A stretch of DNA of 53,530 bases from NCBI GenBank assembly GCA_018267475.1, contig JAFDYI010000026.1:1-53530 (forward strand). Direction: 5' to 3'. This document shows positions 1 to 53,530 of this stretch, piece by piece. Numbering within the stretch: position 1 is the first letter of the stretch; every line of letters begins with the position of its first letter. The translations under genes were made by a program, and so were the position numbers. The stretch comes from Bacteroidota bacterium. GTDB taxonomy: Bacteria; Bacteroidota; Bacteroidia; B-17B0; Aurantibacillaceae. The notes beneath the pieces are model-generated. The model was not told the DNA's origin. It made no database searches and saw only the letters and a list, made by a program, of their open reading frames with translations.

Positions 1-8
1 ACCGACAT

Positions 9-20
9 GCTTCGCGAAGC
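9..20. repeat. 12-bp perfect palindrome GCTTCGCGAAGC
   Basis: Perfect self-complementary 12-mer in the GC-rich edge segment. It could be part of a dispersed repeat or a protein-binding site. No function can be assigned from one copy. Confidence 0.4.
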
Positions 21-202
21 GTTACGACCGCTTCTAGGCTCGCATGCGGCTATCGCTGCTGAAAACCTCCTCTCACGAATCATTTTTTTTATCTCTACCT
101 GCCGTTTTTTTTGCACTAAAAAATGTCTTAAAAAAATAATCCGGCGAAAATAATTTTTCAACATATTTTCTAAAAAAAGTTGCTTTTACCAAAATATTGT
201 AG

Positions 203-210
203 TACATTCG
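203..210 (+). promoter_or_regulatory. Possible -7 box (TACATTCG)
   Basis: One mismatch from the Bacteroidota TAnnTTTG element, about 140 bases ahead of the ATG at 349. No convincing TTTG -33 element. If used, it leaves a long leader containing the 262-280 hairpin. Confidence 0.25.
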
Positions 211-261
211 CATGTATAAGTGTCTGCTATCTTATCAAAGGCCGGAAAAACAAAAGAACTT

Positions 262-280
262 ACCCTATACGTGATAGGGT
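262..280 (+). promoter_or_regulatory. Leader hairpin ACCCTAT-acgtg-ATAGGGT
   Basis: Perfect 7-bp inverted repeat with a 5-base loop, followed on the plus strand by an A-run rather than a T-run, so it does not look like a forward terminator. It could be an operator or an RNA hairpin in the leader of the gene at 349. Confidence 0.35.
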
Positions 281-348
281 TAAAAAAAAAGTAGAAACAC
301 TACAAAAAGAAAACATTGAAATTAAAAAATGCTTTGAATAAAAACAGC

Positions 349-1311
349 ATGTTAAATTTTAAATACAAAATACTGATTGCCCTATTTGTTTTTGGAAGTA
401 TTGGCATCTCTCAAACGCTAATTCCTTTTGATGACAGCTCTGCTATTTGGAATGTCGCTACTACACATCCAAACGGTAATATGCAAAACCCTAACTTTGT
501 TCAAACTAATACAAAAATCTATGGCTTTAAAGGCGATACTACCATCAATTCTGCGCTTTGGCGCAGACTGTTCTGTACAAACGATACAAATTTCAACACA
601 TCAATACATTTAAGGAGAGTCGGCTACATAAGGCAGGTAAGCAAATGGGTACTATTTATAGATACATTATCAAACCTTGACACGTTGTATAATTTTAATC
701 TTCATGTAGGGGATTCGATAAAGTACAATATATGTGTGCAACACCCATACATTTTTGTTTCTTCGATTGACAGCCTGCATATTGGCTCAAATTATTATAA
801 ACGGTTTTCCTTTTCTGAGCCGTTAAACTGTCCTAATAGTTTTTCATATTTAAAAGAAGTGTGGATTGAAAATATAGGTAGTTTACATAACCCATTAAAT
901 TCATTAAACCCACACATTACCTCTGAGGAGTACCCTGACACGATGAATCTTACTTGCTACAAACAAACAGATACGGTTGTGTGGCATAACTCTAATTATA
1001 ATGATTGCGTTGTAAACATTGTTTTATCCTTGGGTAAAACAATAAATGAAAAAATAAAAATAACTCTATACCCCAACCCCAGCTCAGGTATTTTATATGC
1101 TAATATAGAGGTGCAAAATGCAGGTGCCGTACTGCTGCAAGTGCAGGATATGAACGGCAGGCTGCTGTACCAACAAAACTACGGCACCAATGCAGGCAGC
1201 AATACCTATAAAATAGATATAAGCAGTTTAGATGCGGGCATCTATTTTGTGAGCCTTAGCGATGCCGATGGCGCGCCCATAAAGCAAGATAAAATAGTGT
1301 TGTATAAATAG
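349..1311 (+). CDS. T9SS type A sorting-domain protein, secreted, unknown function
   Basis: About 320 residues. The ATG at 349 is chosen over an in-frame TTG 33 bases upstream because it directly precedes a typical signal peptide (KYK, then a hydrophobic LIALFVFG stretch, ending near SQ). The middle (about 30-230) resembles no family I recognise. The last 80 residues are a type A T9SS sorting domain with the YPNPSSG motif, a QDMNGRLLY strand and a DISSLDAGIYFVSL strand ending in KIVLYK. The protein should be exported by Sec and then moved to the surface by the type IX system, with the C-terminus cleaved. The last 165 bases plus the downstream flank are nearly identical to an inverted copy at 50826-51036. 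Confidence 0.8.
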   Translation: MLNFKYKILIALFVFGSIGISQTLIPFDDSSAIWNVATTHPNGNMQNPNFVQTNTKIYGFKGDTTINSALWRRLFCTNDTNFNTSIHLRRVGYIRQVSKWVLFIDTLSNLDTLYNFNLHVGDSIKYNICVQHPYIFVSSIDSLHIGSNYYKRFSFSEPLNCPNSFSYLKEVWIENIGSLHNPLNSLNPHITSEEYPDTMNLTCYKQTDTVVWHNSNYNDCVVNIVLSLGKTINEKIKITLYPNPSSGILYANIEVQNAGAVLLQVQDMNGRLLYQQNYGTNAGSNTYKIDISSLDAGIYFVSLSDADGAPIKQDKIVLYK

Positions 1312-1357
1312 GGTTGCCTTTGCTTTTTTTAGGAGCTAAACGTATTACAAAAAACGT
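1147..1357 (+). repeat. Dispersed 211-bp sorting-domain repeat, copy 1
   Basis: Matches the minus strand of 50826-51036 with about 8 mismatches and no gaps by eye (about 96%). It covers the end of the sorting domain and continues about 45 bases past the stop codon through a T-run and a conserved AGGAGCTAAACGTATT segment. Conservation outside the coding part argues for recent duplication or gene conversion rather than protein-level selection alone. Confidence 0.85.
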
Positions 1358-1479
1358 TTTTTTATACCCACTTAAAAAAATGCAATTGTGCCGATGCTTT
1401 GCAGGCTAAGTTCTATTTCTAAAAAAACTATTTTCTATTTACGATTTTAAAAACAGTCCATAGCATCGCTAAAATTTCG

Positions 1480-1487
1480 TATTTTTG
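1480..1487 (+). promoter_or_regulatory. -7 box TATTTTTG for the gene at 1494
   Basis: Fits TAnnTTTG and ends 6 bases before the ATG at 1494, implying a very short leader. No clear -33 element. It also argues against the in-frame TTG codons at 1485 and 1488, which lie in or next to the box. Confidence 0.45.
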
Positions 1488-1493
1488 TTGCGT

Positions 1494-2057
1494 ATGAATA
1501 CCGATGATATACAGCTAATAGGCAAGCGCATTAGTGTGCTAAAAACAAACGATGTAGTAAGTTTTGTAATCATTCCTACTGCGCAAAACTGGAAAACACA
1601 CGCCCTGTTTATATGGCTTTTTTTATGGACGGTAAGCGGCATTGTGGTGGCCGTTAACTATTTTACCATTAGCAACCCGCAAGCCAAAATACTGATATTA
1701 GTGTGGCTTGGTTTCTGGGCGTATTTTGAATTTAAAATATCTAAAACCTTTATTTTTAAACGATTTGGAAAAGAAAAAATTTGGATAAAAAAAGATACCT
1801 TAAACTATTGGCGCGATGTAATGGGGCGAGGAAAGCAACACCATTTTGAGTTAGAGCTTGTAAAAGATTTACAGCTGGTAGAAAAAAACAAAAAAAACTT
1901 TTTTCAATTTATGAACGAATCGTTTTGGGTATTAGGCAGCGAAAACATTTCCTTTTCTTACGGAACAAAAGAATATAAAATGGGCATTCAGCTAAGAGAA
2001 GACGATGCCCGCGAGCTATTTAAACAAATACGATACGCTATAAAAAACGCTAACTAA
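1494..2057 (+). CDS. Small membrane protein of unknown function
   Basis: 187 residues from the ATG at 1494. Two adjacent hydrophobic segments (about 38-55 and 64-80, rich in W, F, L and I) form a likely membrane hairpin, followed by a charged soluble domain of about 105 residues that could resemble a PH-like fold, though I cannot confirm this. It ends 11 bases before kdsB and may be co-transcribed with it. No catalytic motif is visible. Confidence 0.6.
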   Translation: MNTDDIQLIGKRISVLKTNDVVSFVIIPTAQNWKTHALFIWLFLWTVSGIVVAVNYFTISNPQAKILILVWLGFWAYFEFKISKTFIFKRFGKEKIWIKKDTLNYWRDVMGRGKQHHFELELVKDLQLVEKNKKNFFQFMNESFWVLGSENISFSYGTKEYKMGIQLREDDARELFKQIRYAIKNAN

Positions 2058-2068
2058 AAAAACCAAAC

Positions 2069-2809
2069 ATGATACTAGGAATAATTCCTGCTCGATACGC
2101 CTCTACACGCTTCCCAGGCAAACCGCTAATACCCATACAAGGAAAAAGCATGATACAGCGCGTGTACGAACAAGCACAAAAATCAAAAAAACTGCAAAAA
2201 ATAGTAGTGGCTACCGACGACGAGCGTATTTTTAATCATGTAAAAAGTTTTGGCGGCCATGTACTCATGACACAAGCACAACACCCCAGCGGCACCGACC
2301 GATGCTACGATGCCCTGCAACAAATACATGAAACATACAACTACGTTATTAACATACAAGGCGATGAACCTTTTATAGATCCTACCCAAATAGATTTATT
2401 AGCTCAACAGTGCGACGGAAAAACAGAGTTGGCAACCCTTATGATTCCGGTAGATACGCACGAGGTATTGTTTGATACCGGCGAAGTAAAAATTACTTTT
2501 AATACTCAATACGAAGCGCTTTATTTTTCAAGAGAAGTAATACCGCATTTAAAAAATATAGATAAAAAAGAATGGCATACACACCACACCTATTATCGCC
2601 ATGTAGGTATGTACGCTTACCGAACCGATGTGCTGCAAAAAATTACCCAATTAGCTCCATCAAGTTTAGAAAAAGCTGAATCGTTGGAACAATTGCGCTG
2701 GATAGAAAATGGATTTAAAATAAAAGTAGCCGTTACCCATTTTGACAGCCATTGTATTGATACCCCCGAAGATGTAGATAAAGTATTGCGTTTAATGAAG
2801 TTAAAATAA
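2069..2809 (+). CDS. kdsB: 3-deoxy-manno-octulosonate cytidylyltransferase
   Basis: 246 residues, the usual size for KdsB. It activates Kdo with CTP to CMP-Kdo in the cytoplasm, the donor for the first inner-core sugars on lipid A. The N-terminus shows the nucleotidyltransferase signature IPARYASTRFPGKPL. VATDDERI, GTDRC and NIQGDEPFI follow in the family order, and HCIDTPEDVDKV closes the protein. Together with the GT9 glycosyltransferase downstream it points to an LPS-bearing outer membrane. The ATG at 2069 gives the expected N-terminus. Confidence 0.95.
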   Translation: MILGIIPARYASTRFPGKPLIPIQGKSMIQRVYEQAQKSKKLQKIVVATDDERIFNHVKSFGGHVLMTQAQHPSGTDRCYDALQQIHETYNYVINIQGDEPFIDPTQIDLLAQQCDGKTELATLMIPVDTHEVLFDTGEVKITFNTQYEALYFSREVIPHLKNIDKKEWHTHHTYYRHVGMYAYRTDVLQKITQLAPSSLEKAESLEQLRWIENGFKIKVAVTHFDSHCIDTPEDVDKVLRLMKLK

Positions 2810-2817
2810 ACTTTACG

Positions 2818-2825
2818 TACCTTTG
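2818..2825 (+). promoter_or_regulatory. -7 box TACCTTTG for the gldA-like gene
   Basis: Exact TAnnTTTG match 4 bases before the ATG at 2830, after the kdsB stop. Leader would be very short or absent. No -33 TTTG at the expected distance. Confidence 0.5.
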
Positions 2826-2829
2826 CCCT

Positions 2830-3738
2830 ATGTCTATAAAAGTAGAAAACATTACCAAGCTATACGGCGCGCAAAAAGCCTTAGATGCCGTTTCCTTTGA
2901 AATAAAAAGCGGTGAAATTATTGGCTTTTTAGGGCCTAATGGCGCCGGCAAAAGTACGTTGATGAAAATTCTTACCTGCTACATACCTCAAACAAGCGGC
3001 AAAGCTTGGGTATGCGGCTTTGATGTACAAGAACAAGCGCTTGAAGTGCGCAAGCAAGTAGGGTACTTGCCCGAACACAACCCCCTGTATTTAGATATGT
3101 ACGTAAAGGAGTACTTAGAGTTTATAGGAGGCCTACACCACATAGCAAACAAAACAAAACAAGTAGCCGAAATGATAGAGCGCGTGGGCTTGCAAATAGA
3201 ACAAAATAAAAAAATAGGCGCTTTATCCAAGGGATACCGCCAGCGCGTGGGCTTGGCGCAAGCCCTCATACACAACCCCAAAGTACTTATTTTAGATGAA
3301 CCCACATCAGGCTTAGACCCCAACCAGTTAGAAGAAATAAGAAACCTCATCAAAGAAACCGGTAAAGAAAAAACCGTAATGCTAAGCACCCACATTATGC
3401 AAGAAGTAGAAGCCGTGTGCGACCGTGTTATTATTATAAACAAAGGTGTTTTAGCGGCTAATGACGATACCCAACACCTACGTCAAAGCACCAAACAAAA
3501 ACAAATTTTGCGCGTAGAGTTTGACAAAGAAACATCAAAAAATTCGCTAAAAAATATAGAAGGCGTATTGGAAGTGCAACATATAGAGGGTTTTTCTTGG
3601 TTTATTATTACAGAAATAGAAACCGATGCCCGAAAAGACATCTTTAATTATGCGGTAAAACACCAGCTGAGCGTACTTGGAATACAGAAAGAAGAACAAA
3701 AATTAGAAGACATTTTTAAACAACTCACTAAAAAATAA
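2830..3738 (+). CDS. gldA: Gliding-motility ABC transporter ATP-binding subunit GldA
   Basis: 302 residues. Complete ABC ATPase: Walker A GPNGAGKST (35-43), a Q-loop near residue 77 (QVGYLPEHNPLY), signature LSKGYRQRVGLAQAL, Walker B KVLILDEPTSGLDPNQ and the H-loop STHIMQEVEAVCD. The C-terminal 80 residues follow the extended tail of GldA-type subunits. In Bacteroidota GldA works with the GldF/GldG membrane subunits; neither is in this window, so assignment to GldA rather than another ABC-2 type ATPase rests on overall similarity. The next gene starts directly after the stop with a TTG, so the two are probably co-translated. Confidence 0.8.
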   Translation: MSIKVENITKLYGAQKALDAVSFEIKSGEIIGFLGPNGAGKSTLMKILTCYIPQTSGKAWVCGFDVQEQALEVRKQVGYLPEHNPLYLDMYVKEYLEFIGGLHHIANKTKQVAEMIERVGLQIEQNKKIGALSKGYRQRVGLAQALIHNPKVLILDEPTSGLDPNQLEEIRNLIKETGKEKTVMLSTHIMQEVEAVCDRVIIINKGVLAANDDTQHLRQSTKQKQILRVEFDKETSKNSLKNIEGVLEVQHIEGFSWFIITEIETDARKDIFNYAVKHQLSVLGIQKEEQKLEDIFKQLTKK

Positions 3739-3739
3739 G

Positions 3740-4696
3740 TTGAAAATTCTTGTTATACGGTTTTCTTCTATAGGCGATATCGTGCTTACTTCGCCCGTTG
3801 TACGTTGTCTAAAAAAACAAATGCCTTCTGCCGAAATACACTTTTTAGTAAAAGAAAACTTTAAACCTGTTGTAGAAAACAATCCTTATCTATCAAAAAT
3901 ATACAGTATAAAAGAGCAGGTAAAAGAAGTGCTGCCCCTGCTGCAAGCCGAATCGTATGATTATGTGATAGACCTACATCACAACTTACGAAGCGCTCAG
4001 GTAAAACAGGCTCTATCCTGCAAAAATTACAGCTTTAACAAACTGAACATACAAAAGTGGTTATTGGTTTATTTTAAAATAAACAAACTGCCCAAGCAAC
4101 ATATTGTAGATAGGTATTTTGAAACCGTACAAACGTTAGGGGTACAAAATGATAAAGAAGGATTGGATTTTTTTATTTCTGAAACGAACTATATCAATAC
4201 ACAGGAAGTATTTGGCTTTCAACAATACCACGCTTTAGTAACAGGGGGCTCTTATTTTACGAAAAAAATACCCTTACAAAAGTTAGAAGAAATTTGCATT
4301 TTAAGCGATAAGCCACTTATTCTTTTAGGCGGAAAGGAAGACGAGCCGGTAGGTTTGCTGCTTGAAGAAAAATACCCTCAAAAAGTATTTTCTGCTTGCG
4401 GAAAATATACCTTGCAGCAATCGGCGTCTATCATACAGCAGGCTGAAAAAGTTATTACCGGCGATACCGGGTTGATGCACATCGCTTCTGCCTTTAAAAA
4501 AGATATTTTTTCTTTATGGGGAAACACCGTACCCGAATTTGGTATGTATCCCTACTTGCCCGGTGAAAAAAGCCGGCTATTAGAAGTAAAAAATCTTTCG
4601 TGCCGCCCTTGCTCCAAACTAGGATATCATCAATGCCCAAAAAAACATTTTAAGTGCATGAATGAATTAGAGGTCAAAAAAATTTTTAATTCGTAA
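3740..4696 (+). CDS. GT9-family heptosyltransferase-like glycosyltransferase
   Basis: 318 residues starting at TTG 3740, right after the gldA stop; this start gives the canonical family opening KILVIRFSSIGDIVLTSPVVRCLK. Later landmarks are DYVIDLHHNLRS, LVTGGSYFTKK, ILLGGKEDEPVG and the GDTGLMHIASAFK motif that in GT9 enzymes contacts the ADP-sugar. A C-terminal cysteine cluster (CRPCSKLGYHQCPKKHFKC) is typical of this family. It likely adds heptose or a related sugar to the LPS core at the inner membrane; the acceptor cannot be read from sequence. Confidence 0.88.
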   Translation: MKILVIRFSSIGDIVLTSPVVRCLKKQMPSAEIHFLVKENFKPVVENNPYLSKIYSIKEQVKEVLPLLQAESYDYVIDLHHNLRSAQVKQALSCKNYSFNKLNIQKWLLVYFKINKLPKQHIVDRYFETVQTLGVQNDKEGLDFFISETNYINTQEVFGFQQYHALVTGGSYFTKKIPLQKLEEICILSDKPLILLGGKEDEPVGLLLEEKYPQKVFSACGKYTLQQSASIIQQAEKVITGDTGLMHIASAFKKDIFSLWGNTVPEFGMYPYLPGEKSRLLEVKNLSCRPCSKLGYHQCPKKHFKCMNELEVKKIFNS

Positions 4697-4724
4697 AAAG
4701 GTGAGCGCAAAAAATTAAAAAAAA

Positions 4725-6287
4725 CTACTTTTTCATCAGTACATAATTCTTGTTAGTTTCTGATTTAGCAATACCAAACTCAAACACCGTTAGTTCGCTG
4801 ATACTATCTTTGTAACCTTCGGCACTTATTACAATTTTATAGTCGCCGGGTTGCAGGGCAATAATATATTTTCCGTTGGTTTTATTGGGGGTAAAGGTAG
4901 CATCGGTATTATTTTTTTTATTAGTAGCTGTAATCACAATATCTAAATCGGCGGTATTGGTAGAGTCGCTTCGGGTTATTTTTCCTCTATATACGCTGTA
5001 ATGTTGTTCGTTTTCTTCAAACTTGATGCGATAAATATCTAAATCGCCCATGCCTTTGGGGCGTAGGGCACTGATATAGCCTGCCCTGTTATCGGGCAGT
5101 ATGGATATTTGGCGCTCGTCATCAGCGGTATTAAGAGGGTAGCCTAAGTTAATAGGTTCGCCCCAAGTATTGGTGCTTGCGTCCCACTCGCATTTAAATA
5201 AATCAAAACCACCCATGCTGTTATGCCCTTCTGACGAGAAGTACAGCGTTTTTCCATCGGCCGACAGCCACGGAAAATCTTCGCGGTATTTGGTGTTTAT
5301 TTTGGGGCCTAAATTTACCGGTAAGCCCCAGCCTCCGGTGGGCAAGCGCTTAGAAGTGTATATATCGGTTTCGCCGATTGAATTTTTATCATTGCGTACA
5401 AAGTATAACACGGGGCCTTCATCGGTATTAAAAATAGAGCCTGAATATTCTTTTGCGTTGTTTACATTTTCGCTTAGCTTTTCTATCTTCGTGTAGCTGT
5501 TGTTTTTTTTTCGGGTAATGTAAAGGTCTTCTACTTCTTTTATATGGTCTATATACACTACCAGTTCGCTTCCATCAGGATTGATGCCCACAATTTGCTC
5601 ATCTAAATTAGTGTTTACCATGTTGCCTACATTTTGGGCTTTGTTCCATTTTCCGTCCAATACGGTACACATAAAAGCATCGGAAGAGTAGTAGCCATCG
5701 GCCTCTACGGTGGTGGTATGCCCACCTTTACGCCTTGAAGTAAAAAAGAGCAGCTGCTCGTCCGATGTTATCCAAGGATAATAGTCCGGAAACTCTGAGT
5801 TTACTTCCGGTCCGGCATTGGTAAAGCTAATGTTGATGGGATGCTGTATCAATATCTTTGCATTTTCGCACTGCTCTATACTGTGGTCGGCCTTATCGCT
5901 TTCTTCTTTATTTTTCGGTACCAGTTCTTTGTATTTAGTATAGGCTTGTATGGCTTCGTCAAACTTATTGGCTAAGTGGTAGGCCCTTCCCAACCAAAAC
6001 CATACATCGGCTTGCGTTTTTGTGTTTTTGCTGGCTGTTTCTAAATAAGGAATGGCTGCTGTTTTATCGTAATTGGTGCGTATGTAGCAATAGCCTAAGC
6101 GGTAGTTGTATAAGGCGTCGTCGGGTTCGCGCTTTACCAACTCTTTGTACATAGGTAAAGCCATTATAAAGTTGTAATTTTTAAAATGTTCGGCAGCATC
6201 TTCAGGCTCCCACTTTCCCTTTGGTTTTGCTTGCGAAAATGCGGAAGCCGCTATTAGTACAAAAAGTAAAAGGCACGTTTTTTTCAT
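4725..6287 (-). CDS. TPR / PD40 propeller / CRD protein, PorE-like but without an OmpA domain
   Basis: 520 residues with a signal peptide (KKTCLLLFVLIAASAFS-QA). Residues about 25-140 are TPR repeats (MYKELVKREPDDALYNYRLGYCYI, then YLETASKN), 170-400 are PD40/WD40-like propeller blades (FPDYYPWITSDEQLLFFTSRR, FPWLSADGKTLYFSSEG, DLFKCEW), and 410-500 resemble a carboxypeptidase-regulatory-like domain (YRGKITRSD, YIIALQPGDYKIVISAEGY). This is the domain order of PorE and related T9SS periplasmic proteins, but it stops at VLMKK where those carry an OmpA-like peptidoglycan-binding domain. Probably periplasmic; role in secretion is inference. Confidence 0.8.
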   Translation of the reverse strand: MKKTCLLLFVLIAASAFSQAKPKGKWEPEDAAEHFKNYNFIMALPMYKELVKREPDDALYNYRLGYCYIRTNYDKTAAIPYLETASKNTKTQADVWFWLGRAYHLANKFDEAIQAYTKYKELVPKNKEESDKADHSIEQCENAKILIQHPINISFTNAGPEVNSEFPDYYPWITSDEQLLFFTSRRKGGHTTTVEADGYYSSDAFMCTVLDGKWNKAQNVGNMVNTNLDEQIVGINPDGSELVVYIDHIKEVEDLYITRKKNNSYTKIEKLSENVNNAKEYSGSIFNTDEGPVLYFVRNDKNSIGETDIYTSKRLPTGGWGLPVNLGPKINTKYREDFPWLSADGKTLYFSSEGHNSMGGFDLFKCEWDASTNTWGEPINLGYPLNTADDERQISILPDNRAGYISALRPKGMGDLDIYRIKFEENEQHYSVYRGKITRSDSTNTADLDIVITATNKKNNTDATFTPNKTNGKYIIALQPGDYKIVISAEGYKDSISELTVFEFGIAKSETNKNYVLMKK

Positions 6288-6329
6288 AATGAAAATGCTT
6301 GCTAAAAGTACTTATTTTTTTATAAAAAG

Positions 6330-6337
6330 CAAATTTA
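6330..6337 (-). promoter_or_regulatory. -7 box TAAATTTG (minus) for the PorE-like gene
   Basis: Reverse complement fits TAnnTTTG about 42 bases upstream of the ATG at 6287. No clear -33 element. Confidence 0.4.
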
Positions 6338-6398
6338 TTTTTCTTTTTTCATTGTTCTTAGAGGAAATAATAGTATTATAGCTTCCAAATTTTCACAC

Positions 6399-7781
6399 AT
6401 GAGATACTCGCGAACCATACAAAAAATAGCTTTTTTTTCTTTTGGTTTATTTTTTATTTCTACAGAAGTGTTGGCTCGTGCCGGAGGCGGCGGAGGGGGC
6501 GGAAGCAGCAGTGGTGGCGGTGGAGGCTGGAGCGGTGGCGGAAGCTACGATTACGACGGAGGTGGTAGCGGCGGCAGTATAGACGCTAATCCCATACATA
6601 TTGTTTTAATTGTAATTGCTGTCTTTGCGTTTTATTATCTCAAAAATAGAGGGAATTTTAGCTCCTTTTTTAATAACGAGCAGAGCAACATGCCTAACAA
6701 AGCAATGCCGGAAGGTTTGGATACAAAAAAAATACAACTCTCTTTTATGGGCATACAAGATGCTTGGCAAAAAAAAGAATTGAAAAGCGTGCGCCGCTGG
6801 ATTTCTGATGGGGTGTATCAACGTTTTAATGCTCAGTTTGCCATGATGAATAAACTGCAGCAAACCAACTATCTAAGCAATATAAAAATAAACGCTATTA
6901 AATTAGCCAACACACAAACAGACGGAAAATACCAAACCGCCGACGTGGCCATTTTTTTCACTATGGATGATGAGTTTATTAGCGATAAATACAAAAGCTT
7001 TAATCAAAAGTACAAAGGCGAAAGTGCTATGGAGTACTGGACTTTTATTAAAAAAAGCGAGGCTCATACTCAAAAAAATTTATACGACAACAACAACTGC
7101 CCCAATTGCGGCGCCCCTTTTGATGTGGATATGGGAGAGATTAGCCGATGCAGCTCTTGCGGCACCCTTACCAACAATGCCTCTTATGATTGGGTACTCA
7201 GCGAAATAACACAAGAAAATGATTATACCGGAAACAATGAAAACTACGAAGGGCTAAGAGAGCTGACTCAAGGCGATGATTTGTTTTCTATTCAACGCAT
7301 ACAAGATATTGCCTCTAACGTGTTTATGCAAACGATGGAGGTACTTTCGGGTGCTGACAATAAAAAATTAAGCCGCTTTGCCGATGAAGCTACTACACAG
7401 CATATTCTTCAATTAAAAAAACAATGGGGCAGCTTTGTATTTGATAGACTGTATTTAAACACCGTAGATATAGATAATTACCAAATAGATGAGGAACGAC
7501 TGCATATTTTATTTTCGATGAAAGCAACGTATCAACGTGTACAGGCCGGAGAAAAACTATCTTTGATAGATAGCGAAATGGTGAGCGAACGCTTTTATAT
7601 GGTGTTATCAAAAAATAAAAACGCGCTGCAAACCACACAAAAAGAAACCGTATATAGCCACGAATGCACAAGCTGCGGCGCTCCCTACACCGACACCACT
7701 AATGAGGTATGCCCCTATTGCCAAGCACCCGTTCTTGATTTTAACAAAAATTGGGTACTCACTGCTTTTAAGACTGCTTAA
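6399..7781 (+). CDS. Membrane protein with two Tim44-like domains alternating with two zinc ribbons
   Basis: 460 residues. Signal-like N-terminus (to about 27), then a Gly/Ser-rich linker (28-62) like those of bacterial Tim44-domain proteins, one membrane segment (about 68-84, IHIVLIVIAVFAFYYL), and a Tim44-like domain (about 105-215, KIQLSFMGIQDAWQKKELKSVRRWI). A first zinc ribbon CPNCGAP...CSSCGTL lies near 233-258. A second Tim44-like region follows (about 285-410) and a second ribbon CTSCGAP...CPYCQAP (about 423-445). Each ribbon is followed by a matching NxxWVL phrase, so the protein looks internally duplicated. Function unknown. Confidence 0.75.
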   Translation: MRYSRTIQKIAFFSFGLFFISTEVLARAGGGGGGGSSSGGGGGWSGGGSYDYDGGGSGGSIDANPIHIVLIVIAVFAFYYLKNRGNFSSFFNNEQSNMPNKAMPEGLDTKKIQLSFMGIQDAWQKKELKSVRRWISDGVYQRFNAQFAMMNKLQQTNYLSNIKINAIKLANTQTDGKYQTADVAIFFTMDDEFISDKYKSFNQKYKGESAMEYWTFIKKSEAHTQKNLYDNNNCPNCGAPFDVDMGEISRCSSCGTLTNNASYDWVLSEITQENDYTGNNENYEGLRELTQGDDLFSIQRIQDIASNVFMQTMEVLSGADNKKLSRFADEATTQHILQLKKQWGSFVFDRLYLNTVDIDNYQIDEERLHILFSMKATYQRVQAGEKLSLIDSEMVSERFYMVLSKNKNALQTTQKETVYSHECTSCGAPYTDTTNEVCPYCQAPVLDFNKNWVLTAFKTA

Positions 7782-7830
7782 AATTAACTAAATTTAAGGT
7801 TTTTTTTGATTGAAAATTCCATAAAGAAAA

Positions 7831-7838
7831 TACATTTG
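7831..7838 (+). promoter_or_regulatory. -7 box TACATTTG for the type B cargo gene
   Basis: Exact TAnnTTTG match about 30 bases before the ATG at 7868; TTG-containing sequence about 18-22 bases upstream (7801-7812) may serve as the -33 element. Confidence 0.55.
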
Positions 7839-7867
7839 TACTTCCATTCATTTTTTTGATAAGTACT

Positions 7868-10800
7868 ATGAAAAAAAAACTATTTATCTGCTTAGCCGGC
7901 TTATTCGTTTTTACGGCTGCTGCACAAAGAGATTCCATCTTGAATAACAAGATGAACACCTTAAAAAAAACAGGGCAGTTAAACGGCGGCGAAGGTTACT
8001 ACAACCCCAATGGCGGCACTCCCCTTGTTATTACCATGCCCCCTAAAGCAAGTAGAAGAAACGGGGGTAACAACCAAGTGATGTCTTCTACCAGTTGCAA
8101 CTGCTGGATACCACGCGATATTACCTTTAGCGTAGTGCCTTTTAATGGTAGCGGCGGTAGCGGTGGCCCCGGAATGCCCCCCAACTACGCCAACGACGAT
8201 TGGAGTACCGTAGGTATCGCACTGCCCTTTAACTTTTGCTTATACGGAACTACCGTAGGCAATGCCGGCGACTCTTTATATATCAATAACAACGGAAATC
8301 TTACCTTTGGCACCCCTTTTTGGACTTATTCCGGAGCCTCTTTTCCTTGTACCGCAGGCGGTAGCACACCCGGCGCGTGCTTAGCTCCTTTTTGGGGCGA
8401 TGTAGAAACGACAAACCCCGGTAGCGGCTTTGTATATTATCAACTAACGCCTACGCATCTTATTGTACAGTGGGATAGCGTAGATTGCTATCAAATGGGC
8501 GGCGGAGCTAATGCCAACTTGCACAACACCTTTCAAATTATCATTACCAACGGCAGCGACCCTATTTTACCACCCGGCAACAACGTATCTTTTTGTTATG
8601 GCACCATGCAGTGGACAACCGGCGATGCCTCAAGTCCTTCTCCTTCGGGTAGCGGGTTTGGAGGCCCCTACCCTGCTACCGTCGGCATCAACAAAGGCGA
8701 TGGCTCTACCTACGTGCAGGTAAGTCGTTTTAATGCTGCTAATGCCACCTACACCAACCCGGCGGGTACACCGCCCAGCGGCGTGTATTGGCTCAACAAC
8801 AAATCGTTTTTCTTTAATGCCTGCGCATCAGGCAGTAACATCCCTCCGGTTTGTACATCGGGTATTTCTCCTTGCGGTATGGATACCCTCACCATTTGCT
8901 CGGTAGGCGATAGCATGACCAAACAAGTAAACTTTATAGGCCCCGAACCCACACAACAAGTAACCGTGGCTATATCATCATCTAACCTTCCTCCTTCGGC
9001 ATTATCGGTAGTATCTGCTACGCCCGGCACCACAGGCTCTTTAACCTTTATGATAACCAGCGGGGGCTTATCAGCAGGCAGCACTTATAGCGTAAATATA
9101 ACCGCCACCGACAATGGCACGCCCGCTGCCAGCACTACCATTACCTATATCATACGGATATTAAATACGGCCTTACCCAGTCCTAATATTAGCGTAACTC
9201 CCTCGGTAACATGCGGCAGCACACCTCCTGAAACCGTAACTCTAAATAATGCCAGCAGCTACGATAGTTATACATGGAGCAGCGGGCAAACCACCCCTTC
9301 TTTTACTACCAGCACTTCGGGTGTTGTGCAAGTTACCGTTACTAAAAACGGCTGCTCAAAAACAGGTGCTGCTACGGTTGTGTTTTATCCCCAGCCCAGC
9401 ATCAGCTTAGGAGGAATCTTGTCATACTGCCCTCCTTCTACCAACACTACTATTTTTGTAACACAGCCCGTTACAGGCGGAACAGCCCCTTTTAGTTACA
9501 ACTGGAGCAATGGAGCTACCACCTATTCTACCCAAGTAACCGGCGGAAGCTATAGTGTAACCGTAACCGATGCACATGGTTGTACTGCCTCAGGCACCAC
9601 TACCGTAATAGCTAATGGCGTTCCTACTTTAAGTATTAGTGCTATTGGAAGTCTATGCGCCGGGGTAGATACTCTGGTGTCTTCCGTAACTACGGCCACC
9701 AGCTACACATGGGCAGGCGGAGCCGGCATCGGTTCAGGCCCTACTTACACAGTAGCTGCTGCGGGCGTTTACACCTTAGCGCTTACCATAAACAGTTGTA
9801 CTACTATGGCCACCTACTCCTTAGCGCCTCCTATACAGCCTACCCTAACCGTGCGCGATACCAGTGTATGCAAAGGCACTTTAGTAACCATCACCCCAAT
9901 AGTCAGTCCGCCCAGCACGTATTCGTATGCCTGGTATAATGCAGCTAACGGCTTAATGGGTTCGGGCACTACTTTTAGTGTAGATTCAGCCGGAGTGTTT
10001 CATCTTACGGTTACCAACAACAATACCCGTTGCTCAGCTACTCAAACATTTAGCGTAAGCGTGGCACAAAACCCTACGGTAACGGTAACAGGAAATCAAA
10101 CCTATTGCAAAGGAAAAAGCGATTCTCTTAAAGCGGTTGTAGCCGGAGGTATAGCCCCTTACTCTTACACGTGGTCGCCTACGGGCGGCAGCGGCTCGGG
10201 CGCCCTGTATGTGCCCACCCCTCCTCTTAGCTCTTCTAATATGACCTACTCGGTGGTAGTGCTGGATACGAAAGGCTGTACGGCCTCTGGTCAAATTTTA
10301 TTAAAACAAAGCAATCCTCGTATTTTTGTACCCAACAATTCTATTTGCCCCGGCAAATGCGTCGTGCTTGGAGCCAATGGCTCCGGAACGGCACCCCTTA
10401 CTTATACATGGACTAATGTGGACGGAAGCATAAAAGCCAACACTAGACGAGATACCGTGTGCATACCGGGCACCTACAGCATCAGCATGACCGATGTATA
10501 TGGCTGTATGGCCACCGGCACCATAAGCGTGGTATATAACCCGGTACCCAATGCTAATTTTACCTGGGCTCCTACAATGCCCGATATGGGTACTCCGGCC
10601 GGCTTCAGCAATACCTCTACCGTAGCCACCGGCAGTATCAGCACCTATAATTGGAGTTTTGGCGATGGATCTTCTACCGATACGTCTTCTGCTATGAACC
10701 CTTCTTACACCTACAGTTTAGGTGGCACTTACTCGGTTACCCTGATGGTAAAAAGCGATAAAGGTTGTGTAAGCTCTACCACCGAAACGCTTAGTGTGCA

Positions 10801-11062
10801 ATATGTAATTGTAGCGCCTAACGTTATCACTCCTAACGGCGATGGAATAAACGAATACCTGTCTTTTAAAAATTTAGAATATTACCCAAACAGTACCTTA
10901 CAAATTTTTAATCGTTGGGGCTTGCGCTTATACCAAAACACCAATTATCAAAACGATTGGACCGGCAAAGAATACAGCGACGGAACGTATTTTTATATTT
11001 TGGAAGTACCCAAAAAAGGACAAACGATAAAAAACTTTTTTGAACTTTTAAAAGGGAAATAG
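7868..11062 (+). CDS. Large T9SS type B cargo protein with nidogen-like, SprB-type and PKD repeats
   Basis: 1064 residues from the ATG at 7868, chosen over an upstream in-frame TTG because it opens a signal peptide (MKKKLFICLAGLFVFTAAAQ). Residues about 90-310 resemble a nidogen-like domain (LPFNFCLYGT, APFWGDVET, LIVQWDSV, NTFQIIITNG). Tandem Ig-like and SprB-type repeats follow (GTAPFSYNWSNGATT, YSVTVTDAHGC). A PKD domain (YNWSFGDGSSTDTSSAM) lies near 930-970. The last 85 residues are a type B sorting domain (VITPNGDGINEYLSF, IFNRWGLRLYQ, WTGKEYSDGTYFY). This looks like a surface-displayed adhesin or matrix protein. Codons are richer in GC and Thr/Ser than neighbours, as usual for such proteins. 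Confidence 0.88.
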   Translation: MKKKLFICLAGLFVFTAAAQRDSILNNKMNTLKKTGQLNGGEGYYNPNGGTPLVITMPPKASRRNGGNNQVMSSTSCNCWIPRDITFSVVPFNGSGGSGGPGMPPNYANDDWSTVGIALPFNFCLYGTTVGNAGDSLYINNNGNLTFGTPFWTYSGASFPCTAGGSTPGACLAPFWGDVETTNPGSGFVYYQLTPTHLIVQWDSVDCYQMGGGANANLHNTFQIIITNGSDPILPPGNNVSFCYGTMQWTTGDASSPSPSGSGFGGPYPATVGINKGDGSTYVQVSRFNAANATYTNPAGTPPSGVYWLNNKSFFFNACASGSNIPPVCTSGISPCGMDTLTICSVGDSMTKQVNFIGPEPTQQVTVAISSSNLPPSALSVVSATPGTTGSLTFMITSGGLSAGSTYSVNITATDNGTPAASTTITYIIRILNTALPSPNISVTPSVTCGSTPPETVTLNNASSYDSYTWSSGQTTPSFTTSTSGVVQVTVTKNGCSKTGAATVVFYPQPSISLGGILSYCPPSTNTTIFVTQPVTGGTAPFSYNWSNGATTYSTQVTGGSYSVTVTDAHGCTASGTTTVIANGVPTLSISAIGSLCAGVDTLVSSVTTATSYTWAGGAGIGSGPTYTVAAAGVYTLALTINSCTTMATYSLAPPIQPTLTVRDTSVCKGTLVTITPIVSPPSTYSYAWYNAANGLMGSGTTFSVDSAGVFHLTVTNNNTRCSATQTFSVSVAQNPTVTVTGNQTYCKGKSDSLKAVVAGGIAPYSYTWSPTGGSGSGALYVPTPPLSSSNMTYSVVVLDTKGCTASGQILLKQSNPRIFVPNNSICPGKCVVLGANGSGTAPLTYTWTNVDGSIKANTRRDTVCIPGTYSISMTDVYGCMATGTISVVYNPVPNANFTWAPTMPDMGTPAGFSNTSTVATGSISTYNWSFGDGSSTDTSSAMNPSYTYSLGGTYSVTLMVKSDKGCVSSTTETLSVQYVIVAPNVITPNGDGINEYLSFKNLEYYPNSTLQIFNRWGLRLYQNTNYQNDWTGKEYSDGTYFYILEVPKKGQTIKNFFELLKGK

Positions 11063-11239
11063 TTTGTATTTGTTGTGCGTGCTTTTTAAAATACTTCCTC
11101 GTAAGGTAGGGAGTTGTGCCTTGTTGCCTTTGCTCATTGAAACAGCAAAACCAATGGCCATAACCTTGAAAAGCAAATGCAGGATTTATATTTTTTTGCT
11201 GACCAAAAACGTGTGTTTTATACTGATGTAAAAAAATAG

Positions 11240-11247
11240 TACCTTTG
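11240..11247 (+). promoter_or_regulatory. -7 box TACCTTTG for the VCBS protein gene
   Basis: Exact TAnnTTTG match about 20 bases before the ATG at 11268, with TTTTA 19 bases upstream as an imperfect -33 element. The rest of the 11063-11267 gap shows no gene. Confidence 0.5.
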
Positions 11248-11267
11248 AACTGTTTAATACCAACAAC

Positions 11268-13427
11268 ATGATAAAAAAAATACTACTAAGCCTGGCTGCC
11301 TTATTAACTGCATATAGCAGCAACCAAGCACAAAACCTGTGTTTTAGGCCTGCGGCAACTTATAGTGCAGGAGTGGGCCCTGTGGGCATCTGCTCGGCCG
11401 ATTTTAATGGCGATGGGCATCCTGATGTGGCAGTAGCTAATAATAATAGTAATAATGTTTCCATTTTATTAGGTTCAGCTGCAGGAACGCTTTCGGCTGC
11501 TGTGAATTACTTAGTTGGAGTATTTCCATTCGGAATATGTTCTGCTGATTTTAATGGAGATGGACACCCTGATGTAGCAGTAACTAACTCAAATGACAAT
11601 AGTGTTTCTATTTTATTAGGCTCGGCTACAGGTACGCTTTCAATATCTGGAAATTATTTAGTTGGAAGTCTTCCGGAGAAAATATGCTCTGCTGATTTTA
11701 ATAGTGATGGGCACCCTGATGTAGCGGTGGCTAACTATGGCGACAGTAGCGTTTCTATTTTATTAGGAAATGCCGTAGGTGCTTTTTCTGCCGCTGTAAG
11801 TTATACAATAGGGGCTGACCCTTATGATATCTGCTGTGCTGACTTTAATAGTGACGGGCATCCAGATGTCGCAATAACTGATGATACCCACACCTACATG
11901 TCTATTTTATTTGGATCTGCTACTGGAACTCTATCAACAGCGGTACCTAATGGTACATTCCGCTATAGGAAGATATGTTCTGCCGATTTTAACTCTGATG
12001 GGCATCCTGATGTGGCAGCACTTTATAATCCTTTAGCCCCACTTTCTATTTTATTAGGGTCTGCTACGGGCACCTTATCCGTGCAAGCGACCTATAGCCT
12101 TATTATGCCTAGCCTTATATGTTCTGCTGATTTTAACATAGATGGCCACCCGGATGTGGCGGTAACTACAGTTAACAACAATGTTTCTATTTTGTTGGGA
12201 TCTGCAACAGGCGCGCTATCTCTTCCTGAAAACTACAGATTAGGAAATGGTGCGAGTGATATTTGTTCTGCTGATTTTAACAATGATGGATACCCTGATA
12301 TAGCGGCAGCAATTTCGGATAGTATATCTATTCTATTAAGCAATCCTGTTATACCACACGCGGTTGCTAATCCGGTAATTATTTGTCAAGGAGAAAGCGC
12401 TTCTTTATATGCTTCCGGCGCAAACACCTACACGTGGAGTACCGGCGCTGCTACAGCTACTATTAGCGTTACCCCCACGGTAAGCACCACCTATAGTGTG
12501 GTGGGTACCAACACAATGGGCTGTTCCAACACGGCTACTGTAAATATAAGTGTAGTGAGCCCACCTACCCCTCAAATATGCGAGGTAACTACCGATAGCG
12601 CAAGCCACTACAACTACAATATAGTATTTTGGGAGAACACCCAATATCCCGCAGCAGATAGCTTTAAGGTATATCGCTATGATGGTTTAACCAATTCATA
12701 TATAAGGTTAGCCACCCTAAGCAAAGATAGCAGTCGTTTTGTAGATACACTACGGCATCATGGCAGCCTTAGCGGCACTAACGGAGACCCCAACAGCAGC
12801 CCTCAAAAATACGTTATTACACTAAAAGATACCTGCGGCAACGAAAGCGCCAAAAGCCCTTACCATGTTACGGAGTTTTTGCAAAACCAGTACAATGGTA
12901 ATTTTAATGTAAGCCAATATCAGATAGAGAGCAGTCAAAGCAACCCGGTAACGGGTTACGCCTTATATAGAGATAATAATAATACAGGTGTTTTTGTGCC
13001 TATAGCCATAATACCCAGCGGTGCCACCTCTGCCACAGATCCCAGCTACAGCAGCTACCCAAATGCCGCATATAGAGTAGATGTATTGGGCTTTAGCTGT
13101 ACGGTAGCGGGGCGCTATGCCAACCCCAACCAAGTACAGGCCTTAAAGCAAAAAAGCCATAGCAATTCTACCGCGCGAGTAAGCAGCGGCATTGCTTCTT
13201 ATGACAATAAAACAGGTTTTAATGTGTACCCAAACCCCGGCAGCGGTATATTTACCATTAGTGCTCAAAAAGAGTTGGGGAGCGTGGAGGTGTATAACCT
13301 GCTGAACCAGTTGGTATATAAAATAAACAGCCAGGAAAAACAGATACAGATAGACCTAAGCACTTTTGATAGTGGGGTATATTATTTGCGTAGTCAAAGT
13401 GCAGCAGCCAAATTGATAAAACAGTAA
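11268..13427 (+). CDS. VCBS/FG-GAP repeat surface protein with T9SS type A sorting domain
   Basis: 719 residues. Signal peptide (KKILLSLAALLTAYSSNQAQ), then seven tandem repeats of about 48 residues (about 30-365), each with the calcium-binding loop DFNxDGxPDVA and a following VSILLGSA(T)G strand, as in integrin-like FG-GAP/VCBS propellers. An Ig-like segment follows (about 370-430, TYTWSTGAATATISV), then a fibronectin-like stretch, and a type A sorting domain at the end (FNVYPNPGSGIFTI, VEVYNLLNQLV, LSTFDSGVYYLRS). Seven blades fit one closed propeller. Likely a cell-surface adhesin or carbohydrate-interacting protein; ligand unknown. Confidence 0.9.
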   Translation: MIKKILLSLAALLTAYSSNQAQNLCFRPAATYSAGVGPVGICSADFNGDGHPDVAVANNNSNNVSILLGSAAGTLSAAVNYLVGVFPFGICSADFNGDGHPDVAVTNSNDNSVSILLGSATGTLSISGNYLVGSLPEKICSADFNSDGHPDVAVANYGDSSVSILLGNAVGAFSAAVSYTIGADPYDICCADFNSDGHPDVAITDDTHTYMSILFGSATGTLSTAVPNGTFRYRKICSADFNSDGHPDVAALYNPLAPLSILLGSATGTLSVQATYSLIMPSLICSADFNIDGHPDVAVTTVNNNVSILLGSATGALSLPENYRLGNGASDICSADFNNDGYPDIAAAISDSISILLSNPVIPHAVANPVIICQGESASLYASGANTYTWSTGAATATISVTPTVSTTYSVVGTNTMGCSNTATVNISVVSPPTPQICEVTTDSASHYNYNIVFWENTQYPAADSFKVYRYDGLTNSYIRLATLSKDSSRFVDTLRHHGSLSGTNGDPNSSPQKYVITLKDTCGNESAKSPYHVTEFLQNQYNGNFNVSQYQIESSQSNPVTGYALYRDNNNTGVFVPIAIIPSGATSATDPSYSSYPNAAYRVDVLGFSCTVAGRYANPNQVQALKQKSHSNSTARVSSGIASYDNKTGFNVYPNPGSGIFTISAQKELGSVEVYNLLNQLVYKINSQEKQIQIDLSTFDSGVYYLRSQSAAAKLIKQ

Positions 13428-13503
13428 TTTTTTCTACCGTATTTTTATTTTAAAGAGTTCCATGTTGCTTAATTCCTATAGTGGCAAGAGTGGTAAAAAA
13501 TAG

Positions 13504-13534
13504 TTGCGTAAAATATAAAATACACGTATATTTG
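13504..13534 (+). promoter_or_regulatory. Promoter TTG-N20-TATATTTG for the RHH/PIN pair
   Basis: -33 TTG at 13504-13506 and an exact -7 box at 13527-13534, spaced 20 bases, ending 20 bases before the antitoxin ATG. A TTTGCATTTGCAAA inverted repeat overlaps the end of the -7 box (from 13531) and could be the site where the RHH antitoxin represses its own operon; this last point is inference. Confidence 0.6.
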
Positions 13535-13554
13535 CATTTGCAAACACACGTATT

Positions 13555-13803
13555 ATGCTAAGTAAATTAACACTAACTGTTGAAAAAGACATTATAGAAT
13601 TAGCGAAAGTATATGCGCACGAAAAAGGCCGCAGCCTTTCTGACGTAATCGAGAACTATCTTAAAGTTTTGGTGCAAAAAAATCAAGATAAGGAGGAGGT
13701 TCCTCCCTCTGTAAAAAAACTGATAGGCTCCATGAAAGCTCCCAAAAATTTTGATTACAAAAAAGAATTTGAGCGCGCTATAACAAAAAAATACACTAAG
13801 TAG
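13555..13803 (+). CDS. Ribbon-helix-helix antitoxin (DUF6364-like)
   Basis: 82 residues. The first 45 form a ribbon-helix-helix pattern: a beta strand (KLTLTVEKD), then helices (IIELAKVYAHEKG, SLSDVIENYLKVL). The Lys/Glu-rich tail (KNFDYKKEFERAITKKY) is the sort of segment that wraps a PIN toxin. Its TAG stop is followed at once by the TTG start of the PIN gene, so the two are translationally coupled. Likely role: neutralise the toxin and autorepress the operon. Confidence 0.75.
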   Translation: MLSKLTLTVEKDIIELAKVYAHEKGRSLSDVIENYLKVLVQKNQDKEEVPPSVKKLIGSMKAPKNFDYKKEFERAITKKYTK

Positions 13804-14229
13804 TTGAAACATTTTTTGCTAGATACGAATGTAGTGATTGATTTTCTTGTAGATAGAAAACCATTTTCGCATTCAGCAGCAAAACTTTTTGGTTTGTCGC
13901 ACAAAAACAAGGTCAAGCTATATATAACGGCTGTTTCTTACAACGTTATTTATTATCTGTATAGAAAAGACACCACCCATGAGGAGGCAATAAAAACATT
14001 GAGAGCCATTGAGCAACTAACCGAAACGATTGATACAACCAACCAAGCCATAAAAAATGCACTCTATTCAGACTTTAAAGACTTTGAAGATGCCGTGCAA
14101 TACTATACAGCCAAAACAAATAAAAAAATAGATGCTATAGTTACAAGAAATGGCGTTGATTTTAAATTAAGTAAAATACCTGTTTTAACCCCTAATGAAG
14201 CCGTTGGAGTAATAGAAAGTATCCGTTAA
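13804..14229 (+). CDS. PIN-domain toxin (VapC-like ribonuclease)
   Basis: 141 residues from TTG 13804, the codon right after the antitoxin stop. PIN landmarks are present: the N-terminal LLDTNVVIDFLVDRKPF with the first catalytic Asp, an acidic DFEDAVQYYTA block in the middle, and the C-terminal DAIVTRNGVDF, which closes the Mg2+-dependent nuclease site. Such toxins cleave tRNA or rRNA. All acidic positions appear intact, so it should be active when the antitoxin is lost. Target unknown. Confidence 0.82.
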   Translation: MKHFLLDTNVVIDFLVDRKPFSHSAAKLFGLSHKNKVKLYITAVSYNVIYYLYRKDTTHEEAIKTLRAIEQLTETIDTTNQAIKNALYSDFKDFEDAVQYYTAKTNKKIDAIVTRNGVDFKLSKIPVLTPNEAVGVIESIR

Positions 14230-14248
14230 GAACGCCAGTCCAAACACG

Positions 14249-16237
14249 ATGCGCAGTACCTCATTCAAATATATTTTTTTTATACTAGTGGTAGTAATAA
14301 ATATATGGGCTCATGGTCAAAATATAGATTCTTTGATGCGTATAGCCGCTAAGCCCGACGCAGATAGCCTGAGCGTGTTCGCTTTAAATAGCTTAAGCAC
14401 CAAATATCTAAACGAAGGTAATTATTCCGAGGCTATTCTATACGGCAACAAAGCCATAGAGCTATCAAGAAAAATAAAAGACAAAAAAAATTTAATGAAA
14501 AGCCTTTTAAATATAGGCGTGTTGTATATAGATAAAGGAGATTATCTGGAGGCTCAAAAAAACTTATTGCAAAGCCTTACTCTATCAGAAGAATTAGGGG
14601 CTGAAAAACAAGAGGCCATTATATACAACGAGTTAGGCATTTTAAATTACTCCCTTCATAATTACGACCAAGCGATAAATTACCACACCTTATCCATAAA
14701 AATAAGTGATAAAATAAAAAACAACAAAAACAACGTATCTAACTATTTAGGGTTGGGAGATATTTTTTCAGACAAAGGCGATTTTTCTAAAGCGTTGCTT
14801 TATTACACAAAGGCGCAGCAAGTGGCAGCAAATATAGGAGATAAGGACAACGTAGCCATTGCATATAATAATATGGGTACTTTGTTTCAGAGTAATAATT
14901 TTTTTGAAAAAGCGCTAATCTATTATTTAAAAAGCGCCGAGATACACCAACAAATTGGCAACATAGAAAATGAAGCTATTAGTTATTTAAACATAGCTGC
15001 TACGTATATAAAATTAAAAAAATATCAAGAGGCTGAGGTATATTTAAAAAAAGGATATGTGCTGAGCGAGCAAATGGGTGGTAGAGAGTTTTTGCAAGAA
15101 CTATACCGGATACAGTACGGACTGGATAGCATAAAAAATGATTACAAATCGGTTTTCAAGCACTTTAAACTATACAAAATATATGGAGACAGCATTGAGA
15201 ATGCCGATGTGTCAAAAAAAATAGTACAAGAGCAAATGCAATATACCTTTGATAAAAAAGAAGCGGCAGATAAAGTAATTCGGGATAAAAAAGAGCTTCT
15301 TGATGCGCAAGAGAAAAAGAGGCAACGCCTTATTATGTGGTTTATTATAGTCGCCGGAATAGGAGCATCTATAGCCGCTTTGCTTATTTTTAGAAGCTTA
15401 CAACTCAATAAAAAGAAAAATAAAATAATCGAACTGCAAAAAACAGAGGTAGAGCAAAAAAACACGGAAATAGAGCGTAAACAAAAAGAAATAGTAGATT
15501 CTATAACTTATGCTAAACGCATACAAACATCTATCTTGCCCCCTTTAGAGGATATAAAACAGGCAATACCCAACTCTTTTATTTTATTTAAACCAAAAGA
15601 TATTGTAAGCGGAGATTTTTATTGGTTCAATAAAAAAAATAATTATTTTTTTCTTGCCGCGGCCGATTGCACAGGACACGGCGTTCCTGGTGCTTTTATG
15701 AGCATGCTTAATATGGAAAAACTTACCGAAGCATTAGAAAGCACCGATACGCCCGGAGAAATTTTGAGCTTAGTAAACATAGGTTTAAAAAAAGCGCTAC
15801 GGCAGTCGGATAAAGAAGGGGCTAGCCGAGACGGAATGGATATAGCTCTTTTAAAGATAGATACTGCATTAAACCACATACAGTATGCCGGAGCTAACAG
15901 GCCGTTGTGGCTTATAAGAAAAAATACAAATATGGTGGAGGAAACCAAAGCCACAAAAGTAGCGATTGGCGGTTTAACCGAAGATGCGCAACGTTTTGAG
16001 GAACATTCTTTTTATTTGCAAAAAGGGGATACCATTTATATATGCAGCGATGGTTATGCCGACCAGTTTGGGAAAAATGATAAAAAACTAATGACAAAAA
16101 AATTTAAAGAAGAGTTGTTGTCCATTCAGCACCTTTCTATAGAAGAACAAAAAAAACACCTAAACGATTTTATAGATGATTGGAAGCAAGGCACAGAGCA
16201 AACCGATGATATACTAGTGATAGGGTTTCGGTGCTAA
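14249..16237 (+). CDS. TPR sensor with SpoIIE/PP2C-like serine phosphatase domain
   Basis: 662 residues. Signal peptide (about 1-24), tandem TPR repeats (about 40-310; YLEAQKNLLQSLTLSEELGAE and similar), one membrane segment (about 362-382, LIMWFIIVAGIGASIAALLIF), a charged coiled coil (about 385-420), and a SpoIIE-type phosphatase domain to the end. The metal-site signatures GDFYWF, AADCTGHGVPGAF, DGMDIALL and YICSDGYADQFG are intact. The layout suggests a periplasmic TPR input driving a cytoplasmic phosphatase, as in partner-switching control. It is a distant paralogue of the pair at 37424-41920. It may be co-transcribed with the PIN pair, 19 bases upstream. Confidence 0.85.
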   Translation: MRSTSFKYIFFILVVVINIWAHGQNIDSLMRIAAKPDADSLSVFALNSLSTKYLNEGNYSEAILYGNKAIELSRKIKDKKNLMKSLLNIGVLYIDKGDYLEAQKNLLQSLTLSEELGAEKQEAIIYNELGILNYSLHNYDQAINYHTLSIKISDKIKNNKNNVSNYLGLGDIFSDKGDFSKALLYYTKAQQVAANIGDKDNVAIAYNNMGTLFQSNNFFEKALIYYLKSAEIHQQIGNIENEAISYLNIAATYIKLKKYQEAEVYLKKGYVLSEQMGGREFLQELYRIQYGLDSIKNDYKSVFKHFKLYKIYGDSIENADVSKKIVQEQMQYTFDKKEAADKVIRDKKELLDAQEKKRQRLIMWFIIVAGIGASIAALLIFRSLQLNKKKNKIIELQKTEVEQKNTEIERKQKEIVDSITYAKRIQTSILPPLEDIKQAIPNSFILFKPKDIVSGDFYWFNKKNNYFFLAAADCTGHGVPGAFMSMLNMEKLTEALESTDTPGEILSLVNIGLKKALRQSDKEGASRDGMDIALLKIDTALNHIQYAGANRPLWLIRKNTNMVEETKATKVAIGGLTEDAQRFEEHSFYLQKGDTIYICSDGYADQFGKNDKKLMTKKFKEELLSIQHLSIEEQKKHLNDFIDDWKQGTEQTDDILVIGFRC

Positions 16238-16287
16238 TACTCGCATAGAACTTTTATCATGGTGTAAAATACTAGGCCTTTTAGGAG

Positions 16288-17082
16288 TCAATATGGGCTT
16301 TGTTTTTTTAACAGTGCATACAAGCAACTTGGGAAAAAGCGCTTGATATATACACTCCATATTTCTTTTCTTCCTATCAGTATTTCGTGTTTTTTAGTTT
16401 TAATAGCCATAAGAATTTCTTGAGCACAATCTTGAGCACTCATAGCGTGGATATGCGTTGGATCCATTTGTTTATGCGTGCTGCCATCAGCCAATATAGC
16501 TTGTTGCGAGATGTTGGTTTTTATTTTACCGGGGCACACCAACAATACCGATATATGATTTTTTTCTTCTTCCAAACGCAACGATTCGAAATAACCGTGC
16601 AACGCATGTTTGGCGGCCGAGTAGGTGGAGCGCAAATAAAAACCAAATTTACCCGCAATGCTGCTAACTACCACTAAGTGGCCGCCGCCTTGTTTTTGCA
16701 TAACAGGCAATACGGCTTTTGCTAAAGCTACTTGCGCAAAATAGTTTATTTCAAAAAGGCTACGCTCTACGTGCGGCTGTGTGGCAGCAGCGCTTGAGCG
16801 TTGGCTCATGCCTCCGTTGTTTATTAAAATATCAACGCGTCCAAATTTTTGTACTATTTCCGCAACGTAGGCATCGGCTTTTGAGGTATTGGATAAATCA
16901 AAAGGCAACACTAAAAACGCATCTTCTTTTAATAGTGCTTGCTGGGCTATTTCTTTCAGTTTAGATTCATTGCGTGCCGATAAAACAATATAAGCACCTT
17001 GTTGAGCTAATGCAAAAACAAGAGCCTCTCCAATTCCTGAAGAGGCTCCGGTTATCCAAACCACTTTTTTTGAAAAAAACAT
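16288..17082 (-). CDS. Short-chain dehydrogenase/reductase
   Basis: 264 residues from the ATG at 17082, 1 base after the upstream gene's stop codon. Classical SDR: the cofactor motif TGASSGIG near residue 13, the NNGG motif, catalytic Ser in VVVSSIAGKFG and the YSAAKHAL Tyr-Lys pair. Arg in SARNES after the second strand suggests NADP(H). The tail has a basic FFPSCLYALLKK segment that might touch membrane, as in DHRS7-like enzymes. Substrate unknown. It is the second gene of a minus-strand pair with the GT5-like gene. Confidence 0.85.
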   Translation of the reverse strand: MFFSKKVVWITGASSGIGEALVFALAQQGAYIVLSARNESKLKEIAQQALLKEDAFLVLPFDLSNTSKADAYVAEIVQKFGRVDILINNGGMSQRSSAAATQPHVERSLFEINYFAQVALAKAVLPVMQKQGGGHLVVVSSIAGKFGFYLRSTYSAAKHALHGYFESLRLEEEKNHISVLLVCPGKIKTNISQQAILADGSTHKQMDPTHIHAMSAQDCAQEILMAIKTKKHEILIGRKEIWSVYIKRFFPSCLYALLKKQSPY

Positions 17083-17083
17083 A

Positions 17084-17926
17084 TTATGCAAAATCTTCTA
17101 CTTCAACATTTTTCTTTTCAAGCACCTCATCATAAAATTGATTGTATGCTTGCATGTATTCGGTTTCGTTTTTGTATGAAAGAATGGGTTTCCCTATTTT
17201 TTTTGCGTATTTTATTAAATCAGGGTTTATTTTTTCGCTGCCTATAATAATGCCATCGCTGTAATCCATAGCTATTTTGCAAACACTGGCGTGAGTAGGA
17301 TCTGCAGCGTGTTTTACATCTTTAGCGGTTACGCCTTCTGCAACTAATTTAGCGGTAAGCCCTTTATCTAAAGCCCCTTTAAATTCATCTTCATATAATG
17401 AAAACACCACCTTGGTATCAACAAACATGGGGTTATCGCTAAATACTTTTTTTATAAGTACCGGCATAAAACCCGTAAACCAACCTTGGCAGTGAATAAT
17501 ATCCGGCTGCCAGCCTAGTTTTTTAATGGTTTCTATTACACCGCGCACAAAAAAGATGGCTCGCTCGTCGTTATCATCAAAATTTCTTCCTTTTTCATCT
17601 TTTAGCGCGTGCTTGCGACTAAAAAAATCATCGTTATCGATAAAATACACCTGCATACGAGCCGACTGTATAGAAGCTACTTTGATGATGAGCGGATGGT
17701 CGCTATCGTTTATAATAAGATTCATACCGCTTAGCCGAATCACTTCATGCAAAGAGTGCCGGCGCTCGTTAATATGCCCATAGCGGGGCGTAAACACGCG
17801 GATTTCTCGGCCTTTTTCTTGTACCGATTGAGGCAAGTGGCGGGCAATTTTGCTGATGTGAGTTTCTTCTACGTAAGGAAAAATTTCTTGAGATACGAAC
17901 AGGACTTTAGTCTTTTTTTTACTCAT
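17084..17926 (-). CDS. Half-length glycogen/starch synthase-like protein (GT5 N-terminal domain only)
   Basis: 280 residues. It follows the N-terminal Rossmann half of glycogen synthase (KVLFVSQEIFPYVEE, RVFTPRYGHINERRH, DIIHCQGWFTGFMPVLIKKVF, VVFSLYEDEF) but lacks the C-terminal GT-B half, which would bring length to about 480. The KxGGL substrate loop expected after the first strand is replaced by THISKIA. This short protein commonly sits divergent to panC in Bacteroidota, as here. Enzyme activity is doubtful; a binding or regulatory role is possible. Confidence 0.7.
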   Translation of the reverse strand: MSKKKTKVLFVSQEIFPYVEETHISKIARHLPQSVQEKGREIRVFTPRYGHINERRHSLHEVIRLSGMNLIINDSDHPLIIKVASIQSARMQVYFIDNDDFFSRKHALKDEKGRNFDDNDERAIFFVRGVIETIKKLGWQPDIIHCQGWFTGFMPVLIKKVFSDNPMFVDTKVVFSLYEDEFKGALDKGLTAKLVAEGVTAKDVKHAADPTHASVCKIAMDYSDGIIIGSEKINPDLIKYAKKIGKPILSYKNETEYMQAYNQFYDEVLEKKNVEVEDFA

Positions 17927-17954
17927 ATTATAGTTGGGTTGAGTTTGCGTACCA

Positions 17955-17985
17955 CAAAATTAAGAAAAAAATATCAATTATCAAA
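17955..17985 (-). promoter_or_regulatory. Promoter TTTG-N19-TAATTTTG (minus) for the GT5-like/SDR pair
   Basis: -33 TTTG (reverse complement of 17982-17985) and -7 TAATTTTG (17955-17962) spaced 19 bases, a full consensus match, 28 bases before the start codon. Confidence 0.7.
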
Positions 17986-17994
17986 GTCTTATTT

Positions 17995-18002
17995 TAGATT
18001 TG
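17995..18002 (+). promoter_or_regulatory. -7 box TAGATTTG for panC
   Basis: Exact TAnnTTTG match 13 bases before the ATG at 18016. It shares the 89-base divergent region with the opposing promoter. No clear -33 element. Confidence 0.45.
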
Positions 18003-18015
18003 CTCTTTTTTAGGC

Positions 18016-18855
18016 ATGATTATTTGCAAAACCATAGCAGAAGTACTGTTTTTTAAACAATCTTTAACAGAAAAAAAACGCACTATCGGCTTTGTTCCTA
18101 CTATGGGAGCCTTGCATAAAGGGCACCTTTCTTTGATAGAAGCCAGTAAAAAACAGTGCGGCACCACCGTGTGCAGTATTTTTGTAAACCCCACTCAGTT
18201 TAATGATAAAAACGATTTGGCTCGCTACCCACGCACGCCCCAAGCCGATATAAAATTGTTGGAAGAAGCGGCTTGCGACATGTTGTTTATGCCCTCGATT
18301 GAAGAAATATATCCGCAACCCGATACGCGCGTTTTTTCCTTTGCCCCTATTGATGAGGTATTAGATGGGCTTCATCGCCCGGGGCACTTTAATGGAGTGG
18401 CGCAAGTAGTAAGCACTTTGTTTGATATAGTGCAGCCCCATCAAGCCTTTTTTGGATTAAAAGATTTTCAACAAGTGCTTATTATACAGGCTTTGGTAAA
18501 GCAGTTGCACTTACCGGTTCAAATTGTGCCTTGCCCTATTTTGCGCGAGCCTGATGGCTTGGCCATGAGCAGTCGCAACGCTTTGCTAAACACCGAGGAG
18601 CGCAAAGCCGCTGCGCTTATCCCTAAATTGATGCAAGAAGCCAAAGAATTAAGTAAAGCCATGCCCTTAGCAGAAATAGAAAAAAAGCTGATAGAAAAAG
18701 TGAAAAAAGAGCCGCTGCTAAATCCCGAATACCTTCTTTTTTGCGATGCCCAAACCTTGCAGCCGGTAAACGATATCATCAATAAAAAAGTAATTTGCTT
18801 AATCGCTGTTTATTCAGGAAAAATACGCTTGATAGACAATATCGTGCTGTCCTGA
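18016..18855 (+). CDS. panC: Pantoate--beta-alanine ligase
   Basis: 279 residues, the normal length. It joins pantoate and beta-alanine with ATP to make pantothenate in the cytoplasm. Signatures: FVPTMGALHKGHLSLI (ATP site, HxGH type), SIFVNPTQFN, RYPRTPQAD, HRPGHFNGVAQVV, FFGLKDFQQVLII, REPDGLAMSSRN (the KMSKS-like region). All are intact. Other pan genes are not in the window. Confidence 0.96.
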   Translation: MIICKTIAEVLFFKQSLTEKKRTIGFVPTMGALHKGHLSLIEASKKQCGTTVCSIFVNPTQFNDKNDLARYPRTPQADIKLLEEAACDMLFMPSIEEIYPQPDTRVFSFAPIDEVLDGLHRPGHFNGVAQVVSTLFDIVQPHQAFFGLKDFQQVLIIQALVKQLHLPVQIVPCPILREPDGLAMSSRNALLNTEERKAAALIPKLMQEAKELSKAMPLAEIEKKLIEKVKKEPLLNPEYLLFCDAQTLQPVNDIINKKVICLIAVYSGKIRLIDNIVLS

Positions 18856-18922
18856 TTTTAAGTAGGTATATGAAAGTCTATTGTTGGCACAGCGTGTAAA
18901 ATACTTCCGGAAAAAAAGAGCA

Positions 18923-18953
18923 TTTGTACAAGCCCCAATTAGTATTATATTTG
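18923..18953 (+). promoter_or_regulatory. Promoter TTTG-N19-TATATTTG for DUF1573-yajC-ybbR
   Basis: -33 TTTG at 18923-18926 and -7 TATATTTG at 18946-18953, spaced exactly 19 bases, 21 bases before the ATG at 18975. Full Bacteroidota consensus. Confidence 0.75.
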
Positions 18954-18974
18954 CGCCAACTTTTATTAAAAAAG

Positions 18975-19439
18975 ATGAAACGAATTTTTTTAGCATTTGG
19001 CTTGTGCACCTTGTTATCGTGTCAAAATCAAACCAGCGACAAGGTAGATGGCTCGGTAGTGCATTTTTCTGAAACGGCCAATGGCAACGCAGATAAAAGC
19101 GATTTACCCGTTATTAGATTTGAAGAGGGCACCTACGATTTTGGAAAAATTATTCAAGGCGAAAAAGTATCACACACGTTTCATTTTACTAATCAAGGCA
19201 AATCAAACCTTATTATTACCTCGGCTAAAGCCAGTTGCGGCTGCACCGTAGCCGAGCCTACCAGAGACCCCGTAAAACCAGGAGAAAAAGGCGTAATTGA
19301 TGTAGTATTTGACAGCAACGGCAAATCGGGTATGATAAACAAAAGCATTAGCGTAGTTACCAACTGCGAGCCCAACACTACCTTTATTACCATTACCGGA
19401 ACCGTTATTACCCCCGATGACTCTAAAGAAGAAAAATAA
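18975..19439 (+). CDS. DUF1573 lipoprotein
   Basis: 154 residues from the ATG at 18975; upstream in-frame codons overlap the promoter. Lipoprotein signal peptide with lipobox LLSC at about residues 14-17. The mature part is one DUF1573 Ig-like (ASH-type) domain: FDFGKI-like YDFGKIIQGEKVSHTFHFTN, ITSAKASCGCTVAEP, GEKGVIDVVFDSNGKSG, SISVVTNCEP. Function of the domain is unknown. It heads a conserved DUF1573-yajC-ybbR cluster seen across Bacteroidota. Confidence 0.85.
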   Translation: MKRIFLAFGLCTLLSCQNQTSDKVDGSVVHFSETANGNADKSDLPVIRFEEGTYDFGKIIQGEKVSHTFHFTNQGKSNLIITSAKASCGCTVAEPTRDPVKPGEKGVIDVVFDSNGKSGMINKSISVVTNCEPNTTFITITGTVITPDDSKEEK

Positions 19440-19463
19440 ATAATAACCACAACCCATATCTGT

Positions 19464-19778
19464 ATGAACACTCTTTTATTACAAGCAAGCAGCGGCAGCC
19501 CCGCCATCATGAACATCGTAACCATTGGATTGGTTATTGTAGTGTTTTATTTTTTCATGATTCGTCCTCAAATGAAAAAACAAAAAGAAGCAAAAAAATT
19601 TATGGAAAACATAAAAAAAGGTGATAAAGTAGTAACCATTGGTGGCATTCACGGAAAAATTTCGGAAGTAAACGACTCAACCTTTATCATAGAAGTAGAA
19701 GGGGGCAATCGCCTTAAAATATCTAAAGCGGCCGTGTCTATGGACAACAGCGTAAGCCTGAACACCGAAACAAAATAA
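19464..19778 (+). CDS. yajC: Preprotein translocase subunit YajC
   Basis: 104 residues. One membrane helix (about 15-33, MNIVTIGLVIVVFYFFMI), then the diagnostic FYFFMIRPQMKKQKE and GDKVVTIGGIHGKI motifs. YajC accompanies SecD/SecF at the translocon. Located 24 bases after the DUF1573 gene and 9 before the YbbR gene, so it is mid-operon. Confidence 0.95.
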   Translation: MNTLLLQASSGSPAIMNIVTIGLVIVVFYFFMIRPQMKKQKEAKKFMENIKKGDKVVTIGGIHGKISEVNDSTFIIEVEGGNRLKISKAAVSMDNSVSLNTETK

Positions 19779-19787
19779 TTTTGTGCT

Positions 19788-20756
19788 TTGGTACACAAGC
19801 CTACAAGCACCACCCTGCCTCTTCTTTCTCGCCGAAAGGTTTTTTCTTTTTTTATCTGCTTATGTATTGCTACTTTTTTGTGGTTTGTAAACGCCCTGAA
19901 TAGAAGCTACACGCATACCGTAGCCATTCCGGTAAAGTACGAACACCTACCCTTAGGAAAACGCACCATAAATAAATTGCCTCGCTATATTATGGCCGAT
20001 ATAAAAACAAGCGGCGCCAAATTGCTGATGTTGCTTCTAAAAAAATCGATTGCCGAAATAACTATTGATGTACACCATATCGCAAAAAAAAACAAAGCCA
20101 CCAGCACCACCGCCTTAATAGGGAATTTATCTAAACTACTTAATACCGATGTAGAACTCATAAAAGTGCGCCCCGATAGCCTGCATTTTACATTTGGAAA
20201 AATATATACCAAAAAAGTAGCCTTAAAACCCGTAATACAAATAAACTACAACATACCAACCGGCGTTTTTAAACAAGTAAAAATAACGCCTCAATACATC
20301 ACCATAAGCGCAGATAGCCTCACCCTATCCAAAATAGACACTCTTTGCACCGAAAAATTAGTGCTAAACACCTTTAATCAACACGTAGAACAACTAATAA
20401 ATATAGAGATACCCGAAGATGAGGAAGACCTGCTTACGCTATCTCAATACAAGGCCATGCTGCACATCAACCTAGATGAATACGCTAAAAAAACAATAGA
20501 AATTCCGATACAGGTAGCAAACACCTTTTACAAAGGAACAGTAAAAATATTCCCATCTACGGTGCAGGTAACCGTGCACGCCCCTTACGCGCTATTTGAT
20601 AGCATAACCCCCGCTACCATAAAAGCGTTTATAGAGCTAAAAAAGGGATACTCCGGCAATGAAAAAATACCGGTACGCATATCGGCTTCCATCAACGATT
20701 GTAAAATTACAGAAGTACTTCCTCAAAAAGTAGAATACATCATTCGTAAACCCTAA
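19788..20756 (+). CDS. YbbR-like domain protein
   Basis: 322 residues from TTG 19788, the only reasonable start ahead of the membrane anchor (about 20-37, FSFFICLCIATFLWFVNAL, with the family's FLWFVNALN phrase). The rest is periplasmic with YbbR-type beta repeats (VAIPVKYEHLPLGKR, LKPVIQINYNIPTG, IEIPIQVANTFY). YbbR (CdaR) proteins regulate cyclic di-AMP synthase in Firmicutes; here no cdaA is adjacent. The Bacteroidota context with yajC suggests an envelope role, but that is inference. Confidence 0.8.
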   Translation: MVHKPTSTTLPLLSRRKVFSFFICLCIATFLWFVNALNRSYTHTVAIPVKYEHLPLGKRTINKLPRYIMADIKTSGAKLLMLLLKKSIAEITIDVHHIAKKNKATSTTALIGNLSKLLNTDVELIKVRPDSLHFTFGKIYTKKVALKPVIQINYNIPTGVFKQVKITPQYITISADSLTLSKIDTLCTEKLVLNTFNQHVEQLINIEIPEDEEDLLTLSQYKAMLHINLDEYAKKTIEIPIQVANTFYKGTVKIFPSTVQVTVHAPYALFDSITPATIKAFIELKKGYSGNEKIPVRISASINDCKITEVLPQKVEYIIRKP

Positions 20757-20788
20757 TACAAGAGCAACCTGTTTTTTAGGTGCTAATT

Positions 20789-20812
20789 TTAGGCCTTCGC
20801 CTAATTTATTTC
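20789..20812 (+). terminator. Rho-independent terminator after the ybbR gene
   Basis: Stem TTAGGC / GCCTAA (20789-20794, 20799-20804) with a CTTC tetraloop and a T-rich tail (TTTATTTC). It lies 32 bases after the YbbR stop and would separate this operon from porP-aroC. Confidence 0.6.
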
Positions 20813-20845
20813 ATAGCATCAACGAAATGATTACTTTTATCCCTT

Positions 20846-21811
20846 TTGAAAAAGGCTTTTTTTATATCCTTACTGCTGGGCAGCGCTATAATAAGCAAAG
20901 CGCAACAATATCCTTTTTGGACTCAGTACCACACCAGCCTGATTATGATGAACCCCGCCGCAGCCGGCACTCGGCAAGATATTAGAGCCGGTATGGATTA
21001 TCGCTATCAATGGGCCGGCATGAACGGCGGCCCCAGAACCATGAGTGCCTACGCCGACGGTAAATTATTTAAAGAAAAACTAGGCTTAGGTGCTTTTGTT
21101 TTTCAAGATAAAATAGGCGTTTTTTCGGCTACCAGCATTGCCTTGGCTGCTGCCTACCGCATTAAATTTCCAGACCTGGCCCTTTCTTTTGGGCTTAACG
21201 GCAACTACAACATACAAGGCGTTGATGCCTCGCAACTTACCTACCAAAACACACAAGATGAAGCCATGCTAAACCTACTAGCTACGCCAAAGGCAAGGGT
21301 TTTTAATATCGCCGGCGGCGTAATGCTGTACAACGATAGGTTTCGTATCGCTATTTCGGTAAATAACTTAGCAGCCTCTAAATACAAATACTACGCTTCC
21401 TATTCGCCGTACCAAAAAGGACAGTTTACTACCGTGCCTCACTTTTGTGTATCGTTAGGATATAATTGGAACGCCAATCAAAACTTTTTATGGGAAAACA
21501 ATTTTATGGCCGTATTGGTTTCCGGAGTGCCTATTTTAATTGATTACTACTTGCGCTTGCACATTAAACATTCTTTTTTTGTAGGCGCAGGCATTCGAGC
21601 CAGCGTAGCCCTGGAAGCCCAACTGGGTTGGACCTTTCAAAACATAGGACAAATTAGCTACGCGTACGATTACAATACCAACCCACTAGGAGGGTTAAAT
21701 GGAGGCAGTCATGAAATAAAATTGATTTTCTTTTATCAAAAAAACAGAGGCAAAAGGCGCGGGAAAAGCGTGGGCGAATTTTTGCATCAAAAATATCAAT
21801 ATATGTTGTAA
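20846..21811 (+). CDS. Type IX secretion membrane protein, PorP/SprF family
   Basis: 321 residues from TTG 20846, which opens the signal peptide MKKAFFISLLLGSAIISKAQ. The mature start QQYPFWTQYHTSLIMMNPAAAGTR is the hallmark of the family, followed by an outer-membrane beta-barrel pattern (GAFVFQDKIGVFSATS, AYRIKFPDLALSFGLNG, FNIAGGVMLYNDRFRIAISVNNLA). In T9SS these partner with type B sorting-domain cargo such as the protein at 7868, suggesting but not proving a functional link. No PorE-type gene is adjacent. Confidence 0.9.
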   Translation: MKKAFFISLLLGSAIISKAQQYPFWTQYHTSLIMMNPAAAGTRQDIRAGMDYRYQWAGMNGGPRTMSAYADGKLFKEKLGLGAFVFQDKIGVFSATSIALAAAYRIKFPDLALSFGLNGNYNIQGVDASQLTYQNTQDEAMLNLLATPKARVFNIAGGVMLYNDRFRIAISVNNLAASKYKYYASYSPYQKGQFTTVPHFCVSLGYNWNANQNFLWENNFMAVLVSGVPILIDYYLRLHIKHSFFVGAGIRASVALEAQLGWTFQNIGQISYAYDYNTNPLGGLNGGSHEIKLIFFYQKNRGKRRGKSVGEFLHQKYQYML

Positions 21812-21814
21812 GTC

Positions 21815-22897
21815 ATGGCAGGTAACACGTTTGGACATATTTTTAAATTAAGCACCTTTGGCGAATCGCATGGAGAGGCTATTGGCGGCATGATAGATGG
21901 TTGCCCCGCAGGGCTGAAGATAGACCTTACCTTTATTCAAAACGAACTAAACAGGCGCCGGCCCGGACAATCAAAGATTACTACCCAGCGTAAAGAAGAA
22001 GATAGCATACGCTTTTTGTCCGGCATTTTTGAAGGAAAAAGCACGGGAGCTCCAATCGGTTTTATTATTGAAAACAACAATCCAAAAAGCAGCGACTACC
22101 AATACATAAAAGAAGCATACCGCCCCTCGCATGCGGATTACACATACGAAAAAAAATACGGCCTGCGCGATTACAGAGGCGGCGGGCGGGCTTCGGCACG
22201 CGAAACGGCTTGTCGTGTGGTGGGCGGCGCCATAGCCAAGCTTTTGTTGCAACAACACCAAATAAAAATACACGCTTACACGGATCAAGTACACCACATA
22301 AAACTAGAACAACCTTTTAGCAACACCAACTTTGCAGAGATAGAAAAAAACGCCATTCGTTGCCCCGATAAAAAAACAGCCGAAAAAATGATAGCGCTTA
22401 TAGAAAAAGTGCGCAAAAGCGGCGATACGGTAGGCGGCGTCATTGCCTGTGTTATTCAGCAAGTACCCATAGGCTTGGGCGAGCCCGTTTTTGATAAACT
22501 ACATGCCCAGCTGGGAAAAGCCATGCTAAGCATTAATGCCGCCAAAGGTTTTGAATACGGCACCGGCTTTGACTCGGCGTACTTTACAGGCTCTGAACTA
22601 AACGATACTTTCATCAAACAGAAAGGAAAAATAAAAACAAAACATAACAACAGCGGCGGCATACAAGGCGGCATCAGCAACGGAGAAGATATTTATTTTA
22701 AAGTAGCCTTTAAGCCTGTAGCAACCCTTATGAAAGAGCAACAAACCGTAAACCACAAAGGAGAAACCGTGATACTAAAACCACAAGGCCGGCACGACCC
22801 CTGCGTACTACCACGTGCTGTACCTATAGTAGAGGCTATGGCAGCCCTTGTATTAGCCGATTTTTTATTGTTAAGCAGAACCACTTCTGTAAAATAA
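21815..22897 (+). CDS. aroC: Chorismate synthase
   Basis: 360 residues. It forms chorismate from EPSP using reduced FMN, the last step of the shikimate pathway. Signatures: [18 protein letters not shown] (phosphate-binding first His), [52 protein letters not shown] and [18 protein letters not shown]. All family positions look intact. It starts 3 bases after the porP/sprF-like gene and is probably translated from the same message. Confidence 0.96.
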
Positions 22898-22919
22898 AAA
22901 GAAACACAGAAACACCGCT

Positions 22920-24124
22920 TTATTTGTTTAAAACACGGGTGTATTTTGCTTTTAGCTTTAAAAAATAACGTTCGAAAAAATAGTGCAAAATACTAGCCCA
23001 AACAAGAGTGCATAAAGTTACCATACAGGGAGCCAATATATTTGCCTTGAAGCCGCCAACATTCGCATTTCCTTTTATAAAATTTCGTAGCACAAAACCA
23101 ACCATAGGTATATGTACCAAATACATAGCATAGGATACGTTACCCAAATAGCGAGTAACAGTCGGTTTTATGGTAATCATTTGTTTTTTTTGAACAGCCA
23201 CACCTACCAAATAAGCACCCAATAAGCCGCAGCTAATTAAAAAAACAGGCAAGCTGTATGAAGAAGGATGAAACCTATTAAACACATAAAAACCTCCGAA
23301 TATAAAAACCAAAATTTGTATGGTAGGAGAAAACAAAAACCCTCTTTCTTCTTTCGCTATTTTTTGAAAAAAACAGGCCATCAAGGCCCCTATTCCAAAA
23401 AAGTAAAAATAACTGGTGCTCATAAAATAAGCTGTATTGTAACCACTGGCAGAGGGTATTTTACTAAAAATAAGCCATGATAAAAAGCCCAATATGATAA
23501 ACAAAAAAGCAATACTCCGTATGTTTTTTTTGAATAAAAAAAGAAAAAAAGGAAGCAGTAAATAAATATGCTCCTCGATACAAACCGACCACAAAATAGT
23601 GTAGGTTTTGCTTACCTGCTCGCATATTAACTGGTAATTGACGCTAAAACTACACGCATACAATAGATTTGTTTTTATGGTAGAAAATGAAACGTGCTCT
23701 TTTAACGGGAAAACAATAATTCCTAAAAAAACAGCAAGAAAAAAAAGAGGCCAAATACGGATCATACGCCTCATGTAAAAATTTTTTAAATGGTAACTGC
23801 CCTTTTTTATTTCTTGAAGCAAAATAAGCGAAATGAGAAAACCGCTGATGATAAAAAACACATCTAAAAAAAAGGCACCGGAAACGGCGTGTAACCCGTT
23901 TTTTACAAACCCTTTTTTGCTAAGAGAAAGCCAGGTGTGATGAAAAATAACACCGGTAGCACAAATAAAACGCAAGGTATCAAGCCCCGGAAAATATCCT
24001 ACCGAGTTGGCTTGTAGTGTTGGTCGCTGGTTCGCTGGTTCGCTGGTTCGCTGGTTCGCTGGTTCGCTGGTTCGCTGGTTCGCTGGTTCGCTGGTTCGCT
24101 GGTTCGCTGGTTCGCTGGTTTCAT
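22920..24124 (-). CDS. Acyltransferase-3 family O-acyltransferase, predicted phase-variable and out of frame here
   Basis: The body (TTG 23975 to 22920) encodes a multi-pass acyltransferase-3 protein: catalytic-type His in GVIFHHTWLS, AFFLDVFFIISGFLISLIL, FYMRRMIRIWPLFFLAVFLG, SVCIEEHIYLLLPFFLFLF, SYAMYLVHIPMVGFVL, about ten membrane helices. The family's real N-terminus (YFPGLDTLRF) lies upstream of 23975 in frame, but no ATG, GTG or TTG precedes it in that frame before a TAA at 24128-24126. The only ATG (24124) reads into 12 copies of an 8-bp repeat and leaves them in the wrong frame, ending at TAG 24001-23999 after 41 codons. Eleven copies would give 398 residues. Likely acylates a surface polysaccharide. 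Confidence 0.8.
24025..24120. repeat. 12 perfect tandem copies of CGCTGGTT inside an acyltransferase 5' end
   Basis: 96 bases of an unbroken 8-bp unit (AACCAGCG on the coding, minus strand), with a degenerate edge (TGGT) at 24021-24024. The unit has no stop codon in any frame and encodes an eight-residue period PANQRTSE. No spacers, so not CRISPR. Unit length not divisible by 3 makes copy-number change a frame switch. Confidence 0.97.
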
Positions 24125-24134
24125 ATTAAAAAAT

Positions 24135-24142
24135 CAAAGTTA
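24135..24142 (-). promoter_or_regulatory. -7 box TAACTTTG (minus) ahead of the repeat-bearing acyltransferase
   Basis: Exact TAnnTTTG match ending 10 bases before the ATG at 24124, so transcription would start a few bases before the start codon. It supports 24124 as the true start. No good -33 element. Confidence 0.55.
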
Positions 24143-24202
24143 CAAAAAAACCAATAAAAAACATAAAAAAATACGATATTTACGCCCAAACAAAATATAT
24201 TT

Positions 24203-24724
24203 ATGGATATTCTTTTAGAAATTTTAAAGCTGTTAATTCCTTCGGGGGCTGTATTTGCCGCTACTTATTTTATCATCAAAAAATTTAGCGACAGCGAACA
24301 AAAAAGGCGCGATTACGAACTACGAAAAGCCATGCTAAGCATGACCACCCCCATTCGCCTGCAAGCCTACGAGCGTATTATCATTTTTTTAGAACGCATA
24401 GAGCCTACCACCTTAGTACTACGTACCAACAAAGCAGGCATGAACGCCCCCATGCTTTATACGGAACTTATAAAAGCCGTAAAAACAGAATACGAACACA
24501 ACATATCGCAACAAATATATGTAAGCGCCAACGCCTGGCACTTGGTAAAAACAGCTAAAGAAGAAACCCTAAAGCTCATCAATATATCCATATCCAAAGT
24601 ACCTGATAATGCTAAAGCGCAAGACCTGGCGCAAATTATTTTACAGATAGCATCGGGCGTAGAAAAAACACCCACCCAAATTTCCATCGATTTTTTGAAA
24701 AAAGAAGTAGCCCAGCATTTTTAA
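24203..24724 (+). CDS. Small membrane-anchored protein upstream of mutA
   Basis: 173 residues. An N-terminal hydrophobic helix (about 5-25, ILKLLIPSGAVFAATYFII) anchors a helical, charged domain with YELRKAMLSMTTPIRLQAYERIIIFLERI. I recognise this as a Bacteroidota protein often found directly before methylmalonyl-CoA mutase, but know no function. It ends 3 bases before mutA and is surely co-transcribed with it. Possibly a coiled-coil scaffold; no catalytic residues are apparent. Confidence 0.65.
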   Translation: MDILLEILKLLIPSGAVFAATYFIIKKFSDSEQKRRDYELRKAMLSMTTPIRLQAYERIIIFLERIEPTTLVLRTNKAGMNAPMLYTELIKAVKTEYEHNISQQIYVSANAWHLVKTAKEETLKLINISISKVPDNAKAQDLAQIILQIASGVEKTPTQISIDFLKKEVAQHF

Positions 24725-24727
24725 AAA

Positions 24728-26047
24728 ATGGAAAAACTGTTTGCTGATTTTAAACAAGTAAGCGCACAAGAGTGGAAAAATCAAATTGTAAAAGATTTGA
24801 AAGGAATTGCTTTTGATACCTTGGTATGGAAAAAAAACGAACACACTCACATACAACCTTTTTATACTCATGAAGATGTTTTGCAAAAAACAACCCCTAT
24901 TTTTGAACACAGTAGCTGGGACGTGTGCGAATACATTAGCGTTGGCGATGAAAAAAAAGCAAACCAACAAGCCCTTAAAGCCTTAGAAGGAGGGGCTAGC
25001 GGCTTGGTATTTTACATCAACAAAAAAATAAATACCAAAGAGCTGGTACAAAACATTTCGTTAGAGCATATTTATACCCAATTTGTAATAAACCACAAAG
25101 CCTTGCATTTGTTAGAAGATTTAAAAGACTTTTACGGTAAAAAAAACACGCACGACCAAAAAGTAAAATGTTTTATTTGTTTTGATTTTTTATATGAGCG
25201 CGCTTCCTCCGGTGCCTGGCAAGGCAATAAAGAACAAGAAGAACAGATACTGGCTTCTTTACCAAGCATAAACGTACAAGCACATCTATATCAAGAAGCA
25301 GGTGCCCACACCGTTACGGAGCTGGCTTTAGCCTTAGCACACACCAACGAATACATACATCTTCTATCCGAAAAAAATACCTTACAAGGCAAAACGATAC
25401 ACCTTACTTTTTCTGTAGGCTCCGATTTTTTTAGCGAGATAGCCAAGTTGCGTGCTTTTAGAAAGATATTAGCGCTATTGCAAAAGCAGTATGAGATAAA
25501 CCTGCCCTTGCATTTGCATGCGCAAACAGCCCGCTGGAATAAAAGCCCCTTAGATGCCTACAACAACATGCTGCGCACTACTACCGAAGCTATGAGCGCC
25601 GTACTGGGGGGCTGCGATAGTTTGCTGGTGCTGCCTTACAACCAAACGTTTGCCCAAGCTACCGATTTTAGTTATCGCATGGCCTTAAACCAACAGCATA
25701 TTTTAAAAGACGAAAGTTATTTAGACAAGGTGGCCGATATAGGAGCGGGCTCGTACTATATAGAGCATTACACCAACGAGTTAGCTCAAAAAGCCTGGGA
25801 TTTTTTTAAAGAAATAGAACAGAAAGGCGGCTACATCGCTTGTTTAGAAAGTGGTTTTATACAAAAGCAAATACAAGCAGAAGCAGAACTTCTAAAAACG
25901 TCTTTTAACGAAGGGAAAACCGTTTTGGTAGGTGTTAATAAATATCAGAATAAAAGCGAGGAAAACGCGCAAAACAAAAAAACCAAAACACATACAACGT
26001 CGCCAAACGAGAAAGCTATTTCCGCTATTTGCCTGGGCGATTTATAG
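24728..26047 (+). CDS. mutA: Methylmalonyl-CoA mutase small subunit
   Basis: 439 residues, typical for the shortened Bacteroidota small subunit, which has only the TIM-barrel part and no B12-binding domain. Matches: FADFKQVSAQEWKNQIVKDL at the start, YNNMLRTTTEAMSAVLGGCD, FSYRMALNQQHILKDESYLDKVAD, GSYYIEHYTNELAQKAW, GKTVLVGVNKYQN. With the large subunit it isomerises methylmalonyl-CoA and succinyl-CoA. The large-subunit gene normally follows directly, but here the next gene is rpiB on the opposite strand. The final 25 residues are low-complexity (Lys/Asn/Thr-rich). Confidence 0.88.
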   Translation: MEKLFADFKQVSAQEWKNQIVKDLKGIAFDTLVWKKNEHTHIQPFYTHEDVLQKTTPIFEHSSWDVCEYISVGDEKKANQQALKALEGGASGLVFYINKKINTKELVQNISLEHIYTQFVINHKALHLLEDLKDFYGKKNTHDQKVKCFICFDFLYERASSGAWQGNKEQEEQILASLPSINVQAHLYQEAGAHTVTELALALAHTNEYIHLLSEKNTLQGKTIHLTFSVGSDFFSEIAKLRAFRKILALLQKQYEINLPLHLHAQTARWNKSPLDAYNNMLRTTTEAMSAVLGGCDSLLVLPYNQTFAQATDFSYRMALNQQHILKDESYLDKVADIGAGSYYIEHYTNELAQKAWDFFKEIEQKGGYIACLESGFIQKQIQAEAELLKTSFNEGKTVLVGVNKYQNKSEENAQNKKTKTHTTSPNEKAISAICLGDL

Positions 26048-26053
26048 AAAAAA

Positions 26054-26488
26054 TCAGCAACCGGTTTCTATTTTTTGTACTCTATCCAAATGCCTTCCCC
26101 CCTCAAAAGAAGCTTGTAAAAAAGCATCGATACACTGTATGGCTTCGCTTTCGTTTATAAAACGGGCAGGCAAGGATATAATGTTTGCATTGTTGTGTTG
26201 CTTGGCTAAGGCTGCCACTTCGCGGTTCCAACACAAGGCAGCCCGAACGCCTTTGTGCTTGTTGGCGGTAATATTTACCCCGTTTCCGCTTCCGCAAATA
26301 AGAATACCAAAGGCTTTTTCACCTTCGGCTACCTTGGCTGCTACTTGGTGCGCGTAGTCGGGGTAGTCGGCGCGCTCGGCACTATAGCAACCGCAATCGT
26401 GCACCGCATATCCCTTTTCTGTCAAGTATTTTTTTGTTTTTTCTTTTAGCTCAAAGCCGGCGTGGTCGCTCCCTATATATAAATTCAT
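26054..26488 (-). CDS. rpiB: Ribose-5-phosphate isomerase B
   Basis: 144 residues, normal length. Interconverts ribose-5-phosphate and ribulose-5-phosphate. Signatures: YIGSDHAGFELKEK (substrate-binding DHAG), DCGCYSAERADYPDYA, the catalytic Cys in GILICGSGNGVNITANK, then ALCWNREVAALAKQHNNANII. Convergent with mutA, with only 6 bases between the stops. Confidence 0.95.
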   Translation of the reverse strand: MNLYIGSDHAGFELKEKTKKYLTEKGYAVHDCGCYSAERADYPDYAHQVAAKVAEGEKAFGILICGSGNGVNITANKHKGVRAALCWNREVAALAKQHNNANIISLPARFINESEAIQCIDAFLQASFEGGRHLDRVQKIETGC

Positions 26489-26709
26489 ACTTTTTTAGTT
26501 TTGTTTTTTAATAGTTTTTTCTATCCATAAATGCCATTTTATGAGCGTATTATTTGTTTGCAAATATACTTGATTTGATATTAAAAGCTATTTTTATAAA
26601 GTCTCTTATTTTACTTTTTTTAATTGCTTTTGTCTGATGAAAAATGTGTCTATATAAAGCGCACCCCCTTCTATTTCAATCCTTAAAAACACATCTTGCA
26701 AAAAATCTA

Positions 26710-26741
26710 TTTGCACATTAAAGACATTTGTCTTATATTTG
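26710..26741 (+). promoter_or_regulatory. Promoter TTTG-N20-TATATTTG for the Xre/RES pair
   Basis: -33 TTTG at 26710-26713 and -7 TATATTTG at 26734-26741, 25 bases before the antitoxin ATG. An ACATTTGTC segment between the boxes may be an operator half-site. The remaining 26489-26709 stretch is AT-rich with no visible gene. Confidence 0.7.
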
Positions 26742-26766
26742 TGGACAATTATCTTAAACTAAAGCT

Positions 26767-27279
26767 ATGACCGCAATAAGAAACACCAATATAGAGGCTC
26801 AATTAGACAAAGGAATAAACTCCTTCTTGAAAAAGCCTGAATTAAAAAAAACGTATTCCGGCTCTAAGGTCAAGAAAAATATAAATTACACCGAGTTTCT
26901 TAACGATAAAATGCTCTTAAGCGCGGCTATTCGAGTGGGAATTCCACAATCTTTGTTTAAAATTATTCAACACTATGCTCCTTTTTCAGAAAACGATTGG
27001 GCAACCTTTTTAGATATTTCTACCAAGTCGTTACATAGATATAAGGTAGAAAAAGAGCATTATTTTAAACCTATTCATTCAGAAAAGATTATTGAAATGG
27101 CCGAAGTAACTAAAGTTGGTTTAGATGTTTTTGGAGGTATGGAAAAGCTGAAACTTTGGTTAAATACCCCAAGCTACGCTTTAGGAAACCAAAAGCCCAT
27201 TGAACTGCTAAAAGATTCTTATGGAAAAGAATTGGTGCTAAGCGAATTAACAAGAATTGATTACGGTATTCTTGTATAG
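26767..27279 (+). CDS. Xre/ParS-type antitoxin (DUF2384 family)
   Basis: 170 residues. The central part has a helix-turn-helix pattern (AAIRVGIPQSLFKIIQHYAPFSENDWATFLDISTKSLHRY) and the C-terminus is the DUF2384/MbcA-ParS-Xre antitoxin domain (VFGGMEKLKLWLNTPSYALGNQKPIELLKDSYG), ending in a tail that would block the toxin's active site. The RES toxin gene begins one base after its stop. Expected to bind the operon's own promoter. Confidence 0.87.
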   Translation: MTAIRNTNIEAQLDKGINSFLKKPELKKTYSGSKVKKNINYTEFLNDKMLLSAAIRVGIPQSLFKIIQHYAPFSENDWATFLDISTKSLHRYKVEKEHYFKPIHSEKIIEMAEVTKVGLDVFGGMEKLKLWLNTPSYALGNQKPIELLKDSYGKELVLSELTRIDYGILV

Positions 27280-27280
27280 C

Positions 27281-27751
27281 ATGAAGGTATTCCGATTATT
27301 TAGAGCAAAACACAAAAACCCACTTTCAGCAAGCGGAGCCTCTATAAAAGGGGCGCGATGGAATTCTATTGGCATAGAGCTTCTTTATACAGCCGGCAAT
27401 CGTTCTTTGGCAATGGCTGAAGTTGCCGTTCATCTTACCTTAGCTACCTTACCCATCGACTATATGATGGCTGTAATTTATATTCCCGATGATATTGCCA
27501 TTCAAGAAGTGGACATATCTAAATTGCCACCCAACTGGAGAAATTTTCCACATACTGCATCTACGCAAAAATGGGGAGATGATTTTGTTAAGAAAAGCAA
27601 GTATTGTGTTTTAAAAATACCCTCTGCCGTAACAAAAGGAGACTACAATTACCTTATTAATCCCAAACATAAAGATTTTGCTAAAATAAAAGTTTTAGAA
27701 ACAGATAAATTTCCGTTTGATAACAGAATTTTCAAAGGCGGAATCAAATAA
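27281..27751 (+). CDS. RES-domain toxin
   Basis: 156 residues from the ATG at 27281. RES family signatures: FRLFRAKHKNPLSASGAS with the conserved N-terminal Arg, GARWNSIGIELLYTAGNRSLAMAEVAVHL with the second Arg, Tyr and the catalytic-region Glu, and a Ser-containing NYLINPKHKDFAKI near the end that matches the family's NP-H segment. Characterised RES toxins degrade NAD+ (phosphorolysis or hydrolysis). All key residues look intact, so it should be active if freed from the antitoxin. Confidence 0.87.
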   Translation: MKVFRLFRAKHKNPLSASGASIKGARWNSIGIELLYTAGNRSLAMAEVAVHLTLATLPIDYMMAVIYIPDDIAIQEVDISKLPPNWRNFPHTASTQKWGDDFVKKSKYCVLKIPSAVTKGDYNYLINPKHKDFAKIKVLETDKFPFDNRIFKGGIK

Positions 27752-28067
27752 CAAATTTATTTTTTTAATCGTTACTAAATTGTTTAGCATATCCAATCAC
27801 TTTACAATTAGTTTTTAATCAGCGGTTCGTTTGTTTTAAAGGATAGATCATGGTAATTTTTGTGTTACCATTTCGTTCTATACCAAAGAAAACGTTACTA
27901 GATAATGCAAAAAATGGTTATAGTTTGGCCTGCCTGCATATACATTGTTTTTTCGTTCCCCTCACAGCCGGCCTCCCTTATTTTTTATAGCGCTAAGGCT
28001 TTCTTCTGCGGCAATAATTATTTGTTGCCGTTTTATACAAAAAAACAGTACTTTTAGCCTTTGGTTT
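27752..28067. other. Intergenic stretch with two hairpins
   Basis: 316 bases without a recognised gene. ATGGTAA/TTACCAT (27850-27856, 27865-27871) could end the toxin-antitoxin transcript. CGGCAA/TTGCCG (28009-28014, 28025-28030) followed by TTTT resembles a weak forward terminator just ahead of the next gene. An in-frame upstream extension of the next gene through this stretch lacks signal-peptide character and was not accepted. Confidence 0.4.
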
Positions 28068-31000
28068 ATGCGTTTCTTTTTAAGAAATATCCTACTTGCC
28101 TGTGTGCTTTTGCCTCTTGCAGCAAAAAGTCAGTTTTATTATGGCATGACACAGGAATTTGGAAAAAGCCGCGTGCAGTATCAACCTTTTTATTGGACCT
28201 ACTACAACTATGATAAGTACCAAGTATTTTTTTACGAAGGGTGTAAAGAAATTGCCAAATACGTAGCCTATCGTACCGACTATCACATAAAAGATTTGCA
28301 ACGCAAGTTAGACTATCAACTGGACAACAAATTGCAGGTGCTGGTATATAGCAATATGGGCGACTTTAGGCAAACCAACTTAGGCTTAGCTACCGATGCC
28401 ATAACCAATACCGGCGGCACCATTAACTTATTAGACACCAAGCTAAGCGTATATTTTAATGGCAGCCTGGCTGAGCTTGACAAGCAGATACGAGCCGGCA
28501 TAGCCGATGCCATGGTAGATGAAATTTTATATGGCGGCAGAGCGTCGAGCCGCGTAAAAAGTTCGTTTATAAACATACCCGCCTGGTACCGCACCGGGTT
28601 AATTGCCTACCTGTCTGAAGGTTGGAACACCGATGTGGACAATATGGTTAGCGATGGCATTACCTTTGACAGGTATCAAAAACTAAACCGCCTAAACGAA
28701 AAAGAAGCCGCCGTGGTAGGGCACGGCCTGTGGCAACACATTGCCGAATCGTACGGAGAATCCAGCATATCCAATATTTTATACATGACCAAAGTATCGC
28801 GCAACATCGATAACGCCTTTCTATTTGTAGTAGGCAGCAGTACCGAGGGCTTGTTGTACGAGTGGATAGACGCGCGCCAGCGCAACGCTTCAAAAAGAGA
28901 CAGCACTCAAACATTTCCGGAGCAAGACCCCGTATTGATGAAACCCAAATGGTATAGAGAATACTATCAAGCAAAAATATCGCCCAACGGAAACGAGCTG
29001 CTGTACGTACGCAATGAAATGACACAATACCGCGTGTATCTGCGCGACTTAACTACCAACAAAGAAAAACGCATCGTAAAATGGGGGCCGAAAATAGACC
29101 GACTAAACGACCTTACCTACCCCCTAATTGCATGGCACCCAAGCGGGCAAGCCTTTGCTATCATTCACGAAAAAAAAGGCATCATCTACCTATCCATGTA
29201 CAACCTGCAAGATAAAAACAGTGTGAACAAACCCATTACCGGCATTGAGAAAATACGCTCTTTTTCGTACAGCCCCGATGGAAAAAAAATAGTGATGAGC
29301 GCTACCAAAAAGGGAAAAGGACAAAGCGATATTTTTGTGTATCAAATAAACGCAGGCGGCTTAGAACAAATTACCAATGATGTGTGGGACGACGACCAGC
29401 CCTGCTTTATCAATAAAGGAAAAATGATAGCCTTTGCCTCTAACAGAATGCAAGATACCATAAAAAGCAGCGAAGACGGAAGGTTTGATTTCCCTCAATC
29501 TAAATTTAAAAATATATTTTTATTTGACTATAAAACCAAATCAAAAATTTTATACCGAGTAAGCGACACTAAAAACATTCAAGAAAGCGAGCCCAGCGAT
29601 TTTTACAATGGATACTTTACCTACCTAAGCGACCAAAACGGAATTAAAAACCGCTTTGTAGCCAAGCTAGACAGCACCATATCCTTTGTAGATACTACCG
29701 AACATTACAGATACACCTTTCATGCGCACCCCATCAGCAATTACAAAACCAATATACTGGAACAAGATGTAAGCCTAAAAGCCAATAAAATGGTAGAAAC
29801 TTTTTATGTAAACGGCTTGCAATACCTGTATGTAAGCCCCATTCATAAAGAAGATGTAACTAAAAATGCCGAACTGAAAAACACCTACTTTCGCAAAGCA
29901 CAAAACTACGCCGCCAAAATAAAAGCAAGCGCACCGCAAGAACCCAAACCTCAAGCCGCCCCCAAGCAAGAACCCGAACCCTATCTGCCTCAACAACCTA
30001 TAGGCTCTAACAATGTAGATATAAACAACTACTCTTTTCACAACAACAATAATACACAAAACAAAAGCAGTGCCAAGCCCAAAACCAACAGTGTAGCGCC
30101 ATTACCTTCTAACAGCAGCATAGCCGCTTCGGCCTCTCAAAAAATAAACGATGGTTTTTTTCCGCAACAAAAAAACTATTACGTCAATTTCTCTATTGAC
30201 CAAACCAATACTACCCTTATCGATAATCAGTTTTTAGGACAATCGTATCAAAAATTTACAGGCTACTACGTGAACCCGGGTTTGGGCAGCTTGCTAAAAA
30301 TAGCCACCAGCGATTTATTTGAAGATTATCGAATTGTGGGAGCCATGCGCTTTGCGTATAGCCTTACCGGAGTAAACCCCGAATTTTTTATCAGTATAGA
30401 AAACCGAAAAAAATTGTGGGATAAGCAACTTATTTTGCACCGCCTATCTTTACCCAGCATCAGCGAAAACGGATACACCTTACGCTTGCACACGCATGAT
30501 GTACAATACAAAATGAGATACCCCATAAACGAAGTATCCAGCATACGAGGAACCATAAGCTATCGCAACGATCGATTTGTTACCACCTCTATTGACGACC
30601 AATCTTTAAAAACAGCGAATACCTACGACAACTGGGCCGGCGCAAAACTAGAATATGTGTTTGATAACACCCGTCCAAAAGGATTGAATCTATACAACGG
30701 TTGGCGCCTGAAAGTATTTAGCGAATACTACGAAGGTTTTTTATTTACCGGCGATAAAACCCTGCACAGCATGGTAAATGCAGGCTTTGACATCAGGCAC
30801 TATTTAAAAGTACACCGCAATATCATTTGGGCCAACCGCTTGGCTGGCGCAAGTTCCTGGGGCACCGACCGCATCTGTTATTATTTAGGCGGCGTAGATA
30901 ACCAGATAGCACCTAAATTTAATACCAACGAACAAATAAAACACCCCGACACCTACGGCTTTCAAACGTTAGCTACCAACATGCGAGGCTTTACACAAAA

Positions 31001-31376
31001 TGCCCGAAATGGAAATAATTTTGCCGTGTTTAATAGCGAATTGCGCGTACCCTTATTTAGCTACTTAGCCAACCATCCGCTACGCTCCGATATTTTAAAT
31101 AACTTTCAAATCATTCCGTTTGTAGATGTAGGTATGTGCTGGTATGGCACCAACCCTACGAGTGTAGAAAATACAACCAACCAATACACCACCATGCAAT
31201 ATCCCTTTACGGTTATTATTACCGAACCCAAACAAGCCGTTTTAGTAGGTTATGGCTTTGGCTTGCGTACACGCCTGCTGGGCTATTTTGTGCGCCTTGA
31301 CTTTTCGTGGGGTGTAAACCGATACTCTACTCAAACCCCTAAGGCTATTTATTTTTCTTTGAGCACCGATTTTTAA
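28068..31376 (+). CDS. Secreted peptidase-like / PD40 propeller protein with Omp85-like C-terminal barrel
   Basis: 1102 residues from the ATG at 28068, which opens a signal peptide (LLACVLLPLAAKSQ). Residues about 20-280 resemble the peptidase-MA-like N-terminus of Bacteroidota TolB-like proteins (YYNYDKYQVFFYEGCKEIAKYVAYRTDYHI), without a visible HExxH. About 290-560 are PD40 propeller blades (YQAKISPNGNELLYVRN, FSYSPDGKKIVMSATKKGKGQSDIFVYQI, CFINKGKMIAFASN). A Pro/Gln/Asn-rich linker (about 620-690) leads to a beta-barrel pattern to the end, including GGVDNQI and the NMRGFTQNARNGNNFAVFNSELRVPLF block that resembles the Omp85 RGF motif. Probably outer-membrane. Confidence 0.72.
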   Translation: MRFFLRNILLACVLLPLAAKSQFYYGMTQEFGKSRVQYQPFYWTYYNYDKYQVFFYEGCKEIAKYVAYRTDYHIKDLQRKLDYQLDNKLQVLVYSNMGDFRQTNLGLATDAITNTGGTINLLDTKLSVYFNGSLAELDKQIRAGIADAMVDEILYGGRASSRVKSSFINIPAWYRTGLIAYLSEGWNTDVDNMVSDGITFDRYQKLNRLNEKEAAVVGHGLWQHIAESYGESSISNILYMTKVSRNIDNAFLFVVGSSTEGLLYEWIDARQRNASKRDSTQTFPEQDPVLMKPKWYREYYQAKISPNGNELLYVRNEMTQYRVYLRDLTTNKEKRIVKWGPKIDRLNDLTYPLIAWHPSGQAFAIIHEKKGIIYLSMYNLQDKNSVNKPITGIEKIRSFSYSPDGKKIVMSATKKGKGQSDIFVYQINAGGLEQITNDVWDDDQPCFINKGKMIAFASNRMQDTIKSSEDGRFDFPQSKFKNIFLFDYKTKSKILYRVSDTKNIQESEPSDFYNGYFTYLSDQNGIKNRFVAKLDSTISFVDTTEHYRYTFHAHPISNYKTNILEQDVSLKANKMVETFYVNGLQYLYVSPIHKEDVTKNAELKNTYFRKAQNYAAKIKASAPQEPKPQAAPKQEPEPYLPQQPIGSNNVDINNYSFHNNNNTQNKSSAKPKTNSVAPLPSNSSIAASASQKINDGFFPQQKNYYVNFSIDQTNTTLIDNQFLGQSYQKFTGYYVNPGLGSLLKIATSDLFEDYRIVGAMRFAYSLTGVNPEFFISIENRKKLWDKQLILHRLSLPSISENGYTLRLHTHDVQYKMRYPINEVSSIRGTISYRNDRFVTTSIDDQSLKTANTYDNWAGAKLEYVFDNTRPKGLNLYNGWRLKVFSEYYEGFLFTGDKTLHSMVNAGFDIRHYLKVHRNIIWANRLAGASSWGTDRICYYLGGVDNQIAPKFNTNEQIKHPDTYGFQTLATNMRGFTQNARNGNNFAVFNSELRVPLFSYLANHPLRSDILNNFQIIPFVDVGMCWYGTNPTSVENTTNQYTTMQYPFTVIITEPKQAVLVGYGFGLRTRLLGYFVRLDFSWGVNRYSTQTPKAIYFSLSTDF

Positions 31377-31379
31377 AAT

Positions 31380-31775
31380 ATGAACGAACTAAACCAACAT
31401 AAAAAACTAACTATGAATGATGTAATAGCATTGCTTATTATTGGAATAGCTGCCGGCATTTTAAGCGGACTGGTAGGCGTGGGAGGCGGCATTATTATTG
31501 TACCTGCTTTGGTGTATTTTGTAGGCTTTACACAACAAATGGCGCAAGGTACTTCGCTATCTGTACTCTTGTTGCCAACGGGTATTTTTGCCGTTATCAA
31601 TTATTATAAAGAAGGATACGTAGATTGGAAAGTGGCGCTCATTATTGCCAGTTCCTTTTTAATAGGTGGTTACTTTGGTTCCAAGCTGGCTGTTACCTTA
31701 AACCAATATACTGTAAAAAAAATTTTCGCAGGCTTTGTGGTAGTAGTAGGTCTAAAAATGCTGATTGGAAAATAA
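31380..31775 (+). CDS. Half-size TauE/SafE (TSUP) family permease
   Basis: 131 residues, about half a standard TSUP transporter (roughly 250). One repeat unit with four membrane segments: GIAAGILSGLVGVGGGIIIVPALVYFVGF carries the family's glycine-rich signature, then LPTGIFAVINYYKEGYVDW, then LIIASSFLIGGYFGSKLAV and FAGFVVVVGLKMLIG. Such half proteins would need to dimerise. Substrate could be a sulfonate or sulfite; not determinable. It starts 3 bases after the upstream stop and 6 before the M20 gene. Confidence 0.82.
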   Translation: MNELNQHKKLTMNDVIALLIIGIAAGILSGLVGVGGGIIIVPALVYFVGFTQQMAQGTSLSVLLLPTGIFAVINYYKEGYVDWKVALIIASSFLIGGYFGSKLAVTLNQYTVKKIFAGFVVVVGLKMLIGK

Positions 31776-31781
31776 GACCTC

Positions 31782-32972
31782 ATGAGCCTGCACACATCCA
31801 TTAAACAAAAAGCAAAAACCTATTCCCCCTATCTGATACAGGTGCGCCGGCATTTGCATGCACATCCCGAATTGTCGTTTCAAGAAATAAAAACAGCGGC
31901 GTATCTATCCGAGCAGTTAAAGAAAAAAAACATAGAGCATCAAACCGGAATTGTAAACACAGGCATTATAGCCCTCATTAAAGGAAAAAATCCGGATAAA
32001 AAATGTATATTGATACGCGGCGACTTAGACGCTTTACCTATTGACGAAAAAAACAAGGTTCCGTATCAATCTACGCAAGCCCACGTAATGCACGCCTGCG
32101 GCCACGATGTACACAGTACTTGTGTATTAGGGGCTGCTTTTATTTTAAACGAACTAAAAGACCATTTTGAAGGTACAGTAAAAATTATGTTTCAGCCAGG
32201 AGAAGAAGTGCTGCCCGGCGGTGCCTCTTTAATGATAGAAGCAGGCGTTTTAGAAAACCCAAAAGTACATGCTGCCTTAGCCTTGCACGTATTTCCTAAT
32301 TTACAAGCAGGCGAGGTGGGCTTTAAAAGCGGTATGTATATGGCCAGTACCGACGAGATCTATCTAAACATTATTGGAACAGGAGGGCATGCCGCCATGC
32401 CTCAAGAGTACAACAATCCTCTTTTAATAGCCTCCGAAATTTTATTAGCCTTAAACAAAGAATTTCCTAACCAAGCAACGCAAAAAATACCCACCGTATT
32501 GGCTTTTGGAAAAATAACCGGAAACGGGGCTACCAATGTAATACCCGAGCAAGTAAATATAGAAGGCACCTTTCGTACTATGGATGAAAACTGGCGCCAA
32601 CAGGCACACCATAAAATAAAAACCATTGTACACCAAGTAGCACAAGAAAAGAAAGCAACGGCACACGTAGAAATAAAACGCGGATACCCCTTTTTAATAA
32701 ACAACGAAGCTCTTACGCTTCAAACAAAAAAAACAGCACAAGATTATTTAGGAAAAAAGCAAGTATTTGATTTACCTCTGCGCATGACCGCCGAAGATTT
32801 TGCCTACATCACACAACAAGTTCCCAGTTGTTTTTTTAGATTAGGTACTAATAATGCAGCCAATGAATTTGCGTCAGGCGTACACACCCCTACTTTTGAT
32901 ATTGATGAGCGAGCTATTGAAACCGGAGCCGGTTTACTGGCTGCTATGGCTCTTACTATTTTAAATGAATAG
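31782..32972 (+). CDS. M20-family amidohydrolase
   Basis: 396 residues. Zinc-dependent N-acyl-amino-acid or hippurate-type hydrolase of the M20D group. Metal and catalytic landmarks: RRHLHAHPELSFQE, RGDLDALPI, HACGHDVHST, FQPGEEVLPGGASLM, the GHAAMP dimerisation-domain motif, TAEDFAYITQQVPSCFFRLGT and the last ligand in GVHTPTFDIDE. No signal peptide, so cytoplasmic. Likely roles are N-acetyl-amino-acid or peptide turnover; substrate not defined. Convergent with the TPR gene downstream. Confidence 0.92.
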   Translation: MSLHTSIKQKAKTYSPYLIQVRRHLHAHPELSFQEIKTAAYLSEQLKKKNIEHQTGIVNTGIIALIKGKNPDKKCILIRGDLDALPIDEKNKVPYQSTQAHVMHACGHDVHSTCVLGAAFILNELKDHFEGTVKIMFQPGEEVLPGGASLMIEAGVLENPKVHAALALHVFPNLQAGEVGFKSGMYMASTDEIYLNIIGTGGHAAMPQEYNNPLLIASEILLALNKEFPNQATQKIPTVLAFGKITGNGATNVIPEQVNIEGTFRTMDENWRQQAHHKIKTIVHQVAQEKKATAHVEIKRGYPFLINNEALTLQTKKTAQDYLGKKQVFDLPLRMTAEDFAYITQQVPSCFFRLGTNNAANEFASGVHTPTFDIDERAIETGAGLLAAMALTILNE

Positions 32973-32976
32973 TACG

Positions 32977-34059
32977 CTACCGCTCCATACCGATAGAGCC
33001 GTTGTCGTTGCAGTAAAGTTGTATGTATTTTATAGCGATGTCGCTGCCTAGCTGGTCGGCCTTGTTTAGGTCTTCGCAAGCGCCCCTTCTGTCTTTACTG
33101 GCCATTTTTATCGCAGCGCGGTTTACATATACCGAAGGGTAATCCATTTTTATTTTAATGCACTTATCAAAATCTTCTAGGGCCGCTATATTTTGTTTTA
33201 ACCCTCCTTTAGCCGTACCTCTAAAGTTATATGCGATGTAACTTTTGGGGTTTATTTTTACTACTTCATCTAAATCTTTTATAGCCCCGGAAAAGTCGCC
33301 TAAATTTATTTTGCTGGCGCCTCGGTATGTAAGTGCCTCTTCGTTTTTAGGATTCCTGTTAAGCAGTGTATCGTATGCTTTTATGGCTCCTTTGTATTGC
33401 TTGGTTTCAAATTTGCTTTGCGCCAAGCTGCTATATACCTCATCATCTAAGCGAGCTCCTTTATTATTTTGAATACCAAGCTCTATATTTTTTATGGCAT
33501 ACAAATACTCTTTTTGTTTAAATTTTATTAGGCCTATACCGATGTATGCCTCTGGGTAATTCGGTTTTTCGTATAGAATGTTGTTATACGTTTCTAAGGC
33601 TCCTTTTAGGTCTTGCCCAAAGTATCGCAACTCTGCAATAAAGCAAAGAAGCTCCACATCGTGGTCGTTTACTTTTTGTGCCGAATCGTAGTAGCGTTTC
33701 GCTAAATCATATTTTTTATTCAGGTAGCACGCTCTACCTAAATACTTTAGCGAACCGGTATTGTCAGGCGCATATTTCATAGACAGCTCTAAGTTTTTTT
33801 GCGCCAACGAAAAATCTTTTATCTGCATCTGGCAAAAAGCCATTTTATTGTAAGCTGCTGCATAATCCTTTTTTATTTTCACAGCTTTTTCCAGCACTTT
33901 TATGGCTTCTTTGTATTTAGAAGAATCTATTAGTTTAAGCGATGCTTTGTATAAATCTCCGGCGGGGTCTATAGAGCGCGAAGTGTCGGCCTTGCTGCTT
34001 TTTTGAGCAAGGCATAGCATATTTGTTAAAAACAAAACAATAAAAAATAGCTTTCGCAT
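32977..34059 (-). CDS. Secreted TPR protein
   Basis: 360 residues with a signal peptide (RKLFFIVLFLTNMLCLAQ). The rest is about nine TPR repeats (ALEDFDKCIKIKMDYPSVYVNRA; AIKAYDTLLNRNPKNEEALTYRGASKINLGDFSGAIKD). Likely a periplasmic protein-interaction scaffold. Nothing indicates an enzyme. It is divergent from the SPFH gene with 42 bases between the starts. Confidence 0.82.
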   Translation of the reverse strand: MRKLFFIVLFLTNMLCLAQKSSKADTSRSIDPAGDLYKASLKLIDSSKYKEAIKVLEKAVKIKKDYAAAYNKMAFCQMQIKDFSLAQKNLELSMKYAPDNTGSLKYLGRACYLNKKYDLAKRYYDSAQKVNDHDVELLCFIAELRYFGQDLKGALETYNNILYEKPNYPEAYIGIGLIKFKQKEYLYAIKNIELGIQNNKGARLDDEVYSSLAQSKFETKQYKGAIKAYDTLLNRNPKNEEALTYRGASKINLGDFSGAIKDLDEVVKINPKSYIAYNFRGTAKGGLKQNIAALEDFDKCIKIKMDYPSVYVNRAAIKMASKDRRGACEDLNKADQLGSDIAIKYIQLYCNDNGSIGMER

Positions 34060-34101
34060 AGTTATAAAAGTACTATTTTCGTTTAAAATATAAAAATAAA
34101 A

Positions 34102-35037
34102 ATGATGACTCCCATTTTTGTCCTTCTTTTAGTACTAGCGGCAACGCTGTTTTTTACTTCGTTTGTTACCATACAGCAGGGCACCGTAGCTGTAACTACT
34201 GTATTTGGCAAATACAAACGCATTTTGCAACCGGGTTTAAATTTAAAAATACCGATTATAGAAAAAGTATTTAAAAAAATATCCGTACAAAATCGCTCGG
34301 CCGAAATGGGCTTTCAGGCTGTAACGATTGACCAAGCGAACGTAAATTTTACCGCCATGCTGTTGTACGCCGTGTTCAATACCGACGAGCAAACCATAAA
34401 AAATGTAGCTTTTAAATTTATTGATGAGAAAAATTTAATGCAAGCCTTGGTTCGCTCGGTAGAAGGCTCGGTACGCGCTTTTGTGGCTACCAAAAAACAA
34501 AGCGAAGTGCTGCAACTTCGCCGTGATATTGTGTTGGAAATAAAAGACCAGCTGGATAAAACCTTAGAAGAATGGGGCTATCATTTAATAGATCTGCAAC
34601 TAAACGATATTACCTTTGATGAAGAAGTAATACGATCTATGGCCAAGGTAGTAGCCTCCAACAACCTGAAAGCAGCGGCTGAAAACGAAGGGCAAGCTCT
34701 TTTAATTACCAAAACAAAAGCCGCCGAAGCCGAAGGCAATGCCATAAAAATTGCCGCACAAGCAGAAAAAGATGCCGCGCAACTGCGGGGGCAAGGCGTG
34801 GCTTTGTTTAGAGAAGAAGTAGCACGCGGCATGAGCCAAAGCGCTAAACTAATGCAAGATGCTAATTTAGATGCCTCTCTTATCTTGTTTAGTATGTGGA
34901 CGGAAGCCGTAAAAAACTTTGCAGAACATGGAAAAGGCAACGTTATATTTTTAGATGGGAGCACCGAAGGTATGCAGCAAACCATACGGCAAATGATGGC
35001 CATTTCTAGAGTAGATGTAATAAACCATAATAAATAA
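34102..35037 (+). CDS. SPFH/band 7 family protein
   Basis: 311 residues. N-terminal membrane helix (about 3-20), then the SPFH/PHB domain (TIQQGTVAVTTVFGKYKRILQPGLNLKIPIIEKV, AVTIDQANVNF, LDKTLEEWGYHLIDLQLNDITFDEEVIRSMAKVVASNNLKAAAENEGQA), a heptad-rich Ala/Glu segment (about 190-240) and a C-terminal oligomerisation part. Similar to HflK/HflC and stomatin-like proteins that build membrane microdomains. Followed after 12 bases by the UbiA-like gene, suggesting a joint membrane function, unproven. Confidence 0.88.
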   Translation: MMTPIFVLLLVLAATLFFTSFVTIQQGTVAVTTVFGKYKRILQPGLNLKIPIIEKVFKKISVQNRSAEMGFQAVTIDQANVNFTAMLLYAVFNTDEQTIKNVAFKFIDEKNLMQALVRSVEGSVRAFVATKKQSEVLQLRRDIVLEIKDQLDKTLEEWGYHLIDLQLNDITFDEEVIRSMAKVVASNNLKAAAENEGQALLITKTKAAEAEGNAIKIAAQAEKDAAQLRGQGVALFREEVARGMSQSAKLMQDANLDASLILFSMWTEAVKNFAEHGKGNVIFLDGSTEGMQQTIRQMMAISRVDVINHNK

Positions 35038-35049
35038 CTACAGGGGCAA

Positions 35050-35928
35050 GTGCAGGTGGCGCGTAGGTTTTATTACTTTTTAATAGAAAGCAATATATAC
35101 ATTTCTTTAGCAGCGGTATTGCTTACTGTGCAAGCTCAAATACAACTAGGCATGCAGCCCCATTGGCATCCTTATTTATTTATCATTTTTTTTGCTACCA
35201 TGTTGGAGTATAATTTACACCGGCTCATTACCCTTACCGTTCGAAAAGAAATTTTAGGAAATGAAAAATACGAATGGCTACGAAACCACACGAAGCTTTT
35301 TTACGGTATTATGCTTTTCTCGCTCATTGGTTTTTTTATTGCGTTTTTTTTAGCCAAAGAAGTGGTTGTTTTAACGCTGCTGCCGATAGGGCTGCTTACT
35401 ATTTTCTACTCCATACCCATATACAAAAAAAAGCAAAAGCTATTTCGGCTGCGTGAAATATCGGTTTTAAAAATTTTTTTAATAGCTGCCGTATGGGCGC
35501 TCTCTACCGTCATGCTTCCTATTATTCAATCCGAAAAAAGTTTTGATACTCAAGAAGTCATGTTGCTGCTTACAGAACGAATGCTTTTTGTATTTGCCAT
35601 CACCATTCCGTTTGATATTAGAGATATGGAGGGCGATATTAAATCAAACCTAAAAACCATACCTATTATATTAGGAGAAAAAAAATCGATACGGTTGGCA
35701 GCTCTTAGTTTATGCTTGTTTTTTGCGCTTTCTTTTTTTCATTATTACAACAGCCCTTTAGCCTACATCTTGCCTGCCTTACTACTTTCGGCAAGCAGTA
35801 CCTTGCTTTTTTTATTTCACAAAAAAATAAAAAAAAGACGCTATTATTATTACAGCATTTTAGATGGAACCATGTTTTATCAGGGCTTGATGGTAATAGC
35901 AAGCTACTATTATTTATGCGTCAAATAA
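35050..35928 (+). CDS. UbiA-family prenyltransferase-like membrane protein
   Basis: 292 residues from GTG 35050 (another GTG at 35056 is possible). About eight membrane helices. The second acidic motif of UbiA enzymes, DxxDxxxD, appears as DIRDMEGD near residue 194. The first (NDxxDxxxD) is represented only by EYNLHRL near 60, so the Mg2+-pyrophosphate site looks incomplete. YSIPIYKKKQKLFRLREIS matches the loop of known members. It may be a divergent prenyltransferase or a non-catalytic relative. Confidence 0.7.
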   Translation: MQVARRFYYFLIESNIYISLAAVLLTVQAQIQLGMQPHWHPYLFIIFFATMLEYNLHRLITLTVRKEILGNEKYEWLRNHTKLFYGIMLFSLIGFFIAFFLAKEVVVLTLLPIGLLTIFYSIPIYKKKQKLFRLREISVLKIFLIAAVWALSTVMLPIIQSEKSFDTQEVMLLLTERMLFVFAITIPFDIRDMEGDIKSNLKTIPIILGEKKSIRLAALSLCLFFALSFFHYYNSPLAYILPALLLSASSTLLFLFHKKIKKRRYYYYSILDGTMFYQGLMVIASYYYLCVK

Positions 35929-36070
35929 AAGCAACTTTCAGGTTATTGAGTTATATGGGCATTACTTACAAGCCTTTGTACACAAAGAGTTTGTAGGTTT
36001 TTACTCTTTATACCCCGATTGTCTTTTTTTTAATCAGAACGTATATACTATATTTTTTGTTTTTTATAAA

Positions 36071-36078
36071 TATATTTG
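36071..36078 (+). promoter_or_regulatory. -7 box TATATTTG for the deoxyhypusine-synthase-family gene
   Basis: Exact TAnnTTTG match, 27 bases before the ATG at 36106. No proper -33 element. Confidence 0.5.
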
Positions 36079-36105
36079 CGCCTTAAAAAATAAATACAAA
36101 ATAAC

Positions 36106-37077
36106 ATGAAAGGATCTGTTTCAAAATTTATAGAACATCACTACCGCCATTTTAATGCGGCCGCTTTGATGGATGCAGCCAAAGGATACGAAAGCCATTT
36201 AGCCGAAGGTGGCAAAATGATGGTAACCCTAGCCGGGGCTATGAGTACAGCCGAATTGGGCATTTCTTTAGCCGAGATGATTCGTCAAAACAAAATTGCC
36301 ATCATATCCTGTACCGGTGCCAATTTAGAAGAAGATGTGATGAACTTAGTGGCACACAGCCATTACAAACGAGTACCCAATTACCGCGATTTAACTCCAA
36401 AAGACGAATGGGATTTATTAGAAAATCATTACAACCGCGTTACCGACACCTGCATTCCAGAAGAGGAAGCTTTTCGTCGTTTACAAAAACACCTGGTAAA
36501 ACAATGGAAAGAGGCCGAAGCCAAAGGCGAGCGCTACTTCCCACACGAGTTTTTGTATAAAGTAGTATTAAGTGGCGACTTAAAACAGTATTATGAAATT
36601 GACCCAAAAGACAGTTGGATTATAGCTGCCGCCGAAAAAAACATTCCTATAATATGCCCGGGTTGGGAAGACAGTACCACCGGAAACATCTTTGCCAGTT
36701 ATGTAATAAAAAACGAACTGAAAGCCAACACCGTAAAAAATGGAATAGAATACATGGTGTGGTTGGCCGACTGGTACAAAAAAAACAGCGGCGGCAAAGG
36801 CGTGGGCTTTTTTCAAATAGGAGGCGGTATAGCCGGCGATTTCCCTATATGCGTAGTGCCCATGATGTATCAAGACTTAGAGTGGCACGATGTACCTTTT
36901 TGGAGCTACTTTTGCCAAATAAGCGACAGCACAACCTCTTACGGCTCGTATAGCGGTGCTGTACCCAACGAAAAAATTACCTGGGGCAAGTTAGACGTGA
37001 ACACGCCCAAATTTATAGTAGAAAGCGATGCTACTATTGTGGCTCCACTTATTTTTGCTTGGATATTGGGCTGGTAA
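36106..37077 (+). CDS. Deoxyhypusine synthase family protein
   Basis: 323 residues covering the whole DHS fold. Landmarks: the NAD-binding opening FIEHHYRHFNAAALMDAAKGYESHL, MMVTLAGAMSTAELG, SCTGANLEEDVM, ICPGWEDSTTGN, GFFQIGGGIAGDFPICVVPMM, SYGSYSGAVPNEKITWGKLD with the lysine matching the DHS catalytic Lys (about residue 294), and ESDATIVAPLIFAW. Eukaryotic and archaeal DHS modify eIF5A; bacteria have no eIF5A, and bacterial homologues are thought to make homospermidine or similar polyamines. Substrate here is unproven. Confidence 0.88.
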   Translation: MKGSVSKFIEHHYRHFNAAALMDAAKGYESHLAEGGKMMVTLAGAMSTAELGISLAEMIRQNKIAIISCTGANLEEDVMNLVAHSHYKRVPNYRDLTPKDEWDLLENHYNRVTDTCIPEEEAFRRLQKHLVKQWKEAEAKGERYFPHEFLYKVVLSGDLKQYYEIDPKDSWIIAAAEKNIPIICPGWEDSTTGNIFASYVIKNELKANTVKNGIEYMVWLADWYKKNSGGKGVGFFQIGGGIAGDFPICVVPMMYQDLEWHDVPFWSYFCQISDSTTSYGSYSGAVPNEKITWGKLDVNTPKFIVESDATIVAPLIFAWILGW

Positions 37078-37158
37078 GCACTTTTATTAAAAAAAGTTAA
37101 AAAATAAAATAGAAAAATTTTGTTGTTCGCGTCCTGCAACAAATTTCATATCTTTTAT

Positions 37159-37166
37159 TACATTTG
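37159..37166 (+). promoter_or_regulatory. -7 box TACATTTG for the cold-shock gene
   Basis: Exact TAnnTTTG match, 17 bases before the ATG at 37184. It overlaps a GTG codon at 37166 that would otherwise extend the gene, favouring the ATG. Confidence 0.5.
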
Positions 37167-37183
37167 TGGTATATAGATTGTGT

Positions 37184-37381
37184 ATGCGTACAGGGGTTGT
37201 GAAATTTTTTAACCAAAAAAATAAATTTGGATTTATAATAGATAACGAAACTCAAAAAGAGTACTACGTACATGCCAAAAATGTAGAAGGCTCTATTACC
37301 GAAAAAGAGCCGGTAAGCTTTGAACTAAAAGCAAGCAACCGGGGCGATGAATGTGTGCAAGTAAAAAAGATAAACGCCTAA
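37184..37381 (+). CDS. Cold-shock-domain protein
   Basis: 65 residues from the ATG at 37184. A single cold-shock OB-fold: TGVVKFFNQKNKFGFIIDNETQKEYYVHAKNV contains the RNP1 (KFGFI) and RNP2-like (YYVHA) RNA-binding motifs, slightly divergent from the usual KGFGFI and VFVHF. A short one-domain RNA chaperone of the Csp family. The Lys in place of the usual Gly in KNKFGF is unusual but conservative. Confidence 0.9.
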   Translation: MRTGVVKFFNQKNKFGFIIDNETQKEYYVHAKNVEGSITEKEPVSFELKASNRGDECVQVKKINA

Positions 37382-37423
37382 AAAAACTATTTTTATGTTG
37401 CCGCCAATACTACCATCAGATGT

Positions 37424-37522
37424 ATGATAAAAAAACTATTCCTCTTTGCAATCACCGGTTTGTTGTTTTTTTGCGCTAAGGCGCAAAGCAAAAAAATAGA
37501 CTCGTTGCTTAATGTAATTAAA
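37424..37522 (+). repeat. 99-bp near-identical 5' segment, copy 1
   Basis: Matches 39674-39772 with a single mismatch (signal peptide plus KKIDSLLNVIK). Synonymous sites are conserved too, which protein-level selection does not explain. Confidence 0.9.
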
Positions 37523-39664
37523 ACATCTAAAGAGGATAGCGTGCGTTTTAGCGCCTATTTTGAATTAGGCGTTCATTTTCAAGGAAACAATCCTGACACA
37601 GCTCTTTATTTTCATGCAAAAGCATTAGATGAAGCAAAAAAAATACCCGGAGCAGAAGGGGCATTAAAAAAAGCAGAAGCCATTTCAAGAATAGGGGTTG
37701 ACTATTATTTTAAAGGAAATCTTAATCGGGCTATGAGTATTTACCAGTCGTCGCTTCGCACTGTTGAGAAATTTCTTTTAGATAAAAGAAAAAATACGCA
37801 AGAAAAAGCCCAGCGATTACAAGCTAAAATATTGGGATATATGGGCGTTATACACAATTCACAAGGGGAGTATTTAAAAGCGCTGGATTGTTATTCAAAG
37901 GCTTTAAAAGTTCACGAGTATTTTTTCGATTTAAGAATGCAAGCCATCAGTCTGAACAATATGGGCAATGTGTATTCTAATAAAGGCGAATACTCTAATG
38001 CTTTAGATTGTTATTTTAAAGCATTACAACTACATGAAAAATTAAATTTAAAAGAAAGTCAAGCTATTGATTTAGGAAATATAGGTACGGTATATTCGGC
38101 TCAAAAAAACGATACAAAAGCAATTGCATATTATACAAAGGCGCTTAAAATAAATGAAGAAACAGAGAACAAAAAAGGACAAGCCGCTAATTTGCATAAT
38201 ATTGGCAACGTATGTGCACGTCAAAAAAATTACAAGAAGGCATTGGCGTATTACGAAAAAACATTATCTATAAACGAAGAAACAGGAGATCAGCAAAATT
38301 GGGCTAATACTATCGAGTCTATGGGATTGATGTATTATGAAGATGGAGAATATGAAAAGGCATTAGATTGCTTTTTCAAATCATTACATATAAACGAACA
38401 AATAGAAGAAAAAAAAGCGCAAGCATCAAATTTTGGAAATATTGGCGATACTTATATGAAACAGAAAAAATATAAAGAAGCCGAAAAGTGTTTAACCAAA
38501 GCTATACAAATTGGAAATGAGTTGAGCACAATAGATCAATTAACAAGCTCGTACGAATCTTTGTCTAACCTTTATAGCTGCATGCATCGCCATCAAGAAG
38601 CTCTTGATATGTACAAAAAATATATCTCCTGTCGCGATAGCGTGCTTAGCCAAAAAAACAGAAAGGCATCAATAGCGAAAGAGATGCAATATAACTATGA
38701 CAAAGCACAAGAAGCACAAAAAGTGGAGCAAACTATAAAAGACACTAAAAATTTTAATGAAAAACGCAGGCAACAACTTATGATATACGCCATCGCCGGC
38801 TTTTCTGTTTTACTGATAGCATTGGCTTTGGCGGTTTCAAAAAACTTAGCCATTAGTAAAAAAAGAAATCGTATTATCAGCTTACAAAAACGCTTAGTAG
38901 AAGAAAAAAACAAAGAAATAACGGATAGTATTACCTACGCCAAGCGCATACAAAACGCCATATTACCCAATGTAAAAAAATGGCACGCACTGCTGCCTAA
39001 TAGTTTTGTGCTATACCAACCCAAAGATATAGTAGCCGGCGATTTTTATTGGTTAGAAGAAACAGACCACTATATATACATAGCCGTAGCCGATTGTACC
39101 GGGCATGGTGTGCCGGGTGCTATGGTTAGCGTAGTATGCAGCAGCGCGCTTAGCAAAGCCCTGTTAGAAGAAAAACAAACCGACACCAACACCTTGTTGG
39201 ATAAAACACGGAGTATTGTTTTGGAACAGCTCAGCAAAAGCGAAGAAAACATACGCGATGGTATGGATATTTGCTTAATACGGATAAACAAAAACAATAA
39301 AAAAGAAATTCAGTATAGCGGCGCAAACCGCCCCTTGTACATAGTAAACGCCCTCCAAGAACTGCAAGAAATAAAGCCCAACAAACAACCTATTGGCCAA
39401 TACGATGAAGAAAAACCTTTTGATAAACACGATATGGTGTTAAACGAAAAAGATACGCTGTATTTATTTAGCGATGGCTACGCCGACCAATTCGGCGGCC
39501 CTAAAAACAAGAAACTAAGTACCAAAAAACTAAAAGAAACCTTGCAAGAAGCCAGCACCATGGACTTGACAAAGCAAAAAGAATTTTTGCAACACTTTTT
39601 TGCCGACTACAAAGGCATATACGAGCAGGTGGACGATGTGTGTGTGATAGGGTTAAAAGCATAA
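37424..39664 (+). CDS. TPR sensor with SpoIIE-like phosphatase, tandem copy 1
   Basis: 746 residues. Signal peptide (KKLFLFAITGLLFFCAKAQ), TPR repeats (about 35-410; YSNALDCYFKALQLHEKLNLKE and similar), one membrane helix (about 450-467, LMIYAIAGFSVLLIALAL), a short coiled coil, then the phosphatase domain (about 500-746) with GDFYWL, VADCTGHGVPGAM, DGMDICLI and FSDGYADQFGG. Architecture matches the gene at 14249. Separated by only 9 bases from the next paralogue, with which it shares a nearly identical first 99 bases and a nearly identical 186-base block near the end. Confidence 0.87.
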   Translation: MIKKLFLFAITGLLFFCAKAQSKKIDSLLNVIKTSKEDSVRFSAYFELGVHFQGNNPDTALYFHAKALDEAKKIPGAEGALKKAEAISRIGVDYYFKGNLNRAMSIYQSSLRTVEKFLLDKRKNTQEKAQRLQAKILGYMGVIHNSQGEYLKALDCYSKALKVHEYFFDLRMQAISLNNMGNVYSNKGEYSNALDCYFKALQLHEKLNLKESQAIDLGNIGTVYSAQKNDTKAIAYYTKALKINEETENKKGQAANLHNIGNVCARQKNYKKALAYYEKTLSINEETGDQQNWANTIESMGLMYYEDGEYEKALDCFFKSLHINEQIEEKKAQASNFGNIGDTYMKQKKYKEAEKCLTKAIQIGNELSTIDQLTSSYESLSNLYSCMHRHQEALDMYKKYISCRDSVLSQKNRKASIAKEMQYNYDKAQEAQKVEQTIKDTKNFNEKRRQQLMIYAIAGFSVLLIALALAVSKNLAISKKRNRIISLQKRLVEEKNKEITDSITYAKRIQNAILPNVKKWHALLPNSFVLYQPKDIVAGDFYWLEETDHYIYIAVADCTGHGVPGAMVSVVCSSALSKALLEEKQTDTNTLLDKTRSIVLEQLSKSEENIRDGMDICLIRINKNNKKEIQYSGANRPLYIVNALQELQEIKPNKQPIGQYDEEKPFDKHDMVLNEKDTLYLFSDGYADQFGGPKNKKLSTKKLKETLQEASTMDLTKQKEFLQHFFADYKGIYEQVDDVCVIGLKA
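39461..39646 (+). repeat. 186-bp near-identical 3' segment, copy 1
   Basis: Matches 41717-41902 with two visible mismatches, both in third positions (TTG/CTG is also a first-position synonymous change). Covers FSDGYADQFGG to the QVDDVCV end of the phosphatase domain. Confidence 0.9.
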
Positions 39665-39673
39665 AAATAAAAT

Positions 39674-39772
39674 ATGATAAAAAAACTATTCCTCTTTGCA
39701 ATCACCGGTTTATTGTTTTTTTGCGCTAAGGCGCAAAGCAAAAAAATAGACTCGTTGCTTAATGTAATTAAA
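39674..39772 (+). repeat. 99-bp near-identical 5' segment, copy 2
   Basis: Partner of 37424-37522; divergence begins abruptly after the shared AATGTAATTAAA. Confidence 0.9.
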
Positions 39773-41920
39773 GTAATAAAAAACGATACCGCGCTTTATA
39801 GCGCTTACGTAGAACTTGGAAACAAACTTAGAGCCAACAATCCGGATACGGCGCTTTATTTTCATACACAGGCAAAAAAAATAGCCAATAAAACCCAAGG
39901 AGTTCAGGGCTTCCTAAAAGAATCAGATGTGTTGTGGAGAATAGCCGCCGATTATTTTTTTAAAGGCGATGTGGAGCAATCGTTAAAATCATATCAAGAA
40001 TCACTTGATTTAGTAAAACCTTTTTTTAACGATAAAGATACCGCTATACAAAAAAAAGCAAAAACCATACAAGTAAAAGCCTTAGGAGGCCTGGCAAACA
40101 ATTACTACACACAAAGAAATTACCCAAAAGCATTAGAATTTTATTTTAAAACATTACAAATTGCTCAGGATATAGGAAATAAAAAAACACAAGCCATCAA
40201 CCTTGGCAATATAGGCTTAGTGTATGCCAGCCAAGGAAGCTTTTCGCAATCGCTGGAGTACCATTTCAAATCTTTGAAGATAAATGAAGAAATACAAGAT
40301 AAATTAGGGCAAGCTAAAAACTTAGGGAATATAGGAAGCGTTTATTACCGCCAAAATGAATACGAAAAAGCATTAACGTACTATTTAAAAACCTTAAAAA
40401 TAAGTGAAGAAATAGAAAACATACCCAGCCAAATGGAAGACCTGCATAATATCGGCACGGTTTATTTCGACCAAAAAAAATACGCCCCGGCACTGCTGTA
40501 TTTTGTAAGGGCATTAAAAATAAGTGTTGAAACAAAAAACGAATCCAACCAACTTAGTAATTTGTGCAATATAGGCAACGTATATTTTGCCCAAAAGCAG
40601 TACCAAAATGCTCTTCCTTATTACGAAAAAGCATTAAAAATGAGCGAAGAAATACAAGACGAAACCAATGAAGCCATTAGCCTTTCCAACTTAGGGGCTG
40701 TGTATCTCAACCAAAATAAATACGCACAAGCAGAAACCTATTTAAAAAAAGCCGTACAAATAGGAGAGAAATTGAAAACAATATACTCTTTAAGCGATTT
40801 TTATGAGCACCTTTTTGAACTTTATACACGCACCCACCGCTACCCAGATGCCCTTGAAGCCTACAAAAAACACATAGCCTGCCGCGATAGCATACTAAGC
40901 GAAGAAAACCAAAAAGCATTAGTAGTTAAAGAAATGCAATACAACTACAATAAGGAAGAAGAAAAACAAAGAGCCGAGCAACTTATAAAAGATACTCAGA
41001 ACAATAACGAGAAGCACCAGCAGCGCCTAACAATATACGTTGTAATCTGTTTTTCCGTTTTTTTATTGATAGTAGTTTTAGTTATTTTAAAAAACCTGCG
41101 CATCAGTAAAAAGAAAAGCCACATCATAAACCTGCAAAAGCGAGAAGTAGAACGGCAAAAACACTTAGTAGAAGAAAAAAACAAAGATATAACCGATAGC
41201 ATTAACTACGCGAAGCATTTGCAAGAAAGCATTTTGCCCGATATAGAAGAAATAAACCAATACGCAGCCAACTTTGTGCTGTATCAACCCAAAGATATAG
41301 TAGCCGGCGATTTTTATTTTTTTAGAAACCTAAGTCCTTATGAATATCTTATAGCCGTAGCCGACTGCACCGGACATGGGGTGCCGGGTGCCCTTACCTC
41401 AGTAGTATGCTCTCAAAAACTGCATGAGGTTATAGACAAAGGCATTACCCAACCCGCCCACATACTTACCGAAGTAAACAAAGAGGTAAAAAAAGTATTT
41501 CGTAAAAAGCTAAACGATGGTATGGATATAACCCTTCTAAAAATAAATACCCAAACCAACAGCCTCTTTTTTGCCGGAGCCAACCGCCCGCTGGTAACGG
41601 TTTACCAACAAGAGCTAATCGAATACAAAGGAGTAAAATCAGCTATAGGGCATAGCTCGCTTAGCGATGAGGCTTTTACCCAACAAGAGCTTAGCTTAGC
41701 ACCGGGCACCATGCTGTATTTATTTAGCGATGGCTACGCCGACCAATTCGGCGGCCCTAAAAACAAGAAACTAAGTACCAAAAAACTAAAAGAAACCCTG
41801 CAAGAAGCCAGCACGATGGACTTGACAAAGCAAAAAGAATTTTTGCAACACTTTTTTGCCGACTACAAAGGCATATACGAGCAGGTGGACGATGTGTGTG
41901 TGGTAGGAATAAGGGTGTAA
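39674..41920 (+). CDS. TPR sensor with SpoIIE-like phosphatase, tandem copy 2
   Basis: 748 residues, same plan as copy 1: signal peptide, TPR repeats (about 35-410), membrane helix (about 452-472, IYVVICFSVFLLIVVLVIL), coiled coil, phosphatase domain with GDFYFF, VADCTGHGVPGAL, DGMDITLL and FSDGYADQFGG. The middle of the protein has diverged from copy 1, including the TPRs that would read the signal, while the ends are almost identical. The two may report different inputs to one target. Confidence 0.87.
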   Translation: MIKKLFLFAITGLLFFCAKAQSKKIDSLLNVIKVIKNDTALYSAYVELGNKLRANNPDTALYFHTQAKKIANKTQGVQGFLKESDVLWRIAADYFFKGDVEQSLKSYQESLDLVKPFFNDKDTAIQKKAKTIQVKALGGLANNYYTQRNYPKALEFYFKTLQIAQDIGNKKTQAINLGNIGLVYASQGSFSQSLEYHFKSLKINEEIQDKLGQAKNLGNIGSVYYRQNEYEKALTYYLKTLKISEEIENIPSQMEDLHNIGTVYFDQKKYAPALLYFVRALKISVETKNESNQLSNLCNIGNVYFAQKQYQNALPYYEKALKMSEEIQDETNEAISLSNLGAVYLNQNKYAQAETYLKKAVQIGEKLKTIYSLSDFYEHLFELYTRTHRYPDALEAYKKHIACRDSILSEENQKALVVKEMQYNYNKEEEKQRAEQLIKDTQNNNEKHQQRLTIYVVICFSVFLLIVVLVILKNLRISKKKSHIINLQKREVERQKHLVEEKNKDITDSINYAKHLQESILPDIEEINQYAANFVLYQPKDIVAGDFYFFRNLSPYEYLIAVADCTGHGVPGALTSVVCSQKLHEVIDKGITQPAHILTEVNKEVKKVFRKKLNDGMDITLLKINTQTNSLFFAGANRPLVTVYQQELIEYKGVKSAIGHSSLSDEAFTQQELSLAPGTMLYLFSDGYADQFGGPKNKKLSTKKLKETLQEASTMDLTKQKEFLQHFFADYKGIYEQVDDVCVVGIRV
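41717..41902 (+). repeat. 186-bp near-identical 3' segment, copy 2
   Basis: Partner of 39461-39646. The last few codons after the segment diverge again. Confidence 0.9.
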
Positions 41921-42065
41921 TAAACTTTTTTGTAAAAAAATAAAGTGCAAAAAAACACCTTGTTTTCTGTTGCATATATTTAAAAAAAAGTGTTCCTTAG
42001 CCGCCGCTAAAAGTCTTATTTTTTTCTGCAAAAAGAATGAAAGTAGGTAAATTTAAAATAAAATT

Positions 42066-43529
42066 ATGCTGACAGGATTACTCATCATCGCGCCTCTTGT
42101 TGTTTCGCTGCTGTTGTTTTTTACCAAAAGCGAACAGGCTAAAAAAATAGCTCTTGTTTTTTCTGTTGTTGAGTTTCTTTTAACTCTTGTTGCCTATGCC
42201 CTTTTTCGCTCCAATGCGGCTGATACCAACCTGTCGCTCAACTGTAGCTGGGTTCCTATGCTGGGCATTCATTTTGCAGTAAGTATTGATGGGCTTTCTT
42301 TGCTTTTAGTATTACTTACCGGCTTTTTAGTACCGCTTATCATTCTTTCTTCGTTTAATACCACCTATGAAAAGCCTCATACTTTTTATAGCCTTATTTT
42401 ATTTATGCAAAGCGCTATGATAGGCGCTTTTGTAGCTAACGATGGCTTTTTATTCTATATTTTTTGGGAGTTGTCGCTCATTCCCATTTACTTTATTTGC
42501 CTGCTGTGGGGTGGCGAAAACAGAGCAAAAATTACATTTAAGTTTTTTATATACACCTTGTTTGGCTCTCTTTTTATGCTTATTGGCTTGATATTTTTAT
42601 ACAACCACACGGGTATCAACACCGGCGAAAAATCATGGGCTATAACCGATTTATATGCCGCCGGAAAAAGTCTTACACAAACCCAACAAAGCTTTGTATT
42701 TTGGTCTATCTTCTTGGCTTTTGCCGTAAAAATGCCGGTCTTTCCGTTTCACACCTGGCAGCCCGACACCTACGTGGTAGCCCCCACACAGGGCACGATG
42801 CTGCTATCGGGTATTATGTTAAAAATGGGCACCTTTGGACTCATAAAATGGCTTTTGCCTATAACCCCGCTAGCCCTGCAACAATGGGGTGGCGTAGCTA
42901 TGGGTTTAGCCGTAGTAGGCATTGTGTATGCCTCGTGCATCGCTATTGTACAAAAAGATTTTAAACGCTTGATAGCCTATTCATCTATTGCCCACGTGGG
43001 CTTAATAGCGGCCGGCATATTAGCCGCCAACCAACAAGGCGTACAAGGGGCACTTATTCAAATGTTGGCACATGGGGTAAACGTAGTAGGTTTATTTTTA
43101 ATTGCCGATATTTTAGTACGCCACACCGGCACCCGCGAGTTGGCTAAGCTAGGAGGCATTCGCAGCATGAACGGGCAACTTAGCGTGTTGTTTCTAATTA
43201 TTATGATGGGCGTGGTAGCATTGCCTCTAACCAACGGATTTGTAGGCGAGTTTTTATTGATAAACGGCGTGTTTCAATACGGTGCTTTTTTAGGAGCCTT
43301 TGCCGGACTTACCGTGATATTAGGCGCTGTATATATGTTTCGCAGTTATCAAGCCATTATGCTGGGCGAAAAAAAATCAAACGACATGTCTTTCGGCGCT
43401 TTGGCTAATGCCGACAAGGCCGTGCTTATCATCATCTGCATAGCGGTAATTGCTTTTGGGGTATATCCCAAACCTTTAAATGATATAGCCGAGCCGGCCG
43501 TAAAAACGATATTAATGAATTTAAAATAA
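42066..43529 (+). CDS. nuoM: NADH-quinone oxidoreductase subunit M
   Basis: 487 residues, about 14 membrane helices, an antiporter-like proton-pumping subunit of complex I. Signatures: SIDGLSLLLVLLTGFLVPL, WELSLIPIYFICLLWGG with the essential Glu, FHTWQPDTYVVAPTQGTMLLSGIMLKMG, and YASCIAIVQKDFKRLIAYSSIAHVGLI. The gene upstream is a phosphatase rather than nuoL, with a 145-base gap, so nuoM-nuoN stand apart from other nuo genes in this window. Confidence 0.95.
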   Translation: MLTGLLIIAPLVVSLLLFFTKSEQAKKIALVFSVVEFLLTLVAYALFRSNAADTNLSLNCSWVPMLGIHFAVSIDGLSLLLVLLTGFLVPLIILSSFNTTYEKPHTFYSLILFMQSAMIGAFVANDGFLFYIFWELSLIPIYFICLLWGGENRAKITFKFFIYTLFGSLFMLIGLIFLYNHTGINTGEKSWAITDLYAAGKSLTQTQQSFVFWSIFLAFAVKMPVFPFHTWQPDTYVVAPTQGTMLLSGIMLKMGTFGLIKWLLPITPLALQQWGGVAMGLAVVGIVYASCIAIVQKDFKRLIAYSSIAHVGLIAAGILAANQQGVQGALIQMLAHGVNVVGLFLIADILVRHTGTRELAKLGGIRSMNGQLSVLFLIIMMGVVALPLTNGFVGEFLLINGVFQYGAFLGAFAGLTVILGAVYMFRSYQAIMLGEKKSNDMSFGALANADKAVLIIICIAVIAFGVYPKPLNDIAEPAVKTILMNLK

Positions 43530-43550
43530 TTGGTAGAAATATAACGAACT

Positions 43551-44921
43551 ATGAAAGCACTTTTTATCATTAGCGGATTGGGAATTTTAGCCATGCTGGC
43601 TGAAATTTTTAAATTCAAACGCGCCTTATACCCTCTTGTGCTTATTGGTATTTTAGCCGCTTTGGTCGCCAACTTTACAGAATTTAACAACAACGAATCC
43701 ATACAGGCCTTCAATAATATGATCCGTTTTGATAACGTAGCCCTTGCCTTTAGCTCGGTTATTTTAATTACGGCCTTTTTGTGGTTTATTTTAGCTAACG
43801 ATTATTTTACCAACGAAACCTCGCTTACCGACCATTTTTCTTTAGTACTGTTTGCCCTTACCGGCGCCCTTATGCTTACTGCTTTCAGTAATATGACCAC
43901 CTTATTTCTAGGTATAGAAATTCTTTCTATACCCTTGTATGTGTTGGCTGCCAGCAAAAAAAACGATGTAAAATCAAACGAAGCAGGCTTTAAGTATCTT
44001 ATTATGGGCTCTTTTGCATCGGCCTTTTTGTTATTCGGTATTGCTTTAATATACGGCGCTACCGGCACCTTTGATTTGTTGGCTATTCGTGCTAAAATAA
44101 GCGAAGGCATGCCTTTGTTTTTTTATGCCGGTATTATCATGATGTTGATAGCCATGTGCTTTAAAGTAAGCGCGGCTCCTTTTCATTTTTGGGCACCCGA
44201 TGTATATCATGGCTCGCCCACCGTTATTATGGCTTTGATGAGCACCGTAGTAAAAACGGCCGCATTCGTAGCTTTTATGCGCTTGTTTTTGGTAGGCTTT
44301 GGTAGCGCTACCAGCGTGTGGGCTATGGCTATGGCGGGCATTATTGCCTTGTCGCTTATTATATCTAATATGACAGCGGCTGCGCAAAGCAGTGTAAAAC
44401 GCATGCTGGCTTACTCAAGCATCAGTCACGCCGCCTTTATGCTTATGGGCATTTTAGCTGTTAATCCTATTTATTCTATGCGCGCTATTTTATATTATGC
44501 CTTGGCTTATTCAGTAGCCACTATTGGCGGCTTCACGGTTTTGTATCGGGTAGAAAAACAATCGGGCAATACCTACGACGATTTTAACGGCTTAGCCAAA
44601 CGGAATCCTTTTGCTGCTTTGGGTATGCTTATCTGCATGCTTTCTTTAGCCGGCATACCGGTAACGGCCGGCTTTTTTGCCAAATACTTTATTTTTACTG
44701 CGCTTATAGGCTCAACTTATAAATGGCTTTTGGTGCTGGCTGTAATCATGTCTTGTGTAGGGGTGTACTATTACATAAAAGTAATTATTGCCATGTACTT
44801 CAAAAAACCAACCCATCAAGAGCCTTTATTAATAGAAAAAAGCCATACGCTGCTATTAGCCATTGCCGTAGTGCTGGTTCTTGTATTAGGTTTGTTACCC
44901 AACTTTGTTCTAAGTGTGTAA
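43551..44921 (+). CDS. nuoN: NADH-quinone oxidoreductase subunit N
   Basis: 456 residues, about 13-14 membrane helices. Signatures of the ND2-type antiporter subunit: FLGIEILSIPLYVLAASKK, SNEAGFKYLIMGSFASAFLLFGIALIYG, KVSAAPFHFWAPDVYHGSPTVIMALMSTVVK, SVKRMLAYSSISHAAFMLMG, SLAGIPVTAGFFAKYFIF. It follows nuoM by 21 bases. Confidence 0.95.
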   Translation: MKALFIISGLGILAMLAEIFKFKRALYPLVLIGILAALVANFTEFNNNESIQAFNNMIRFDNVALAFSSVILITAFLWFILANDYFTNETSLTDHFSLVLFALTGALMLTAFSNMTTLFLGIEILSIPLYVLAASKKNDVKSNEAGFKYLIMGSFASAFLLFGIALIYGATGTFDLLAIRAKISEGMPLFFYAGIIMMLIAMCFKVSAAPFHFWAPDVYHGSPTVIMALMSTVVKTAAFVAFMRLFLVGFGSATSVWAMAMAGIIALSLIISNMTAAAQSSVKRMLAYSSISHAAFMLMGILAVNPIYSMRAILYYALAYSVATIGGFTVLYRVEKQSGNTYDDFNGLAKRNPFAALGMLICMLSLAGIPVTAGFFAKYFIFTALIGSTYKWLLVLAVIMSCVGVYYYIKVIIAMYFKKPTHQEPLLIEKSHTLLLAIAVVLVLVLGLLPNFVLSV

Positions 44922-44922
44922 T

Positions 44923-45342
44923 ATGCAAACGCAATTCAAAACTCAATACAAAGCGCTATTAGATGCTTCTATAGAACGGGTTTGGCAGGCTTTAACCGAT
45001 GCCACGCTTTTAAAGCAATACTTTTTTGGAACTCAGTTAATCACAAGTTGGCAAGTAGGCAGCGAAATTATTTTTCAGGGCGAGTGGCAAGGACAAGCCT
45101 ATAAAGACAAAGGAATTGTATTAGAATATGAGCCTCATAAAAAAGCAGCCTACTCGTACCTAAGCAGTTGGAGCGGAAAAGAAGATAAACCCGAAAACTA
45201 TTTGTGGGTTTGTTATGAAATAAAAAGCACAGGCCATCAAACAGAACTTACTATTTCACAAACAAACTACGACGAAGAGGCTGCCAAGCATTCTGCAAAC
45301 AGTTGGGCTTCTTTAATAGAAGAGATGAAAAAGATATTATAA
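44923..45342 (+). CDS. SRPBCC/AHSA1-family protein
   Basis: 139 residues from the ATG at 44923, one base after the nuoN stop. START-like fold landmarks: LLDASIERVWQALTDATLLKQYFFGT, WQVGSEIIFQGEWQG, YKDKGIVLEYEPHKKAAYSYLSSWSG, TELTISQTNYDEEA. Members bind small hydrophobic ligands or activate Hsp90; nothing here fixes the ligand. Upstream in-frame codons belong to the end of nuoN. Confidence 0.85.
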   Translation: MQTQFKTQYKALLDASIERVWQALTDATLLKQYFFGTQLITSWQVGSEIIFQGEWQGQAYKDKGIVLEYEPHKKAAYSYLSSWSGKEDKPENYLWVCYEIKSTGHQTELTISQTNYDEEAAKHSANSWASLIEEMKKIL

Positions 45343-45365
45343 TTGTAACTGTATCAAACCGTACT

Positions 45366-45788
45366 ATGAATACCGAAAACAAAAGCATCGATTCGTCTAA
45401 AGCCCCCGAACCGGTAGGCTTATACCCACATGCCAAACGCGTAGGAAACTTTCTTTTTTTAAGCGGAGTAGGCCCGCGCGAGCGCGGTACCAAAAAAATA
45501 CCCGGTGTAGAGTTAGATGATAAAGGAGCTATTATATCGTATGATATAGAAGCGCAGTGCCGCAGCGTATTTCGTAATGTTAAATACATTTTAGAAGATG
45601 CCGGCAGCAGTTGGGATAAAATGGTGGACGTTACCGTGTTTCTTACCAATATGAAAGATGATTTTGCAACTTACAACAAACTGTGGGCAGAATACTTTAA
45701 AGAAAACCCACCTTGTCGTACTACCATTGAAATTAATTGCTTGCCCACCCCCATCGCCATTGAATTAAAAGTAATGGCCACAATATAA
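45366..45788 (+). CDS. RidA-family protein resembling 2-aminomuconate deaminase
   Basis: 140 residues from the ATG at 45366. Rid/YjgF fold: KAPEPVGLYPHAKRVGNFLFLSGVGPRERGTKKIPGVELD, AQCRSVFRNVKYILEDAGSSWDKMVDVTVFLTNMKDDFATYNKLWAEYF, and CRTTIEINCLPTPIAIELKVMATI with the conserved Arg. The KAPEPVGxYPHA/GVGPRERG pattern matches proteins annotated as 2-aminomuconate deaminase in the kynurenine route, but no other gene of that route is here, so a general enamine/imine deaminase is as likely. Confidence 0.85.
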   Translation: MNTENKSIDSSKAPEPVGLYPHAKRVGNFLFLSGVGPRERGTKKIPGVELDDKGAIISYDIEAQCRSVFRNVKYILEDAGSSWDKMVDVTVFLTNMKDDFATYNKLWAEYFKENPPCRTTIEINCLPTPIAIELKVMATI

Positions 45789-45802
45789 AAGTACCGCCGT
45801 AT

Positions 45803-46417
45803 TTACGATTGTTTGCGCTTGTTTAGCTCATCGCGTATTTTGGCAGCCAGTTCGTAGTGTTCCTCTTCCAAGGCACTGCTTAGCAATGATTTTAATTCTT
45901 CCGACGATTTTTTGTGGTATTCACTGTTCTCGTTTTCTTTTGTGGTGTCTTCCGTTTCTTCTGCTCCGGCATCGATGCCTTCAACTCCGGAAGAAGGCAG
46001 TGTTTCGTCTTCTAAAATAATACCGGCACTGGATAAAATAAATTCAAACGTGTAAATAGGGCAAGCAAAACGAATGGCTAAGGCAATAGCATCGCTGGTG
46101 CGGGCATCTATTTCGTAGTTTTGAGCGCCATCACTACAAACAAGCTTGGCGTAAAAAATGCCTTCTACCAAATTGTAAATAACAACCTCGCTTACGGTTA
46201 TGTTAAAAGTTTCGGCAAAAGATTTGAATAAGTCGTGCGTGAGGGGGCGGCTGGGTTGCATTTTTTCCAGCTCCATGGCAATAGCTTGCGCCTCAAAAGC
46301 ACCAATAATAATGGGCAAACGGCGTTTTCCTCCTGCCTCGCCCAGCACCAAGGCATAAGCGCCGGTTTGGGTTTGGCTATAGCTTAATCCTACAATATCT
46401 AAAGGTACTTTTTCCAT
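45803..46417 (-). CDS. Bifunctional nuclease (DUF151) protein with C-terminal UVR motif
   Basis: 204 residues. The DUF151/bifunctional nuclease domain fills about 1-130 (LVLGEAGGKRRLPIIIGAFEAQAIAMELE, PLTHDLFKSF, DARTSDAIALAIRFACPIY). An acidic linker leads to a UvrB/C-type UVR motif (about 170-200, LKSLLSSALEEEHYELAAKIRDELNKR), which mediates protein contacts in repair and protease adaptor proteins. This pairing is usual in Bacteroidota. Convergent with the RidA gene. Confidence 0.88.
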   Translation of the reverse strand: MEKVPLDIVGLSYSQTQTGAYALVLGEAGGKRRLPIIIGAFEAQAIAMELEKMQPSRPLTHDLFKSFAETFNITVSEVVIYNLVEGIFYAKLVCSDGAQNYEIDARTSDAIALAIRFACPIYTFEFILSSAGIILEDETLPSSGVEGIDAGAEETEDTTKENENSEYHKKSSEELKSLLSSALEEEHYELAAKIRDELNKRKQS

Positions 46418-46447
46418 TAAAAAGGAGCCAACTAAGGTACTGTTTTT

Positions 46448-47428
46448 TTAATTAGCGGCTTTTAATTTTTTTATGGCTTCGGTAAGCTTAGGCACCACTT
46501 CAAAGGCATCGCCTACAATACCGTAGTCGGCCGATTTGAAAAAGGGTGCTTCCTTATCGGTATTGATAACTACAATCGTTTTGCTTCCGTTTACGCCAGC
46601 CAAGTGTTGTATCGCCCCTGAAATGCCAATGGCTATGTACAAATTAGGGCGTATGGCTATACCTGTTTGTCCCACGTGTTCGTGATGTGGGCGCCAGTGC
46701 ATATCGGCTACCGGGCGCGAGCAAGCAGTGGTAGCCCCTAAGGCTTTGGCTAAATCTTCTATGATACCCCAGTTTTCAGGCCCTTTCAGACCTCTTCCCG
46801 CCGATACTACTAATTCTGCCTCAGGCAAAGGTACCATACCCGCCGTATCGGTTGATTTGGTTTCTTTTATGATTATTCTGGAACTTACACCGCTTAAATC
46901 TACCGAAAGCTCCGTTACTTCCGCTTTATTATCTGATAAAACCACCGGAAAGCTATTAGGCATTAAAGCAATAATTTTCACCTCGGAGTTGATGGTGTAT
47001 ATAGCTGTAGCTTTGCCCGAAAACACATTTTTCTTTACCTCCAGGGCGTTGCCGTTTACAACTGGATAATCTACAGCACCGGCTACCAAGCCTGCTTTTA
47101 TTTTGGCTGATAGACGAGGGGCAACGGCTTTTCCGGTAATATCAAAAGGAATGATAATAACCTTAGCTCCTTCGGCTTTGCTTGCTTGCTCTATGGCGGC
47201 TGTTAAATACGCCGCATCGTTTGTTTTGTAGGCATCGCCTTTTACGTTTCGTATTTTGGTTGCGCCTGCTTTTCCTATTTCGTCGGTTTGGGCGACTTCG
47301 GCATTAAAGGTTATGGCAACCGGGTTGGTGCCTAACTGCTTGGCTATGTGGGCAGCGTAGTTGGTGGCTTCTAACGACGCTTTTTTTACTTTTCCTTTTG
47401 CGGTTTCTGTGTAAACTAATACAGACAT
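46448..47428 (-). CDS. etfA: Electron transfer flavoprotein alpha subunit
   Basis: 326 residues. The FAD-binding C-terminal half has VVSAGRGLKGPENWGIIEDLAKALGATTACSRPVADMHWRP, HEHVGQTGIAIRPNLYIAIGISGAIQHLAGVNGSKTIVVINTDKEAPFFKSADYGIVGDAFEVVP. The N-terminal domain opens LVYTETAKGKVKKASLEATNYA. With EtfB it carries electrons from acyl-CoA dehydrogenases to the quinone pool. Follows etfB by 35 bases. Confidence 0.95.
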   Translation of the reverse strand: MSVLVYTETAKGKVKKASLEATNYAAHIAKQLGTNPVAITFNAEVAQTDEIGKAGATKIRNVKGDAYKTNDAAYLTAAIEQASKAEGAKVIIIPFDITGKAVAPRLSAKIKAGLVAGAVDYPVVNGNALEVKKNVFSGKATAIYTINSEVKIIALMPNSFPVVLSDNKAEVTELSVDLSGVSSRIIIKETKSTDTAGMVPLPEAELVVSAGRGLKGPENWGIIEDLAKALGATTACSRPVADMHWRPHHEHVGQTGIAIRPNLYIAIGISGAIQHLAGVNGSKTIVVINTDKEAPFFKSADYGIVGDAFEVVPKLTEAIKKLKAAN

Positions 47429-47463
47429 ATTTTTATTTTTGAATAGTTAAAAGACTTTATTTT

Positions 47464-48207
47464 TTAAATCACTTTGGCTTCGCTGCGCAGCAGTTGTACC
47501 AACTCTTCTACATTACCGGCGTCTATAAATTTACAGGTAGTGCGCCCTGCTGCCAAGGCAAACGATTTAATGTTGGTTAAAGGAGCGTCGGCCGAGGCTT
47601 CTACCACGGTAATGGGTTTGCTGCGCGAGGCCATGATGCCGCGCATATTAGGAATGCGTTGCTCGGCCATGCCTTTTGAGCAGGATATTACCAGAGGGGT
47701 AGCACACGCTACTACTTGGGTGCCGCCATCAATATCATGTTCTATGGTGGCGGTATTGCCGTCCATATCTAATTTGGTGGCTAAAGAAACAAAAGGCAAA
47801 TCCATAAAACCGGCTATCATACCCCCTACCGAAGAGCCGTTGTAGTTAATAGTTTCTTTTCCTACTAAAATTAGGTCGTAGGCCTTTTCTTTGGCATAGG
47901 CGGCAATTTGTTCGGCTACAAAAAACGAGTCGGGGCTTTCGGCGTTTACGCGCACCGCATCATCGGCACCTAAGGCAAAGCCTTTGCGTATGGTGGCTTC
48001 GCTATCAGCCAAACCTACGTGAAAAAGCGTTACCGTACTTGCTTTTCCGGCTTCTTTTAGCTCTAAGGCACGCACCAGGGCATACCATTCATCATAAGGG
48101 TTGATGATAAATTGCACACCGGCATGATTAAATTTAGTGTCGCCTTCGGTAAAGGCAATTTTGGTGGTGGTGTCGGGCACATTGCTTATGGCTACTAAAA
48201 TTTTCAT
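47464..48207 (-). CDS. etfB: Electron transfer flavoprotein beta subunit
   Basis: 247 residues. Signatures: KILVAISNVPDTTTKIAF, FIINPYDEWYALVRALELKE, ATIRKGFALGADDAVRVNA, DLILVGKETINYNGSSVGGMIAGFMDLPFVSLATKL and IPNMRGIMASRSKPI, the AMP-binding and recognition-loop regions. First gene of an etfBA operon driven by a full-consensus promoter. Confidence 0.95.
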   Translation of the reverse strand: MKILVAISNVPDTTTKIAFTEGDTKFNHAGVQFIINPYDEWYALVRALELKEAGKASTVTLFHVGLADSEATIRKGFALGADDAVRVNAESPDSFFVAEQIAAYAKEKAYDLILVGKETINYNGSSVGGMIAGFMDLPFVSLATKLDMDGNTATIEHDIDGGTQVVACATPLVISCSKGMAEQRIPNMRGIMASRSKPITVVEASADAPLTNIKSFALAAGRTTCKFIDAGNVEELVQLLRSEAKVI

Positions 48208-48246
48208 ATATAAACAGTTTATTTTTAATAATTAAAAAAGAGCGCA

Positions 48247-48277
48247 CAAAGGTATATAAATAGCTTAGGTCTGCAAA
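48247..48277 (-). promoter_or_regulatory. Promoter TTTG-N19-TACCTTTG (minus) for etfBA
   Basis: -33 TTTG (reverse complement of 48274-48277) and -7 TACCTTTG (48247-48254) spaced exactly 19 bases, about 40 bases before the etfB start. The best consensus match in the window. Confidence 0.75.
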
Positions 48278-48438
48278 TGAAAATAAACCAAGTTTTAAGT
48301 AAAAAAAATCGTTTTTTTTTTGCGGAATGGTGTTTGATATAAAAAATGCTTAGCGACGAAAAAATGCCTTTTATCTAAAAAAATCTGTATTTTTTGTTAA
48401 AAATTATTAAATAATTAGGAATTGGCATTCTGTTAAAA

Positions 48439-48446
48439 TACTTTTG
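48439..48446 (+). promoter_or_regulatory. -7 box TACTTTTG for the two-component operon
   Basis: Exact TAnnTTTG match ending 8 bases before the ATG at 48455. TTG at 48422-48424 is too close for a standard -33 element. Confidence 0.5.
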
Positions 48447-48454
48447 AAACCCGT

Positions 48455-50041
48455 ATGATAAAGCAAAATTTAACAATCATAACCATTATTATCTCTTTGT
48501 TCTTTGTGGCCTTAGTGGGTGTGCAGTTATTTTGGATACACGGCGCGATAGATTTAAAAAAAGATGAATTTAGGCGTGATGTACGCGAGGCGCTGGATAA
48601 TACTGTAGATAAAGTAGAAAAAATAACCAACGCCAAAAAAATTAAAAGTAAAATAAATTTATACAAACAGGGTTTAGTAAAGCGCACCATACCCGATAGC
48701 AGTTCTAACAACGATAAAATATCGGTAAAGATATTAGAAGATTTTTCCATCGACTCGAACGGGGTTATTACCAGCACCATTAAAGAAAAACAATACGGAG
48801 GCAACGCCGCCAATAACATCGTTGATTTTCCGGTAGAGTTTGCCGACACCACTTCAGATTATGCTAAATTAAAAAACGAACTTTTAGAAAAACGCATTCA
48901 GATATTTGATGATTTGTTTGACGAGTTGGTAAGCATCAATGTATATAAACAAAGCGGCCCTCCTATAGACACGCTGATGTTGGATTCTATTTTACGCAGC
49001 GAAATGCACCAAAAAGGCATTTATGCCGATTACAAAATAAAAATTCGTCAAGCGCAAAAAGAAGACAGCATGCGTTGGTCCACCCACAAAAACGAACCGC
49101 GCCCTTCGGGCAGACACAGCTTTACCAATATGGATACCAATAAACATATATTTAGGGTAAACCTATCGCCCAACAACGTGTTTGTAGTACCTCAGTTTCT
49201 TATTATTGAGTTTCCGGACGAAGAAAATTATTTGCTCCGCACCATGTGGATTGTGCTCTCTGTTTCAGCTGTTATCATTTTATCGTTGGTGTGGGCCTTT
49301 TATTTTACCATCAGCACGATTAGACAACAAAAAAAGTACACCGAAATAAAAAACGATTTTATCAGCAACATGACGCACGAATTTAAAACCCCCATCGCTA
49401 CCATTGCCCTTGCCAGCGAAATGCTTTCGGATAACAGCATAGGAAAAACGCCTGAAAAAATGAATCGCTTTACTAAAATGATTAGAGATGAAAACAAACG
49501 CTTAGGTTCTTTAGTTGAAAACATCTTGCAAACTTCTATTTTAGATAAAGGCAACTTTAAACTACAACGCATTAATTTTGATTTGCATGAAACCATATTG
49601 GCTGCGGTAGAAAAAATACACTTGCAACTAGAACAAAAAAACGGCACTCTACATACCCATTTAAAAGCCGACCCGCACACTCTTTTTGCAGATAAAACGC
49701 ATATTACCAACATTGTAGTAAACCTGTTGGATAATGCATTGAAATACTCTAAAGAATATCCTAAAATTAGTATTCGTACCGAAAATGTACAGGGTGGCAT
49801 ACTGCTTGCCATAGAAGATAACGGAGTGGGCATAAGCAAAGAAGATGCGAAGAAGATATTCGATCAGTTTTTTAGAGTTTCCACCGGAAACGTACACAAT
49901 ATAAAAGGCTTTGGCTTAGGCCTAAGCTATGTGCAAGCCATTGTGAAAAAACACGAAGGGCAAATTTCAGTAGAGAGTGAGCTGGGCAAAGGCAGCACCT
50001 TCACCATTTTTCTTCCATTTAAACCTGTAAATTCTAACTAA
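48455..50041 (+). CDS. Sensor histidine kinase
   Basis: 528 residues. Two membrane helices (about 7-29, about 262-285) flank a periplasmic domain of about 230 residues with no recognised fold. No HAMP domain is apparent after the second helix. HisKA with the phospho-acceptor His308 in NDFISNMTHEFKTPIATIALASEML. HATPase_c with N box NIVVNLLDNALKYS, G1 IEDNGVGISKEDA, FDQFFRVSTGNVHNIKGFGLGLSYV and the final GKGSTFTIFLP. It is 12 bases upstream of its response regulator. Confidence 0.93.
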   Translation: MIKQNLTIITIIISLFFVALVGVQLFWIHGAIDLKKDEFRRDVREALDNTVDKVEKITNAKKIKSKINLYKQGLVKRTIPDSSSNNDKISVKILEDFSIDSNGVITSTIKEKQYGGNAANNIVDFPVEFADTTSDYAKLKNELLEKRIQIFDDLFDELVSINVYKQSGPPIDTLMLDSILRSEMHQKGIYADYKIKIRQAQKEDSMRWSTHKNEPRPSGRHSFTNMDTNKHIFRVNLSPNNVFVVPQFLIIEFPDEENYLLRTMWIVLSVSAVIILSLVWAFYFTISTIRQQKKYTEIKNDFISNMTHEFKTPIATIALASEMLSDNSIGKTPEKMNRFTKMIRDENKRLGSLVENILQTSILDKGNFKLQRINFDLHETILAAVEKIHLQLEQKNGTLHTHLKADPHTLFADKTHITNIVVNLLDNALKYSKEYPKISIRTENVQGGILLAIEDNGVGISKEDAKKIFDQFFRVSTGNVHNIKGFGLGLSYVQAIVKKHEGQISVESELGKGSTFTIFLPFKPVNSN

Positions 50042-50053
50042 AAATAAATAACC

Positions 50054-50755
50054 ATGAATGCACCCAAAATCAAAATCCTATTGGCCGAAGACGACCCAAA
50101 TTTAGGTTTGCTTCTAGAAGAGTATCTACAAGCAAAAGGCTATTTAGTAACCCTTGCCGTAAATGGTAAAGAGGGCTTCGACATGTTTTGCAGAGAAAAT
50201 TACGACCTCTGCCTATTAGATGTGATGATGCCCCTTAAAGACGGTTTTACCTTAGCTAAAGAAATTAGAGTAAGCAACAAACAAGTGCCTATTGTGTTTC
50301 TTACGGCAAAATCGCTGAAAGAAGATACTATTGAAGGTTTTAACGCCGGAGCAGACGATTACATAACCAAGCCCTTTAGCATGGAAGAATTGCTGGCGCG
50401 CATACAAGCTATCTTGCGCCGTAGTTTAAAAACGCTTATTATGGAAAATTCGCAAACGGAATTTACCTTTGGCAAGTATAGTTTCAACACCGAAGCACAA
50501 ACCCTATCAGACGATAAAGAAGTAATAAAGCTAACTACTAAAGAAGCTCAGTTGTTGCGCCTGTTAGCTATCAACACCAACGAAATTTTAGATCGCTCGT
50601 TTACGCTAAAAACCATTTGGCATGATGACAATTACTTCAACAGCCGCAGTATGGATGTGTATATTACGAAATTGCGTAAATACTTAAAAAACGATCCAAG
50701 AGTAGAGATAGCCAACATACATGGTAAGGGCTTTAGACTTACCATAAACGCCTAA
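50054..50755 (+). CDS. OmpR-family response regulator
   Basis: 233 residues. Receiver domain (about 5-120) with the acidic pair ED(D)13-14, phospho-acceptor Asp56 in DLCLLDVMMPLKDGF, and FLTAKS with the conserved Thr and Lys. The C-terminal winged helix (about 135-230) has the family pattern LTTKEAQLLRLLAINTNEILDR, SRSMDVYITKLRKYLKNDPRVEIANIHGKGFRL. It forms an operon with the upstream kinase. Target genes are not evident here. Confidence 0.95.
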   Translation: MNAPKIKILLAEDDPNLGLLLEEYLQAKGYLVTLAVNGKEGFDMFCRENYDLCLLDVMMPLKDGFTLAKEIRVSNKQVPIVFLTAKSLKEDTIEGFNAGADDYITKPFSMEELLARIQAILRRSLKTLIMENSQTEFTFGKYSFNTEAQTLSDDKEVIKLTTKEAQLLRLLAINTNEILDRSFTLKTIWHDDNYFNSRSMDVYITKLRKYLKNDPRVEIANIHGKGFRLTINA

Positions 50756-50792
50756 GAAACCGTTATATTTTAAGGCATCAGTGGCCTATGCA

Positions 50793-50819
50793 AGCCAAGC
50801 CTTTATTTGCGGCTTGGCT
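50793..50819 (+). terminator. Strong hairpin AGCCAAGCC/GGCTTGGCT after the response regulator
   Basis: Perfect 9-bp GC-rich stem (50793-50801, 50811-50819) with a 9-base loop, 37 bases after the response regulator stop. A T6 run follows 9 bases later (from 50828), so it is not a textbook terminator, but it lies between convergent transcripts and may stop either. Confidence 0.5.
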
Positions 50820-50825
50820 GGAGAC

Positions 50826-51036
50826 ACGTTTTTTGCAATACGTTTAGCTCCTAAAAAAAGCAAAGGCAACCCTATTGGTACAACACTATTTTATCTTGCT
50901 TTATGGATGCGCCATCAGCATCGCTAAGGCTCACAAAATAGATGCCCGCATCTAAACTGCTTATATCTATTTTATAGGTATTGCTGCCTGCATTGGCGCC
51001 GTAGTTTTGTTGGTACAGCAGCCGGCCGTTCATATC
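50826..51036 (-). repeat. Dispersed 211-bp sorting-domain repeat, copy 2 (inverted)
   Basis: Reverse complement matches 1147-1357 at about 96%, including non-coding flank beyond the stop codon. It carries the last part of a T9SS type A domain but no longer belongs to an intact gene. Confidence 0.85.
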
Positions 51037-51051
51037 ATAAAAAAGTATTTT
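50872..51051 (-). pseudogene. Out-of-frame T9SS type A sorting-domain fragment A
   Basis: Encodes ILFYDMNGRLLYQQNYG to KIVLYQ and a stop, the second half of a sorting domain. The YPNP half is missing and no start codon for an intact protein is present. It lies just after the lipoprotein gene at 51066 in a different reading frame (+2 relative to it). Probably a relic left by recombination, or the acceptor for cassette exchange. Confidence 0.75.
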
Positions 51052-51065
51052 GGTATGTTTGTTTC

Positions 51066-51851
51066 TTATGGCACTATGACTGAAGTAAAAGCAGGAACTC
51101 CTAGTGCCGTGTAAACAATTAACCCAGTAATTGGATCTTGATAGCTACCAGAACCACCGCTATAATTATTTTGAGGATAAACCGAAATATAAGCGATACT
51201 TCCGCTTGCGAAACCTAAATTATGTAAAGCGTTCGTAGTTATTGCACTAAAGGTAAATGTAGTTAATCCAGCAGGTATATATTGTTGACCACTGACGTAA
51301 GAATAATTCCCCATAGAACTGTTCACAAAAGTAGTATTTGGCAATGATATATAAACAACCACATAATTTGCTGTATAAAAAGGGGTTATAGTACCGCTTA
51401 CAGAAATTAAGGTTGAAGATGAGGACGCCTTTACTGCCACAACACTTGTAGTAGGAATTTGCCCCATGTTAAAATTTTTATAGGCAGTTCCCCCACCTTC
51501 AAACTCAAATCCAAAATCTTGTACCGTTCCAAAATTTGGTTTGGATACTACGAAATTATAAATGCCAGATGGGACATTGGTAAATTTATACGTTCCTAAG
51601 TTATTGGTAATAGTTTTATATACTGCGCCGCTATTACTAATTAATACTACACTATCACCCCCTAATGTGGCATTTGGAGCTAATATTTTAGCTCCGCCGC
51701 TATCGTTATACAAAGAAACAATACCTTGTACGTTTCCCGTAAGTGTGGTACCGTTGTTGGTGGTGTAATAGTTATTGGTTGTTTTGGTACAAGATATTGT
51801 AGCAATAAGAATAAGCAACAACCCCAATGTGTTTAAAATTATTTTTTTCAT
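51066..51851 (-). CDS. Putative surface lipoprotein A with carboxypeptidase-regulatory-like domain
   Basis: 261 residues. Lipoprotein signal LGLLLILIATISC, lipidated Cys at about residue 21. Residues about 38-130 form a CRD/PEGA-like beta domain: GIVSLYNDSGG, GTYKFTNVPSGIYNFVVSKPNFGTVQDFGFEFEGGGTAYKNFNMGQIP. The rest is beta-rich and unlike anything I recognise. A paralogue of the two upstream lipoproteins. Its stop is followed by an out-of-frame sorting-domain fragment. Function unknown; surface exposure is inferred. Confidence 0.75.
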   Translation of the reverse strand: MKKIILNTLGLLLILIATISCTKTTNNYYTTNNGTTLTGNVQGIVSLYNDSGGAKILAPNATLGGDSVVLISNSGAVYKTITNNLGTYKFTNVPSGIYNFVVSKPNFGTVQDFGFEFEGGGTAYKNFNMGQIPTTSVVAVKASSSSTLISVSGTITPFYTANYVVVYISLPNTTFVNSSMGNYSYVSGQQYIPAGLTTFTFSAITTNALHNLGFASGSIAYISVYPQNNYSGGSGSYQDPITGLIVYTALGVPAFTSVIVP

Positions 51852-51855
51852 GCCA

Positions 51856-52044
51856 TTATTGTTTTATCATTTTTTTAGTATCTATTATTTTTCCATCTAC
51901 AATAAGGGTGTAGCTGTACGCGCCGCTGGTTAAATCATTGGCATATACATTTAGTTGCCCCTTACCTTTAGTAACATCAACTGTTTTTATTTGCCGGCCG
52001 TTCATATCATAAAAAAGTATTTGGGCATAGCTTGTGTTTAAGGC
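51856..52044 (-). pseudogene. Out-of-frame T9SS sorting-domain fragment B
   Basis: Encodes ALNTSYAQILFYDMNGRQ to KKMIKQ and a stop; it starts inside the end of the lipoprotein gene at 52038 in another frame (+2) and ends 4 bases before the next lipoprotein's ATG. About 94% identical at DNA level to fragment C. Only the second half of a sorting domain, so not a working T9SS signal as it stands. Confidence 0.75.
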
Positions 52045-52805
52045 ACCACAGCCGATACCACAACAGGGGTGTTACTTAGAGCGGTGAAAACAGAAAGGTT
52101 TGTAATAGGGCTTACATAATTCGAGTTTGTGTTTACTTGATATAGGGAGAAGTAAATTTTACTTCCGCTTGTAAAACCTAAATTATATAGGAATGTTTTT
52201 GTGAAAAAATTATTTAAAGTCAATGTTGAAGTTCCAGATACACTTGTAATAAAAACACAAGAATAATCACCTTCCGCATTACTGACTTCGGTATGAGAAG
52301 GAATAGATATGTATATGGCGATACTTGCATTAGTCTCGTTTGATGGTATGTTAGCGGCTATATTTATAGCCCCTGTATCTGGAATTGCTTGTGCTGTTAC
52401 TACATTTTCTGTTGGTATTTGTCCCAAACTAAAGTTTTTATATACAGTACCTCCCCCTACAAGTTCAAAGCCAAAAGACTTAGTGAGTCCATAACCAGGT
52501 TTAGTAATTACAAAACTATAAGTACCCGCACTTAGATTATTAAAATGATACGTGCCTGTTTCATCAGTAATTGTTTTGTAAGTAATATTGGTTAAATTAT
52601 TAGTGATAGCAACTGTATCTCCTTCTATAAGAAGAGGTGTTGTTATCATTGATGAGTTGTATAAATGTACAAAACCTTGTATGTTTCCTGCAAGCGTATT
52701 GTAATTAATACTGCTGTTGTACGTATTATTAGTTGTTTTGGTGCAAGATGCTGCCACCATAAGTATAGCGCACAACCCAACAGTTTTAAAAAATATTTTT
52801 TTCAT
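52038..52805 (-). CDS. Putative surface lipoprotein B with carboxypeptidase-regulatory-like domain
   Basis: 255 residues. Lipoprotein signal VGLCAILMVAASC, Cys at about residue 21, followed by the shared TKTTNN. CRD-like domain: GFVHLYNSS, ETGTYHFNNLSAGTYSFVITKPGYGLTKSFGFELVGGGTVYKNFSLGQIPTENV. The C-terminal half has diverged from the other copies apart from the final SNTPVVVSAVVP, which matches copy C almost exactly. Confidence 0.75.
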   Translation of the reverse strand: MKKIFFKTVGLCAILMVAASCTKTTNNTYNSSINYNTLAGNIQGFVHLYNSSMITTPLLIEGDTVAITNNLTNITYKTITDETGTYHFNNLSAGTYSFVITKPGYGLTKSFGFELVGGGTVYKNFSLGQIPTENVVTAQAIPDTGAINIAANIPSNETNASIAIYISIPSHTEVSNAEGDYSCVFITSVSGTSTLTLNNFFTKTFLYNLGFTSGSKIYFSLYQVNTNSNYVSPITNLSVFTALSNTPVVVSAVVP

Positions 52806-52809
52806 ATCA

Positions 52810-52998
52810 TTATTGTTTTATCATTTTTTTAGTATCTATTATTTTTCCGTCCACTATAAGGGTGTAGCTGTAGGCGCCGCTTGTTAAATCATTGGCATAT
52901 ACGTTTAACTGCCCCTTGCCTTTGGTAACATCAACTGTTTTTATTTGCCTGCCGTTCATATCATAAAAAAGTATTTGGGCATAGCTTGTGTTTAAGGC
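52810..52998 (-). pseudogene. Out-of-frame T9SS sorting-domain fragment C
   Basis: Direct repeat of fragment B with about 11 differences over 190 bases. It overlaps the end of lipoprotein C in another frame and stops 4 bases before the lipoprotein B ATG. Confidence 0.75.
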
Positions 52999-53530
52999 AC
53001 TATAGCAGAAACTATTACTGGAGTGCTGCTTAGAGTAGTAAAAATAGTTTGATTGACCACAGGGTTAAAAAAAGCTACCGTATAGGGATTAGTTAAATAC
53101 ACCGCTATGTACACTGTTGAACCACTTGCAAAACCCGCATTGTTTAACTGTGATTTTATAAACATATTAGGTAAGGAAAAAGAAGTTACGCCGCCGTTTA
53201 ATGCGCTAATACTTGAAGATATTGTGAAATGGCCTGCTTCAGCACTTACAGAGGGAGCCGAGGAAGCAAAAGCAACAACATCTACAGATACAAAGCTTGG
53301 TTGCCCCAGTGCAGGGGAGGACAATGTGCCGTTTATTTGAATACCGCTTGCGTCAGTAACGGCTTGAGCAGTGGCAACATTATTGCTAATCAATTGAGCC
53401 AATCCAAAGTTTTGATAAAGTGTGCCGCCACCTACCAACTGAAAACTATATTTATTGACATATCCATAACCGGGTTTAGTAACCACAAAACTATAGGTTC
53501 CGGCACTTAGGTTGGTAAATTTATAAGTAC
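52992..53530 (-). CDS. Putative surface lipoprotein C, partial at window edge
   Basis: The frame is open to the end of the window. The apparent GTG start at 53486 is internal, since upstream codons (TYKFTNLSAGTYSFVV) align with the CRD domain of copies A and B. The visible part continues TKPGYGYVNKYSFQLVGGGTLYQNFGLAQL, a variable beta-rich half and the shared ending SSTPVIVSAIVP. The signal peptide would lie beyond the right edge. Confidence 0.7.
   Translation of the reverse strand, partial: TYKFTNLSAGTYSFVVTKPGYGYVNKYSFQLVGGGTLYQNFGLAQLISNNVATAQAVTDASGIQINGTLSSPALGQPSFVSVDVVAFASSAPSVSAEAGHFTISSSISALNGGVTSFSLPNMFIKSQLNNAGFASGSTVYIAVYLTNPYTVAFFNPVVNQTIFTTLSSTPVIVSAIVP

Follow-up and report, generated by a model that had tools for sequence, protein, structure and literature searches.

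A candidate slipped-strand phase-variable acyltransferase gene, probably horizontally acquired and captured OFF, in an uncultured Bacteroidota lineage

Introduction

Why would an apparently intact acyltransferase gene be separated from its start codon by a perfect octanucleotide array that leaves the two in different reading frames? This question is raised by one locus in the window, the whole stretch of 53,530 nucleotides of Bacteroidota DNA analysed here. Contingency loci that switch a reading frame are known mostly from host-adapted Proteobacteria, and the best-known switches of Bacteroidota are invertible promoters. Our literature search for a repeat-switched acyltransferase in Bacteroidota found none. 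A sequence-only reading of the locus had proposed a slippage switch, and our follow-up leads us to regard it as probable that this is a horizontally acquired, single-gene, slipped-strand phase-variable locus that was captured OFF.

Results

Layout of the locus

The features of the gene, all on the minus strand, are given here from 5′ to 3′ in the direction of the gene.

24135-24142, minus: -7 box TAACTTTG, which fits TAnnTTTG, the Bacteroidota -7 box, perfectly and lies 10 nt 5′ of the ATG
24126-24128, minus: upstream in-frame stop TAA, closing the acyltransferase frame before the repeat according to the sequence and frame simulation
24122-24124, minus: start codon ATG, not in frame with the body when there are 12 units, and placed like the starts of the orthologs
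23999-24124, minus: open reading frame of the OFF phase at 12 units, a 41-residue peptide ending at TAG 24001-23999
24024-24120, minus: octanucleotide array of AACCAGCG, 12.1 perfect copies, stop-free in all three frames
22920-24023, minus: acyltransferase-3 body, YFPGLDTLRF ... KLKAKYTRVLNK, intact as judged from PF01757, the orthologs and the structural model
23973-23975, minus: TTG, the first standard start codon of the body frame, inside the first transmembrane helix and past the conserved YFPGLDT

TRF places the array at 24024-24120 with a period of 8, 12.1 copies, 100% matches and a score of 194, and a single base separates the ATG from the first AACCAGCG unit. Between start codon and body there is a pure tandem array whose unit is not divisible by three. 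Since 8 and 3 are coprime, every frame of the array encodes the same octapeptide cycle, NQRTSEPA. All 12 of the 12 units are identical, which points to recent turnover of the array. The number 12 itself was read from a single assembly of the only genome sampled for this species. The sequence, TRF and the translations confirmed the positions reported by the sequence-only reading for the ATG, the TAA (24128-24126), the TAG (24001-23999) and the end of the gene (22920).

Copy number and reading frame

In frame simulations, the ATG is joined to the body at 2, 5, 8, 11, 14 and 17 units, i.e. at n = 2 mod 3, and the intact body is therefore in frame at some copy numbers. The product has 398 residues at 11 units and 406 residues at 14 units, while 12 units (41 residues) and 13 units (50 residues) are OFF; the earlier reading had reached the same phases, and the same lengths at 11 and 14 units, by counting bases, and its premise that 12 perfect units put the ATG out of frame with the acyltransferase is borne out by TRF, translation and simulation alike. 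At two units, the N-terminal tail would have about the length seen in orthologs. The earlier reading had also described the acyltransferase frame as open through the repeat and devoid of a start before the TAA, which holds for near-cognate starts as well, as we found no ATG, GTG, TTG, CTG, ATT, ATC or ATA in that frame before the conserved YFPGLD motif.

Neither the open repeat nor the OFF state is diagnostic by itself. An octamer is stop-free by chance in 53–78% of cases, so an open repeat alone is no sign of selection. A random number of units leaves the gene OFF in two cases out of three, and simple breakage would equally produce the OFF state; a single OFF genome is the outcome two times in three for a switching locus and is also what a broken gene would give.

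Start codon and promoter-type box

Two independent lines of evidence, box statistics and the starts of orthologs, indicate that the ATG at 24124-24122 is the genuine start, and they uphold its earlier assignment beside a -7 box. Across 752 long open reading frames from the sampled genome, with the expectation taken from the 50–144 nt background, TAnnTTTG occurred 0–29 nt upstream of the ATG 176 times against 25.6 expected (6.9-fold enrichment), and within 14 nt of the ATG 86 times against 12.8 expected. This enrichment shows that short leaders are common in this organism, and the layout at 24142-24124 is typical of it. The orthologs (L010/L040, L011/L044, L039, L041, L042 and L043/L191) start 10–13 residues before the GYF-G-D motif, and none of them carries a repeat at its N-terminus, so the array occupies precisely the place of a short N-terminus.

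The acyltransferase body

The body matches Pfam Acyl_transf_3 (PF01757) with an E-value of 9.2e-30 and 104 bits against a cut-off of 31, covering positions 2–324 of the 326 of the profile. An R/K-X10-H motif in transmembrane helix 1 is characteristic of acyltransferase-3 (AT3) proteins (PMC9558356); here it is kept as R52 and H63, both invariant in the orthologs, within a helix at 46–70. The YF-G-D motif (here YFPGLD) is likewise conserved in all orthologs. At positions where the orthologs do not vary, the body differs in 8–11% of cases, and each ortholog put through the same test differs in 0–13%, meaning that there is no excess of change at conserved sites; the 368 codons of the body also contain no further lesion. 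These comparisons indicate that the body is an intact AT3 enzyme and is not decaying.

AlphaFold2 predicts a helical membrane body at moderate confidence (mean pLDDT 67.9), preceded by disordered residues 1–43 (pLDDT about 30), and the predicted disorder of the tail suggests that changes in its length could be tolerated. A plain Foldseek search of the model against the PDB gave no significant match. A second structural comparison returned two membrane acyltransferases as best matches, HGSNAT (Z 15.6 over 295 residues, 12% identity) and GWT1 (Z 10.5). On this scale helical models may reach 14 by chance, but the two scores clearly exceed those of unrelated structures (at most 7.5). HGSNAT, the human lysosomal acetyltransferase, uses cytosolic acyl-CoA to acylate a sugar on the other side of the membrane; it is alike in the fold of the membrane body, but it has no repeat tail and comes from another organism with another substrate. 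By analogy with the AT3 family, the enzyme would acylate an extracytoplasmic glycan or another envelope acceptor, and family membership is likewise what would suggest a role in surface polysaccharide, antigen or phage-receptor modification. No glycan cluster lies beside the gene or its orthologs.

Insertion and origin

The gene sits between two genes on the opposite strand.

21815-22897, plus: aroC (chorismate synthase), flanking the insertion on the left
24203-24724, plus: DUF7935 gene, flanking the insertion on the right and transcribed divergently from the acyltransferase gene

In the genus mates G005 (L202) and G004 (L203), aroC and the DUF7935 gene are neighbours, about 70 bp apart, and no acyltransferase gene lies between them, so comparison of the two arrangements identifies the gene as an insertion between aroC and DUF7935. 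The gene and its orthologs, which are 47–52% identical to the body, are rare and scattered; counting the present genome, they occur in 4 of 87 genomes of the family and in 2 of 395 of the class, and the orthologs adjoin unrelated genes. The gene has 34.6% GC against 39–45% in its neighbours. Given the insertion, the AT-richness and the rare, scattered orthologs, we regard it as an orphan gene, most likely acquired horizontally.

Rarity of the array

We scanned 1.27 Mb, 46% of the genome, for perfect arrays of at least four copies of 4–20 bp units with a length not divisible by three. Only two were found, the AACCAGCG array and one 7-bp array, and the former is the sole one in this sample that precedes a gene body. 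Tandem AACCAGCG was absent from the rest of this genome, from 86 other family genomes and from the viral contigs searched. Among other acyltransferase genes, from the loci of relatives and from viral contigs, there was no array with a unit outside the multiples of three, the only array being an in-frame 6-bp one (L017). The scan indicates that the AACCAGCG array is not a chance occurrence. Since no other array precedes a gene body in the sampled 46%, the genome appears to be without many contingency loci, and this is a single locus, unlike the large set in Haemophilus.

The second array, ACCGCAG in 11.9 copies (L171:19593-19675, identical to C11:54943-55025 of the same genome), begins 22 nt past the start of an ATG open reading frame (19571) with a TATCTTTG (TAnnTTTG) box just upstream. 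Its copy number would alter a short reading frame, from 37 to about 111 residues. No convincing gene body follows it in any frame, and it precedes no long open reading frame, so such arrays also arise outside genes in this genome. The stretch upstream of it is similar to one near L171:17946.

Two contigs of the assembly start within tandem repeats, C14 with CCAATC in 3.8 copies (L138:1-23) and C17 with an 18-bp unit in 11 copies (L141:1-198). Judging from these starts, breaks in the assembly may conceal longer arrays.

Switching and its alternatives

Three features speak for switching: the array is pure, it lies directly after the start codon, and the body is intact. In the mechanism that we propose, the TAnnTTTG box would serve as the gene's own promoter, translation would begin with the ATG at 24124, and replication slippage in the 8-bp array just after this ATG would add or remove units, with one in three copy numbers (n = 2 mod 3) linking the ATG to the acyltransferase body. 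The 12-unit allele would yield the 41-residue peptide and no enzyme (OFF), while the loss of one unit or the gain of two would yield the full transmembrane acyltransferase (ON), with a disordered NQRTSEPA-repeat tail that would itself vary in length. ON cells would then transfer acyl groups to an extracytoplasmic glycan or to another acceptor in the envelope. Slippage in vivo, alternation of expression, substrate and benefit are what we infer from this anatomy.

The main competing explanation is that neutral expansion of the repeat just broke a newly acquired gene that is on its way to loss, with reversion possible and unselected. It would fit a gene that is inserted relative to genus mates, rare in the class and AT-richer than its neighbours, and it would fit the location of the ACCGCAG array in non-coding-like DNA of the same genome. 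Short-unit arrays also occur in the intergenic DNA of some Bacteroidota (PMC4679880). Against it, the 368 codons contain no other lesion and their conserved sites no excess of changes, and the array lies just past the ATG, the sole place that would tolerate changes in length in the ON phases, as in neuO (see below). We therefore consider neutral breakage unlikely.

A second explanation places the fault in the assembly, with a true allele of 11 or 14 units and a gene that is ON with a repetitive tail, varying or not. Short-read assemblers often mis-set the copy number of tandem arrays, and this assembly has N-filled gaps as well as the two contigs that start within repeats. However, at 97 bp the array would fit within a common short read, the contig crosses it without a break or an N, and all 12 units are identical, which together make a miscount quite improbable.

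Production of the enzyme by the 12-unit allele, through a different start codon or through recoding, with the repeat being no switch at all, is very improbable. The TTG at 23975, which lies shortly 3′ of the OFF stop and would give a product retaining R-X10-H, would cost the protein the YFPGLDT that contains the motif of all orthologs and would begin inside helix 1. The overlap of the frames has neither a near-cognate start nor a slippery heptamer (X XXY YYZ) to promote ribosomal frameshifting, and the repeat RNA has no unusual fold (z -0.53). For want of an unusual fold, we also rejected the idea that the repeat RNA acts as an attenuator.

Comparison with known systems

Returning to slipped-strand switching, the frame-switching anatomy put forward by the sequence-only reading stands on the start-site, ortholog and frame evidence. 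The comparison it drew, with Haemophilus and Neisseria, does not fit as well, since the design that comes nearest is that of neuO and not that of their tetranucleotide loci. neuO of Escherichia coli K1 encodes a polysialic acid O-acetyltransferase on prophage CUS-3, with a 7-bp array two bases after the ATG, three units of which encode one heptad of a disordered tail; every third copy number is ON, and in a set of 64 genomes 65.6% were OFF (PMC3046976, PMC13001214). Both are acyltransferase genes from outside with an array of units not divisible by three, 1–2 nt past the ATG, in which three units make one peptide repeat, one in three copy numbers is ON and the tail is disordered and variable. 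They differ in the unit (7-bp AAGACTC against the 8-bp AACCAGCG) and in the fold, NeuO being a left-handed beta-helix and the present enzyme a membrane AT3 protein; neuO is also prophage-borne, and its switching is proven. Membership of the NeuO family is ruled out, because the present protein is an all-helical membrane AT3 enzyme with an NQRTSEPA repeat rather than a hexapeptide beta-helix with RLKTQDS.

Two loci of H. influenzae share other features. Like the present gene, oafA codes for an AT3 acyltransferase and has a simple sequence repeat in its coding region, with GCAA as the unit, and it is phase-variable (PMC2651432, PMC9558356); it differs in that its tetranucleotide lies mid-gene, in its known acetylation of heptose III of the lipooligosaccharide, and in belonging to a proteobacterial pathogen. 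The octanucleotide repeats of hmw1A and hmw2A, for which phase variation has been proposed, are alike in their 8-bp unit and 12–15 copies (PMC2651432), but they lie 200–213 nt upstream of the gene and would thus be a promoter-type switch, not a reading-frame switch.

The locus is of moderate interest for its lineage, for an evolutionary before/after comparison and for its convergence with neuO: a known pathogen trick would here be at work on a recently acquired gene of an environmental-type, uncultured Bacteroidota lineage. Orthologs that lack the array and genus mates that lack the gene supply the two sides of the comparison, which makes the birth of a contingency locus, convergent with neuO, directly testable. 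A fuller reading is possible but doubtful, namely that this is a working reading-frame contingency locus whose tail acts both as an on/off switch and as a NeuO-like, length-dependent tuner of activity, and that it evolved after acquisition, independently of the proteobacterial cases.

Other features of the window

A pair of genes for an Xre/MbcA/ParS antitoxin and a RES-domain toxin (PF09722, PF08808; 26767-27751) lies a few genes from the acyltransferase gene. The window also encodes three TPR-SpoIIE phosphatase proteins (37424-41920 and 14249-16237), two of them in tandem, and an FG-GAP repeat protein with a type IX secretion tail (11268-13427), whose gene contains an in-frame 147-bp tandem repeat of 2.6 copies (11391-11767).
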